Below are positions 1 through 46,980 of a stretch of DNA of 46,980 bases, piece after piece; the first letter of the stretch is position 1; every line of letters starts with the position of its first letter. The position numbers were made by a program, and so were the translations under genes. The stretch is taken from NCBI RefSeq assembly GCF_900605005.1, contig NZ_LR027558.1:1374263-1421242 (forward strand). Direction: 5' to 3'. The notes under the pieces were generated by a model that worked only from the letters and a program-made list of their open reading frames with translations, was not told the DNA's origin and made no database searches. This DNA is from Acidipropionibacterium timonense. Its GTDB lineage: Bacteria; Actinomycetota; Actinomycetes; Propionibacteriales; Propionibacteriaceae.

Positions 1-136
1 TGAAGCCATCAACGGCAGACTCGAACACCTCCGCGGCATCGCCCTGGGATTCCGCAACCTCACCCACTACATCACCAGATCACTCCTGGAGACCGGAGGA
101 TTCAGACCCCGACTACACCCTGGATCCTGAAGAGCC
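1..136 (+). mobile_element. Right end of an ISL3-family insertion sequence (partial)
   Basis: The first 136 bases are the 3' end of an insertion sequence whose start lies before the window. The transposase stop is at 128-130, and the sequence GAAGAGCC follows at 129-136. ISL3-family elements of actinobacteria begin with GGCTCTTC, so this is the expected right terminus with the stop codon inside the inverted repeat. The element boundary is placed after base 136. The left end and the target duplication cannot be checked here. Confidence 0.7.
2..130 (+). CDS. ISL3-family transposase, C-terminal 42 residues (5' partial)
   Basis: The reading frame is open from the first bases of the window and encodes 42 residues before TGA. 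The tail contains GRLEHLRGIALGFRN and a final GGFRPRLHPGS, typical of the C-terminus of ISL3-family DDE transposases. Residues in this tail support family assignment only, because the catalytic acidic residues lie upstream of the window. The gene is cut by the window edge, and nothing visible says whether the full element is intact. Confidence 0.75.
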   Translation, partial: EAINGRLEHLRGIALGFRNLTHYITRSLLETGGFRPRLHPGS

Positions 137-380
137 ACTGGACTGTCACGAAATGATACTTCCAGCCGGTCACGTATCCTCGGTAACTCATCCAGGGTAC
201 CCCCTACTCATCGCATAGTGGCTGCATGGGTTGAGGGCGATTGCGGTGGGGCAGGGTGTGGCGCAGCGCTGCGCGATCCTGGCCTCGCAGGCGCAGAACT
301 GTCGTACCTGTCTCATAGAGTCGTCTTCATACCGATGACCCGCGTCCGCCGCCCGGGGATGAGTACGAGAGGAGAGGCCC
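131..380. other. Intergenic region between ISL3 end and recC
   Basis: This 250-bp stretch holds no convincing gene. It contains a perfect 14-bp palindrome (GCGCAGCGCTGCGC, 261-274) and a -10-like TAGAGT at 316-321 that would place a transcript start near 327 and give recC a 5' leader of about 50 nt. No good -35 box is visible. A GGGTACCC palindrome lies near 197-204. The recC ribosome-binding site (GAGAGGAGAG) is just before 381. Confidence 0.4.
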
Positions 381-3300
381 ATGACGCCGTCGTTGACGCT
401 GCACCTCCACGACGACTGGGACGCCCTCGCCGACGACGCCGCGACCATCCTCACCGCGCCCCGCGCCGACCCGTTCGCCGTCCCGCTGCTCGTCACCTCC
501 TCGACCGCCCATTCCCGAGCACTGGGACAGGCCGTGGCGCGGCGCCGCGGCGTCGCCGCCGGTCTGCAGGGCATGAGCCCCGCAGGCTTGCGGGCGCACC
601 TCGAGGAGGCCGTCCTCGGCCCAGACGCCGACGCGGACCGGTGGTCGGGCGAGGCCCTCACCCTGCGCATCCTCGACCTCATCGATTCCCCGAGGCTCAC
701 CGGCGACCCCGACCTGGAACCGGTCCGCCAGCACCTGGCCCACAGCGCCGACCGGGGTGTTCCGCGTCCGGCCTGGACGACGGCGCGGAGGGCCGGCAGC
801 GCCCTGGAGGCCCTGGTGCGCCAGAATCCTGCGCTGCTGGCCCGGTGGCGCCGCGGCGAGCGGGTCGACTCCTCGGGAGCACCGCTGGGAGCCGACCGGG
901 CCTGGTGGGCTGCGGTGTGGCAGGGATTGCACGAGGAGCACCCCGACGAGGCCGACGTCGACCCCGTCGAGCGGCTCGCCCTCACCTGCCAGCGCCTCAC
1001 GGCCGACCAGGTGACCTGGCCATCGGTGCTGTGGCTGACCGGGCCCGTGACGCAGCAGGCCGACGTGCAGCTCGTCGCGGCGTTGTCCCGGCACGTCCCG
1101 GTCACCGTCATGCACGTTGACCACGACGTGTCCGGGTTCCAGACCTTCGGGTTGGCCCGCGCCGCGACGACGGCGACGTGGCGTCAGGCGGTCGATGAGG
1201 TCGGCGGTGAGGTCGTCGACCGTCGTACCGGACGGCGCCCCACGGCCGCCCTCAGTCTGCACGAGTGCCACGGACCGGACCGACAGGCCGAGGTCGTCGC
1301 CGACGTCATCTGCCACAGCCTGGCCGAGATGCCCGACAGCGAACCGCGTGACATCGTCGTCCTGTGCCCCGCCGGGTCCGAGCAGGCAGAACTGCTCGTG
1401 GCCATGTCGCGTCCCCACGACCCGACCTCGACGAGCCTGCCGACGCCGATCTCGCGGTGTCGAGTCGCCGGGCGTCCGGCCGGGGGGACGGGAAACCCCG
1501 TGGCCGACGTCGTCGTCCGGGTGCTGCGGATGCCCGGATCGCGTCAGGGGGCCGGGGACCTGCTCGACCTGTGTGCCATGCCTGCGGTGGCGCAACGCTT
1601 CGACCTGTCCCCCGACGATCTCGGCGAGCTGCGTCGACTCGTCGTCGACGCCGGCATCCGCTGGGGACTCGACGCGGCCGACCGGGCACGCAACGGGGTG
1701 GACGGCGTCCGCCAGTCGACGTGGCTGGCCGGGGTCGACAGGATGCTCCTGGGCATCGCCATGTCCGTCGATCCCCCGTCGCACATCGGCACCATCACCC
1801 CGGTCGATGACATCGGCACGACGACCATTCCCCTCGTCGGAGCCGTGGCCGAACTCGTGTCACGACTGCGTCGGGCCCTCCTGCTGTGCGCCGAACCCGC
1901 CACGGTGAGCCAGTGGGCCGAGCGCGTCGCCACCCTCGTCGACGATCTGGCCGCGGCCCCCGCGTCGATGTCCTGGGCCGTCCCGGCGACCCTCGGAATG
2001 CTCACCGGACTGCAGACGAGCGCCACGGGTCGGCTCCTCGACTCCCGCGAGGTCGCCGACCTGCTCGAATCCCTGGCCGCCCGACGACCGGGCCGACCGT
2101 CGTGGTTCAACGGGTCGTGCCAGGTGTGTTCACCGGCCGAACTCGACACCATCGCCCACGACGTCGTCATCCTCGTCGAACCCGACCGCACCGAGCCGTC
2201 GACGGACCTGCTGCGCGGGCTGCGCGCCCCCGGGGACCCACGAGACGACCCGGGCGCCCTCTCGAGGCAGTACCTGGTCGACGCCGTCGCCGCGGCCCGT
2301 CACCGGCTCGTCGTCGTGCGTGGCGGCCTCGACCCGGTGACCAATGCGCCGGTGCTGCCCGGCCCCTTCGTCTCGGCCCTGGTCGCCAGCGGCGCCACGA
2401 GAGTCGTCCATGGTCTGCAGCCGTTCTCCCCCGCGGAGTTCCCGCCCGGGCCCGCCCCATGGCGCAGCGTCGACGCCGTCAACGCCGTGGCGCGGTCGAC
2501 TCCCCAGCCAAGACCGCGCCTCCTGCCGCCCCCGGCCGACCCGCGCTCGCCGCAGTACGCACCCGCCGACATCGCCGCGGCGCTGACGAACCCGGCGCGC
2601 ACCGTGCTGCGAGCCAGGATGGGTGCCCCTGCTGCCGCCCGGCATGACGAGGTCGACGAGGCGCTCCCCCTCGTCCTCGACCCGCTGGCCGGCTTCGGGG
2701 TCCGGCAGCGGCTGCTCGACGACCTCGAACACGGTGCCGACGCCCAGCAGGCCGCGATCGCCGAGCGACTCCGCGCCAGCACTCCACCCGGCGAGCTGGG
2801 CCGTGGACCGCTGTACGAGCGGCTCGCCGAAGCCGAGTCCATCGCCGCCACCGCCGCCGGGCTGCGCGGTGAGGCACCGACGCGGGTCGTCGACGTCGAT
2901 TTCGACCTCGTCGACGGGATGCTGCCGCCGCTGCGCTGGCCCGACGGGGCGCTCATCGATCCGCAACGTCCGCTGCGCCTCGTCGGGCGGATCCTCTCGT
3001 CCGGACCGGTCCTCGTGCGATCGGGGGCCTCGCGGGTCAACGGTCGGGCCATCCTCTCGGCCTGGGTCGATCTGCTGGCGGCCGCCGCCTGCGACCCGGC
3101 CCCCGGCCTGTGGCGGGCGGTCCTCGTGAGCCGCAGCGGCACGCTGCAACTCGTGGCCCCCGACCCGACGACGTCGACGCAGCTGCTCGCCGGACTGCTC
3201 CGGGCGGCGTGGTGGTCGTCCCAGCAACTCCTGCCCATGACCGCCTCACTGGCGGCGGTCATGACCGGCATGGTGACGCCGTGGGTTCCCCGCGGGTCCT

Positions 3301-3476
3301 CCCCCGCCGAGCAGCAATGGGGCCAGGATCACGACGCGAACTGGGCGCCCTTCATCGGTCCGACGCTCACCGATCTCGAAGCAGCCTGCCGAGATCTCGA
3401 CACGACACCCCAGGACCTGGCCGACTGGCTCATGGGGCCGGTCGTCGAGGCGGCAGGACGGCAGGTGCAGCCATGA
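381..3476 (+). CDS. recC: RecBCD exonuclease V, gamma subunit RecC
   Basis: This encodes a 1031-residue RecC-type subunit of the heterotrimeric helicase-nuclease that resects double-strand breaks for recombination. In known RecBCD, RecC is a catalytically dead helicase fold that clamps DNA and recognises Chi. No Walker A motif is visible, as expected. Identification rests on length (E. coli RecC is about 1120 residues), the N-terminal domain, and the position directly before recB and recD. The ATG follows a strong GAGAGGAGAG ribosome-binding site. The gene's TGA overlaps the recB ATG (ATGA at 3473-3476), which implies translational coupling. The operon order C-B-D resembles other actinobacteria and lacks the ptrA gene found in E. 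coli. Confidence 0.9.
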   Translation: MTPSLTLHLHDDWDALADDAATILTAPRADPFAVPLLVTSSTAHSRALGQAVARRRGVAAGLQGMSPAGLRAHLEEAVLGPDADADRWSGEALTLRILDLIDSPRLTGDPDLEPVRQHLAHSADRGVPRPAWTTARRAGSALEALVRQNPALLARWRRGERVDSSGAPLGADRAWWAAVWQGLHEEHPDEADVDPVERLALTCQRLTADQVTWPSVLWLTGPVTQQADVQLVAALSRHVPVTVMHVDHDVSGFQTFGLARAATTATWRQAVDEVGGEVVDRRTGRRPTAALSLHECHGPDRQAEVVADVICHSLAEMPDSEPRDIVVLCPAGSEQAELLVAMSRPHDPTSTSLPTPISRCRVAGRPAGGTGNPVADVVVRVLRMPGSRQGAGDLLDLCAMPAVAQRFDLSPDDLGELRRLVVDAGIRWGLDAADRARNGVDGVRQSTWLAGVDRMLLGIAMSVDPPSHIGTITPVDDIGTTTIPLVGAVAELVSRLRRALLLCAEPATVSQWAERVATLVDDLAAAPASMSWAVPATLGMLTGLQTSATGRLLDSREVADLLESLAARRPGRPSWFNGSCQVCSPAELDTIAHDVVILVEPDRTEPSTDLLRGLRAPGDPRDDPGALSRQYLVDAVAAARHRLVVVRGGLDPVTNAPVLPGPFVSALVASGATRVVHGLQPFSPAEFPPGPAPWRSVDAVNAVARSTPQPRPRLLPPPADPRSPQYAPADIAAALTNPARTVLRARMGAPAAARHDEVDEALPLVLDPLAGFGVRQRLLDDLEHGADAQQAAIAERLRASTPPGELGRGPLYERLAEAESIAATAAGLRGEAPTRVVDVDFDLVDGMLPPLRWPDGALIDPQRPLRLVGRILSSGPVLVRSGASRVNGRAILSAWVDLLAAAACDPAPGLWRAVLVSRSGTLQLVAPDPTTSTQLLAGLLRAAWWSSQQLLPMTASLAAVMTGMVTPWVPRGSSPAEQQWGQDHDANWAPFIGPTLTDLEAACRDLDTTPQDLADWLMGPVVEAAGRQVQP

Positions 3477-6400
3477 CCGACATCTTCGACATCACCGCAC
3501 CCCTGCCTCACGGCACGGTCCTGCTCGAGGCCAGCGCCGGGACGGGCAAGACCTGGTCGATCGCGGCGGTGTGCGCCCGCGCCATCGTCGCCGACGGCCT
3601 CGACGTGTCCGCCCTGCTCGTCGTCACCTTCAACCGCTCGGCCACCCGCGAACTACGCGGCCGCATCCACGGCCGGCTGGCCCACACCGTCGCGGTCCTC
3701 GAGGGTCGGGGGGCACCCAAGGACCAGCTCGACGAGTTCCTCCTCGACGCCGATGAGGCCGTCCTGGCCGAGCGTCTCGAGCGGGCTGGACGGGCCCTCG
3801 ACCACATGGGGGCGGCGACCATCGCCACGACCCACGAGTTCGCCGCCCGGATGCTCGATGAGCTGGGCATCCTCGCCGATTCCGATCCCACGTCGACCCT
3901 CCTGCCCGACCTCGGCCCGCTCGTCGACGAGGTGAGCGCCGATCTGTTCCTGACCGATCACGTCGACGACCCCCAGGCTCCCCGGCCGGAGTCATGGCAG
4001 CGTCTGGGCAGGCAGGTCGCCGTACGCCACGGCGAGGTCGACCTGCCCGAACCACCCGCCGACGGCCCCGGGCGGGCGCGTAACACGTGGGCGCAACGGG
4101 TCCGCGCCGAGAGCACGCGCCGCAGTCGTCTGCTCGGGGTGCACACCTTCGACGACCTCATCAGCGACCTCGCGTCGGCCCTGGCCGACCCGCAGCGGGG
4201 CCAGGTGGCCTGTGCCATCCTCGCCGACCGGTTCCGACTCGTCCTCGTCGACGAGTTCCAGGACACCGACCCGCTCCAGTGGGAGGTGCTGCGCCGGGCC
4301 TTCCACCATCGATCCGACCTGTGGCTCATCGGCGACCCCAAGCAGTCCATCTACGCCTTCCGTGGGGCCGACATCCACTCCTACCTCGCCGCCGCCTCGG
4401 CGGCCGATCACCGTCTGGAACTGGCGACGAACTGGCGCTCCGACGGGCCGGTCGTCGACGCCGTGAGCACCGTCTTCGGGCGTGCCTGGCTCGGTGACCC
4501 GCTCATCCACGTGAGCCGGGTCGAGGCCCGTCACGCCACCTGCCGGCTCGAGTCCGTGCCATCCGGGGATCACCGGTACGACTGGTCGCAACCGGTGCAA
4601 CTGCGCGCCATCGCCCCGGAGGGCCCGGCGGCGATGACCGGTCCGCGGGCCGACGAGCTCATCACCGCCGACCTCGTCAACCAGGTCATCATGATGCTCG
4701 AGGGCGGCTCGACGTGGCAGCCCGACGGCCAACCCCGCCGTCCGCTGGAACCCGGCGACATCGCCGTCCTCGTGCGCACCCGACGCCGCGGGGCACAGAT
4801 CCAGGCGGCGCTGGCCGCGGCCGGACAACCGGCGGTCTTCGCCGGCGACACCTCGGTGTGGTCCTCCCGGGCGGCCGGCGACCTGGCTGACCTCCTCGAG
4901 GCCCTCGACGACCCGCAGCCGACGACGATCACCCGGCTGTGCCTCAGCCACCTCATCGGGGCCAACCCCGCCGATCTGGCCCGCGAGGACTCGCGGATGC
5001 GCTCCGACCTCGCCGTCGACCTGGCCGCCTGGGCACCCCGATGGGACGAGCTGGGCCCGTGGGGGGTCGTCCAGGCGCTCGTCCACCGCCCCGGACTGCT
5101 GGCCCGGATCCTCGGCTCGCCCGAGGGCGAGCGGTATGTCACCGACCTGCGCCACGTCGCCCAGGGCACCCATGCCGCCATCCGCGACAACGCCCTGACA
5201 GCGGCCGATGCCGCGGCGTGGATCCGTGGCCGCTCCGCGCTGTCCGACGACGAGTCGCCCCGACGCCTGGAGACCGACCGGCGGGCGGTGTCCATCATGA
5301 CGATCCACCGCGCCAAGGGCCTCGGCTTCCCCGTCGTCCTCCTGCCTGACGTCGCCTCCTCGTGGGTGCGCCGGGACAAGCCCGAGGAGCCCATCGTGTG
5401 GTTCGACGGCTCCCGGCGTGTCCTGCACCTGGGCGGGTCCGGGGCCGACCGGGACCGGGCCTGGCGGTCCCACCGGGACGACGAGTTGGCCGAGGACCTG
5501 CGCACGCTCTACGTCGCCATGACCCGGGCCCGCTCGGCCCTGAGGCTGTGGTGGGCCCCGGCACCGTCCCGATTCCGCGGCTCGGCCCTGCAACGCCTCC
5601 TCGAGTTCGACGACGCACGAGGCGCCGACCCGGGCGTCGGCGAGGCGCTGCACCACGGACCGCACGAGTGCGCCCGCCTCGCCGGCTCGCCCGTGCATGT
5701 CGTCGACGTCCCCCGACAGATCGCCCTGGAACGCCATGACGACGTCGCCGACCGGCACCTGGGGCAGGCGGCGTCCATGACGCGGCCCATCGACGGCACC
5801 TGGGTCCGGACCTCCTACTCCGCCCTCACCGCAGACCTCCACGCGGCGGCGCTCGTCGAGGCCAGGAGCGGTCTCGACGAGCCCGAGGCGGACGCGGCAC
5901 CAGAACCCCTCGCCACCGGCGCGGCGACCGACACCACCGACGCCACGTCGGCCCAGCCCAGCGAGGAGGAGACGACCCTGCTGTGCACCATGCCCGGCGG
6001 AACGTCGTTCGGCACCCTCGTCCACGCCGTCCTCGAGCGCGTCGACACCGACACCGACGATCTGCACGCCGAGGTGCTCGCACGCACCCGCCGCCTCCTG
6101 CGTTCCGGACCGATGGACGGCGTCGCCCCCGAACAGCTCGCCGACGGCCTCGTCGACGTGCTCCACGCCGACCTGGGCGACCTGCTGCCCGGGCAGTGCC
6201 TGGCCGACGTGCCCGTCAGGGATCGACGGGCCGAGCTCGACTTCGAGCTGGCCCTGGCCCCGCGCAGCTCAGGTGCCGCCACCGTCGGCGACATCGCCGC
6301 GGCCCTGCGGGACCCCGCGCTCGTACCACCCGAGGATCCCCTGGCCGGGTACGGCGCCGTCCTGGCCGAGTCCCCCGCCGCCCCCCGAGTGCTCGCGGGC

Positions 6401-6799
6401 TTCCTCACCGGCTCCATCGACGCCGTCCTGCGCACCCCGCAGGGCCGCTTCGTCGTCGTCGACTACAAGACGAACCGAGCCCCGACACCGCCTGGGCGGC
6501 TGCTGAGACCGGCCGACTACGACGCGGCGACGATGACGGCGATGATGATCGACTCGCACTATCCGCTCCAGGCGCTGCTCTACAGCGCGGCCCTGCACCG
6601 CTTCCTCGCGGCGACCCTCGCCGACTACGACCCGGCGCGCCACCTGGGTCCGGTGGGTTACCTCTTCGTCCGCGGCATGTCCGGGCACCGCACCGGCGTC
6701 GCGGCCGGCACCACGCCGCCCGGGGTCTTCGTCTGGCATCCGCGCACCGACCTGGTGGTGCGGGTGAGCGATCTGTTGGGAGGACGCCGTGCCCGCTGA
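3473..6799 (+). CDS. recB: RecBCD exonuclease V, beta subunit RecB (helicase-nuclease)
   Basis: This 1108-residue SF1A helicase with a C-terminal nuclease unwinds DNA 3'-5' and cuts it. Visible motifs are Walker A EASAGTGKT (about residues 19-27), motif II VDEFQD (about 257-262), motif III GDPKQSIYAFRGA (about 286), MTIHRAKGLGFPVV, the motif VI region YVAMTRARS, and the nuclease core: His in GTLVHAVLERV, GSIDAVL, and VVDYKTNR (about 993-1000). All catalytic positions look intact. The frame is open much further upstream inside recC, but the start at 3473 is chosen because ATGA overlaps the recC stop and the RecB N-terminus aligns there. The last 11 nt overlap recD. Confidence 0.95.
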   Translation: MTDIFDITAPLPHGTVLLEASAGTGKTWSIAAVCARAIVADGLDVSALLVVTFNRSATRELRGRIHGRLAHTVAVLEGRGAPKDQLDEFLLDADEAVLAERLERAGRALDHMGAATIATTHEFAARMLDELGILADSDPTSTLLPDLGPLVDEVSADLFLTDHVDDPQAPRPESWQRLGRQVAVRHGEVDLPEPPADGPGRARNTWAQRVRAESTRRSRLLGVHTFDDLISDLASALADPQRGQVACAILADRFRLVLVDEFQDTDPLQWEVLRRAFHHRSDLWLIGDPKQSIYAFRGADIHSYLAAASAADHRLELATNWRSDGPVVDAVSTVFGRAWLGDPLIHVSRVEARHATCRLESVPSGDHRYDWSQPVQLRAIAPEGPAAMTGPRADELITADLVNQVIMMLEGGSTWQPDGQPRRPLEPGDIAVLVRTRRRGAQIQAALAAAGQPAVFAGDTSVWSSRAAGDLADLLEALDDPQPTTITRLCLSHLIGANPADLAREDSRMRSDLAVDLAAWAPRWDELGPWGVVQALVHRPGLLARILGSPEGERYVTDLRHVAQGTHAAIRDNALTAADAAAWIRGRSALSDDESPRRLETDRRAVSIMTIHRAKGLGFPVVLLPDVASSWVRRDKPEEPIVWFDGSRRVLHLGGSGADRDRAWRSHRDDELAEDLRTLYVAMTRARSALRLWWAPAPSRFRGSALQRLLEFDDARGADPGVGEALHHGPHECARLAGSPVHVVDVPRQIALERHDDVADRHLGQAASMTRPIDGTWVRTSYSALTADLHAAALVEARSGLDEPEADAAPEPLATGAATDTTDATSAQPSEEETTLLCTMPGGTSFGTLVHAVLERVDTDTDDLHAEVLARTRRLLRSGPMDGVAPEQLADGLVDVLHADLGDLLPGQCLADVPVRDRRAELDFELALAPRSSGAATVGDIAAALRDPALVPPEDPLAGYGAVLAESPAAPRVLAGFLTGSIDAVLRTPQGRFVVVDYKTNRAPTPPGRLLRPADYDAATMTAMMIDSHYPLQALLYSAALHRFLAATLADYDPARHLGPVGYLFVRGMSGHRTGVAAGTTPPGVFVWHPRTDLVVRVSDLLGGRRAR

Positions 6800-8642
6800 C
6801 CTCGTCCCCCTCACCGCCGGGCCGCTCCTGGAACCGCTGTGCCGTGCCGGCGTCCTCACCGCCGCCGACGTCCACCTCGCCCGGCTGCTCTGCCGGACCT
6901 GCGGCGAACGGGACGAGCGGGTCGTCCTGGCGCTGGCCCTCACCTGTCGGGAACTGCGACGCGGATCGGTGCACCTGGACCCCCGCACCATCGCGGCCGA
7001 CGTCCTGCGCGACCTCGTCGACCCCGCCTTCCTCGAGTCCGCCGACCCGGCGGTGCGCTCCGCCGTCGACGCCGTCGAGGCCATGACCTGGCCCGACCCC
7101 GACGACTGGCTCGCCACTCTGGCGGCCAGCCCCGCCGTCGCCGACCTCACCAGCCCCGTCAACACCCTGCCGGCACGCCTCGACGACGACCTGCTCCATC
7201 TGGAGCGCTACTGGCAGGCCGAGGACGTCGTCGCACGACGCCTGGCCGAGCTCGCCGCCGATCTCCCACGCACCGATCCCGTCGAGGCCGTCGCCCTCGT
7301 CCGCGACGCCCTGGCGGGCAGCCACACCATCCTCGACGAGGCACAACTCGACGCCGCACGAGCGGCCGCGTCGCACCGGGTGTCCGTGCTCGCCGGCGGG
7401 CCCGGCACCGGCAAGACGACGACCGTCTGCGCGATCCTCGCCGTCCTGCGCGCCGCGGACCCACACCTGGGGCGGATCGCCCTGGCCGCCCCCAGCGGCA
7501 AGGCCGCCGCCCGGCTGCGGGACGCCGTCGCCGAGGTGTCCCAGCGGATGCCCGCCGACCTCGTCCCACCGACCGCCGAGGCCATGACCGTCCACTCGCT
7601 GCTGGGCTGGCACGGCCCCGGGCGCGGGTTCACCTTCGACCGGCTCGACCCGCTGCCCTACGGGGTCATCGTCGTCGACGAGGCCTCCATGCTCTCGCTG
7701 CCGCTCACCGCCTCCCTGCTCGACGCCGTCGGGCCCGCCACCCGGGTGCTCCTCGTCGGCGACCCCGGCCAGCTCGTCTCGGTCGACGCGGGGTCGGTGC
7801 TGGCCGACATCGTCGCCTCGGCCGACCTCCTCGGCCGCACGGATCGCGGCGAGCCGAGGCTGCCGGTGACCACCCTCACCCGCAACCATCGCTCCGGTGG
7901 GGGCATCGCCGACCTCGCCGAGGCGGTCCGACGCGGCCTGCCCGTCGACGCCCTGGCCGTGCTCTCCGAGAACCCCGAGACCATCACCTTCATCGACGCC
8001 GACCCGGCCATGACGCCGCTTGACACCATCCCGGAGGTCCTCGCGACCGTCCGTCGCACCGCCACGACGGTCCGCGACCATGCCGCTGCCGGCCGCGACG
8101 ACGAGGCCCTCGCCGGGGTCGACGCCCACCGTCTGCTGTGCGCGCACCGACTGGGCCCGTACGGCGTCGCCGAATGGTCGGGCCAGATGATCGCCGCCCT
8201 GTCCGACGTCATGCCGGGGCTCGGCCGAGGACGCTGGGTGCTCGGCGAGCCGACGATGGCGACCCACAACATGCGCCAGCTCCAAGTGAGCAACGGCGAC
8301 TGCGGGGTCGTCGTCGAGACCACACCGGTGCCGACGGTCGCCCTGCCCGGCCCCGGCGGCACGAGCTGGCGTCTGCCCTGTTCCCTCGTCCAGACCCTGC
8401 AACCCTTGCAGGCCATGACCGTGCACAAGGCCCAGGGCAGCCAGTTCGACGACGTCACCGTCGTCCTGCCCCCGCCCGACTCGGCCCTGCTCACCCGGGA
8501 ACTCCTCTACACGGCGCTCACCCGGGCACGGCGTCACCTCACCGTCGTCGGCACCCGCGAGTCGGTGACCCGGGCCGTCCTCCAGCCCACCCGGCGTCAC
8601 TCAGGGCTGGCGCGACGCTGGAGACGTCAGATCGACTCCTGA
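6789..8642 (+). CDS. recD: RecBCD exonuclease V, alpha subunit RecD
   Basis: RecD is the 5'-3' motor of RecBCD. The 617-residue product has Walker A GGPGTGKTTT (about residue 201), motif II VVDEAS (about 295), VLLVGDPGQLVSVDAGSVL, the MTVHKAQGSQF motif and YTALTRARRHLTVVG near the C-terminus, so all SF1B motifs appear intact. It starts at a GTG inside the end of recB (11-nt overlap), which supports coupled synthesis of the three subunits. Its 3' end runs 42 bp into the 3' end of the opposite-strand nudC, leaving no room for an ordinary terminator. Confidence 0.93.
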   Translation: MPADLVPLTAGPLLEPLCRAGVLTAADVHLARLLCRTCGERDERVVLALALTCRELRRGSVHLDPRTIAADVLRDLVDPAFLESADPAVRSAVDAVEAMTWPDPDDWLATLAASPAVADLTSPVNTLPARLDDDLLHLERYWQAEDVVARRLAELAADLPRTDPVEAVALVRDALAGSHTILDEAQLDAARAAASHRVSVLAGGPGTGKTTTVCAILAVLRAADPHLGRIALAAPSGKAAARLRDAVAEVSQRMPADLVPPTAEAMTVHSLLGWHGPGRGFTFDRLDPLPYGVIVVDEASMLSLPLTASLLDAVGPATRVLLVGDPGQLVSVDAGSVLADIVASADLLGRTDRGEPRLPVTTLTRNHRSGGGIADLAEAVRRGLPVDALAVLSENPETITFIDADPAMTPLDTIPEVLATVRRTATTVRDHAAAGRDDEALAGVDAHRLLCAHRLGPYGVAEWSGQMIAALSDVMPGLGRGRWVLGEPTMATHNMRQLQVSNGDCGVVVETTPVPTVALPGPGGTSWRLPCSLVQTLQPLQAMTVHKAQGSQFDDVTVVLPPPDSALLTRELLYTALTRARRHLTVVGTRESVTRAVLQPTRRHSGLARRWRRQIDS

Positions 8643-9527
8643 CTCCGGGCTCGGCAGACGCCCGGCCAGCCATGAGTCGATGAGCAGACGCGCCACCGAC
8701 ATCGGCCCGGGCAGGGTCATCTCGCCGCGGGCCACGAGGTCGCGCACCTCGTCGCGCCGGTACCAGGCCCCCTCGACGAGCTCCTCGCCGTCGACCCGCA
8801 CCGGTCCGGTCCCACGCGAGACGAAGGCGAGCATGAGCGAGCGCGGGAAGGGCCACGGCTGGGAGACGACGTAGCGCGTCGCCTGCACCTGCACCCCGGT
8901 CTCCTCGGCCACCTCGCGGGCCACCGCGTGCTCGGCGGCCTCGCCGGCCTCGACGAACCCGGCGAGCACCGACACCCGTCCGGGTGCCCACCGCCCCTGA
9001 CGGGCCAGGACGATCCGGTCGTCGTCGTCGAGGACGGCGGTGATGATCGCCGGATCGGTTCGCGGGAAGACGACGTGACCACACAGGACGCACACCCGCG
9101 CCGGACCACCGCTGGTCGCCCGGGTCGACCCGTGACAGCGCGGGCAGGCCGGCATCGACTCGTGCCAGGTGAGCGTCGCCAGCCCCGCCCAGGCCAGCTC
9201 CCGGTCGGCTGGCCCCAGCTCTGCGCTGCGCAGCTGGACGACGCCGCCGTCCCCACCCGCAGGGGCACTCGGCTCGGTGATCGACCCGCGGAGGGTGAAC
9301 CACGGGCGACCGTCCACGAGCCCGAGAAGGAAGTGGCGCTGGTCGTCCCGCTCCCCCTGCGTCGGTACCCCCGACAGCCGCCCGTCACCGTCGACCGCGA
9401 CCCGGCAGTCCTCGTCGATGACGAGGACCCGCGCCTCCGGGCTGGTCCACCGCGCCTCGTTGGCGGCCGGGTCGTCCCGGTCGGCATGGCAGCGGTCGAG
9501 CTGGGCTGCGGTGATGAAGGTCGTCAC
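8601..9527 (-). CDS. nudC: NUDIX NAD(+)/NADH pyrophosphatase NudC
   Basis: The product hydrolyses NAD(H) to NMN(H) plus AMP and, in characterised homologues, removes NAD caps from RNA. The 308-residue protein has a four-Cys zinc ribbon (Cys128, Cys131, Cys146, Cys149), a Nudix box starting at Gly190 (GFVEAGEAAEHAVAREVAEE) and the NudC signature SQPWPFP (222-228). It starts with GTG whose last two bases overlap the adnB TGA (GTGA at 9524-9527), so it is the third gene of the adnA-adnB-nudC operon. nudC also lies beside the Adn genes in mycobacteria (from memory, Rv3199c). The 3' end overlaps recD by 42 bp in convergent orientation. Confidence 0.93.
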   Translation of the reverse strand: MTTFITAAQLDRCHADRDDPAANEARWTSPEARVLVIDEDCRVAVDGDGRLSGVPTQGERDDQRHFLLGLVDGRPWFTLRGSITEPSAPAGGDGGVVQLRSAELGPADRELAWAGLATLTWHESMPACPRCHGSTRATSGGPARVCVLCGHVVFPRTDPAIITAVLDDDDRIVLARQGRWAPGRVSVLAGFVEAGEAAEHAVAREVAEETGVQVQATRYVVSQPWPFPRSLMLAFVSRGTGPVRVDGEELVEGAWYRRDEVRDLVARGEMTLPGPMSVARLLIDSWLAGRLPSPESGVDLTSPASRQP

Positions 9528-12500
9528 GGTCTCGAGCCTAGAACGGCGGCCAGGTCATCGGCGTCGAGAAGCTCCTGCGGCTCGACGGTCCGGTTGGCCC
9601 CGACGTGGTGGAAGACCGCCCGTACCAGGGCCGGGTCGAGCCCGCGTGCCTGCGCCCAGGCCAGTCGGTAGATCGCCAACTGGACCGGGTCGGCGGCACC
9701 CGGGCGCGAGGTCTTCCAGTCGACGACGACCTGTCCACCGGGACGATCCGGATCCTCGAAGACCGCGTCGAGCCTGCCCCGCACGACGTGGCCGGCGACG
9801 ACGACGGCGAACGGCTCCTCGACGGCGACCGGTTCCAGTCGCGCCCACCGGCTGGTCTCGAAGGCGTCCTTGAGTTGCTCCAGACCGGGCACGGTCGGCA
9901 CCGGCTCCTCGAAGAGCACGGACGCCGGGTCGAGCCGCCGGCTCACCCAGGCATGGAAGGCCGTCCCGATCGTCGCCCCCCGCGACACCGCACGCGGCAT
10001 CGGGCGGCGCAGCTCGGCCAGGAGGGCCTCGGGGTCGGCATGCAGTCCGACGACCTGGGAGGCGGTGAGTGCCCTGGGCAACTCGGTGGTCGGACGCCGC
10101 CGGTCCCGCGCCCGGGCCACGAGCAGCTCGGCGTCCTCCTGCCACCGGCGCACCAGCTCGGCCTCGGCGGGGTCATCGGGTTCGGGCAACCACACCTGCG
10201 ACCCCTCCGCCAACCACCCGACGACCTGCTCGCGCACGGCGGCCAGGCCGGTGTCGGCCCGCTGCGGCCAGGACGTGCCGGTGACCAGGTCGACCTCTCC
10301 GGGGCGCTCGGTCGCGGGCTCGACGACGGGCTGACCGACGACCTTCCCGACCGCGTCGATGTAGCTTCCGGCAGTGCGCGGCCGGGCCCGTCCCGGACTC
10401 CACTGGTGCCAGGAGCATCCCAGGACGTGCTTGGCGCGGGTGAGGGCGACGTACGCCAGCCGGTCCTCGGCGCCGACGGTCTCGGCCCTGAGGTCGTCCT
10501 TGAACCGGGCCAGGGCGTCCCGGTCCGCCCCGGACGGGCACGCGATGGAGGCGACGTCGCCGCGCACCCACGGCGGCAGCACGCCGACCTGGGTGACGAA
10601 GTTGTCGGCGCCGCGATCGGAGGGGAACACCCCGTGGGCCAGGTCGGGCAGCAGGACCATCGGCCACTCGAGGCCCTTGGCCCCGTGCACGGTCGACAGG
10701 ACGACGGCGTCGGGCTGGGTGGCCGGGTCGCGGTCCAGACCGGAACCGAACTGCTCCTCGGCATCGAGCCAGGCGAGCACCCCGGCCAGGGTGAGCTCGG
10801 GGTCGTCGAGGCAGGCCTGGTGCACCTGGGACCACAGGGCGTCCAGCTGCCCCTGGCGGGCCGCGCCACGAACCGGGTCGTCGGCGGCGATGTCGTCGGC
10901 CAGGCCGGTGACGCCGACCGCCCGCAGGACGAGGTCGTCGGGGCCGTCAGCGGCATGGTCGCCCATGGCTGCCACCTCCGCGGCGAGCATGCGGACCGCC
11001 CGGGCCAGTGTCGGCGAGTCCAGCAGTGGCCCGGGATCGTCGAGCGCGTCGGCCAGGTGCACCTGCGGTCGCTCCGTCGCGAGGTCGACGCCGTCCGCCA
11101 GCGCCCTGGCCCGGGCCAGCGTCCTGGCCCGGTGCGAGACCATCTCGAGCAGGTCGGCGCCCAGCCCCCATCGGGCAGCGGTGAGCAGGGTCGCCAGGGC
11201 GTCGTCGTCACGCCGGTCGACGACCAGCCGCAGGTGCGCGACGACCATGGCGACATCGGGCAGGCACAGCAGACCCGAGAGGTTGGCGACCGCGACCGGC
11301 ACCAGGCGCCCGGCCAGGGCGGCGTGCAGGTCGGCGATGTCGCTGTTGCGCCGCACGAGGACGGCGATCTGGCTCCACGACGCCACCTGCCCACGCTCGC
11401 GGGCCTCAACGACGGCGTCCGCCACGGCGGCGCACTCCTGGGCCCAGGTCTCGTGGTTCGAGACCGTGACCTCGCTCGTCGACGCCCGCTCCGTCTCCTC
11501 GGAGGGTCGGCGCAGCGCACCGACGACCCCGCCCATCTCCGCGCTGTCCCGCAGCGCGGCCGAGACGGCATTGGCACAGTCGAGGACGGTCTGGTCGGAC
11601 CGCCGGTTCTCGGTGAGGGTGAACGTCCTGGCCGGTCTCGCTCCGGACCCGTCGGCCCGCGGGAAGGCGCCGGAGAACTCGAGGATGTTGCTGGCCGCCG
11701 CCCCCCGCCAACCGTAGATGGCCTGCAAGGGATCACCGACGGCCGTCACCGGGTGCCCCAGACCGTCGGCGACCCGCTGCCCGGTGAAGAGTTCCCGGAG
11801 CAGTCGGGCCTGGCTCGTCGAGGTGTCCTGGTACTCGTCGAGGAGCACGACACGGTACCGGGACCGCAGCTCCGCGCCGACCTGTGGGCTGGTCTGGGCC
11901 AGCGCCACCGCCTCGTTGAGCCGGTCGGCGAACTCGACGAGTCCCAGGCGTGCCTTGCGCTGCTCGTAGGCCTCGACCAGGCCGACGAGTTCCTCGCGTT
12001 CCCGGGCCACCGCGGCAGCGTCGGCGACATCGGCATACGGCTGACCGCTCTTGCGGCCGGGGGCGGCCTCGAGGTCGTCGAGCCACTGTCGATTGCGCCG
12101 GCGCACCGTGGCGGCGTCGACCCCGTGGGCCGACATCTGGCCGGCCAGGGCGACGACGGCCCGGGCGATGGAGACCGGTCTGAGGTGGGAGGCCATGAGC
12201 GGTGCGCTCTGCAGTCCCCGGACGACCTCGTAGGCGATCTGGTGGCACCGGGCCGTCGTCACCAGACGCGCCCCGGAGTCGACCCCGATCCAGGCCCCGA
12301 ACTCGTCGACGAGGCTCGCGGCGAACCCGTCGTAGGTCTGCACGGTCGCTCCGGCGTCGGCCCGGGCCAGTCCGGCGTGATCGAGTCGTCCGGCGATCCG
12401 GTCGGCGAGTTCACGACAGGCCTTGCGGGTGAAGGTCAGCCCGAGCACCTGCTGGGGTTCGACCTGACCGGTGGCGACGAGCCAGACGACCCGCGCGGCC

Positions 12501-12628
12501 ATGACCGTCGTCTTGCCGGTGCCCGCCCCGGCGATGATGACCCCGGGTTCCAGGTCCGCGGTGATGGCCCTGCGCTGTTCGGCCGAGGGGGTGAAGCCGA
12601 GCAACTCGGTGAGGTCGACGTCGGTCAT
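9524..12628 (-). CDS. adnB: AdnB, lead motor-nuclease subunit of AdnAB
   Basis: This is a UvrD-like SF1A helicase joined to a RecB-family nuclease (1034 residues). AdnAB resects double-strand breaks in actinobacteria. Walker A GAGTGKT is at residues 34-40, motif II LLDEYQDTS near 264, motif III AVGDPLQAIYGWRGA follows, then VHGAKGLEWPMVLL and YVALTRAK. The nuclease core reads VVRGRLDAVF ... VVVDWKTSRPG (about 964). All motor and nuclease residues look canonical. The frame is open further upstream inside adnA, but the ATG at 12628 is chosen because ATGA overlaps the adnA stop and the UvrD fold starts there. It is coupled to nudC downstream by GTGA. Confidence 0.93.
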   Translation of the reverse strand: MTDVDLTELLGFTPSAEQRRAITADLEPGVIIAGAGTGKTTVMAARVVWLVATGQVEPQQVLGLTFTRKACRELADRIAGRLDHAGLARADAGATVQTYDGFAASLVDEFGAWIGVDSGARLVTTARCHQIAYEVVRGLQSAPLMASHLRPVSIARAVVALAGQMSAHGVDAATVRRRNRQWLDDLEAAPGRKSGQPYADVADAAAVAREREELVGLVEAYEQRKARLGLVEFADRLNEAVALAQTSPQVGAELRSRYRVVLLDEYQDTSTSQARLLRELFTGQRVADGLGHPVTAVGDPLQAIYGWRGAAASNILEFSGAFPRADGSGARPARTFTLTENRRSDQTVLDCANAVSAALRDSAEMGGVVGALRRPSEETERASTSEVTVSNHETWAQECAAVADAVVEARERGQVASWSQIAVLVRRNSDIADLHAALAGRLVPVAVANLSGLLCLPDVAMVVAHLRLVVDRRDDDALATLLTAARWGLGADLLEMVSHRARTLARARALADGVDLATERPQVHLADALDDPGPLLDSPTLARAVRMLAAEVAAMGDHAADGPDDLVLRAVGVTGLADDIAADDPVRGAARQGQLDALWSQVHQACLDDPELTLAGVLAWLDAEEQFGSGLDRDPATQPDAVVLSTVHGAKGLEWPMVLLPDLAHGVFPSDRGADNFVTQVGVLPPWVRGDVASIACPSGADRDALARFKDDLRAETVGAEDRLAYVALTRAKHVLGCSWHQWSPGRARPRTAGSYIDAVGKVVGQPVVEPATERPGEVDLVTGTSWPQRADTGLAAVREQVVGWLAEGSQVWLPEPDDPAEAELVRRWQEDAELLVARARDRRRPTTELPRALTASQVVGLHADPEALLAELRRPMPRAVSRGATIGTAFHAWVSRRLDPASVLFEEPVPTVPGLEQLKDAFETSRWARLEPVAVEEPFAVVVAGHVVRGRLDAVFEDPDRPGGQVVVDWKTSRPGAADPVQLAIYRLAWAQARGLDPALVRAVFHHVGANRTVEPQELLDADDLAAVLGSRP

Positions 12629-15600
12629 CGGCGTGCTCCGTTCTCGTCTCGTCGTGGCGCCGGCGCCGAGGCCCCGCCCCGGTCGGTGGCCCGGTCCACC
12701 GCAGGATCGGGGGGCACGAGGGCCGGGCAGCCGGCGCGCGCCGGGCAGGTGCCACACCCCTGGTTGGGCACGGCCCGAAGATCGGAGCCGAGCGCGACGG
12801 CCGCCGCCTCGTCGATCCGTGCCTCGATCCAGCTGGCACATCCGGGCACCGGCGTCGGGTACTCACTGGGCGGCCACGGGACGTCGTCGAGTGAGGGCTG
12901 CCGCACGACCTTGGGATCGACACCACCGCGTCCGGCGCCGCGCAACAGATGGACGAGTTCGGCCCCGCCGACGTCGACCGGACCCTTCCCGGCCGCGTCG
13001 GGGCGAGCGCAGCCGCCAGCGCGCACCGCCGCCTGGTACACCGCGATCTGCACCTCGTGGCTGCGCGCGACCAGGGGCGAGGTGCTGCGTCCGGTCTTGA
13101 TGTCGACGACGTGGAGACGGCCCTCGTCGTCCTCCTCGAGGCGGTCGATGGTTCCGCGCACGCGCACTCGCGCCGACGGCAGGTCGAGGACGACGTCGAC
13201 CGGCACCTCCGTACCGACAACGGTCCCCGGGCGACCTTCCAACCACCGGTCGAGGCGGGCGAGGGCCTCCTTGCCGGACTCGAGTTCGACCGGCCCCTGC
13301 CACGGCACCTCGAGGAGCACCTCGTCCCAGCGGTCCTCGAGTTCGGCCACGGCCTCCTCGAGGTTCCACGAGTTCGCCCGCGTCGCCGCGATGTCGTGGA
13401 CGAGAGTGCCCAGGGAACTCGCGACGGTGTCGGGGCCGCTGGCGCCCAGACGACGGGTGACGAACCACCGACGCGGACAGGTGAGCAGCTCACCGACGTG
13501 GGACGGCGAGAGGGTCACCTCGGGGTGTTCGGCGGGGTCACGGGACGCCCTCCCGGCCGCCCCGGCGACGCCGTCACGCCACCACCGACGAGGGTCGGCC
13601 TGGGGTACCAGCGGCACCCCCGCGTCGGTCCGCTCGGCGAGGCTGCACAGGGTCCTGGCCGCGTGCCTGCGGACCGTCACCGACACGGTGGGGTCGGTGA
13701 GGCTGCGTCGCAACTGCCCGACGAGGCCGCCGAGCCCGGCCGGGTGCTCACGCTCGTCCGCCTCCGGACGAGCGTCGACCGCCAGGTCGGCCACGGAGGT
13801 GAGGAAGGGCGAGGGCCCCACCCCTGACTCGGGATCGTCGACGCCGGCCAGCACGAGCAGGCTGCGTGCCCGCGAACAGGCCACGAGCAGCAGACGCCGC
13901 TCGGCGGCGACCGTCGTGCCCCACCCCGGCCGGGCGACCGGGCCGGCCGGCGACCACTCGTCGACACCGACGAGCGAGCCGGTGTGATCGGGCGCCGGCC
14001 AGACGCCTTCCTCCAGACCGCACACGACGACGACCTCGAACTCCAGGCCCTTGCTGCGGTGCGCCGTCATGACCGACACGCCACGCCGATCCTGGTCGGA
14101 CTCGCGGGCACGGTCGGCGGGGATCTCCTCCTCGCGCACCGAGCGGACGAGGCGCCGTGCCCCCGAGGCACCGACGAGAGTGTCGGCCCGCTCGGCCAGG
14201 TCGAACAGGGAGCACAGCCCGTCGAGCTCCCCGTCGGCGGTCGCGTCGCCCGCCAGGGCCCGGGCGCGAAGCTCACGGGACCAGTCCGACCCGTCCCACA
14301 ACCGCCACAGGGCGTCATGGGCGGCCACCCTGGCGGACAGATCGTCGGCGGCCCGACGCATCCGTGCCAGGAGGACGGCGCCCGACCGCACCCGTCTCGC
14401 CAGCCCGGCGGGCAGTCTCGGCGCGTCGTCGTCCCGGGGTCCCAGGAGCAGCCCCTCGAGCCCGTCCCAGTCGAGGGTCAGCCCGTGATGGACGGCCCAC
14501 TCCTCGAGCCGATGGCGGGTCGCCTGGTCCAGCCCCGACATCGGCCCGGCCAGCACGGCCGCCATCGACTCGGCCCCCGGCGACGTGCCGGCGGACAGGT
14601 CGGCACACAGGTCGAGGACCGCGAGCACCTGACGCACCGCGTGGACGTCCCACAGGACGACGTCGTCACGACTGCGGTGCACCGGGATCCCCTCGGCACC
14701 GAGCACCGTCACCAGGACGCCGAGGTCGCGTCCGTGGCGGGTGACCACCGCCATCTGCTCCCAGCCGACTCCCCGACGCAGGTGCGCCGCGCGCAGTCGC
14801 TCCGCGACACGGCGGGCCAATCGGGTCTGGCTCGACGCGGTGAGCAGCTCGGCCGATCCCGGGCCGACCGCCGTGCTCGGCACCCGACGCAGAGCTGCCA
14901 CGGGTTCGACGGGCAGGGCGTCCCGGAGCCGCTCGACCACCTCGTGCACCCCGGTGCCGCACCGCCGGTCGATGTCGAGGCGGTGCACCGCCGGGTCCGG
15001 GAAATCGGCCAGCACCTCGTCGAGCCGCTCGGACTGGGCGCCCCGGAAGGCGAAGATCGTCTCCTCGGGACAGGCGGTGAGCAGGGTCGGCACGCCGGCC
15101 CGGGCCAGATCGGCCAGCAGGGCGGACTGCGACCGGTCGCACTCGGTGAGGTCGTCGCACACGAGGAGGGCCGTGCTCGAGGTGAGCGAGGCGAGCACCG
15201 CCGGGTCGGTGAGCGCGATCCGTGCCCGATGCACCGCCTCGGCGTAGTCGAGCCCACCCTCGAGATCGAGGACGTCGAGGTACTCGTCGAGGAACTGTCC
15301 GAGCACCTGCCAGTCCGACCGACCGGCGGACCGACCTTGCGCCGAGAGGTCGGCCGGGTCGAGGCCGTGCTGGCGAATCGTCGCCGCCATGACGCGCACG
15401 TCCGAGACGAACCGGGAGGTCCCTGCCGCGGCGCGCAGCCCCGCGGGCCAGGCGTCCAGCCCGCGGGCGTCGATGAGCTCGCGGATCCGGAACTCCTGCT
15501 CCGGGGCGGTGAGCAGCCGTGGCACCGGTGTGCGCGGATCGTGCGCGGACAGGACGATCGACCGAGCCAGGGCGTGCACCGTCGTCACCCGCGGGTTGAG

Positions 15601-15837
15601 GTGGGCCCCACCCAGACGTGCCAGCAGCCGCGCCCGCAGGTCCTGGGCCGCCGATCGACTGTGGGCCAGCAGGAGGACCTCGGACAGGTCACCGCCCGAT
15701 TCCACGAACCGAGCGGCCCGCTCCAGACACACCGTCGTCCGGCCGGTTCCCGGGCCACCGAGGACGACGACCACCGGGGAGCTGTCCCCGAGGGCCTGCT
15801 CCTGTTGCTGTGACATGACGACGTCCATGGGGCCCAT
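12625..15837 (-). CDS. adnA: AdnA, trailing motor-nuclease subunit of AdnAB
   Basis: This UvrD-like protein with a C-terminal nuclease domain is the partner of AdnB. The nuclease part looks active: GTLVHDIAATR, VRGTIDRL, VVDIKTGR. It has the four-Cys Fe-S pattern of AddB/AdnA-type nucleases: a Cys in LLTCPRRWF and then CGTCPARAGC. The motor part is degenerate. Walker A reads GGPGTGRTT with Arg33 in place of the essential Lys (codon 15739-15741), motif II reads CDDLTECDRSQ instead of DExQ, and motif III reads ACPEETIFAFRGA without GDPxQ. The start is uncertain: ATGs at 15837, 15828 and 15816 and a GTG at 15909 are in frame, none with a strong ribosome-binding site. The length from 15837 is 1070 residues. 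Confidence 0.88.
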   Translation of the reverse strand: MGPMDVVMSQQQEQALGDSSPVVVVLGGPGTGRTTVCLERAARFVESGGDLSEVLLLAHSRSAAQDLRARLLARLGGAHLNPRVTTVHALARSIVLSAHDPRTPVPRLLTAPEQEFRIRELIDARGLDAWPAGLRAAAGTSRFVSDVRVMAATIRQHGLDPADLSAQGRSAGRSDWQVLGQFLDEYLDVLDLEGGLDYAEAVHRARIALTDPAVLASLTSSTALLVCDDLTECDRSQSALLADLARAGVPTLLTACPEETIFAFRGAQSERLDEVLADFPDPAVHRLDIDRRCGTGVHEVVERLRDALPVEPVAALRRVPSTAVGPGSAELLTASSQTRLARRVAERLRAAHLRRGVGWEQMAVVTRHGRDLGVLVTVLGAEGIPVHRSRDDVVLWDVHAVRQVLAVLDLCADLSAGTSPGAESMAAVLAGPMSGLDQATRHRLEEWAVHHGLTLDWDGLEGLLLGPRDDDAPRLPAGLARRVRSGAVLLARMRRAADDLSARVAAHDALWRLWDGSDWSRELRARALAGDATADGELDGLCSLFDLAERADTLVGASGARRLVRSVREEEIPADRARESDQDRRGVSVMTAHRSKGLEFEVVVVCGLEEGVWPAPDHTGSLVGVDEWSPAGPVARPGWGTTVAAERRLLLVACSRARSLLVLAGVDDPESGVGPSPFLTSVADLAVDARPEADEREHPAGLGGLVGQLRRSLTDPTVSVTVRRHAARTLCSLAERTDAGVPLVPQADPRRWWRDGVAGAAGRASRDPAEHPEVTLSPSHVGELLTCPRRWFVTRRLGASGPDTVASSLGTLVHDIAATRANSWNLEEAVAELEDRWDEVLLEVPWQGPVELESGKEALARLDRWLEGRPGTVVGTEVPVDVVLDLPSARVRVRGTIDRLEEDDEGRLHVVDIKTGRSTSPLVARSHEVQIAVYQAAVRAGGCARPDAAGKGPVDVGGAELVHLLRGAGRGGVDPKVVRQPSLDDVPWPPSEYPTPVPGCASWIEARIDEAAAVALGSDLRAVPNQGCGTCPARAGCPALVPPDPAVDRATDRGGASAPAPRRDENGARR

Positions 15838-16087
15838 CGAACCACCGGCCGGTGACAGTTCCGCGACGACGACGTCGCCGGACCGCTGGAGCCACCCCGC
15901 GGCTCGCACAGGACATTGCGACGCACCGCAGGTCCACGAGGAGTGACGATGTGAGAAGCTAGGGGAGCTGCCCTGCCGAGGACGGCGTCTCCGAATGGCG
16001 CCGTACGACGCGGCTCGCCGCTGGACGAGTCCACCGGCGGGACCGGCAGCAGGGGCAGTGGGCCCCGCCACGCTCGAAGGGATTCAC
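15838..16087. other. Divergent intergenic region adnA / cold-shock gene
   Basis: This 250-bp region separates two divergent transcripts and contains no convincing gene. GAAGCTAGGGG near 15955-15965 resembles a -10 region for the cold-shock gene, which would give that mRNA a leader of more than 100 nt. Long leaders are usual for csp genes. I see no clear -10 for adnA. The csp ribosome-binding site is GAAGGGATTC just before 16088. Confidence 0.35.
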
Positions 16088-16300
16088 ATGGCGACCGGAA
16101 CCGTCAAATGGTTCAACGACGACAAGGGCTACGGGTTCATCTCCGTGGACGGCGACGAGGCGAACGACGTCTTCGTCCACTGGCGGTCGATCGTCGACGA
16201 CGGCCACAAGCACAAGACGCTGCGCGAGGACCAGCGCGTCGAGTTCGACATCACCGAGGGTCCCAAGGGATACCAGGCCGAGAACGTGCGGCCTGCCTGA
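16088..16300 (+). CDS. Cold-shock domain protein (CspA family)
   Basis: This 70-residue single OB-fold nucleic-acid-binding protein is an RNA chaperone that binds single-stranded RNA and DNA. It begins [20 protein letters not shown], which contains the RNP1 motif (KGYGFI). RNP2 reads VFVHW instead of the usual VFVHF, a conservative aromatic change. Length matches the CspA family. The ATG is preceded by GAAGGGATTC. A strong hairpin directly follows the stop, so this is probably a monocistronic transcript. Confidence 0.95.
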
Positions 16301-16307
16301 GACGTGA

Positions 16308-16333
16308 CCGCCGGGCCCCACGGGGCCCGGCGG
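16308..16333 (+). terminator. Terminator hairpin after the cold-shock gene
   Basis: CCGCCGGGCCCC (16308-16319) pairs perfectly with GGGGCCCGGCGG (16322-16333), a 12-bp stem with almost no loop, starting 8 bp after the stop. No T-tract follows, as is common in high-GC actinobacteria. Confidence 0.7.
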
Positions 16334-16362
16334 TGTCCGTCCAGCACGACCGAGAGGTACCC

Positions 16363-17394
16363 ATGTCAACGCCCATCGACCCCGACGGAGCCACCGCCGA
16401 GCAGGGTCACACCGAACCGGCCGGACCCGAGGGGATCGCGAGCCCGGAGCGCCTGTTCGTCGGCGCCCGCGCCCGCACCCGCTCCGACTTGGGGCTGCGC
16501 ACCGACGTCGGACTGCGTCACCCCACGAACCAGGACTTCCTCAGCGCCGACGTCGACGCCGACGACTGCCACCTCGTGCTCGTCGTCGCCGACGGCGTCT
16601 CGTCGACCGCCGGCGCCGAGCGCGCGGCGGCCATCGCCTCGCGTCACGTGTGCGCGTACCTCACCGCCGCCCTGGCCCAGGGCCTGCCCCACGGGGACGA
16701 CGCCGTCATCCGCCTCTTCGAACGGGCCGTCGACCGCGCCAACCGAGCCGTCCTCGACCCGCACACCGCCGATCCGTCGCAGCTCGGCCCCGACCGGGCC
16801 ACGACAGACCCGACGCCGTCCACCGACGACCCCGACGGCGCGAGCGCCGAGTCCCGGGACCACCTTGAGGACGACCCGCACGTCGCCATCGGTGCCTGCA
16901 CCCTGGCCGCGGCCATCTGCTCGAACGACCGGCTGCTCGTGGCCAACATCGGCGACACCCGCGCCTACTGGTTCCCCGGTGACGGGCGCGCCATCCGCCT
17001 GTCGACCGACGACTCGGTGGCCCAGGCCCAGATCGACCTCGGCATGACGCGCGAGGAGGCCGAATCCGGGGTCGGGGCGCACGCCATCACCAAGTGGATC
17101 GGGGCTCGTGCCACCGACATCACCCCGCGGGTCGTCGCCTACACGCCGCGCTCCCCCGGCTGGCTCCTGCTGTGCAGCGACGGGCTGTGGAACCATCTTC
17201 CCGATCCTGCCGACCTGGCGGCGGTGCTGGCCGGTTTCGTCTCCCGTGCTCCCCTGGTCGACGGCCGACCCGATCCCGACGCCATCGCCGGGATGCTCGT
17301 CGACCACGCGAATGCCTGTGGTGGTCAGGACAACGTCTCGGTCGCCCTGTGGCGGGCCGACGCCGTCCCGGCGCGGGCCGCGGTCGACGAGTGA
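16363..17394 (+). CDS. PP2C-family protein serine/threonine phosphatase
   Basis: This is a 343-residue metal-dependent phosphatase of the PPM/PP2C family. Metal-binding motifs are in order: NQD (Asp58), VVADGVSS (Asp77-Gly78), ANIGDTRAYW, LLLCSDGLW and GGQDN near the C-terminus. There is an acidic Pro/Asp-rich insertion in the middle (about residues 145-165). No membrane segment or kinase domain is visible, so it is a soluble enzyme of unknown substrate. The ATG follows GAGAGG. It sits between the csp terminator and DUF3107. The second metal motif DGVSS differs from the common DGVGG but is known in this superfamily. Confidence 0.85.
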   Translation: MSTPIDPDGATAEQGHTEPAGPEGIASPERLFVGARARTRSDLGLRTDVGLRHPTNQDFLSADVDADDCHLVLVVADGVSSTAGAERAAAIASRHVCAYLTAALAQGLPHGDDAVIRLFERAVDRANRAVLDPHTADPSQLGPDRATTDPTPSTDDPDGASAESRDHLEDDPHVAIGACTLAAAICSNDRLLVANIGDTRAYWFPGDGRAIRLSTDDSVAQAQIDLGMTREEAESGVGAHAITKWIGARATDITPRVVAYTPRSPGWLLLCSDGLWNHLPDPADLAAVLAGFVSRAPLVDGRPDPDAIAGMLVDHANACGGQDNVSVALWRADAVPARAAVDE

Positions 17395-17448
17395 AGCCGC
17401 ACGTCCCGTCCACGCCGACCCGTCGCGCCGTTCGCCAGCCGAGTGACG

Positions 17449-17480
17449 GTCCGGTTCCGGACGGGGCGTACCGGTAGGTT
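17449..17480 (+). promoter_or_regulatory. Leaderless promoter and palindrome of the DUF3107 gene
   Basis: TAGGTT (17475-17480) ends 7 nt before the ATG at 17488, the spacing expected when transcription starts at the start codon. A perfect palindrome GTCCGGTTCCGGAC (17449-17462) lies 12 nt upstream of the -10, where an activator or repressor could bind. No Shine-Dalgarno sequence is present. Confidence 0.55.
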
Positions 17481-17487
17481 GGTCGCC

Positions 17488-17715
17488 ATGGAGATCAAGA
17501 TCGGCATCACCGACATCCCGCGCGAGGTCGTCATCGACACCGAGACCCCGGCCGAGCAGCTCGAGCAGGAACTGCGCATCGCCCTGGCGGACGCCAACGG
17601 GCTGTTCACCGTCACCGACGCCAAGGGGCGCAAGGTCCTCGTGCCCTCCCGCGACATCGCCTACGTCGACCTGGGACAGCAGAACGCCCGTCAGGTCGGC
17701 TTCGGGACGCTCTGA
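17488..17715 (+). CDS. DUF3107 family protein
   Basis: This 75-residue acidic protein starts MEIKIGITDIPREVVIDT and contains RKVLVPSRDIAYVDLG, matching the actinobacterial DUF3107 family (M. tuberculosis TB9.4, Rv3208A as I recall). Its function is unknown. As in mycobacteria it lies next to a ferritin-like protein and a DEAD-box helicase. An upstream in-frame GTG/ATG would add about 15 residues, but the ATG at 17488 sits 7 nt after a -10 box and matches family length, so a leaderless start is preferred. Confidence 0.9.
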   Translation: MEIKIGITDIPREVVIDTETPAEQLEQELRIALADANGLFTVTDAKGRKVLVPSRDIAYVDLGQQNARQVGFGTL

Positions 17716-17742
17716 GCCGGCGACCTCACGTCACGGAGCCGG

Positions 17743-17761
17743 GCCCGGGACGCCCCCGGGC
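17743..17761. terminator. Convergent hairpin between DUF3107 and ferritin-like genes
   Basis: GCCCGGG (17743-17749) pairs with CCCGGGC (17755-17761), extendable by a G-U and a G-C pair. It lies between two convergent stop codons and could act in both directions. The stem is short, so confidence is moderate. Confidence 0.5.
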
Positions 17762-18430
17762 TCAGGGCTCCAGCCCGAGCCCGGTCATCCGTCGATCATG
17801 GTCGGCCAGGACGTCGGCCATGATCTCATTGATGGCGTCGAGGTCGTCGAGCTCGCCGCCGGCGGTGGCGGTGAGGGCGGAGGTGAGCGTCGAGTCGACG
17901 GCGGCGATCCGCTGGGCGACCGAGAGCACCTCGCCGACGAACTTGCGCGCGAAGAGGGAGGCCGAGGAACGGTCGGTCGCCGGGTCCTCGAGACGACGTC
18001 GCAACTCGGCGTCCCACCGGGCCCGCCCACCGGCCCCGAGCACGAGGCGTTCGGACCACGTGCCGTCGGCGGGCAGCATGGCGGCGTCGAGGTGCTCCTC
18101 GACCCGGGCGAGGAAGTCGCCGGCCAGGCCGACGAGGACGTGGTCACGCAGGAGCACCTGCACCCAGTCACGGCATGGCACGTAACCGGCCACCGAGGAC
18201 ACGAGGGGCTCGACCCGACGCAGGGCGGTGACCTCGTCGATGTGCGAGCGGGCCTCGTCGAGCTCCTCACCGATCTGTCGAGCCCGGTCGGCCACGAGGA
18301 ATCGGCCGGTGAGATCGGGGGCCATGGACATGCCGGCCACGATCGTTCCCAGCCGGCTCAACCCGGCTGCGCAACAGATGGCCCAGAAGCTTCTCTCCGC
18401 GTCCTTGGGGGTGCTCTCGTCGGTGCTCAC
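17762..18430 (-). CDS. Ferritin-like fold protein, MiaE_2 type
   Basis: This 222-residue helical protein resembles the actinobacterial ferritin-like/MiaE-type proteins encoded next to RhlE helicases (Rv3210c neighbourhood in M. tuberculosis). The family is named after tRNA-(ms2io6A) hydroxylase, a di-iron enzyme, but its activity is not established. I see scattered Glu/Asp/His (EELDEARSHIDEV, RVEEHLDAAM, EIMADVLADHDRR) that could hold metal, without proving a di-iron site. The start is GTG at 18430, 6 nt after a TAGCCT -10 box, implying a leaderless mRNA. It is divergent from the helicase gene. Confidence 0.75.
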   Translation of the reverse strand: MSTDESTPKDAERSFWAICCAAGLSRLGTIVAGMSMAPDLTGRFLVADRARQIGEELDEARSHIDEVTALRRVEPLVSSVAGYVPCRDWVQVLLRDHVLVGLAGDFLARVEEHLDAAMLPADGTWSERLVLGAGGRARWDAELRRRLEDPATDRSSASLFARKFVGEVLSVAQRIAAVDSTLTSALTATAGGELDDLDAINEIMADVLADHDRRMTGLGLEP

Positions 18431-18436
18431 AGTGAC

Positions 18437-18442
18437 AGGCTA
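18437..18442 (-). promoter_or_regulatory. -10 element of a leaderless promoter (ferritin-like gene)
   Basis: On the minus strand TAGCCT is followed by 6 nt and the GTG start at 18430. No ribosome-binding site separates them. Confidence 0.55.
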
Positions 18443-18463
18443 GGGGCCCGGTCGACCTCACGG

Positions 18464-18657
18464 TAGAATCCTGCCCGGTGTGTCGACGAGCCCACGGCTG
18501 GTCCACACCCGAACGGGCCCCCGGGCCCACGGAAGAACGAGGCCCTGACGGGCCTGCACGAGACCGGACCCCGCCGGGGTCCGCCCACCGACAGGACCCG
18601 CACGGGCCCGCACGAGAACAGGGCCTTGACGGGCCCACGCATGAAGAGGCCACGACA
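18464..18657 (+). promoter_or_regulatory. -10 element and repetitive structured leader of the DEAD-box helicase
   Basis: TAGAAT (18464-18469) is a good -10. The next ~180 nt are unusual. They carry a perfect 8-bp hairpin with a 3-nt loop (CGGACCCC 18565-18572 / GGGGTCCG 18576-18583), a GGGCCC-CC-GGGCCC dyad (18515-18528), and imperfect repeats built on ACGGGCC(T/C)(G/A)CACGAGA (near 18547, 18601 and 18628). GAAGAGG at 18643-18649 is a Shine-Dalgarno-like sequence 8 nt before a CTG (18658). Either this is the 5' leader or it encodes a low-complexity N-terminus read from GTG 18478. Confidence 0.45.
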
Positions 18658-20415
18658 CTGACCAGCGACACCCTCACCATTCCCACGACCTTCGCGGACC
18701 TCGGCGTCCGCGACGACATCTGCCAGGCGCTCGAGGGGGTGGGCATCGTCTCGCCCTTCCCCATCCAGGCCATGAGCATCCCGATCTCCGTCCAGGGCAC
18801 CGACCTCATCGGCCAGGCCCGCACCGGCACCGGCAAGACCCTCGCGTTCGGCATCACCATCCTCCAGCGCATCACCCTGCCGGGCGATCCGGGCTGGGAC
18901 GACCTGGCCGGGCAGGGCAAGCCCCAGGCCCTCGTCATGTGCCCGACCCGCGAGCTGGCCCTCCAGGTGTCCCGCGACATCGCCACGGCCGCGACCGTGC
19001 GCGGTGCCCGCGTCCTCACCGTCTACGGCGGCGTCGGCTACGAGCCGCAGATCGACGCCCTCAAGGCCGGGGTCGACGTCGTCGTCGGCACCCCGGGCCG
19101 CCTCCTCGACCTCGTCCACCGCAAGGACCTCGACCTGTCGTGGGCACGCATCGTCGTGCTCGACGAGGCCGACGAGATGCTCGATCTCGGCTTCCTGCCC
19201 GACGTCGAGAACCTTCTGGGACACTGCCCGGCCGGACGCCAGACGATGCTCTTCTCGGCCACTATGCCGGCTGCGATCATGGCTCTGGCCAGGGCGAACC
19301 TCGACCACCCGGTGCACATCCGGGCCGAGGGGGCCGACTCCCAGGCGACCGTTCCCGAGACCACCCAGTTCGTCTACCAGGCCCATCCGCTCGACAAGAT
19401 CGAGATCATCGGGCGGGTGCTCCAGTCGCGTGACGTCGAGAAGGTCATCATCTTCTGCCGCACCAAGCGGTCCTGCCAGCGCCTGGCCGACGACCTCGTC
19501 GACCGCGGCTTCAAGGCCAGGGCGCTCCACGGCGACCTCACCCAGGTGGCCCGGGAGAAGGCCCTCAAGAAGTTCCGCACCGGCGACGCCACCGTCCTCG
19601 TGGCCACCGACGTCGCGGCCCGCGGCATCGACGTCACCGGCGTCTCCCACGTCATCAACCATGAGTGCCCCGAGGACGAGAAGACGTACGTGCACCGCAT
19701 CGGCCGCACCGGCCGCGCCGGGGCCAAGGGCGTCGCCGTCACCCTCGTCGACTGGGCCGACGTCACCCGGTGGAAGGTCATCAACAAGGCCCTCGACCTC
19801 GATTTCCCCGAGCCCGTCGAGACCTACTCCACCTCGCCCCACCTCTACACCGATCTTGACATCCCCGAGGGCACGAGGGGTTCGGTGCCCGGCGCCGAGC
19901 CGAGCGCGCACCGCAAGCACGAGGACGACGAGGACCGCAAGGGACGCCGCCGTCACAAGCACGACGAGGCCGAGGAGGGCGGCCACAAGCGCCACAAGAA
20001 GTCCCGCGAGGACGCCGACAAGCCGCGACGCCGTCGCACCCGTCGCCGCAACGGCGAGGTCGTCCGCTCGGCCGAGGAGGGGGTCGACGCCGTCGAGCCG
20101 GTGACCGCCGCGGCTCCGGTCGCCGACACCCCGGCCGCCGCACCGGAGGACACTCGGATCGAGGACGACTCGCAGAAGCGCGAGTCGGACAAGCCGAAGC
20201 GTCGTCGTCGCGCCTCCGCCAAGCGAGCCTCGACCGCCCAACCGGTCCCGGCCGCCGACCAGGTCGCGATCCCGGAGCCCGAACCGGTCGCGACCCAGGA
20301 GCCCGCCAGCGAGCCCGAGCCCGCCCCGTCGACGCGCTCGATCGACCCCGACTCCCGCGGGACGACCGCCCAGCAGCGTCGTCAGCGTCGGGCCAGGCGT
20401 CCCCGGACCCTCTGA
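18478..20415 (+). CDS. DEAD-box RNA helicase (RhlE/DeaD type); start uncertain
   Basis: This is an ATP-dependent RNA helicase for RNA or ribosome remodelling. The Q-motif region TFADLGV...PFPIQ, ARTGTGKT, PTRELALQV, GTPGR, VLDEADEMLDLGF, LFSATMP, TDVAARGID and HRIGRTGRAG are all present and intact. A C-terminal tail of about 170 residues is highly basic (KGRRRHKH, RRRTRRR) and then Ala/Pro/Glu-rich, as in other actinobacterial helicases that bind RNA through such tails. The only conventional in-frame start before the Q motif is GTG 18478, 8 nt after a -10 box. The first 60 codons, however, have relaxed third positions unlike the rest. A CTG at 18658 with GAAGAGG 8 nt upstream is an alternative. 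Confidence 0.9.
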   Translation: MCRRAHGWSTPERAPGPTEERGPDGPARDRTPPGSAHRQDPHGPAREQGLDGPTHEEATTLTSDTLTIPTTFADLGVRDDICQALEGVGIVSPFPIQAMSIPISVQGTDLIGQARTGTGKTLAFGITILQRITLPGDPGWDDLAGQGKPQALVMCPTRELALQVSRDIATAATVRGARVLTVYGGVGYEPQIDALKAGVDVVVGTPGRLLDLVHRKDLDLSWARIVVLDEADEMLDLGFLPDVENLLGHCPAGRQTMLFSATMPAAIMALARANLDHPVHIRAEGADSQATVPETTQFVYQAHPLDKIEIIGRVLQSRDVEKVIIFCRTKRSCQRLADDLVDRGFKARALHGDLTQVAREKALKKFRTGDATVLVATDVAARGIDVTGVSHVINHECPEDEKTYVHRIGRTGRAGAKGVAVTLVDWADVTRWKVINKALDLDFPEPVETYSTSPHLYTDLDIPEGTRGSVPGAEPSAHRKHEDDEDRKGRRRHKHDEAEEGGHKRHKKSREDADKPRRRRTRRRNGEVVRSAEEGVDAVEPVTAAAPVADTPAAAPEDTRIEDDSQKRESDKPKRRRRASAKRASTAQPVPAADQVAIPEPEPVATQEPASEPEPAPSTRSIDPDSRGTTAQQRRQRRARRPRTL

Positions 20416-20454
20416 GCCACACCAAGGAACTCCAGAAGAGCTCGCGAGGAGCTC

Positions 20455-20497
20455 ACGAGGAAGCGGCCGCGCCCCTGGGGCACGGCCGCTTCCTCGT
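20455..20497. terminator. Strong bidirectional terminator between helicase and trpS
   Basis: ACGAGGAAGCGGCCG (20455-20469) pairs perfectly with CGGCCGCTTCCTCGT (20483-20497), a 15-bp stem. The 13-nt loop can fold further (GCCCCTGGGGC). It lies between two convergent genes and can serve both. Confidence 0.85.
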
Positions 20498-20513
20498 CAC
20501 GGAGCCGAGGCCG

Positions 20514-21620
20514 TCAGTAGATCATCCGCATGGCCTCGCGCACCTCGTGCAGGGTCTGGTCGGCGACCGCACCAGCCCGCTCGTTGCCCTCCCGCAGCAC
20601 CTGCCGCAGGTATCCCTCGTCGGCCGCGACCTCGGCCCGCCGGGCGCGCATCGGGGCGAAGTACTCGTTGAGGGAGGCGGTGAGGCGCTTCTTGAGGGTG
20701 CCGGACCCGCCGTCACCGATCTCCTCGGCGATGAGGGCCGGATCGGCCACCTCGCCGTCCTGCCCACGCTCGCACAGGGCGGTGAGGAGGAGGAGGTTCG
20801 AGACCTCCGGGCGGTTCTGCGGGTCGTAGGTGATGTGCCGCTCGGCGTCGGTCTTCGCCTTCCTGATGAGCTTGGCCGTCTCGTCGGCGCTCATCCCGAT
20901 CTCGATGGTGTTGCCACGCGACTTGCTCATCTTCGTGCCGTCCAGACCCAGCACGTGCGGGGTCGCCGAGAGCAGGGCCTCGGGCTCGGGGAAGACCGGG
21001 TGCTCGGGATCGACGCGGCCGTAGCGCTCGTCGAACCGGCGGGCGATGACGCGGGTCTGCTCGATGTGCGGCAGCTGGTCGGTGCCGACCGGCACGACGT
21101 TGGCCTTGCAGAAGAGGATGTCGGCGGCCTGGTGCACCGGGAAGGTGAGCATGAGCCCCGACATCGGCCGGTCGGAGGTGGCCAGCTCGTCCTTGACGGT
21201 GGGGTTGCGACGCAGCTCCGCGTCGGTCACCAGGGACAGGAAGGGCAGCATGAGCTGGTTGAGTCCGGGCAGGGCCGAGTGGGTGAAGATCGTCGTGCGC
21301 GCCGGGTCGATGCCGATGGCCAGGTAGTCGGCCATGGCCGACATGACGTTGTCCTGGAGCTCCCCGACGCCGTCCCGGTCGTAGATGACCTGGTAGTCGG
21401 CGATGACGAGGTACGAGTCGAGGCCCAGGTTCTGCAGGCGTACCCGGTTGGCCAGGGACCCGAAGTAGTGACCGATGTGGAGCTTGCCGGTGGGGCGGTC
21501 GCCGGTGAGCAGGCGCCACCGCTGCGGATGCACCGCCAGATCGGCCTCCACCTTGTCGCTGCGCTGCTGGGAGCGGGCGACGGTGGCCTCGTTGGACCCG
21601 GTCTCGTCGGGGTTCGTCAT
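20514..21620 (-). CDS. trpS: Tryptophanyl-tRNA synthetase
   Basis: This class Ic enzyme charges tRNA-Trp. The 368-residue protein carries the HIGH motif in KLHIGHYFGSL (about residue 46) and KMSKS in GLDGTKMSKSRGNT. A ~30-residue N-terminal extension precedes the Rossmann fold. The sequence RPTGKLHIGHYFGSLANR marks the subfamily that I believe includes the auxiliary, indolmycin-resistant TrpRS1 of Streptomyces; that link is inference. The ATG follows GAGGAAGGA with good spacing. A short ORF with two consecutive Trp codons lies just upstream and very likely controls expression. It is the only trpS in this window; whether the genome has a second copy is unknown. Confidence 0.95.
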   Translation of the reverse strand: MTNPDETGSNEATVARSQQRSDKVEADLAVHPQRWRLLTGDRPTGKLHIGHYFGSLANRVRLQNLGLDSYLVIADYQVIYDRDGVGELQDNVMSAMADYLAIGIDPARTTIFTHSALPGLNQLMLPFLSLVTDAELRRNPTVKDELATSDRPMSGLMLTFPVHQAADILFCKANVVPVGTDQLPHIEQTRVIARRFDERYGRVDPEHPVFPEPEALLSATPHVLGLDGTKMSKSRGNTIEIGMSADETAKLIRKAKTDAERHITYDPQNRPEVSNLLLLTALCERGQDGEVADPALIAEEIGDGGSGTLKKRLTASLNEYFAPMRARRAEVAADEGYLRQVLREGNERAGAVADQTLHEVREAMRMIY

Positions 21621-21628
21621 GATGTCCT

Positions 21629-21656
21629 TCCTCGCCGCCGAGGCCGACGACGAGGA
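21629..21656 (-). promoter_or_regulatory. Hairpin sequestering the trpS ribosome-binding site
   Basis: On the minus strand TCCTCGTCG (21648-21656) can pair with CGGCGAGGA (21629-21637), nine pairs with one G-U, burying the GAGGAAGGA ribosome-binding site of trpS. Another small stem, ACCGCC/GGCGGT, lies just upstream. This is a plausible OFF structure for control by the upstream leader peptide. Confidence 0.45.
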
Positions 21657-21688
21657 TCACCGCCGGTCCGGGCGGTCACCTCATGGAA

Positions 21689-21766
21689 TCAGGGCCGCAC
21701 GGTGCGGCGCCACCAGTCCAGCCGCGTGCTGCGGCAGGAGGACGCGGTGGCGTCGGCGGTCGTCAT
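21689..21766 (-). CDS. trpL: Trp-rich leader peptide upstream of trpS (attenuator)
   Basis: This 25-codon ORF starts with ATG at 21766 and ends with TGA at 21689-21691, 68 nt before trpS. It ends LDWWRRTVRP, with tandem TGG TGG codons (21710-21715). The tail resembles the E. coli TrpL end GWWRTS. Ribosome stalling at Trp codons when charged tRNA-Trp is scarce would favour downstream refolding. A GCCGCAC/GTGCGGC stem overlaps the codons after WW, and a hairpin that hides the trpS ribosome-binding site follows. Ribosome-mediated attenuation of a TrpRS gene is known in Streptomyces. A TATCAT -10 ends 7 nt before the ATG, so the leader itself looks leaderless. No terminator T-run is visible, so the final step could be translational. 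Confidence 0.7.
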   Translation of the reverse strand: MTTADATASSCRSTRLDWWRRTVRP

Positions 21767-21773
21767 GGCGCCG

Positions 21774-21779
21774 ATGATA
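21774..21779 (-). promoter_or_regulatory. -10 element of the trpL-trpS promoter
   Basis: On the minus strand TATCAT is separated by 7 nt from the leader-peptide ATG at 21766. It lies between the antiporter stop (21786) and the leader, so trpL-trpS can be transcribed independently of the antiporter gene. Confidence 0.5.
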
Positions 21780-21785
21780 GCAGCG

Positions 21786-23519
21786 TCAGTCGGCCGCCTC
21801 CTTCTCGATCCGTTCCATCTGGATCTCGTAGTCGTCGAGCACCCGTTGCGCCTTCGCCAGGGACTCGGACGAGAACTCCCCCATCCGGCGTTCGGCGGCC
21901 ATGGCCTGACGCTGCGCGGCGAGCTGTGCCTGCCGCAGGCGCCTCATCTGGGGGCCGAGGTCGGCCGCCGGCCCCGTGGCGCCCCTTCCCAGGGCAGTGG
22001 CCCGCCTCGACCGCTCGTCGAGGCGCTTGCGGAAGACCTCCTCGACCTTCGGGTCGACGCCGCCCCGGGCGACCTCCTCCTCGAGGCTGGTGCGGGCGAC
22101 GTCGGTGAGGCGTCCCATGAGGGTGACGAGCTCGTCGGCCTCGTGGTCGTCGGCCTCCTCGTCGGCGGGTGGACGCAGCGCCCGCACGACGGCAGGAAGG
22201 GCGAATCCCTGGGGCAGGAGGGTGGCCAGGGCGACGACGAAGGCGACGAGGACGAGGGGGTCATGGACGTCGTCGGAGGACAGGGTCTGGACTCCGGCGA
22301 TGGTGACGACCCCCCGCATCCCCGCCAGGGACAGGACGACCGAGTCCCGCCAGCCGAGCGCCTCGTCACGTTGGGCGGTGATGTCGAAGCGCGCCTTCTG
22401 CAGGCGCCTGCGGCCCTGCCGCAGCCGGGCGACGAGGCGGTCGTCGAGGGCGGACTCGGGGATCGCGTCGAACTGCTCGAACCGTTCCTCCATGCGGTCC
22501 TGTCGTTGCTCACGGATCCTGGCCGAGTGCCTCATCGAGGCCAGCACGAGCGGCATGTAGGCGAAACGCACGGTGATGAGGGCCACGGTCACCGCCAGGC
22601 CGACGAGGATCACCCGGGGCAGGTCGGCGGCGACGTTGCGCAGCACCGGCGGCAGGAGGTAGCCCATGACGAGGAAGACGCCGTTCTCGGCGATCATCGT
22701 GAAGGACTCCCAGTTGGCGGCCTCGGCGCGACGGCGTGACGCCGGCAACCGCGCGATCCCGTGGTTGCCGACGACCATGCCGGTGCAGACCACGGCGACC
22801 ACCCCGGAGGCGTCGATGGCTTCGGCGGCCAGGAACGACACGAACGGGGTGACAAGGGCCAGGGCGGTGTCGAGGACGGCGTCGCCGGCCCGGGACCGCA
22901 CCTTCACCGCGGCCAGGGCGACGAGGTCCCCGACGAGGACCGCCCCGAGGACGGCCCAGACGAAGCTGCCGACGACGCCGATCCCGCTCACCTGACCACC
23001 GTCGACGAGGGACAGCGCGGTGGACAGCAGCACGAGGGCGGTGGCGTCGTTGACCAGCCCCTCCCCCTCGAGGATGGTGACGACCCGTGACGGCAGGCCG
23101 AGCCGCTTGCCCAGGCTCGTCGCCGCGACGGCGTCAGGTGGGGCGACGACGGCACCCAGCGCGACCGCCAGGGCCAGCGGCACCGTCGGCATCATCGCCT
23201 TGACGACGCCGGCCGCCACGGCCGCCGAGACGAGCACAAGGACGACTGCCAAGGAGGAGATGACCGTGAGATTGCGTCGGAAGTCGACGAAGGGAACCTT
23301 GCGGGAGGCCGCGTAGAGCAGCGGTGGCAGGACGAGTTCGAGGATGACCTCCGGGTCGAGGACGATCGTCGGTGCCCCCGGGATGAACGCCGCACCGACC
23401 CCGGCCAGGACGAGCAGCAGGGGCGCGGCCACTCCCAGTCGCGCCGAGAATCCCGAGACGACGCCGATGATGACCATCGCCAGGATCACCAGGCCGATGA
23501 TTCCTTCCAGACCGCCCAT
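21786..23519 (-). CDS. Na+/H+ antiporter, CPA1 family
   Basis: This integral membrane cation/proton antiporter (577 residues) has about twelve hydrophobic segments in the first 400 residues, starting GLVILAMVIIGVVSG. CPA1 features include VVAPPDAVAATSLGKRLGLP and EGEGLVNDATALVL, where the Asn-Asp pair is typical of electroneutral CPA1 exchangers. The C-terminal ~190 residues are soluble, charged and helical (REQRQDRMEERFEQF, RRLRQAQLAAQRQ), likely a regulatory coiled domain. The frame is open to a GTG at 23549, but the ATG at 23519 is preferred because the first membrane helix begins right after it. Neither start has a clear ribosome-binding site. It lies downstream of the PHP gene and upstream of trpL. 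Confidence 0.88.
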   Translation of the reverse strand: MGGLEGIIGLVILAMVIIGVVSGFSARLGVAAPLLLVLAGVGAAFIPGAPTIVLDPEVILELVLPPLLYAASRKVPFVDFRRNLTVISSLAVVLVLVSAAVAAGVVKAMMPTVPLALAVALGAVVAPPDAVAATSLGKRLGLPSRVVTILEGEGLVNDATALVLLSTALSLVDGGQVSGIGVVGSFVWAVLGAVLVGDLVALAAVKVRSRAGDAVLDTALALVTPFVSFLAAEAIDASGVVAVVCTGMVVGNHGIARLPASRRRAEAANWESFTMIAENGVFLVMGYLLPPVLRNVAADLPRVILVGLAVTVALITVRFAYMPLVLASMRHSARIREQRQDRMEERFEQFDAIPESALDDRLVARLRQGRRRLQKARFDITAQRDEALGWRDSVVLSLAGMRGVVTIAGVQTLSSDDVHDPLVLVAFVVALATLLPQGFALPAVVRALRPPADEEADDHEADELVTLMGRLTDVARTSLEEEVARGGVDPKVEEVFRKRLDERSRRATALGRGATGPAADLGPQMRRLRQAQLAAQRQAMAAERRMGEFSSESLAKAQRVLDDYEIQMERIEKEAAD

Positions 23520-23591
23520 GGGACGAGAATCCCATGCCGAGCCGTCCACGGTCGAGCCGATGTCTCACCCGTCGGGCAGGCGTCGCACCAT

Positions 23592-23629
23592 CAGCCCCAC
23601 CCTGCCATGGCAGCCCCACCCTGCCATGG
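23592..23629. repeat. Perfect tandem duplication of 19 bp
   Basis: The unit CAGCCCCACCCTGCCATGG occurs twice back to back (23592-23610, 23611-23629) in the gap between the PHP and antiporter genes. Each copy carries a TGCCATGG half that forms small palindromes. It could be replication slippage or a protein-binding site; there is no evidence for a function. Confidence 0.8.
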
Positions 23630-23651
23630 CACCACGGGGCGGCGGCCGCGG

Positions 23652-24506
23652 TCAGCGCAGGAGGACGCCCCCGCGCATCTGGATGCGCGTGCAGATCTCC
23701 CGGTAGGCCGTCTCCCGGGTGGTGTTGCACCCCAGGTCGTGACCCCTCTTGCCGGTGCCGTGGTAGTCGCTCGACCCGGTACGGATGAGTCCGAGGCGCC
23801 CACCGAGGTCGAAGAGTAGTCGGCGGGCCTGCGGGGTGTGGTCGTTGTGGTCGACCTCGATGCCCTCCAGGCCGCGGTCGACGAGTTCGGCGAGGACCTC
23901 CGCGGTGAGCACCCGGTCGGCGCCGCGCCCCCACGGGTGGGCCAGGACGGGCACGCCGCCGGCCTCGCGCACGAGGTCGATGCCCCGGTGCAGGTCGATG
24001 GAGTAGCGGCGTACATAGCCGGGTCGCCCGTGCGAGAGCCACTTCTCGAAGGCCTCGTCGCGGTCGGCGACATAGCCCTTGGCGACCATGACGTCGGCCA
24101 CGTGCGGGCGCCCCACGCTCGAGGCGCTGCGGGCGATCGTCATGACCTCCCTGGGGGTGACGGGCATGCCCTCGGCCGTGAGCCGGTCACAGATCCGTTG
24201 CAGTCGACCCTGCCGGGAGGCCCGGGTCCGGGCGAGTTCCGCGTCCAGATCCGGGTCGTCCATCCGGCAGCCGTACCCGAGTAGGTGCACGTCGACGTCG
24301 ACCTGCCGACAGGTGATCTCGATGCCCGGCAGCACCCGCACACCGAACCGTTGGCCGGCGGCGGCGGCCTCGGCGACACCGTCGAAGGTGTCGTGGTCGG
24401 TCAGCGAGATCACCCCCAGCCCGACGGTCGAGGCCTTCATGACGAGCCGGGTCGGCGAATCCGTCCCGTCGGAGACCGTCGAATGGGTGTGCAGGTCGAT
24501 CCGCAT
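23652..24506 (-). CDS. PHP-domain phosphoesterase
   Basis: This metal-dependent PHP-family phosphoesterase has 284 residues. Metal ligands are visible in order: IDLHTHSTVSDG (residues 3-14), SLTDHDTFDGV, GIEIT, VHLLGYG, LAHPWGRG, EVDHND and GSSDYHGT near the end. Close relatives include the YciV/RNase AM group, which removes nucleotides from short RNA 5' ends or hydrolyses nucleoside 3',5'-bisphosphates; the exact substrate here is not known. The ATG lies one base after the TGA of the glutamate dehydrogenase gene with GGGAG in the dehydrogenase end, so the two are co-translated. Confidence 0.85.
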   Translation of the reverse strand: MRIDLHTHSTVSDGTDSPTRLVMKASTVGLGVISLTDHDTFDGVAEAAAAGQRFGVRVLPGIEITCRQVDVDVHLLGYGCRMDDPDLDAELARTRASRQGRLQRICDRLTAEGMPVTPREVMTIARSASSVGRPHVADVMVAKGYVADRDEAFEKWLSHGRPGYVRRYSIDLHRGIDLVREAGGVPVLAHPWGRGADRVLTAEVLAELVDRGLEGIEVDHNDHTPQARRLLFDLGGRLGLIRTGSSDYHGTGKRGHDLGCNTTRETAYREICTRIQMRGGVLLR

Positions 24507-24507
24507 C

Positions 24508-27500
24508 TCAACTCCCTACCGACGCCCGCAACCTCCGGACGACCATGACCAGTTCCGCAAGCCCCGGGGCTGCCGAGACCTCGTCGGCGAGGGTGTCGAC
24601 GCCGATGAGGACATTGTCCTCCCCTTCGGCCAGCGCCGTGCGGGTCGCGGCACCAAGACATCCCAGAAGATCGTGACGAAGTCCGGCACGCACCTGGCTC
24701 TCGGCCGGGCTGCCCTGCGGAAGGGCCTCGACCGCACGGGTGAGGGCGTCCAGATGGACCCGACGCGCCAGCCGCAGGAAGGTCGCGGCGACGTCGTCCA
24801 GGTCGTGCCCACTGGTCCGTGAGATGTCGACGACGTCGAGCAGCACCGAGGTCCACGAGCGCGCCGAGATGGTCCTCGCGACCCGCTCGGGGACCTCACT
24901 GGCCTCCAGCTCGGTGCGCCGAGCCGTGACGTCGGCGCCGTCGTCGCCGAGCATCGTCTCGAGGTTCGTCACGACCCGCTCGATGCCGGGGGCGAAGTCC
25001 TCGACCGTGCGGGCGATGTCGCGGGTGCCACCGTGGTTGAGCAACCAGCGCGTGGCGTCCTTGACGATGTCACGCAGGTCGAACCGCACCTCGGCGCCGA
25101 GTTTCGGCGGCAGGCCACACCGCGAGACCGTCGTCTCCACCTGGCCCATGGCGAAGATCGACCGGGCAGCCACCTGGGCGCGGATGACCTGGGCGATGTC
25201 GGCCCCGGTCGCGGCGTGCAGACGGTGGAAGGCGGTGATGCCCTGGGAGTCGACGAAGCGGTTGACCGCCTCCGTCGTGATGATCTCCCGATGCAGGCGG
25301 TGCCTCGGCATCGACGCCGCGAAGCGCTCCCGCAGCAGCGGCGGGAAGTACGCGACGAGGCGTTCGGCGACGTACGGGTCCTCGGGCAGGTCGGTGGCCA
25401 GGGCGGCGTCGCACAGGGCGATCTTCGTCCAGGCGAGCAGGGTGCACAGCTCCGGACTGTGCAGGGACTCCCCCGCCGCGGCCCGCCGTGCCATCTCCTC
25501 CTTGGAGGGCATCGTCTCGACGACCCGGTCGAGATGACCGGACTGCTCGAGCTGCTCCATCCACGCCTCGAGCACCGAGTTGAGGGCACCGCCACGACCC
25601 AGCGAGTTCGCCAGGGCGACGTTCTGCGAGGTGTTGTGGCGCAGCACGAGGGCGGCGACGTCGTCGGCCATGCGTGGCAGCAGGGCGTCGCGCTCCTCGA
25701 CCGACAGGCGTCCCGCGGCGACCTCGGCGTCGAGGAGGATCTTGATGTTGACCTCGTGGTCGGAGGTGTCGACGCCGGCCGAGTTGTCGATGAAGTCGGT
25801 GTTGATCCGTCCGCCACCGACGGCGTACTCGATGCGTCCAGCCTGGGTCCAGCCGAGGTTGCCGCCCTCACCGGCACAGCGCGCCCGCACGTGGGTGGCG
25901 TCGATCCGCACCGCGTCGTTGGTCCGGTCGCCGACCTGGTCGTGGGTCTCGGTCGTCGCCTTGACGTAGGTGCCGATGCCGCCGTTCCACAGCAGGTCGA
26001 CCGGGGCGCGCAGGATGGCCGAGATGAGCTCGTCGGGGGTGAGCTGGGTGACGCCGTCCGCCAGGCCGAGCACCTGACGCATCTGGGCGCTCACCGGCAC
26101 CGACTTGGCCGTGCGCGGCCAGACTCCGCCACCGGCGCTGATGAGCTGGGCGTCGTAGTCGCCCCAGCTCGAGCGGGGCAGGTCGAAGAGGCGCTTGCGC
26201 TCGTTCCACGAGATGAGCGGGTCAGGGTTCGGGTCGACGAAGACGTGCCGGTGGTTGAAGGCGCCGACGAGCTTGATGTGCTTGCTCAGGAGCATCCCGT
26301 TGCCGAAGACGTCACCGGACATGTCCCCGATGCCGACGGTGGTGAAGTCATCGGCCGACTCGTCGATGCCCAGATCGGCCAGATGGCGCTTGACCGACTC
26401 CCAGGCGCCACGGGCGGTGATGCCCATGGCCTTGTGGTCGTAGCCGTGCGAGCCGCCGGAGGCGAAGCCGTCACCGAGCCAGAAGCCACGCTCGGCGGAG
26501 ATGGCGTTGGCGGTGTCGGAGAACTTCGCCGTGCCCTTGTCGGCGGCGACGACGAGGTACGGGTCGTCCTCGTCATGGCGCACCACGTGGGCCGGGGCGA
26601 TGACGGCACGGTCGACGATGTTGTCGGTGAGGTCGAGCAGGGAGCCGACGAAGATCCGGTAGCACTCGGTGCCCTCGGCGGCCCATCCGGCACGGTCGGT
26701 CGTCGGGTCGGGAAGCCGCGCGGGCACGAAACCGCCCTTGGCGCCGGCGGGGACGATGACCGAGTTCTTCACCATCTGCGCCTTGACGAGGCCGAGCACC
26801 TCGGTGCGGAAGTCCTCGGGACGGTCGGACCAGCGCAGTCCACCGCGGGCCACGTGGCCGAAGCGCAGGTGGGTACCGGAGACCCGGGGGCTGTTGACGA
26901 AGATCTCGAACCGCGGCCGTGGTGCCGGGGCGACGTCGATGAGGGTCGGGATGACCTTGAAGGCCAGGGCGCGCCGTCCGGGCTGGTAGTGGTTCGTGCG
27001 CACCATGGCCGACAGCACCTGGACCATCATCCGCAGGATCCGGTCCTGGTCGAGGGAGGCGACGGTGTCGAGGCCCGCGATGACCTCGGCGGTCGCCTTC
27101 TCGGCTGCCTCCTGGCGTGCGGTGCCGGCGCGGTCGCCGTCGTCGAAGGCGGTCGGGTCGAACTTCGTCTCGAAGACCGTGACGAGTCCACGGGCCAGGT
27201 CGGGATTGGCGACGAGCGCCCGGGCCATGTACGACTGCGAGAAGCGCACCCCGAGCTGACGCAGGTATCGGGCCATCCCGCGCAGGACGGCGACCTGCTG
27301 CCAGGTCATCCCGGCGGCCACGACGAGACCGCCGAAGGTGTCCGGCTCGCCCCGGCCCAGCCACGACGCCTCGAAGGCGTCGGTGAACCGATGCCGGTCC
27401 TCGGCCGTCCAGTCGCGTCCACCGGCGACGGCCAGGCCGAGGTCGAAGAGCCAGATCTCGCGACCACGCAGGACGATCCGGTGCGGGTGCTCGTCGAGCA

Positions 27501-29256
27501 CCTGGACCCCCAGGCTCGACAGGTGTGGCATGACCTGGGACAGGCTCATGGCACTGGTCGGGTTGAAGATCTTGAGGCGCAGGTCGGACGGATCGGTGGG
27601 GTCGTCCGGCCGGTACATCACCAGGCCCAGGGCGGCGTCGGCGGGCAGCGCGTTGAGGAGTTCGAGGTCGAGGAGACCCTGGCGCGGGGTGAACTCCGAC
27701 TTGTACTCCGGGGCGAACTCGACCCCACGCCGGTCGGCCGGAAGGGACCCGGCAAGGTCGATGAACCCGTCCTCCCAGGTCCGGGTGGCCTCCGAGAGCT
27801 GCGCCTCGAGATCCTTCTCGTCGATGGTCGGCAGGGTCACCCCCTCGGGCATCCGAGCGGTGACGTGGACCCGCACGAGCGAGGAGTCACTCATGGCGCC
27901 GCGGCCCTCGACCTCCTCGGCCCCCGAGACCTTCTCGACGATCCCGCGGACGACGTCGACGGTGTCGGCGGTGAACCGGTCCCTGGGAATGAAGACGAGG
28001 ACGTGGAGGAATCGTCCCCATCGGCCGGGACGCACGAAGGAACGCACCCGACGGCGCTCGCGCAGACCGATGATCGAGGTGACGATCGGGGTGAGCTCCT
28101 CGGCCCCGGCCTCGAAGAGCTCATCGCGTGGGTACCCCGCCAGGGCACGGATGATGGCCTTGCCGCCGTGGGAGTCCGCCCGGTAGCCCGACAGGGCGAG
28201 CACCCGGTTGGCCTTGGCGCGCAGCACCGGGATGCGGTCGACCGACTCGGTGTAGGCCGCCGAGCCGAGCAGCCCGAGGAAGCGACGCTCGCCGACGACG
28301 TGGCCCTGCTCGTCGCGCACCCGCACCCCGACGTAGTCGCGGTAGGCGTTGCGCTGGATCGTCGAGCGGTGCGAGTCCTTGGTGAGGACGACGGTCGCGT
28401 GGTCGTCGGGGCCGGCGACGGCGTCGAACCGCGGGCCGTCCTCGTGCCGGCACACGCCCAGCGCCGATCCCTCGACCGGGGTCATCGTCGTGCCGTCGAC
28501 GACGAACTCCTCGTAGCCGTGGAAGACGAAGTGGTCGTCGATGAGCCAGCCGAGCAGCTCGACGCTCGAGTCGCGATCGTCGCTGGACCCGGCGGAGGCG
28601 CCGACGAGGTCGGCGGCTTCGCGCATCTGCTCGCGCATGGAGCGCCAGTCCTCGGTGATGGTCTGCAGGTCCGCCAGGGCCGACTGCAGTCCCTCCCGGA
28701 CCTGCGCACCGGTGACCCTGGGATCGGCGCCGAGCGGGGCCATGGCCTCGACGCACACCCACGACTCGTCGTGGAACCCGTGCCCGCCGCGGGCCTCGAC
28801 GGCCTCAAGGTGACCCTGCTGACGGCGTACCGACAGCACCGGATGGAACACCTCGCCGATGGTCCACCCCTGGCGCTGCATGGTGAGCAGCACCGTGTCG
28901 ACGAGGAACGGATGGTCGGCCATGACGACCTGGACCGTGCTCGAGGCGCCCTGCGCCCAGGCCGGGGAGGTCTCGACGTCGACGACGATCTGTCCCTCGT
29001 CGAGGTCACGGGCCAGGTCGAGGTGGTGACGGATGATCGCCGCCACCGCGTCGGCCGATCGGTCGGCCAGATCCGCGTCGGTGACGTGCGCCAAGTAGGC
29101 CCGGGCCGCCCGGGCGTCGGCCGCGGATGTCTCGCCGACGAGGCTGATCGTCTCCTCTCGCACGCTGGGACGGCTCGCCGTCCCGGCCCGGCCCGAGGCG
29201 GGCCTGGCCGATGAACGGGTCGTCGCGGTCGGGGTGGAACCTGGCTTCTTCGTCAC
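24508..29256 (-). CDS. gdh: Large NAD-dependent glutamate dehydrogenase (GDH-180 class)
   Basis: This catabolic enzyme converts glutamate plus NAD+ to 2-oxoglutarate and ammonium. At 1582 residues it belongs to the ~180-kDa class known from Streptomyces and Pseudomonas, with a long N-terminal regulatory part, a central catalytic core and a C-terminal helical domain. The core includes FGHVARGGLRWSDRPEDFR (near residue 800) and MVKNSVIVPAGAKGGFV, the glutamate- and Lys-containing motifs of the family. The start is GTG at 29256 with CAGGAAGTG about 10 nt before. TAGAGT at 29307-29312 could be its -10. The PHP gene follows by one base. A long open frame on the opposite strand is a GC-bias shadow. 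Confidence 0.93.
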   Translation of the reverse strand: MTKKPGSTPTATTRSSARPASGRAGTASRPSVREETISLVGETSAADARAARAYLAHVTDADLADRSADAVAAIIRHHLDLARDLDEGQIVVDVETSPAWAQGASSTVQVVMADHPFLVDTVLLTMQRQGWTIGEVFHPVLSVRRQQGHLEAVEARGGHGFHDESWVCVEAMAPLGADPRVTGAQVREGLQSALADLQTITEDWRSMREQMREAADLVGASAGSSDDRDSSVELLGWLIDDHFVFHGYEEFVVDGTTMTPVEGSALGVCRHEDGPRFDAVAGPDDHATVVLTKDSHRSTIQRNAYRDYVGVRVRDEQGHVVGERRFLGLLGSAAYTESVDRIPVLRAKANRVLALSGYRADSHGGKAIIRALAGYPRDELFEAGAEELTPIVTSIIGLRERRRVRSFVRPGRWGRFLHVLVFIPRDRFTADTVDVVRGIVEKVSGAEEVEGRGAMSDSSLVRVHVTARMPEGVTLPTIDEKDLEAQLSEATRTWEDGFIDLAGSLPADRRGVEFAPEYKSEFTPRQGLLDLELLNALPADAALGLVMYRPDDPTDPSDLRLKIFNPTSAMSLSQVMPHLSSLGVQVLDEHPHRIVLRGREIWLFDLGLAVAGGRDWTAEDRHRFTDAFEASWLGRGEPDTFGGLVVAAGMTWQQVAVLRGMARYLRQLGVRFSQSYMARALVANPDLARGLVTVFETKFDPTAFDDGDRAGTARQEAAEKATAEVIAGLDTVASLDQDRILRMMVQVLSAMVRTNHYQPGRRALAFKVIPTLIDVAPAPRPRFEIFVNSPRVSGTHLRFGHVARGGLRWSDRPEDFRTEVLGLVKAQMVKNSVIVPAGAKGGFVPARLPDPTTDRAGWAAEGTECYRIFVGSLLDLTDNIVDRAVIAPAHVVRHDEDDPYLVVAADKGTAKFSDTANAISAERGFWLGDGFASGGSHGYDHKAMGITARGAWESVKRHLADLGIDESADDFTTVGIGDMSGDVFGNGMLLSKHIKLVGAFNHRHVFVDPNPDPLISWNERKRLFDLPRSSWGDYDAQLISAGGGVWPRTAKSVPVSAQMRQVLGLADGVTQLTPDELISAILRAPVDLLWNGGIGTYVKATTETHDQVGDRTNDAVRIDATHVRARCAGEGGNLGWTQAGRIEYAVGGGRINTDFIDNSAGVDTSDHEVNIKILLDAEVAAGRLSVEERDALLPRMADDVAALVLRHNTSQNVALANSLGRGGALNSVLEAWMEQLEQSGHLDRVVETMPSKEEMARRAAAGESLHSPELCTLLAWTKIALCDAALATDLPEDPYVAERLVAYFPPLLRERFAASMPRHRLHREIITTEAVNRFVDSQGITAFHRLHAATGADIAQVIRAQVAARSIFAMGQVETTVSRCGLPPKLGAEVRFDLRDIVKDATRWLLNHGGTRDIARTVEDFAPGIERVVTNLETMLGDDGADVTARRTELEASEVPERVARTISARSWTSVLLDVVDISRTSGHDLDDVAATFLRLARRVHLDALTRAVEALPQGSPAESQVRAGLRHDLLGCLGAATRTALAEGEDNVLIGVDTLADEVSAAPGLAELVMVVRRLRASVGS

Positions 29257-29306
29257 GGTCGCAACACTTCCTGGCTGAGGACCACTTCTGCGTGGGGTCG
29301 CGTTCC

Positions 29307-29312
29307 ACTCTA
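29307..29312 (-). promoter_or_regulatory. Candidate -10 element of gdh
   Basis: On the minus strand TAGAGT would start transcription near 29300 and give gdh a leader of about 45 nt with its own ribosome-binding site. No clear -35 box is present. Confidence 0.4.
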
Positions 29313-29515
29313 ACGGGAGGCCCCGACGAGAGCCACCGGGTGACGCCCGAGGTCGAAGCCATGTCCACCTGACGGCAGGCGCCTGCTGTGGACCCGCCCG
29401 TGAGCACGATCACGCGGCCGCGTCGCCGAACAGCCCGGTGAGTCGAATCCCTCGGGCGACAGGCCGTCCAGCATCGGGCGACATGACGTCGTATGGGGCG
29501 CTGGGGACCGCCGAC

Positions 29516-29559
29516 ATGGATCAGGGGCTGGGGCCATGCGGCCCCAGCCCCTGATCCAT
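29516..29559 (-). terminator. Perfect 20-bp hairpin ending the small accessory operon
   Basis: Arms 29516-29535 and 29540-29559 are exact reverse complements around a 4-nt loop (ATGC). It lies 19 bp after the stop of the two-TM protein gene and before the gdh promoter, so it probably terminates the 30462-29579 operon and insulates gdh. No T-tract follows. Confidence 0.75.
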
Positions 29560-29578
29560 CGAGCCGACGAGGCAGGCC

Positions 29579-29815
29579 TCATCGCTCGTCCCGGAACACC
29601 GGAGATGCCATGAATGGCGTGCCCGGCTTGGATATCGCTGCCCTCAGCAGGGCTGCCAAGACGCTGAAGGCCAGCAGGCCGACGAGGCACATGAAGGTAT
29701 CCCAGTGCCCTGTCACGAAGAGAATGGCCATGACGACGAGGGAGGCCGAATAGAACAGTGCGAAGTTCGCCAGGAACCGAAGGAAAAAGTTGTCAGGGTT
29801 GATATATCTACTCAT
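29579..29815 (-). CDS. Small two-TM membrane protein, candidate immunity protein
   Basis: The 78-residue product starts MSRYINPDNFFLRFLANFAL. Two hydrophobic stretches (about residues 15-34 and 40-60) are followed by a short basic and polar tail (AISKPGTPF...VFRDER). I do not recognise a family. It starts 10 nt after the stop of the four-Cys protein, with an AGAGAGGATG ribosome-binding site, so the two are expressed together. Its size, topology and position last in an operon behind an exported hydrophobic Cys-containing peptide are what is commonly seen for bacteriocin immunity proteins. That function is inference only. Base composition is clearly lower in GC than the flanking core genes. Confidence 0.6.
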   Translation of the reverse strand: MSRYINPDNFFLRFLANFALFYSASLVVMAILFVTGHWDTFMCLVGLLAFSVLAALLRAAISKPGTPFMASPVFRDER

Positions 29816-29825
29816 TTCATCCTCT

Positions 29826-30272
29826 CTAGCACGCGTCATTGAAGTTCGGCATCGCCCCAAGTAGCCCCATCGCAACAGCGCAGGCAAACGCCGCAGGACC
29901 AGAGAACGGGACACACATCAGTGCTGAGCCAGCCAGCCAGGCAGAAAATGCAGCCCATGCTTTACCACACTTGGGCAATGAAGTGGACATGAGTACCACC
30001 CTTTGCGCCGTGGCTCCAAAGGAATCTCCCACTGCTTCACCCGGGACGAGTGCGATTGAAGGATTGCCTTCCGTTCCCGAGATTTCGAAGTGTTTGCCCT
30101 TCGTATTAATTACGAGCGCTTGTGACTGATCTTTCGTAGAAACAGCCGCGAAATAGTCAAGAGCTTCATCTGCGTTCGGCGTATATTTCTTGAGGACAGC
30201 CATGAAAGCACTGCTCTTGGCTATAAGTATTCCGCTTCCACGAGAAGTTCTGTGGATCATTATGCCTAGCAT
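29826..30272 (-). CDS. Protein with hydrophobic four-Cys C-terminal segment (bacteriocin-like)
   Basis: I do not recognise a family. The frame is open for 148 codons from an ATG at 30272; an ATG at 30203 is also possible. Neither has a good ribosome-binding site, and a stop in this frame lies just upstream of 30272. The middle part is polar (KKYTPNADEALDYFAAVS, INTKGKHFEIS). The last ~48 residues are hydrophobic and small-residue-rich with four Cys: KCGKAWAAFSAWLAGSAL, then MCVPFSGPAAFACAVAMG and a final NFNDAC. This fits a disulfide-stabilised membrane-active peptide cut from a longer precursor. The ORF lacks its own signal peptide, but one is encoded in the overlapping upstream ORF in another frame, so the two may be a single gene broken by a frameshift. 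Confidence 0.6.
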   Translation of the reverse strand: MLGIMIHRTSRGSGILIAKSSAFMAVLKKYTPNADEALDYFAAVSTKDQSQALVINTKGKHFEISGTEGNPSIALVPGEAVGDSFGATAQRVVLMSTSLPKCGKAWAAFSAWLAGSALMCVPFSGPAAFACAVAMGLLGAMPNFNDAC

Positions 30273-30462
30273 TGACGATCACATTCTTGGTCTGGCGTGG
30301 CGCGAGGCGTTGGATTCCGTCTTGCGCCGCACTCGCAGATATGGTGCGCCCTCGATCGTCTGCCTTGATTTCATGTGCCGCCGCTGCGGGGCTGTTAAAG
30401 CCAAGCATTAGGCATGCAACAATAGATGCGATACTCTTTGCTAACCCATGTGTGATACCCAT
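30166..30462 (-). CDS. Small exported protein with signal peptide; maybe the 5' half of a frameshifted precursor
   Basis: The ORF begins MGITHGLAKSIASIVACLML and continues to an AAAA signal-peptidase site (about residues 25-30), a classical Sec signal. The rest is polar (HEIKADDRGRTISASAAQ, RQTKNVIVNARHNDPQ) and ends with QCFHGCPQEIYAERR. An ATG at 30468 is too close (2 nt) to the AAGAAGGAG ribosome-binding site, whereas the ATG at 30462 has 8 nt, so 30462 is chosen. It overlaps the four-Cys ORF by 107 bp in a different frame. The last ~30 residues may not be natural: shifting frame by one base near 30240-30260 would join this signal and pro-region to the four-Cys product, giving one ~210-residue precursor. 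Family unknown. Confidence 0.55.
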   Translation of the reverse strand: MGITHGLAKSIASIVACLMLGFNSPAAAAHEIKADDRGRTISASAAQDGIQRLAPRQTKNVIVNARHNDPQNFSWKRNTYSQEQCFHGCPQEIYAERR

Positions 30463-30795
30463 TGCCATAACTCCTTCTTTCTACGTGGCAGGAGCGGGTT
30501 ACAGATTGTTTCGAGTTGGCATGTTGAGTTGTATGAGGTTGACGTAGCGGACTGCACCGGTGCTCTCTAGCCGTAAACCAGACCTCTGGCAGAGAGCATA
30601 TACCACGTCGAACCGGGTTGACCCAAGTCGACGGGGTAGCGCGGCTCATGCCCAGCTGTGCGTCACCACAAGCGATCAGATGGCTCTGGCAGCGCGGGAG
30701 CAGCACTCTCGCGCGGCAGGCAATCCCCGTTCCTCTCGCCGCCGTACTGACCGTCGTGCTAGATGTCAGACCCGAGGAGAGACCACAATGGACCC
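30463..30795. other. Intergenic region upstream of the accessory operon and DUF2505
   Basis: About 330 bp hold no convincing gene. On the minus strand TATGCT (about 30593-30598) could be a -10 for the accessory operon. A TGCTCTCT...AGAGAGCA inverted repeat spans it (30561-30598). On the plus strand GAGGAGA (30774-30780) precedes the DUF2505 start region. The rest is featureless to my eye. Confidence 0.35.
30561..30598. repeat. Inverted repeat upstream of the bacteriocin-like operon
   Basis: TGCTCTCT (30561-30568) and AGAGAGCA (30591-30598) are exact reverse complements with a 22-nt spacer. One arm overlaps a candidate -10 (TATGCT, minus strand), which is compatible with an operator. Confidence 0.5.
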
Positions 30796-31269
30796 ATGGA
30801 CATCAACTCTTCGGCCCAGTTCGCCGCGACTCCCGATCGGGTCGCCCAGATGATGAGCGATCCCGCCTGGTGGCAGGATGTCTACCGCCGGATCGGGGCG
30901 ACGACGTCGAACCCGACGACCCGCGACGGGGTCCTCTCGCTCGACGCCGACCTGCCCGCCCCGGCCCAGGTGACGAAGTTCGTCGGCAACACCCTCCGGG
31001 CCCGACAGGAACTGCGGTGGGGACCTGCCGCCGAGGACGGCTCGCGCGACGGCACCCTGACGATCACCCCTGCCGGGATGCCCGCCAAGGCGGTCGGGAA
31101 GGCGCACCTGGCCCCGGGGGGAAGCGGTACCTCCGTGACCTACACCGGCTCCTTCACGGTGTCGATCCCACTGGTCGGCAAGAAGCTCGAGGCGGCCGCC
31201 GGGCCACACATCACCCGGGCCTTCGACGTCCAGCAGGAGGCCGGCGACGCCTGGCTGACCACGCACTGA
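30796..31269 (+). CDS. DUF2505 family protein (SRPBCC-like)
   Basis: This 157-residue protein begins MDINSSAQFAATPDRVAQMM and has the hallmarks of actinobacterial DUF2505: an initial beta-strand, a DPAWWQDV helix and a C-terminal GKKLEAAAGPHITRAFDVQQ. The fold belongs to the START/SRPBCC superfamily, which binds hydrophobic ligands; no ligand is known. The start is ambiguous. GAGGAGA (30774-30780) is 7 nt before an out-of-frame ATG (30788) but 15 nt before this ATG, and an in-frame ATG at 30763 lies upstream of it. Family alignment favours 30796. A strong hairpin follows the stop. Confidence 0.85.
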   Translation: MDINSSAQFAATPDRVAQMMSDPAWWQDVYRRIGATTSNPTTRDGVLSLDADLPAPAQVTKFVGNTLRARQELRWGPAAEDGSRDGTLTITPAGMPAKAVGKAHLAPGGSGTSVTYTGSFTVSIPLVGKKLEAAAGPHITRAFDVQQEAGDAWLTTH

Positions 31270-31285
31270 GACCCCTGTCGACGAC

Positions 31286-31317
31286 CGGGCCCGGCACCCT
31301 CATCGGTGCCGGGCCCG
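31286..31317 (+). terminator. Terminator hairpin after DUF2505
   Basis: CGGGCCCGGCACC (31286-31298) pairs perfectly with GGTGCCGGGCCCG (31305-31317), a 13-bp stem with a 6-nt loop, 16 bp after the stop. Confidence 0.8.
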
Positions 31318-31352
31318 CGCCACCTCCGGTGGGTACACCGCCGACGGTGCAC

Positions 31353-31412
31353 CCGGCCATCCCAGTGCCGGCCAGCCCAGTGCCGGCCGACTCAGTGCCG
31401 TCCGGCTCAGTT
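31353..31412. repeat. Four degenerate 15-bp tandem repeats
   Basis: Four consecutive 15-mers run 31353-31412: CCGGCCATCCCAGTG, CCGGCCAGCCCAGTG, CCGGCCGACTCAGTG, CCGTCCGGCTCAGTT. The last copy contains the stop codon of the opposite-strand DUF6912 gene (31407-31409), so the array is its 3' flank. Confidence 0.8.
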
Positions 31413-31898
31413 CCGGGGATCGGTCGCCGGGTCGGGCAGGGGCTCGGTGATGTCGTGCCAGGACAGCTCGTGCTCGACGAGCAGGGTCTGGACCGTGACA
31501 TCGTTCCAGGCGTCGTCGATGACCATGTCCCGGGTCGCCTCGGCCGCCTCGGCGGCGTCGAACACCTCGTCGTCGCTGAACCAGGCGGTGATCTGTCCGG
31601 GGTCGAGGTGACGCAGGGTCACGCCGCCGTTGTCGGTCTCGTCGTTGGGGGCCAGGGCGCTGTCGGGGACGTGGGCGACGAGCACGAGGCGCCGTCCGTA
31701 GTGGGTGAGGCCCCACACCGACCCGATGACCATGGCCGCGCGCTCGGTCTCCTCCTCGTCGCCGTCGACGTCGAGCACCGCCCGCAGCCCCGGGGTCACC
31801 CCGAAGGCCTGGACGTCCCGCGCCGGGGCCGACACCAGGGCACGCGCCCCGGCGGCGTCGGTCGGGACGAAGACGATGCGGGTGCTGTCGTTGGTCAT
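31407..31898 (-). CDS. DUF6912 family protein
   Basis: This 163-residue protein is of unknown function. The pattern of an N-terminal VFVPTDAAGARAL strand, VTPGLRAVLDVDGDEEETE, RRLVLVAHVPDSAL and a C-terminal EHELSWHDITEL-like ending (EHELSWHDITEPL) matches the actinobacterial DUF6912 family as I remember it. The ATG follows GGGGAGATC. A -10-like TAGCGT (31929-31934) is 30 nt upstream. It is convergent with DUF2505 across a hairpin and a tandem repeat. Confidence 0.75.
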   Translation of the reverse strand: MTNDSTRIVFVPTDAAGARALVSAPARDVQAFGVTPGLRAVLDVDGDEEETERAAMVIGSVWGLTHYGRRLVLVAHVPDSALAPNDETDNGGVTLRHLDPGQITAWFSDDEVFDAAEAAEATRDMVIDDAWNDVTVQTLLVEHELSWHDITEPLPDPATDPRN

Positions 31899-31928
31899 GT
31901 GGATCTCCCCTCTGCATCTGCGGCATCC

Positions 31929-31934
31929 ACGCTA
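31929..31934 (-). promoter_or_regulatory. Candidate -10 element of the DUF6912 gene
   Basis: On the minus strand TAGCGT would start transcription near 31922, giving a leader of about 24 nt that includes the ribosome-binding site. Confidence 0.35.
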
Positions 31935-32075
31935 CCGGCAGGTCCGCGCGCATGACGAGGTGGTGCCGGCGCCGTCCCACGGGTCGGACGCGTCCCGGCG
32001 GACCGCGCGAGAGTTGTCCACAGATGTCGCGACCGACCCTTCCGTGGGGACGGCACATTACTGTGGGGTGGAGGC

Positions 32076-32627
32076 ATGGGAGACCTCATCCTGCTGGCCA
32101 GCGCCGACGGCGTCGAGTTGTACCAGTGCCCACCCTGGCTGCCCCTCGGTGGGACGGCACCCGAGGTCGAGGAGGAGCGCCCGGGGCCCGACCAGCCGCC
32201 GCTCTTCCACGGGCTCGACGACCTCGTCGACCCCGGGCCCGCGACGGATGTCGACGTCGCCTCCTCCCCCATCGCCCGCGACCGGCGGATGCGGGTCGTC
32301 GAGGCCGCGACGCGCATCGTCCTCGAGTGCATGGCCGGGCGCCGTCCCATGGTCCACCTGGCCCGCATGTCGAGCCATGCCGCGATGATCCGGATGCGCC
32401 TGTGGCCCCGGGGCCCGGTCTGGTCGCAGGTCACCCGGACCGCGGTGCCCTTCCTCCAGTGCACCTGCGACGAGGTGCACGCCGTCATCATGGTCGAGCT
32501 GCCGGCCCGCCACGTCGCGCTGGCCATGACCCTGCGTCGCATCGAGGGAACATGGCGCCTCACCTGGGCGGACGTGCTGCGGAACCGGAGGGTCGACGAG
32601 ATGCTCCGGGCGTCGCCCGCGTCATGA
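32076..32627 (+). CDS. Rv3235-family protein (DUF6459-like)
   Basis: This 183-residue protein has a disordered Pro/Asp-rich N-terminal half and a conserved C-terminal domain starting RVVEAATRIVLECMAGRRP and ending RRIEGTWRLTWADVL. That domain matches the Rv3235/DUF6459 family encoded near secA in actinobacteria. The function is unknown; the fold may resemble NTF2-like domains, but I cannot confirm this. The ATG follows GGTGGAGG. It converges on secA with only 38 bp between stops, occupied by a palindrome and its near-copy. Confidence 0.75.
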   Translation: MGDLILLASADGVELYQCPPWLPLGGTAPEVEEERPGPDQPPLFHGLDDLVDPGPATDVDVASSPIARDRRMRVVEAATRIVLECMAGRRPMVHLARMSSHAAMIRMRLWPRGPVWSQVTRTAVPFLQCTCDEVHAVIMVELPARHVALAMTLRRIEGTWRLTWADVLRNRRVDEMLRASPAS

Positions 32628-32658
32628 CGCGGCTTCTCAACACTGCGTCGTGACGCGG
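32617..32658. repeat. 16-bp palindrome and a 14-bp near-copy at convergent stops
   Basis: CCGCGTCATGACGCGG (32617-32632) is a perfect palindrome containing the Rv3235-family stop codon. GCGTCGTGACGCGG (32645-32658) repeats it with one change, 8 bp before the secA stop. They may fold together as a bidirectional terminator. Confidence 0.6.
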
Positions 32659-32665
32659 CCCACGC

Positions 32666-35440
32666 TCAGTCGAAGGTTCGGTTCGCCCCGTGGCAGTTCT
32701 TGAACTTCTTGCCCGACCCGCAGGGGCACTTCTGATTGCGCCCGACGTTCTTGAAGGCGTCCTCCTTGGGCGCGTCCTGGTGGCTGGCCGCCTGCCCCTG
32801 CTCGTCGGGGGCGCTGTAGCTCAGCTGACGCTCCTGCCGTCCCAGCCCCTTGGCCAGGGGTTGTGGGGCGGACGGCGTCGCACCGTCGGCGTCCCCGACG
32901 CTCCCGGCCAGGGAGGCACCCGTGACGGCGGCACCGCTCTCGTCGGTCACCAGCCCGACCTGCTGGGCCGGCGTCTGGATCTCGAGGTTGAAGAGGAACC
33001 CGACGACCTCCTCCTTGAAGGAGTCCATCATCGACGTGAACATCTCGCCGCCCTCGCGCTGGTACTCCACGAGCGGATCACGCTGGGCCATGGCACGCAG
33101 ACCGATGCCCTCCCGCAGGTAGTCCATCTCGTAGAGGTGCTCACGCCACTTGCGGTCGAGCACGGTGAGCAGCACCTGACGCTCGAGCTCACGCATGGTG
33201 TCGACGCCGAGCGCCTCCTCCCTGGTGTCATAGGCGGCCTGGGCGTCCTCGGTGAAGGACTCGACGAGCTCGTCGGCGTCCTGGCAGTCGGCGAACTGCG
33301 ACTTCGACAGACCCACGGGGTACACCGTGCCCATCTCGTGCCACAGCGAATCGAGGTCCCAGTCCTCCGAGTAGCCCTCGGTGTGCTGTCGGACGACGGC
33401 CTCGACGACCCGGTTGGTCGTGGCTCGCAGCTCCGACTCGACGTCGGCCCCCTCGAGCACCTTGCGCCGGTCGGCGTAGATGACGTGACGCTGACGGTTC
33501 ATGACGTCGTCGTACTTGAGGACGTTCTTGCGCATCTCGAAGTTCTGCGCCTCGACCTGCTTCTGGGCGCTCTCGATCTGCCGCGACACCCACTTCGACT
33601 CGATCGGCACGTCCTCGGGCATCTTGAGGGTCACCATGGCCCGGTCGATGACCTCCGGCTTGAAGAGCCTCATGAGCTCGTCCTGGAGGGACAGGTAGAA
33701 CCGGGACTCGCCCGGGTCGCCCTGACGACCGGAGCGGCCACGCAGCTGGTTGTCGATGCGCCGCGACTCGTGCCGCTCCGACCCGATGACGTAGAGGCCA
33801 CCGAGGGCGACGACCTCCTCGTGCTCGGCCCCGGACTGCTCCTCGTACTTGGCCAGGCTGTTGCGCCAGGCGGTGCGATAGGCGTCCTCGTCCTCGACCG
33901 GGTCGAGGCCCTTCTCGCGCAGGTCGAGCTCGGTGAGGAACTCCGGGTTCCCCCCGAGGATGATGTCGGTGCCTCGACCGGCCATGTTCGTCGAGACGGT
34001 GACGGCGCCCTTGCGTCCGGCCTGGGCGACGATGGCCGCCTCGGACTCGTGGTGCTTGGCATTGAGCACCTTGTGCGGGACGCCGGCCCGCTTGAGCTTG
34101 TCGGACAGCACCTCGGACTTGGCCACCGATGCCGTGCCGATGAGGATCGGCTGACCGGCCTCGTGACGCTCGACGACGTCGGCGATGATGGCGTCGAACT
34201 TGGTCTCCTCGGTGCGGTAGATGAGGTCCTTCTGGTCCTTGCGGATCATCGGCTTGTTCGTCGGGATGGGGATGACGCCCAGGCCGTAGATCTTCTGGAA
34301 CTCCGATTCCTCGGTCTTGGCGGTACCCGTCATGCCGGCGAGCTTGTCGTACATGCGGAAGTAGTTCTGCAGGGTGATCGTCGCGAGGGTCTGGTACTCG
34401 TCCTTGATCTCGACGTGCTCCTTGGCCTCGAGGGCCTGGTGCAGCCCCTCGTTGTAGCGACGTCCGGCCAGGGTGCGGCCGGTGTGCTCGTCGACGATGA
34501 GGACCTCGCCGTTCATGATGACGTAGTCCTTGTCGCGGTGGAACAGCTCCTTGGCCTTGATGGCGTTGTTGAGGTAGCCGATGAGCGGGGTGTTCGCCGA
34601 CTCGTAGAGGTTCTCGATGCCCAGCCGCTCCTCGACGACGGTGATGCCGTGGGCCAGCACCGAGACGGTGCGCTTCTTCTCGTCGACCTCGTAGTCCTTG
34701 TCACGGCTCAGATGCGTGACGATACGGGCGAACTCGGGGTACCACTGCTTGTTCTCCTCGGCCGGCCCCGAGATGATGAGCGGGGTCCTCGCCTCGTCGA
34801 TGAGGATGGAGTCGACCTCGTCGACGATGGCGTAGTGGTGGCCGCGCTGGACGCAGTCCTCGAGGGAGGAGGCCATGTTGTCGCGCAGGTAGTCGAAACC
34901 GAACTCGTTGTTCGTTCCGTAGGTGATGTCGGCCCGGTAGGCCTCCTTGCGCTCCATCGGAGCCATGTTCGACAGGATCGCCGAGACGTCGAGACCGAGG
35001 AAGTGGTGCACCCGTCCCATCTGCTCGGACTGCACCTCGGCCAGGTAGTCGTTGACGGTGACGACGTGGACGCCCTGACCATCCAGCGCGTTGAGGTACG
35101 CCGGCAGCAGGCCGACGAGGGTCTTGCCCTCACCGGTCTTCATCTCGGCGATGTTGCACTGGTGCAGGGCGGCACCGCCCATGATCTGCACGTCGAAGTG
35201 ACGTTTGCCGAGCACCCGGTTCGAGGCCTCACGCACCGTCGCGAAGGCCTCCGGGAGGAGGCGGTCGAGATCCTCGCCGTTCTCGAGGCGCTGGCGGAAG
35301 TCGGCGGTCTGGCCGGCGAGCTCCTCGTCGCTCATGGCGACGTAGTCCTCTTCGATGCTGTTGACCTGGCCCACGATGCGGTTGAGGCGGCGGATGATCC
35401 TGCCTTCTCCGGCGTGCAGCGCGCGATCCACGAGGTTCAC
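32666..35440 (-). CDS. secA: Preprotein translocase ATPase SecA
   Basis: SecA is the essential motor that drives Sec-dependent protein export through SecYEG. The 924-residue protein has Walker A in MKTGEGKTL (about residue 98), the [15 protein letters not shown] motif, [12 protein letters not shown], the [10 protein letters not shown] motif and the C-terminal SEC-C zinc motif [13 protein letters not shown], which binds SecB or ribosomes. Length fits the housekeeping SecA1 of actinobacteria. The frame is open 14 codons further upstream, but GTG 35440 is chosen because family members start there and AAGGA lies 8 nt before. Its likely -10 overlaps the stop codon of the upstream ycaQ gene. Confidence 0.95.
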
Positions 35441-35496
35441 GAGGCGAGTCCTTAGTCGTTGGTCCTGACAGGGCGCCCACAATGCGCGCCCCAGCC

Positions 35497-35502
35497 ATCC
35501 TA
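35497..35502 (-). promoter_or_regulatory. Candidate -10 element of secA, overlapping the ycaQ stop
   Basis: On the minus strand TAGGAT lies about 56 nt before the secA GTG. Its first three bases are the TAG stop codon of the YcaQ-type gene (35500-35502). Confidence 0.4.
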
Positions 35503-36729
35503 GGGGGTGTGCAGGCAGGAACCCAGCGACCCCGCCAGGTCGCCGGTCCCGGAGACGACGACATCACCCAGGCCACGCCAGGCTGCGACCTGCCTCAGGT
35601 GCTCGGCCAGGGCCCCGGCGACCGCCGTCCAGCCGGGGAAGGACGCCGACTCCTCGGCTCCCGGTTCGCGCCAGGCGGTGGCCACCTCGAGGATCCCGTC
35701 GGCCCGCCTGGCTCTCAGGTCGACCCGCGCGACGAACTCCTGGCCCAGGAGGAAGGGCAGGGCGTAGTAGCCGAAGCGCCGCTTGGCGGCCGGGGTGTAG
35801 ATCTCGATCCGGTAGTCGAGCCGGTGCAGGGCCAGGGCTCGCGGCCGGTGGAAGACGAGAGGATCGAACGGGGACACGACGGTGGCGGCGTCGACACGTC
35901 GCGGCACGGTGGCGCGGGCACTCATCCACCACGGGACCGTCCCCGCCCCGTCGACCTCGACCCGGCGCACTCGTCCGCTGGCCTCGAGCTCGCGCAGGGC
36001 GGCTGCCACCGGTGCCCGACGCAGCCGGAAGTAGTCGGCCAGGTCGGCCAGGGTGAAGACGCCGAGAGCGTCCGCCGCCCGCTCGGCCAGGACGAGGTGG
36101 GCCTGCGCCGGGTCGAGGTCGGGCAGCCGGCGCGCTGTGCCGGGCAGCACCCGCTCAGGCAGGTCGTAGATCTTCTCGAAGGACGCCGTCCTCCCGGCGA
36201 CGGCGACCCGCCCGCACCGCCAGGCCCACTCGAGGGCGGTCTTGGTGTCCGACCAGTTCCAGCCCCAGTTCTCCGGATGCTCCCCCAGCTCACCCCCGGA
36301 CAGCTGCCGCGCGGTGGCCGGCCCGTCGGCGAGCCGCGCGATGACCTCGTCGACGAGACCGGGACGCTCGGCGGCGATCCGACGCATCGACCCCCACGCC
36401 TCCTCGGCCGCGGCCCGCTGGCGGAACCGCAGGGCCGGCTCGAGGGTGACGTCGACGAGGCTGGCCATGTGGGCCCACGCCTCGTGGGCCAGGGGGTTGC
36501 GCGAGGTCGTCAGGGCGTCGAGCGTGCCGGTGCCGTAGGGACCGCAGCGGCTGAACAGCGGCATCTCGTGGGCCCTGGCCAGGACGTTGACCGAGTCGAC
36601 CTGGAACAGTCCGATCCGCGTGAGGACGCCGGCGCCGGCCCGGCGTCCGACGACCGCCGGACGTGCCCGGCCCAGACCCTGGGCAGCCAGGGCGACGCGG
36701 GCGGCCTGGCCGCGGGTCAACCTCACCAT
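35500..36729 (-). CDS. YcaQ/AlkZ-type DNA glycosylase (HTH_42 family)
   Basis: This 409-residue winged-helix protein belongs to the HTH_42 family, whose characterised members (E. coli YcaQ, Streptomyces AlkZ) remove alkylated bases and unhook interstrand crosslinks. Near the N-terminus it reads [16 protein letters not shown]. The Q-x-D (Gln43, Asp45) is the QxD catalytic variant typical of YcaQ, in contrast with the QxQ of AlkZ from antibiotic producers. Other conserved parts are [16 protein letters not shown] and PFDPLVFHR. It lies between secA and hpf on the same strand, so it is probably a housekeeping repair gene and not part of a toxin cluster. The start ATG is the likely one; about 130 bp separate it from hpf. 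Confidence 0.85.
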
Positions 36730-36859
36730 CGGTCCTCCTCGGGCCGGCTCATGGGATCTGGCCTGTGGGTTCCGGCCAGCGGGCGTCCGACAGCTGTCGG
36801 ATCATACGGCGACGGGGACGCCCGCCGCTGCGGTCGCCCCCGTCGTGGACGTCACGGTC

Positions 36860-37474
36860 TCAGGCCGTCGGCTCGGCGACGTCCAGGTGGATGACGCCGA
36901 AGTTGTAGCCCTTGCGACGCCGGTAGGCGACGCTGGGGCGCTTGGTCTCGGCATCGACGTAGAGGAAGAAGTCGTGCCCGACGAGCTCCATCTCGTCGAG
37001 GGCCTGGGCCAGGGTGAGCGGCTCGGCGGGGAAGACCTTCTCCTTGACGTACAGCGGACCGTCCCCGGTGACCTCGACGTCCCCGGCGATCTTGCGGGTG
37101 GGGACGATCTCCGGGGCCTCGCCGGTCGGCTCCTCGGGCACGTCGAGCACCTGGGAGACGCGCAGTCCGCGGCGGCTGCGACGCCGGTCCGCAGCCCGGG
37201 ACAGCTGGGTGCGCAGGCGCTCGGCGGCCTTCTCGAAGGCGACCGACTTGTCCTCGGCCTGGCCGACAGCACGCACCACGGGTCCGCGCGAACGCAGCGT
37301 GATCTCGCAGGTCATGCCTTGATCGGGGGCACCCTTGACGTCCTGGGCGGTGAAGACCACCTCGGCACGCTTGACCCGATCCCTCAGCTTGTCGACGCCG
37401 AGAAGTCTGTCCTCGACCTGGGCGCGCACGTCGTCGCTGACGTGGCAGTGGCGGCCCGAAACGATGACATCCAT
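36860..37474 (-). CDS. hpf: Ribosome hibernation-promoting factor, long form
   Basis: Long-form HPF dimerises 70S ribosomes into 100S particles in stationary phase or stress. The 204-residue product has the N-terminal S30AE domain (MDVIVSGRHCHVSDDVR..., CEITLRSRGPVVRA) and the C-terminal dimerisation domain (AQALDEMELVGHDFFLYVD, SVAYRRRKGYNFGVIHL). The ATG at 37474 follows AGGAGGT by 4 nt and matches the family start; an upstream ATG would add an unrelated 32 residues. In mycobacteria the same gene also lies beside secA1. Confidence 0.93.
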   Translation of the reverse strand: MDVIVSGRHCHVSDDVRAQVEDRLLGVDKLRDRVKRAEVVFTAQDVKGAPDQGMTCEITLRSRGPVVRAVGQAEDKSVAFEKAAERLRTQLSRAADRRRSRRGLRVSQVLDVPEEPTGEAPEIVPTRKIAGDVEVTGDGPLYVKEKVFPAEPLTLAQALDEMELVGHDFFLYVDAETKRPSVAYRRRKGYNFGVIHLDVAEPTA

Positions 37475-37586
37475 GACAACCTCCTGTGCTGGGGTTTGCG
37501 CCGGACAGTCCGGCATGTGCAGAACGGCACGAGCCCGAACCTCACCCCGGTGACCGGTGTGACGCTCCAACTCGTGCCATGCAGCA

Positions 37587-37592
37587 ACGCTA
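37587..37592 (-). promoter_or_regulatory. Candidate -10 element of hpf
   Basis: On the minus strand TAGCGT would start transcription near 37580 and give hpf a leader of about 105 nt. A TTGCAG lies 15 nt upstream, close spacing for a -35. Confidence 0.35.
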
Positions 37593-37648
37593 CCGGACGT
37601 TCACCTGCTGCAACAGGAAAATCACTGGGGCGTTCACCATCGGTCATC

Positions 37649-38293
37649 TCAGGCCCAACGGGCCGGGTGCTCGGCGTCGGCCAGGACGATCATGGCGAGG
37701 ACCTCGTGTCCCGCCTCCCGCAGCGCACGACAGGCCTCGGCCAGACTCGCCCCACTCGTGCGGACGTCGTCGACGACGACGACCGGCTCGGTCCCGGCCC
37801 GTGCCGCCATGGACCGCCGTTGGTTCCCGTCTCGTCCGTCGGGTCCGACCGCCAGCTGGTCACGGACGTGCCGGGTGCGGCGCAGCAGGGGCACCACCGG
37901 CGCGCGACGATGGCAGCACCGCACCGCCGCGACGGCAAGATCGCGAGCATGATCGGCGCCGCGTCGCCGCACCGCGGACGGGTCGGAGGGCACCGGGACG
38001 AGCCACGGCGGTTCCTCGGCGGCCTCGAGGACAGGGTCGAGGCCGCTGGCCAGCCAGCGCCCGAGGACGGGGGCCAACCAGCCGGCCCCGCGATCCTTGT
38101 GGGCGGTGACGAGAGCCGGCAGCGGATCGCGGTAGGGCAGGCAGGCGACGATCGGGGGCGGCCCGTCGAGGATGACCCGGGGAGCGGGCACGACGGCTCG
38201 CCGACAGGCCCGGCACAGGCCGGTGCCGGGACGTCCGCAGCCCGGGCAGCAGGCGCCCAGGAGGAGGTCGGCGAGCGGGTCGAGGAGGCTCAC
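37649..38293 (-). CDS. ComF family phosphoribosyltransferase-like protein
   Basis: This 214-residue protein has an N-terminal four-Cys zinc knuckle (CCPGCGRPGTGLCRACRR) and a type I phosphoribosyltransferase fold with the PRPP-loop motif VVVVDDVRTSGASL. ComF proteins take part in DNA uptake in competent bacteria, but the role in actinobacteria is unclear. It starts with GTG at 38293 after GAGGATGAG, 25 bp after the lpqB stop, and is the last gene of the mtrA-mtrB-lpqB-comF operon. This order is the same as in mycobacteria. Confidence 0.88.
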   Translation of the reverse strand: MSLLDPLADLLLGACCPGCGRPGTGLCRACRRAVVPAPRVILDGPPPIVACLPYRDPLPALVTAHKDRGAGWLAPVLGRWLASGLDPVLEAAEEPPWLVPVPSDPSAVRRRGADHARDLAVAAVRCCHRRAPVVPLLRRTRHVRDQLAVGPDGRDGNQRRSMAARAGTEPVVVVDDVRTSGASLAEACRALREAGHEVLAMIVLADAEHPARWA

Positions 38294-38318
38294 GGGCTCA
38301 TCCTCGGACGCCGTGGGG

Positions 38319-40127
38319 TCAGGTCGTGATGGCCACGGCGGTGGCCCCGGCGGCCACCGCCCGCCAGCGGTAGCGGTCCTCGTAGCGCAGCACCTGACCG
38401 GTCGAGGTGAGGGCCGCCGCCGTGAATCCGTCAGTACGCGGCAGGGTGGCCAGGGTCACCATGTCGGCGCCGGTGAGCGGACCGACCGAGCTCACCGATG
38501 ACCCGTCCAGGTCGGTCCAGTACGGAACGCCGGCTGCTCCGTCGGCACCCTTGGCCAGGACGATGAGGCTCGTCGCCGACACCCAGCCGAGGTCGACCGG
38601 GGTGACGAGGTTGGGCTCGGCGGCGCTGAGCCCGAGGGCGACCGGCGGTCCGATGCGCAGGCCGGCACCGTTCTCGGCCGGGCTCACCGTGGCCATGGCC
38701 AGGCTGCGACGGGACCCGTCGGCCAGGACGAGGGCCAGCCGGGCCAGGTCGGGTGAGACGGAGAAGGCCAGCACGGTGCGCGAGGCCAGGGACGCGGCAT
38801 CGACCGGGACGCGGGCGCCGGAGCGGCCGTAGGCATGGACGACGGTGACCTGTCCCTCCCGGCCGATGGTCCAGATGCTCGCGTCGGTGAGCACCTGGGG
38901 ACGCAGCAGCCCGGAGCCCGGCCCCAACCGCACCGGGTGGGCGTCCCCCTCCGTCCACGACCAGAGGCTGTCGCCGTGTGCGGAGACGAGGGCCCAGTGC
39001 TTGTCGGAGCGGGAACACGAGACCGTGCCGACCTTGACCGGGCCCATCGACCCTGCCAGCTCGGTGAAGGTCCCGCCGTCCCCGACCCGTCCGGGATGAC
39101 CGTCCCGGACCGCGGCGACCGTCGCCGAGTCGACGACCGGCAGGGCCGACATGGACGAGAACATCGTCGGGGAGACCGTGTCGTCCTCGGCCGAGCCCGG
39201 CAGGGACAGGGTCGCGCCGTTGGTGCTGAACCGCACCCGTGACACCTGCGAGAAGCCCGAGAGGGTCCACATGACCTGGGCGGCCATGGTGCGTCGCTGG
39301 CTGTCGGTCATCCGCGCGGCCTCGGAGTTGAGGGCCACCGTGGCCACCCCGTAGGCATCGACCGAGACTGCCGCCGAGGCCAGTCCGACCGCGCTGGGAA
39401 CCGCGCTCACGACGGCCCCGGCGATGAGTCGCGACGGGCCGGCGAAGATCGCCCGCACCGCTCCGGTGGGGGTCGCGTCGGCGTGGGGCAGGTGGATGAT
39501 CTCGGGGACGAGCAGTCCTCCGTGACGGCCCAGGAAGTACACCGGGACCGAGGTGTAGCCGCGCGCGTAGGTGAACTGGGAGATGAGGATCCCCGGGGGC
39601 GGCGCGGAGATCCGCCACTGACCGTCGACCTTGACCAGACCGAAGTCGTGGTCGAGGTACTGACCGGTGACCGGGGTGTGGTGTCCCTCGGCGTCGAGCC
39701 GGGCGACGATCGGTGCCTTGAGGGTGGCCGAGGTTGCCGTCGTCACCGGCTTGTGCGCGCTGGCGTCGTAGATCCTCGTCCCGTCGGTCGGTTGCCAGGT
39801 GCGGGCGGCAGCCTCGGTGAGGTAGCTGCGCGCGGTCCGGTAGCCGTCCTTCGACCCGGACATCGACTGGAGGAACCCGGCGAGGATGAGCTCGGGGGTG
39901 CCGTCCACCGCCGGAGGTTGCGGAGCGACGTCGATCGAGTCGCCGCGAGGGGCCGACCCTCCCGAGTGCACCTTGCGGGCCGCACCGCTGGTGGGCACGC
40001 TCGCGCATCCGGCCAGGGCCCACAGGCCGCCCAGGAGGACGGCACGCCGGCCGGGGCGCGGGGCGCGAGAGATCGAGTGGCCCGGATCCGTCGGCGCGGT
40101 GGTCGGGACGGGGACGTCGTCGGTCAT
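38319..40127 (-). CDS. lpqB: LpqB lipoprotein, MtrAB accessory factor
   Basis: This 602-residue lipoprotein has a lipobox LAGC (Cys41) after a basic and hydrophobic signal. The middle part is a GerMN-like domain and the C-terminal ~350 residues form the LpqB beta-propeller. In mycobacteria LpqB interacts with the extracytoplasmic part of MtrB and modulates MtrA signalling. ATGA overlap with mtrB (40124-40127) fixes the start and indicates coupling; the frame continues upstream inside mtrB but without a reason to start there. Confidence 0.9.
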   Translation of the reverse strand: MTDDVPVPTTAPTDPGHSISRAPRPGRRAVLLGGLWALAGCASVPTSGAARKVHSGGSAPRGDSIDVAPQPPAVDGTPELILAGFLQSMSGSKDGYRTARSYLTEAAARTWQPTDGTRIYDASAHKPVTTATSATLKAPIVARLDAEGHHTPVTGQYLDHDFGLVKVDGQWRISAPPPGILISQFTYARGYTSVPVYFLGRHGGLLVPEIIHLPHADATPTGAVRAIFAGPSRLIAGAVVSAVPSAVGLASAAVSVDAYGVATVALNSEAARMTDSQRRTMAAQVMWTLSGFSQVSRVRFSTNGATLSLPGSAEDDTVSPTMFSSMSALPVVDSATVAAVRDGHPGRVGDGGTFTELAGSMGPVKVGTVSCSRSDKHWALVSAHGDSLWSWTEGDAHPVRLGPGSGLLRPQVLTDASIWTIGREGQVTVVHAYGRSGARVPVDAASLASRTVLAFSVSPDLARLALVLADGSRRSLAMATVSPAENGAGLRIGPPVALGLSAAEPNLVTPVDLGWVSATSLIVLAKGADGAAGVPYWTDLDGSSVSSVGPLTGADMVTLATLPRTDGFTAAALTSTGQVLRYEDRYRWRAVAAGATAVAITT

Positions 40128-41689
40128 GACACCTCCCGGTCGGTCGGGATGAGCGGCAGCGGCGGCGTCGCCGACCGCGCGCCGGGGTGACGCGGGAGCA
40201 GGAGCCGGAACTGGGCCCCCTCGCCGGGGCGGCCCCAGGCCTGCAGGTCGCCGTGGTGAAGGTGTGCGTCCTGCAGCGAGATCGCCAGCCCCAGACCGGT
40301 GCCCCCGACGGTGCGCACCCGGGCAGGGTCGGCCCGCCAGAAGCGGGCGAAGACCTTGTCGGCCTGCCACGGTTCGAATCCGATGCCGTGGTCGCGCACG
40401 GTGACGGCGACCGTGTTGAGGTCGTACCCGACGGTGACGTCGATCGGCCGGCGTTCACCGTGCTCGACGGCGTTCGACAGGAGGTTGCGGATGATCCGAC
40501 GCACACGGCGCGGATCGACCTCAGCCATCGCCCCGGAGGAGGCGTGGAGGCGGATCGGTGTGCCGAGCTTGGCGGCCAGGGACTCGGTGGCGTCGATCTG
40601 CGTGCGAACGAGGTCGACGACGTCGACCTCGTCGAGGGCCAGCACGGCGGCACCGGCGTCGAACCGCGAGATCTCGAGCAGGTCGGCCAGGAGGTCCTCG
40701 AACCGGTCGAGCTCCGTGCGCAGCAGTTCGGTGGACCGCACCAGGACGGGATCGGTGCGGTCGACCTCCCCCTCGATCATCTCGGCGGCCATCCGGACGG
40801 TCGTGAGCGGCGTGCGCAACTCATGGGAGACGTCGGAGACGAACTGCTGCTGGAGGGTCGACAGCTGTTCGAGGTCGACGATGCGGCCCTGCAGCTGCCC
40901 GGCCATCTCGTTCATCGACGTCGCCAGGGTGGCCAGGTCGTCGGTGCCGCGCACGGTCATGCGCTCGTCGAGCTGGCCGTCGGCGATGCGCCGGGCGGTC
41001 CGCGAGGCCTCGCGAATGGGTCGGGAGAAGGTACGCGTGGCGAGGAAGGTCGTCAGTCCCAGGGCGACCGTGATGATGGCTCCGGTGAGGAGGACGACTC
41101 GGTGCAGCAGGGCGATCGTGCGCACCTCCTGGTCCTCCGGGAAGATGAAGTAGATGGGGAAGGACTGTGCCCCGCCCGGCCCCCAGAGGGTCGCCCCGAC
41201 GACCAATCCGGGGACGCTGGCCCGGGTCGGGTCGGTGTAGCGCACCAGGGTGGGGGCGGTGAAGACGCCGTCGTCCCCGGCCACGGCGTCGATGAGGGAC
41301 TGGGGAACAGACTCGGCCGACACACCGGCCGAGATGAGTCCGGAGACCGGCCCTTGGATGAGGATGTGGTACTGGCCCGACTGGCTGGCGGCGTCGTCGG
41401 CCAGCTGGTTGAGCCGCTCGTAGAGGCTCGCGGTGCGCAGGTCCGTGGCGCGCAGCTCCTGCTGGATGCGGTTGAGCGAGGTCGTCGCCTCGGCCACGGC
41501 GGACTCCTTCTTGGCGGCGAGGATCCCGTCGGCGGCGCGCTGCATGAGGAACATGCCGCCGCCGAGGAGCACCGCGATGGCCAGGGTGAGGGTGATGGCG
41601 ACCATGCGCAGCGGCAGGGACGACCACCACAGTCGCGCGGGGGCACCCAGCACGCCCCGTCGTCGTCCCGACCTCCCGACCGCGTCCAC
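40124..41689 (-). CDS. mtrB: Sensor histidine kinase MtrB
   Basis: This is the membrane sensor of the MtrAB system, which links cell-wall metabolism and division in actinobacteria. The 521 residues comprise a first TM helix (about 28-48), an extracytoplasmic sensor loop, a second TM helix (about 190-215), a HAMP linker, a HisKA domain with SDVSHELRTPLTTV (phospho-His near residue 288), and an ATPase with N-box RRIIRNLLSNAVEHGE and GGTGLGLAI. All catalytic boxes are present. The start is GTG at 41689, 8 bp after the mtrA stop. Confidence 0.93.
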   Translation of the reverse strand: MDAVGRSGRRRGVLGAPARLWWSSLPLRMVAITLTLAIAVLLGGGMFLMQRAADGILAAKKESAVAEATTSLNRIQQELRATDLRTASLYERLNQLADDAASQSGQYHILIQGPVSGLISAGVSAESVPQSLIDAVAGDDGVFTAPTLVRYTDPTRASVPGLVVGATLWGPGGAQSFPIYFIFPEDQEVRTIALLHRVVLLTGAIITVALGLTTFLATRTFSRPIREASRTARRIADGQLDERMTVRGTDDLATLATSMNEMAGQLQGRIVDLEQLSTLQQQFVSDVSHELRTPLTTVRMAAEMIEGEVDRTDPVLVRSTELLRTELDRFEDLLADLLEISRFDAGAAVLALDEVDVVDLVRTQIDATESLAAKLGTPIRLHASSGAMAEVDPRRVRRIIRNLLSNAVEHGERRPIDVTVGYDLNTVAVTVRDHGIGFEPWQADKVFARFWRADPARVRTVGGTGLGLAISLQDAHLHHGDLQAWGRPGEGAQFRLLLPRHPGARSATPPLPLIPTDREVS

Positions 41690-41697
41690 CGAACCTC

Positions 41698-42405
41698 TCA
41701 GCGGATCCCGCCGGCGCGGTAGCCGACGCCACGGACCGTGATGATGACCTGCGGGCGCTCCGGATCGATCTCGATCTTCGAGCGCAGTCGCTGGACGTGG
41801 ACGTTGACGAGCCGGGTGTCGGCGGCGTTGCGGTAGCCCCAGACCTCCTCGAGCAGGGCGTCGCGACTGAAGACCTCGTGCGGGCGGCGGGCGAAGGCGA
41901 CGAGGAGGTCGAACTCGAGCGGGGTGAGGACGATCTCCTCGGTGCCACGGGTGACCCGGTGCGCCCTGGTGTCGACCCTGAGGTCACCGATGCGAAGGAC
42001 GTCGCTGGCGATGGTCGAGCTCAGCGGCTGGCGCAGCCGGGCCCGGATCCGGGCCACGAGCTCCTTGGTCTTGAAGGGTTTGGAGACGTAGTCGTCGGCG
42101 CCTGACTCGAGACCGCGCACGACGTCGGTGGTGTCGGAGCGGGCGGTGAGCATGATGATGGGCACGCCACTGACCTGGCGGATCTCCTGGCACACCTCGA
42201 TACCGTTGCGGCCCGGGAGCATGAGGTCGAGCAGGACGAGGTCGGGCCGGAATCCCGCGAAGGCGGGCATGGCGTCCGAGCCGTTGTCGCACCAGTAGGT
42301 GTCGAAACCCTCGCGCGACAGGACGATCTGGATCATCTCGGCCAGGGACGGGTCGTCGTCGATGACGAGCACCCGGGGCGCCGGGGCCTCGTGCTTGTCC
42401 GCCAC
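41698..42405 (-). CDS. mtrA: Response regulator MtrA
   Basis: This OmpR/PhoB-type regulator (235 residues) is the partner of MtrB. The receiver has VLVIDDDPS, phospho-acceptor Asp60 in LLDLMLPG, MLTAR and the Lys of SKPFK. The winged-helix DNA-binding domain contains LTPLEFDLLVAFARRP and TVRGVGYR. The start is GTG at 42405 after GGGAGGTGAGAGG. A TACCAT -10 candidate is at 42443-42448. It is the first gene of mtrA-mtrB-lpqB-comF. Confidence 0.95.
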   Translation of the reverse strand: MADKHEAPAPRVLVIDDDPSLAEMIQIVLSREGFDTYWCDNGSDAMPAFAGFRPDLVLLDLMLPGRNGIEVCQEIRQVSGVPIIMLTARSDTTDVVRGLESGADDYVSKPFKTKELVARIRARLRQPLSSTIASDVLRIGDLRVDTRAHRVTRGTEEIVLTPLEFDLLVAFARRPHEVFSRDALLEEVWGYRNAADTRLVNVHVQRLRSKIEIDPERPQVIITVRGVGYRAGGIR

Positions 42406-42442
42406 GACCTCTCACCTCCCATGCAACCGGCTGACGCGACTC

Positions 42443-42448
42443 ATGGTA
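42443..42448 (-). promoter_or_regulatory. Candidate -10 element of the mtrAB-lpqB-comF operon
   Basis: On the minus strand TACCAT would start transcription near 42437, leaving a leader of about 32 nt with a strong ribosome-binding site before mtrA. Confidence 0.4.
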
Positions 42449-42491
42449 GCCGGCTCGGCCGGTGGGATGGCCCTGCGACCGAGTCGGCGGG

Positions 42492-43058
42492 TCAGTTGAG
42501 GTCAGGGTCCTCGGGCATGGTCGACAGCAGGGCGGCCGGACCGTTCTGGCGGCGCAGCACCCGACGCCACAGTGACAGCGGGTCCGAACCGAAGACGTCC
42601 TCCTCACGGGCCTGCGCGCACACCCAGTCACCCCGGATGATCTCGCCCTCGAGCTGGCCCGGGCTCCACCCGGCGTATCCGGCGAAGATGCGCAGATCGC
42701 AGTAGGCGCCCTCGACGAGTTCGACCGGGGTGTCCAGATGGAGCAGGCCGATGGCCCCCTTGACCCGGCGCCACCCCGGCGGCTCCTCGCGCACGTGCTG
42801 GAGCCGGGCCAGACAGATGGCGCCGTTGGGCGAGACCGGCCCCCCCTGGAAGATCGTCTGCGGTGGCGTCGTGAGGTGGACCCAGGCGGGCAGCACCTCG
42901 TTCATGTCGAGCCGGGCGGGCTGGTTGACGACCACGCCCAGACTGCCGTCCTCGTCACAGTCGAGGAGGTAGATCACCGTGCGGGCGAAGACACCCGCGG
43001 TGATGGCCGACCCGCTGATGAGCAGGTCGCCGGCCGCCGGGGGCTTCGCGAGGATCAT
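42492..43058 (-). CDS. YqgE/AlgH family protein (UPF0301)
   Basis: This 188-residue protein has the YqgE/AlgH pattern: GDLLISGSAITAGVFARTVI near the N-terminus, GSLGVVVNQPA, FQGGPVSPNG and RIFAGYAGWSPGQLEGEI. The function is not defined; in some bacteria it affects transcription of exopolysaccharide genes. The ATG at 43058 follows GGAGGC. It lies 86 bp upstream of mtrA and may be read as a separate transcript. Confidence 0.9.
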   Translation of the reverse strand: MILAKPPAAGDLLISGSAITAGVFARTVIYLLDCDEDGSLGVVVNQPARLDMNEVLPAWVHLTTPPQTIFQGGPVSPNGAICLARLQHVREEPPGWRRVKGAIGLLHLDTPVELVEGAYCDLRIFAGYAGWSPGQLEGEIIRGDWVCAQAREEDVFGSDPLSLWRRVLRRQNGPAALLSTMPEDPDLN

Positions 43059-43206
43059 GCCTCCATCTTGGCACCCCGGCCCGCGCGGATCGTGGGGTCA
43101 GGGGCGTTGGCGTCTCATGGGGTCGGGGCGCGTGGGGTCATGGGTTCGGGCGCCCCCGGGCGGGTCGGGGTCGACTCGCGCGCCGGCCTCACCTCGCGGC
43201 TGGGCG

Positions 43207-43410
43207 TCACCCCTTGAAGAGGTCCCAGAAGCTGAACGTCGTCCGGCGATAGACCGCTCCCTTGAGGGCGCGCGACGGGTCCTTGACCAGACCCATGCCC
43301 CTGCGCCCGTAGCCGGGGATGATCTCTCGCTTGAGTTGGCGCTTGAGCCTGCCGGTGGTCCGAGCCTTGAAGGACTTCCTGAGACTCGGCGTCCTCATCC
43401 CGATCTTCAC
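43207..43410 (-). CDS. Small basic conserved protein, probably leaderless
   Basis: This 67-residue, strongly basic protein (RKSFKARTTGRLKRQLKR, GYGRRGMGLVKDP) ends RRTTFSFWDLFKG. It resembles small actinobacterial hypothetical proteins with the ARTTGRLKR...YGRKGMG...TTxxxxDLF pattern; no function is known. The start is probably GTG 43410: a TACGTT -10 (43417-43422) ends 6 nt before it, giving a leaderless mRNA. The ATG at 43398 is the alternative (63 residues). A longer upstream frame crosses the tetR end and is not credible. Confidence 0.65.
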   Translation of the reverse strand: MKIGMRTPSLRKSFKARTTGRLKRQLKREIIPGYGRRGMGLVKDPSRALKGAVYRRTTFSFWDLFKG

Positions 43411-43416
43411 GATGAC

Positions 43417-43422
43417 AACGTA
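43417..43422 (-). promoter_or_regulatory. -10 element of a leaderless promoter (small basic protein)
   Basis: On the minus strand TACGTT is followed by 6 nt and the GTG start at 43410, without a ribosome-binding site. Confidence 0.5.
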
Positions 43423-43564
43423 CGCCAGCGGGCCACCGGGCGGGAGCGAGGGCGCGGCCACTGGGCGACACCGCTGCTCGACCCACGCGACGCCGCCCGA
43501 TGGGAGCCGAGCAGTCGCGCGTCGAACCGGGCGTGATCCACGGAGCGCTCCCGCGGCCCATCCC

Positions 43565-44188
43565 TCAGGACGCACACCTCTGCTGGTTCGCCACGACCCA
43601 GTGCCAGAGCTCATCGGCCGGCTCGGTGGTGCCGACGAGATGCCCATCGAGCTCCAGGGAGAGCATCCCCACGAGGTGGGACAGGCTCGCCAAGGTCCAG
43701 GCGAGTGCCGCCGCCGAGCACCCCATGCCCGCGGCCGGCTCCTCCAGTTGGCGAGCGAGCGCCTCGGGCACCGCGGGCGGATCCGTCACGAGTTCGACGA
43801 AGCTCGCGGCGACATCGGCCGCCGGTCCCACGGTGTCCACCGGTGCCGCGTATCCCACGACCGGAGTTCCGTACAGGAGCTGGAAGTCCTGGGGACTGTC
43901 CCGGGCCCATGCCCGGAGGACGTCGGCCCGTCGCGTCCACGCCGAGCCGCCCGACCGAGGCTCGCGGTGGAGCCTGCCGGCGAGGTCTCGGTAGGCGAGC
44001 ACGAGCAGTTCGGTGAGAAGTGCATCACGGCTGTCGAAGTGCCGGTACACCGCCGACGGCGCGACCCCGACGCGCCTGGCCACCTCACGCAGGGACACCT
44101 GACCGGCCCCCATGTCGCGCAGGCAGTCCCGGGCCGCACCGACGATCCGCTGCCGGGTGAGTTGCTTCGCGTCGTCCCGTGAGGTCAT
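43565..44188 (-). CDS. TetR-family transcriptional repressor
   Basis: This 207-residue regulator has an N-terminal TetR helix-turn-helix (IVGAARDCLRDMG, VSLREVARRVGVAPSAVYRHF) and a C-terminal WHG-like ligand domain (LLYGTPVVGY, DELWHWVVANQQ). It is divergent from a membrane-protein gene, with two identical 24-bp dyad-containing sites between them, so it very likely represses both itself and the neighbour. The ATG at 44188 lies 6 nt after TAGGGT (44195-44200), pointing to a leaderless mRNA. The inducer is unknown. Confidence 0.9.
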   Translation of the reverse strand: MTSRDDAKQLTRQRIVGAARDCLRDMGAGQVSLREVARRVGVAPSAVYRHFDSRDALLTELLVLAYRDLAGRLHREPRSGGSAWTRRADVLRAWARDSPQDFQLLYGTPVVGYAAPVDTVGPAADVAASFVELVTDPPAVPEALARQLEEPAAGMGCSAAALAWTLASLSHLVGMLSLELDGHLVGTTEPADELWHWVVANQQRCAS

Positions 44189-44194
44189 GACCTC

Positions 44195-44266
44195 ACCCTA
44201 CCAGGTTCAGTGAACACCGTTCTCTCAACGTGCTACCGTGACGTTCAGTGAACACCGTTCTCTCAA
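44195..44266. promoter_or_regulatory. Divergent promoters with two 24-bp TetR operators
   Basis: Two exact 24-bp copies lie at 44205-44228 and 44243-44266, start-to-start spacing 38 bp. Each starts GTTCAGTGAACACCGTTC and contains the dyad GAAC-ACC-GTTC. Copy 1 abuts the tetR -10 (TAGGGT, 44195-44200, minus). Copy 2 lies just downstream of a TACCGT -10 (44234-44239, plus), over the expected start of the membrane-protein transcript. Repressor binding would block both promoters. Confidence 0.8.
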
Positions 44267-44275
44267 GGAGATGAC

Positions 44276-44923
44276 ATGACCCTGCCCACGTCACGGATCC
44301 TGGCCGCGCTGTCCGGCACGACCTTCGCCCTCTTCCCGGTCCTTCGCCCCTGGAGCGACAAGGACCCGTCCGGCCCTGGCCTCGTGGAGGCCTTCGCCTC
44401 GCCCCTGTGGTCGATCTCACACATCCTGGGCATGGCCGGATGGGTTGGCCTCGCCGGGGTCACCCTGACCTCGCCCGGACCGGGACGGCGGTGGCGATGG
44501 ATGGTGCCAGCAGGCGTCGCAGCACTGCTCCCCTACTACGGCGCCGAGGCGTTCGGACTTCATGGCATGGCGCTGTCGGCGCGCGCCTCCGGTGACACGT
44601 CCGGGATCGACACGATGGCGGCACTGGTACGCCATGGCGCAGAGCAGTCCACGCTGTTCGGTCTCGGTCTCGTCCTGGCCGGCGCCGGCTCGATCGGCTG
44701 GGCGATGTCCCGTCGCGACCGTGGGCGATGGACCGCGCTCGCTGCTTCCGCGCTCGTCGCCCTCTACCTTCCCCAGTTCTTCGCTCCGCCGACCATCCGC
44801 ATCGTCCACGGGCTCTGTCTGGGCCTTGCCCTGGTGACGTGGGCGGCGGTCTCGGGGAGGTCCCCATCGCTCGACGATCGCCACGCCGAGGATGGGGCTT
44901 TGGCACCTGACACCAGGAGTTGA
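44276..44923 (+). CDS. Multi-pass membrane protein controlled by TetR
   Basis: This 215-residue protein has about five or six hydrophobic segments (for example ILGMAGWVGLAGVTL, LFGLGLVLAGAGSIGWAM, LAASALVALYLPQFFA, GLCLGLALVTWAAV). I do not recognise a specific family, and no transport motif is evident. The ATG at 44276 follows AAGGAG by 5 nt. It is divergent from the TetR gene with shared operators, which suggests induction by a small molecule or stress. Confidence 0.75.
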   Translation: MTLPTSRILAALSGTTFALFPVLRPWSDKDPSGPGLVEAFASPLWSISHILGMAGWVGLAGVTLTSPGPGRRWRWMVPAGVAALLPYYGAEAFGLHGMALSARASGDTSGIDTMAALVRHGAEQSTLFGLGLVLAGAGSIGWAMSRRDRGRWTALAASALVALYLPQFFAPPTIRIVHGLCLGLALVTWAAVSGRSPSLDDRHAEDGALAPDTRS

Positions 44924-44937
44924 AGGTGGCGGTCGGG

Positions 44938-45423
44938 TCAGGGGCGGATCGGTACACAGACGTCGGTGACGAGATCCTCCGGGCCGACCTCCTCCGGCGT
45001 GGCGAGGTAGAGGTTGAAGGCCCGCGACGCCACCGGGTCATCGGTGCCGTCGCCACGCAGGCGCAGCCCGTCGGCCGCCAGCCGTGCGGCGATGAGGTCG
45101 TGGGCCCGGGAGATCTGGTCGTACGGTCCGACGACGTGGGCGACGAGACACTCGCGCTCGGGCAGGACGTGGACGGTCAGGGGTGCGGCAGCCGTGGTGC
45201 CCGGCGCGACCGGCAGGAAGACCTCCTCGTCGACGTCGCGCTCGGTGAACTCGTCGTCGTGCTCGATGACGCCGCAGGGGCCGATGGCCCCGATCCCCTG
45301 GCGGGCGACCTCGGGCATGAGCCTGGCCCACAGCAGATGCTCGTCGGAATGGGTGGGGATGGTGTCGCGCAGGGCGACGACGGTCATCGCGTCCGTGGTG
45401 CGGCGCTCGACGGTGATGGACAT
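44938..45423 (-). CDS. GyrI-like effector-binding domain protein
   Basis: This 161-residue stand-alone GyrI/AraC-effector-binding-type protein starts MSITVERRTTDAMTVVALRD. It contains VARQGIGAIGPCGVIEHDDE and a C-terminal AFNLYLATPEEVGPEDLVTDVCVPI, the typical two-repeat SHS2 fold that binds small hydrophobic cations. The ATG at 45423 follows AAGGAG by 8 nt; the open frame further upstream is not supported. Its role may be sequestering or sensing a compound, possibly linked to the neighbouring TetR system, but this is inference. Confidence 0.8.
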   Translation of the reverse strand: MSITVERRTTDAMTVVALRDTIPTHSDEHLLWARLMPEVARQGIGAIGPCGVIEHDDEFTERDVDEEVFLPVAPGTTAAAPLTVHVLPERECLVAHVVGPYDQISRAHDLIAARLAADGLRLRGDGTDDPVASRAFNLYLATPEEVGPEDLVTDVCVPIRP

Positions 45424-45538
45424 GGCGGGTTCTCCTTCGAGGAGTCGGTCGATGAGGGTCAGCCGGCCACGCGGCGACGCGCCCACGTTCTCGTCGCGGC
45501 CACCCTCCCCCGGGCCCGGCGTGCCTCTACCGCGTTGG

Positions 45539-45630
45539 TACAGTGGACGGACGGAATGACGACGTTCCAGCCGTGCCGAGTGATCGGGGCGAGCCCCGCA
45601 CCCGGGATGGTGTGCTGCAAGGAGGCTCAC
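45539..45630 (+). promoter_or_regulatory. Promoter and structured leader of a gene cut by IS3
   Basis: TACAGT (45539-45544) could start a transcript near 45551. The ~80-nt leader contains the hairpin CGGGGC-GA-GCCCCG (about 45586-45599) and a possible GCACC/GGTGTGC stem before a strong AAGGAGG ribosome-binding site (45619-45625). The arrangement is compatible with a cis-regulatory RNA, but I do not recognise a known riboswitch class. Confidence 0.35.
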
Positions 45631-45665
45631 ATGCGTTCGATCCTGTTCCAGCCCACGACGGTGGG
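45631..45665 (+). pseudogene. 5' fragment of a gene interrupted by the IS3 element
   Basis: After AAGGAGG and 5 nt, an ATG opens MRSILFQPTTV plus two bases, then the IS3 element begins at 45666. Translation would run 20 more codons into the element and stop at 45726. The identity of the gene is unknown because the rest lies beyond the element, outside the window. Confidence 0.55.
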
Positions 45666-45688
45666 TGAATCGGCCTGGGTTTCGTTCC
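45666..45688 (+). repeat. IS3 terminal inverted repeat (left in this window)
   Basis: This 23-bp sequence starts TGAATCGGCCTGGG. Its reverse complement is at 46957-46979 without mismatch. The stop codon of orfB overlaps its last base. Confidence 0.9.
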
Positions 45689-46614
45689 TATCGGTTTCCC
45701 TGTCCGGCGGTCGCCGGGAGGCCTGATTCGAGGTCAGCGTAGTACGCGTCCTCGATCTCGATCGGGGTGCGCATGCCGAGTTCGCCGTGCAGGCGTTGAT
45801 GGTTCCACCACCACACCCATTCGAGCGTCGCGAGCTCGACCTGCTCGACGGTCCTCCAGGGGCCGCGCTGGCGGATCAGCTCGGTCTTGTAGAGGTTGTT
45901 GACCGCCTCGGCGAGGGCGTTGTCATACGAGTCCCCGACGGTTCCCGTCGAGGGTGTTGCGCCAAGCTCGACGACCCGGTCGGTGTAGACCATCGACATG
46001 TAGTTCGAGCCGTGATCGGCGTGATGGATCAGCCCGTCCAGCGGGCCGTCCGCGCCCCAGGCGGCCATGTCCAGCGCTTGCAGCGGCAGCACCTCCGCGC
46101 GCAGCGTCGCCGCGACGTTCCAGCCCACGATCCGACGTGAATAGACGTCGGTGACGAACGCGACGTATGCGAAGCCCGCCCAGGTGGCCACATACGTGAT
46201 GTCTGCAACCCAGAGTCGGCGCGGCGCGTCCGCACGGAACCGCCGCTGGACGAGGTCCCGCGGTAGGGCCTGCGCCTTGTCCGGCCTGGTCGTGAACACC
46301 TTCTTCGACTTGCGAACCCCACCCACTCCCGCGAGGCGCATGAGGCGCTCGGTCTGGTCGCGGCCGATGCCCCACCCCTGCCGTTTCAGGAGAGCATGCA
46401 TCTTCCGCCGCCCGTAGACGCCGTAGTTCTGCGCATGCAGCCTGGCGACCTCGGGCACCAGCAGCTCGTCGCGCAGCTGCCGGGCGGAGGCTACGCGGGT
46501 CTTCGCGGCGCGATACCCGCGGGACGTGATGAATCCCTGCACTGCCGGGCGCAGCGTCCGGCAGATGAGCTCGACCCCGAACCGCTCTCGATACTCGTCG
46601 ATGAAGCGGATCAT
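45688..46614 (-). CDS. IS3-family transposase OrfB (DDE integrase domain)
   Basis: This 308-residue catalytic part of an IS3 transposase has an N-terminal HTH_21-like region (YGVYGRRKMHALLKRQGWGI) and an rve integrase core with DDE residues Asp138 (LWVADITYV), Asp200 (HHADHGSNY) and Glu236 (ALAEAVNNLYKTE); exactly 35 residues lie between the last two. All catalytic residues are present, so the element may be active. The ATG at 46614 lies 5 nt after the orfA stop; no A6G slippery sequence is seen, so reinitiation is more likely than a programmed frameshift. Confidence 0.93.
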   Translation of the reverse strand: MIRFIDEYRERFGVELICRTLRPAVQGFITSRGYRAAKTRVASARQLRDELLVPEVARLHAQNYGVYGRRKMHALLKRQGWGIGRDQTERLMRLAGVGGVRKSKKVFTTRPDKAQALPRDLVQRRFRADAPRRLWVADITYVATWAGFAYVAFVTDVYSRRIVGWNVAATLRAEVLPLQALDMAAWGADGPLDGLIHHADHGSNYMSMVYTDRVVELGATPSTGTVGDSYDNALAEAVNNLYKTELIRQRGPWRTVEQVELATLEWVWWWNHQRLHGELGMRTPIEIEDAYYADLESGLPATAGQGNR

Positions 46615-46619
46615 CCCGG

Positions 46620-46931
46620 TCAGGGCCGGTCGAGCTCCTTCGCGACAAACACGCTCGCAGCCTTGAGGATCTCATTCGCCTTCCGCAGCTCGGCCACCTC
46701 GCGGCGCAGGCGCTTGTTCTCCTCAGCGACATCGCTCGAGACACCGGGCTTCGCGCCGGCGTCGACCTCGCGGCGGCGATGCCACACCCGCAGCGTCTCC
46801 GCGCTCATCCCGAGGAGCCCCGCAACATGCCGCACGGCGGACATCAAATTCGAGTGCTCACCAGAGGCCTTGGCCTCATCGAGCATCCGCAGCGCGCGCT
46901 CGCGCATCTCGGGAGAGTACTTCTGGTTCAT
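46620..46931 (-). CDS. IS3-family transposase OrfA (HTH and leucine-zipper subunit)
   Basis: This 103-residue DNA-binding subunit starts MNQKYSPEMRERALRMLDEA. A helix-turn-helix (AGLLGMSAETLRVWHRR) is followed by a coiled coil (EENKRLRREVAELRKANEIL). The ATG at 46931 follows AAGGATG; an ATG seven codons upstream (46952) is near the inverted repeat and less likely. It precedes orfB by a few bases, as in other IS3 elements with separate orfA and orfB. Confidence 0.92.
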   Translation of the reverse strand: MNQKYSPEMRERALRMLDEAKASGEHSNLMSAVRHVAGLLGMSAETLRVWHRRREVDAGAKPGVSSDVAEENKRLRREVAELRKANEILKAASVFVAKELDRP

Positions 46932-46956
46932 CGTGTTCCATCCTTGCTTCAAGAAC

Positions 46957-46979
46957 GGAACGAAACCCAGGCCGATTCA
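46957..46979 (-). repeat. IS3 terminal inverted repeat (right in this window)
   Basis: The reverse complement of 45666-45688, identical over 23 bp. One base of flanking sequence (46980) follows. Confidence 0.9.
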
Positions 46980-46980
46980 T

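What the first reader, a model, noticed from the sequence alone, without database searches (positions are those of the whole stretch)
29516..30598. Uncharacterised bacteriocin-like operon in a low-GC patch
Seen: three small minus-strand ORFs lie head to tail. One has a Sec signal peptide, one ends in a ~48-residue hydrophobic segment with four Cys, and one is a two-TM protein starting 10 nt later. They are closed by a perfect 20-bp hairpin and preceded by an inverted repeat over a candidate promoter. Known: exported membrane-active peptides (for example the SdpC type, whose toxin is cut from the C-terminus of a Sec precursor) are usually encoded with a small membrane immunity protein. Inference: this is a peptide toxin and immunity pair unlike the families I know.
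Basis: partly seen in the sequence, partly recalled or inferred. Interest (0 to 1): 0.8.

Follow-up and report, generated by a model that had tools for sequence, protein, structure and literature searches.

The report
Broken bacteriocin gene, intact immunity gene
A small foreign DNA cassette carries what looks like a secreted antibacterial peptide gene that has been broken in this bacterium, followed by a still intact gene for a small membrane protein that probably protects against the peptide; relatives with an intact peptide gene show that it belongs to a family that the searched libraries do not name.

Summary
ORF A (signal peptide) matches positions 7-82, and ORF B (four Cys) positions 76-200, of one family profile, built from relatives in which a single ORF encodes signal peptide, pro-domain and a ~50-residue hydrophobic four-Cys C-terminus. 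The window copy is therefore a frame-broken precursor gene. ORF C (78 aa, predicted two-helix hairpin) is intact. The pair lies in a ~1.4-kb low-GC insertion that 7 of 8 congeneric genomes lack there. The profile hits 23 of 198 Propionibacteriaceae genomes, two weakly, and one small plasmid. A small hydrophobic ORF follows in 23 of 25 loci (random points 29 of 919). Eleven of 25 toxin ORFs are broken; the partner stays open in 10 of these. No library family matched the precursors convincingly. Best reading: a Sec-exported pro-bacteriocin with a disulfide-braced C-terminal peptide and a two-TM immunity protein; here the toxin is dead and the immunity gene kept. Killing and immunity are inferred, not shown.

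The parts
30166..30468 (-). ORF A: 5' piece of the broken precursor gene (signal peptide and start of the pro-domain; about its last 20 residues are out of frame)
   Evidence: family HMM positions 7-82, 20.0 bits against a best of 5.6 for 200 shuffles; BLASTP against one relative alone finds nothing
29826..30272 (-). ORF B: 3' piece of the same gene (rest of the pro-domain and four-Cys C-terminal peptide); residues 1-15 are not aligned to the relative
   Evidence: 54% identity to residues 66-196 of the intact [Pseudopropionibacterium] massiliense precursor; HMM positions 76-200, 141.9 bits
29829..29981 (-). presumed toxin module: hydrophobic four-Cys C-terminal peptide (SLPKC...NDAC, 51 aa, GRAVY 0.90)
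   Evidence: four Cys columns invariant in 9 precursors; in 15 C-termini three invariant and one at 90% or more, one row having been cut short by my coordinates; composition
29579..29815 (-). ORF C: presumed immunity protein, 78 aa, two-helix membrane hairpin
   Evidence: 77% identical orthologue behind a wrecked toxin gene in G004; AlphaFold2 helices 7-35 and 38-61, block pLDDT 82-93
29516..29559 (.). perfect 20-bp hairpin, 4-nt loop, directly downstream of ORF C; possibly the transcription end
   Evidence: not called by the terminator scan
29257..30795 (.). insertion interval: gdh-start motif to DUF2505 start is 1547 nt here, 120-131 nt in 7 of 8 congeneric genomes

Best explanation
A laterally acquired two-gene bacteriocin cassette whose toxin gene has decayed. 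In intact relatives one gene encodes a Sec signal peptide, a small folded pro-domain (predicted helical, ending in a beta-hairpin), a linker often carrying basic residues, and a ~50-residue hydrophobic C-terminal peptide with four conserved Cys. Proposed working: the precursor is exported by Sec, the four Cys pair outside the cell, a protease cuts near the linker and frees the peptide, which inserts as a disulfide-braced helical hairpin into the membrane of related bacteria. The next gene encodes a two-TM protein that protects the producer from within its own membrane. In the window the precursor gene is broken by a frame change in the A/B overlap (30166-30272), so the strain probably no longer makes the peptide but keeps the protective gene. 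Shown: one-gene origin, linkage, low GC, insertion, recurrent breakage with an open partner. Inferred: export, cleavage, disulfides, killing, immunity.
For: Pieces A and B match successive parts of one family profile. Whole single-frame precursors with a signal-like start and at least four Cys in 11 of 25 loci, and one on the 3.5-kb plasmid pRGI00580. Cys conservation. An ORF of 66-109 aa with two or more hydrophobic windows starts -14 to +50 nt from the end of the toxin frame in 23 of 25 loci; the same mechanical test succeeds at 29 of 919 random flank points and, among 167 stops of long frames in the window, only at the cassette itself. Partners are more divergent than the toxin C-termini (mean normalised similarity 0.087 against 0.259) and covary with them (Mantel r 0.62, 0 of 10,000 permutations, 16 pairs). 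G006 carries the C-terminal module (profile positions 129-200) on a precursor whose N-terminal part the profile did not match, again with its own two-TM gene. ORF C: pN 0.135 against pS 0.875 to the G004 orthologue. An orphan partner (61% identical) lies in G060, with no C-terminal-profile hit in 12 kb around it, in a genome with a different whole system on another contig. Cassette GC is below flank GC in 24 of 25 loci; the sites differ between the window genome and G004.
Against: No member is known to kill anything. No protease, Dsb or regulator gene is in the cassette. Covariation is expected from linkage alone. The two-window test is lenient: one long hydrophobic stretch can count twice. 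Some partners have weak Pfam matches of another kind (Phage_holin_3_6 in 3 of 13, best E 0.0021; DUF6404 in 2 of 13, best E 0.0011), so a holin-like role is not excluded. G007 and G219 have no partner. Partner survival in 10 of 11 broken loci is not significant by itself, because the partner is less than half as long as the toxin gene and one hit per toxin would usually spare it; G104 and G105 share one sequence and are not independent. dS between window and G004 is saturated, so constraint after the break cannot be separated from constraint before it. The frame break sits in a draft assembly (15 contigs) and could be an error. The AlphaFold model of the C-terminal peptide is poor (block pLDDT 36-66, two-sequence alignment). 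The one scan of 84,980 species genomes by peptide pattern found only P. massiliense (1 of 115 candidate stretches).
Confidence: 0.72

Rival explanations
1. The window gene is not broken: the frame change is a sequencing or assembly error and the strain makes an intact pro-bacteriocin.
For: Draft assembly of 15 contigs; ORFs A and B differ only in frame, and both halves keep recognisable sequence.
Against: Breakage recurs in other genomes by different means: internal loss in G004, frame change in G089a, in-frame stop in G104/G105 and G021, frame change at the C-terminus in G093; G089 is a single-contig genome.
Confidence: 0.15
2. Programmed recoding or phase variation: the two frames are joined by frameshifting, or breaks are reversible on-off states.
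For: Eleven of 25 loci are out of frame while the partner is open in 10 of these.
Against: The breaks lie at different places and are of different kinds (stop, frame change, deletion); eleven loci are whole in one frame. A conserved slippery site was not looked for.
Confidence: 0.05
3. Not a toxin: the C-terminal four-Cys segment is a membrane anchor or signalling module and the two-TM protein is its membrane partner, or the partner is holin-like.
For: The C-terminal segments are hydrophobic (GRAVY 0.27-0.80 in 13 members; 0.90 in the window); weak holin-type Pfam matches in 3 of 13 partners; no activity data.
Against: Patchy distribution (23 of 198 genomes, two weak), low GC, presence on a tiny plasmid, partner divergence and an orphan partner fit a bacteriocin better than a housekeeping pair.
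Confidence: 0.12
4. ORF B alone, starting at ATG 30272, is an intracellular protein unrelated to export (for example an inner-membrane toxin with ORF C as antitoxin).
For: ORF B has its own ATG and is 148 aa.
Against: Its first 15 residues are not aligned to the relative or the profile, while ORF A carries the missing N-terminal part.
Confidence: 0.04

Closest known systems
PAMP, protease-activated antimicrobial peptide of Propionibacterium (Acidipropionibacterium) jensenii
   Same: Same bacterial family; precursor of 198 aa with a 27-aa signal peptide; the active peptide is the C-terminal part released by a protease outside the cell (passages of the review PMC5756557; its length of 64 aa and its being cationic are recalled). 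The last 64 aa of the G057/G060 members have mass 6386.5 (6382.4 with two disulfides) and pI 8.6, near the 6383 Da given for PAMP.
   Different: G057/G060 precursors are 189 aa (frames 196 and 195 aa), not 198. Four of 13 members come within 10 Da of 6383 (also G168a 6375 and G006 6376, with pI 4.6 and 5.5), so the near mass is weak evidence. The window's nearest whole relative gives 6548 Da, pI 5.9.
Propionicin SM1 (plasmid pLME106, A. jensenii) and the SM1-like gene of Bifidobacterium dentium
   Same: Sec precursor of 207 aa followed by a small membrane ORF (108 aa, three hydrophobic windows), GC 0.49 against 0.65 for the 6000 bases held. The B. dentium gene lies in an IS-flanked element and has a signal peptide and a TM helix (passages of PMC12104195).
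   Different: That WP_011167222 is SM1 I infer from its length and plasmid. It is a DUF2599 protein without the four-Cys tail; BLASTP finds nothing beyond chance; HHalign to the family profile gives probability 20.6%, E 0.0011 over 38 pro-region columns.
SdpC/SdpI of Bacillus subtilis (cannibalism toxin)
   Same: Toxin peptide cut from the C-terminus of a Sec precursor, disulfide, membrane immunity protein (recalled).
   Different: No hit to the SdpC model TIGR04032 in this genome, control positive; the best NCBIfam E-value among 9 relatives is 0.044, to an unrelated model; SdpI is a larger protein (recalled).
EntV of Enterococcus faecalis
   Same: Secreted bacteriocin precursor, cleaved by a secreted protease to a 68-aa form that needs a disulfide bond (abstract of PMC6606811).
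   Different: One disulfide, different phylum; its sequence was not compared here.

Membership tests
SdpC family (TIGR04032) | match to the curated SdpC model | tested here: not met
   0 of 1 genome, B. subtilis control rings; 9 relatives without a credible NCBIfam match
PAMP | 198-aa precursor with a C-terminal peptide of 6383 Da (64 aa, cationic: recalled) | tested here: inconclusive
   nearest whole relative of the window: 197 aa, 6548 Da, pI 5.9, not met; G057/G060: 189 aa, 6386.5 Da reduced, pI 8.6; G168a and G006 also within 10 Da
PAMP | sequence homology to pamA | not testable with these tools
   the two PMC papers tried are not held
Propionicin SM1 / DUF2599 | DUF2599 toxin domain | tested here: not met
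   the pLME106 protein matches PF10783 at E 7.7e-7; it is not among the six families that any of 9 members touches
Sec-dependent pro-bacteriocin with small membrane immunity protein (kind, not family) | Sec signal peptide on a single precursor with a C-terminal hydrophobic Cys peptide | tested here: met
   met in 11 of 25 loci by a hydropathy rule, no signal-peptide predictor being at hand; in the window only as two pieces
Sec-dependent pro-bacteriocin with small membrane immunity protein (kind, not family) | adjacent small membrane protein | tested here: met
   23 of 25 loci against 29 of 919 random points
Sec-dependent pro-bacteriocin with small membrane immunity protein (kind, not family) | killing activity and protection by the partner | not testable with these tools
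   needs bench work
double-glycine class II bacteriocin (PF10439) | match to the double-glycine bacteriocin model | tested here: not met
   only chance-level matches (2 of 9 members, best E 0.37); N-termini look like Sec signals

The most novel reading that the evidence does not exclude
A family of Sec-exported four-Cys helical bacteriocins without a name in the searched libraries moves through Propionibacteriaceae as a minimal two-gene low-GC cassette with exchangeable pro-domains, and its commonest fate is loss of the toxin with retention of the immunity gene, so that genomes keep a readable record of past bacteriocin exposure.
Probability: 0.45. Interest if true: 0.6.

Novelty: new variant of a known kind. 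Interest (0 to 1): 0.48.

Why it matters
No model of Pfam, NCBIfam, PHROGs (nine precursors) or PADLOC (one whole precursor and ORF B) matched convincingly, so automatic annotation probably overlooks the family. Intact copies can be tested at once, and the many broken copies beside open partner genes offer a direct test of whether strains that lose a bacteriocin keep its immunity. If the PAMP link is real, it would give that peptide a family, a conserved Cys pattern and a candidate immunity gene.

Tried and rejected
Three-gene operon: rejected, A and B are one gene. BLASTP of ORF A against the P. massiliense precursor finds nothing; only the profile shows the link. Upstream inverted repeat as an operator: at chance level. 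Phage origin: no match in 50,697 phage records (P. massiliense precursor) and none in one viral-contig scan (ORF B). ORF C has no match in the plasmid collection. SdpC and SM1 membership: rejected. Direct repeats at the insertion ends: nothing convincing. A first search with ORF B alone gave 15 of 57 genomes at E 0.1 or better, of which I judged only the window, G004 and G021 real. Class-level hit G718 has four stops inside and lies in what I read by eye as NADH dehydrogenase genes: discarded. G219 (no Cys, no partner) and G095 are probably chance; G026 is weak but has a 68-aa hydrophobic ORF behind it. The A4 profile gives a 6.2-bit match in the G060 region L028, far from the orphan partner and in its best piece only 4.6 bits, taken as chance. 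A partner profile was not searched because the partners are too divergent (A5 mean column identity 27%). Structure comparison never ran.

Dropped before counts: one search used 16 pairs; G057 (near copy of G060), G089a (copy of G074), G172 and G151 were left out by me, and G004 and G093 because the script found no whole C-terminus. In one search the script printed signal-like starts also for the window ORF B and for G093; I count both as broken, the first because that stretch lies in residues without counterpart in the family, the second because its frame leaves the family before the last Cys. G089b has no recognised signal start and is counted neither as whole nor as broken.

Full report
What is there. 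The inverted repeat upstream has only 8-bp arms and is at chance level; the promoter scan found nothing.

A and B are one gene. No Pfam or NCBIfam family matches A, B or C (best E 0.2). Searching related genomes gave a single-ORF relative: G074, identified by its named record as [Pseudopropionibacterium] massiliense NZ_LR027842.1. Its 197-aa precursor has a signal-peptide-like start, a middle domain and a four-Cys C-terminus; ORF B is 54% identical to residues 66-196. With a profile from nine members (A4), ORF A on its own scores 20.0 bits over positions 7-82 (best of 200 shuffles 5.6), and ORF B 141.9 bits over positions 76-200. The two pieces are thus the front and back of one precursor in different frames; the change lies somewhere in their overlap, 30166-30272. 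BLASTP of ORF A against the P. massiliense protein alone shows nothing, so this rests on the profile.

The family. Profile A3 hit 17 of 391 genomes of the order, all 17 in the window's own family, and 3 of 394 of the class: the window's genome, G004 and one chance match. Profile A4 hit 23 of 198 genomes of the family, G095 and G026 weakly, and 1 of 396 of the phylum, the window's own. The C-terminal profile A8 hit 23 of 197, G219 and G026 weakly. A pattern scan of the named genome collection returned only P. massiliense. Of 72,556 plasmid records one hit: the 3.5-kb pRGI00580 from an uncultured bacterium, with toxin, small membrane ORF, a CopG/ParE-like pair and an unassigned 455-aa protein. 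There was none in phages. That the family is Propionibacteriaceae follows from G074 being P. massiliense in the same family as the window; the window's species is not known to me.

The partner. In one search I examined the 25 places. A 55-115-aa ORF with at least two hydrophobic windows starts within -60 to +110 nt of the end of the toxin frame in 23 (actual range -14 to +50, 66-109 aa); not in G007 and G219. Controls: 29 of 919 random flank points, and 1 of 167 stops of long frames in the window, that one being the cassette itself. The rule is lenient, since one long hydrophobic stretch can count twice. AlphaFold2 predicts ORF C as two long helices (7-35, 38-61). Partners diverge faster than the toxin C-termini, and the two covary (16 pairs); linkage alone would give such covariation. 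Between the window and G004, ORF C differs at 49 of 56 synonymous but only 24 of 178 non-synonymous sites. Against my reading: 3 of 13 partners touch Phage_holin_3_6 (best E 0.0021) and 2 of 13 DUF6404 (best E 0.0011).

Decay. Eleven of the 25 loci have a whole precursor in one frame with a signal-like start and at least four Cys (G073, G211, G174, G183, G006, G168 twice, G074, G060, G057, G080). Eleven are broken: window, G104, G105, G021, G089a, G084, G093, G172, G004, G007, G151. G089b is uncertain; G026 and G219 are weak. The partner is open in 10 of the 11 broken loci; G104 and G105 share one sequence. This fits retention of immunity after toxin loss but does not prove it: the partner is a small target and dS is saturated. 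Stronger is the orphan partner in G060, 61% identical to ORF C, with no hit of the C-terminal profile in 12 kb around it, in a genome that has a different whole system on another contig.

Insertion. The start of the upstream gdh gene and the start of the DUF2505 gene are 1547 nt apart in the window and 120-131 nt in 7 of 8 congeneric genomes; in the eighth no gdh start was found beside DUF2505. G004 has its copy at another place, on another contig, behind a sequence that I read by eye as glycogen phosphorylase. The cassette is lower in GC than its flanks in 24 of 25 loci.

How it probably works. Sec export, disulfide formation outside, release of the ~50-residue C-terminal peptide by a protease, and membrane insertion in related cells; the two-TM protein protects the producer. 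The AlphaFold2 model of the P. massiliense precursor (two-sequence alignment, mean pLDDT 58) shows a helical domain ending in a beta-hairpin (about residues 45-130, block pLDDT 60-91) and low-confidence helices 149-163, 174-186 and 190-195 in the C-terminus. Basic residues stand shortly before the first Cys in most rows of the alignment (by eye). G006 carries the same C-terminal module while the profile did not match its N-terminal part, which suggests that the C-terminus is the working unit. All of this is inference.

Known relatives. Propionibacteria are known to make Sec-exported pro-bacteriocins; from passages of the review PMC5756557: SM1 (207-aa precursor), T1 (96-aa) and PAMP (198-aa, active C-terminal part, protease activation, 6383 Da). 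SM1 I could test: pLME106 has the same layout but a DUF2599 toxin. PAMP I could not: the two papers tried are not held. The last 64 residues of the G057/G060 members have mass 6386.5, or 6382.4 with two disulfides, but their precursors are 189 aa, and two further members of the 13 tested come within 10 Da with an acidic pI, so this is weak. I put ten queries to the held literature and saw no description of the family in the listings; that is a limited search of open-licence papers.

Verdict.

Noticed in passing
L022:1498-1737 (G060 contig 25): Orphan partner gene, 61% identical to ORF C, near what I read by eye as a response-regulator gene and without a C-terminal-profile hit nearby; the same genome has a different whole system on contig 4.
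   Followed up: partly
L082:1126-1713 and 1725-2006 (G006): Same four-Cys C-terminal module on a precursor whose N-terminal part the family profile does not match, with its own two-TM gene: possible module exchange.
   Followed up: partly
L027 (pRGI00580, 3499 bp): A tiny plasmid carrying a whole toxin/partner pair beside a CopG/ParE-like pair; the A. jensenii plasmid pLME106 (L090) is annotated with a CopG and RelE/ParE pair too.
   Followed up: no
L043/L044 (G104, G105): Two genomes counted as different species show the same cassette frames with the same in-frame TAG near the end of the signal peptide.
   Followed up: no
L073 and L086 (G168 contig 24): Two different family members about 5 kb apart on one contig; these and G183 have C-terminal tails beyond the fourth Cys.
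   Followed up: no
L090:4051-5053 (pLME106): The SM1-type gene is followed by a 108-aa ORF with three hydrophobic windows, a candidate for its immunity gene.
   Followed up: no
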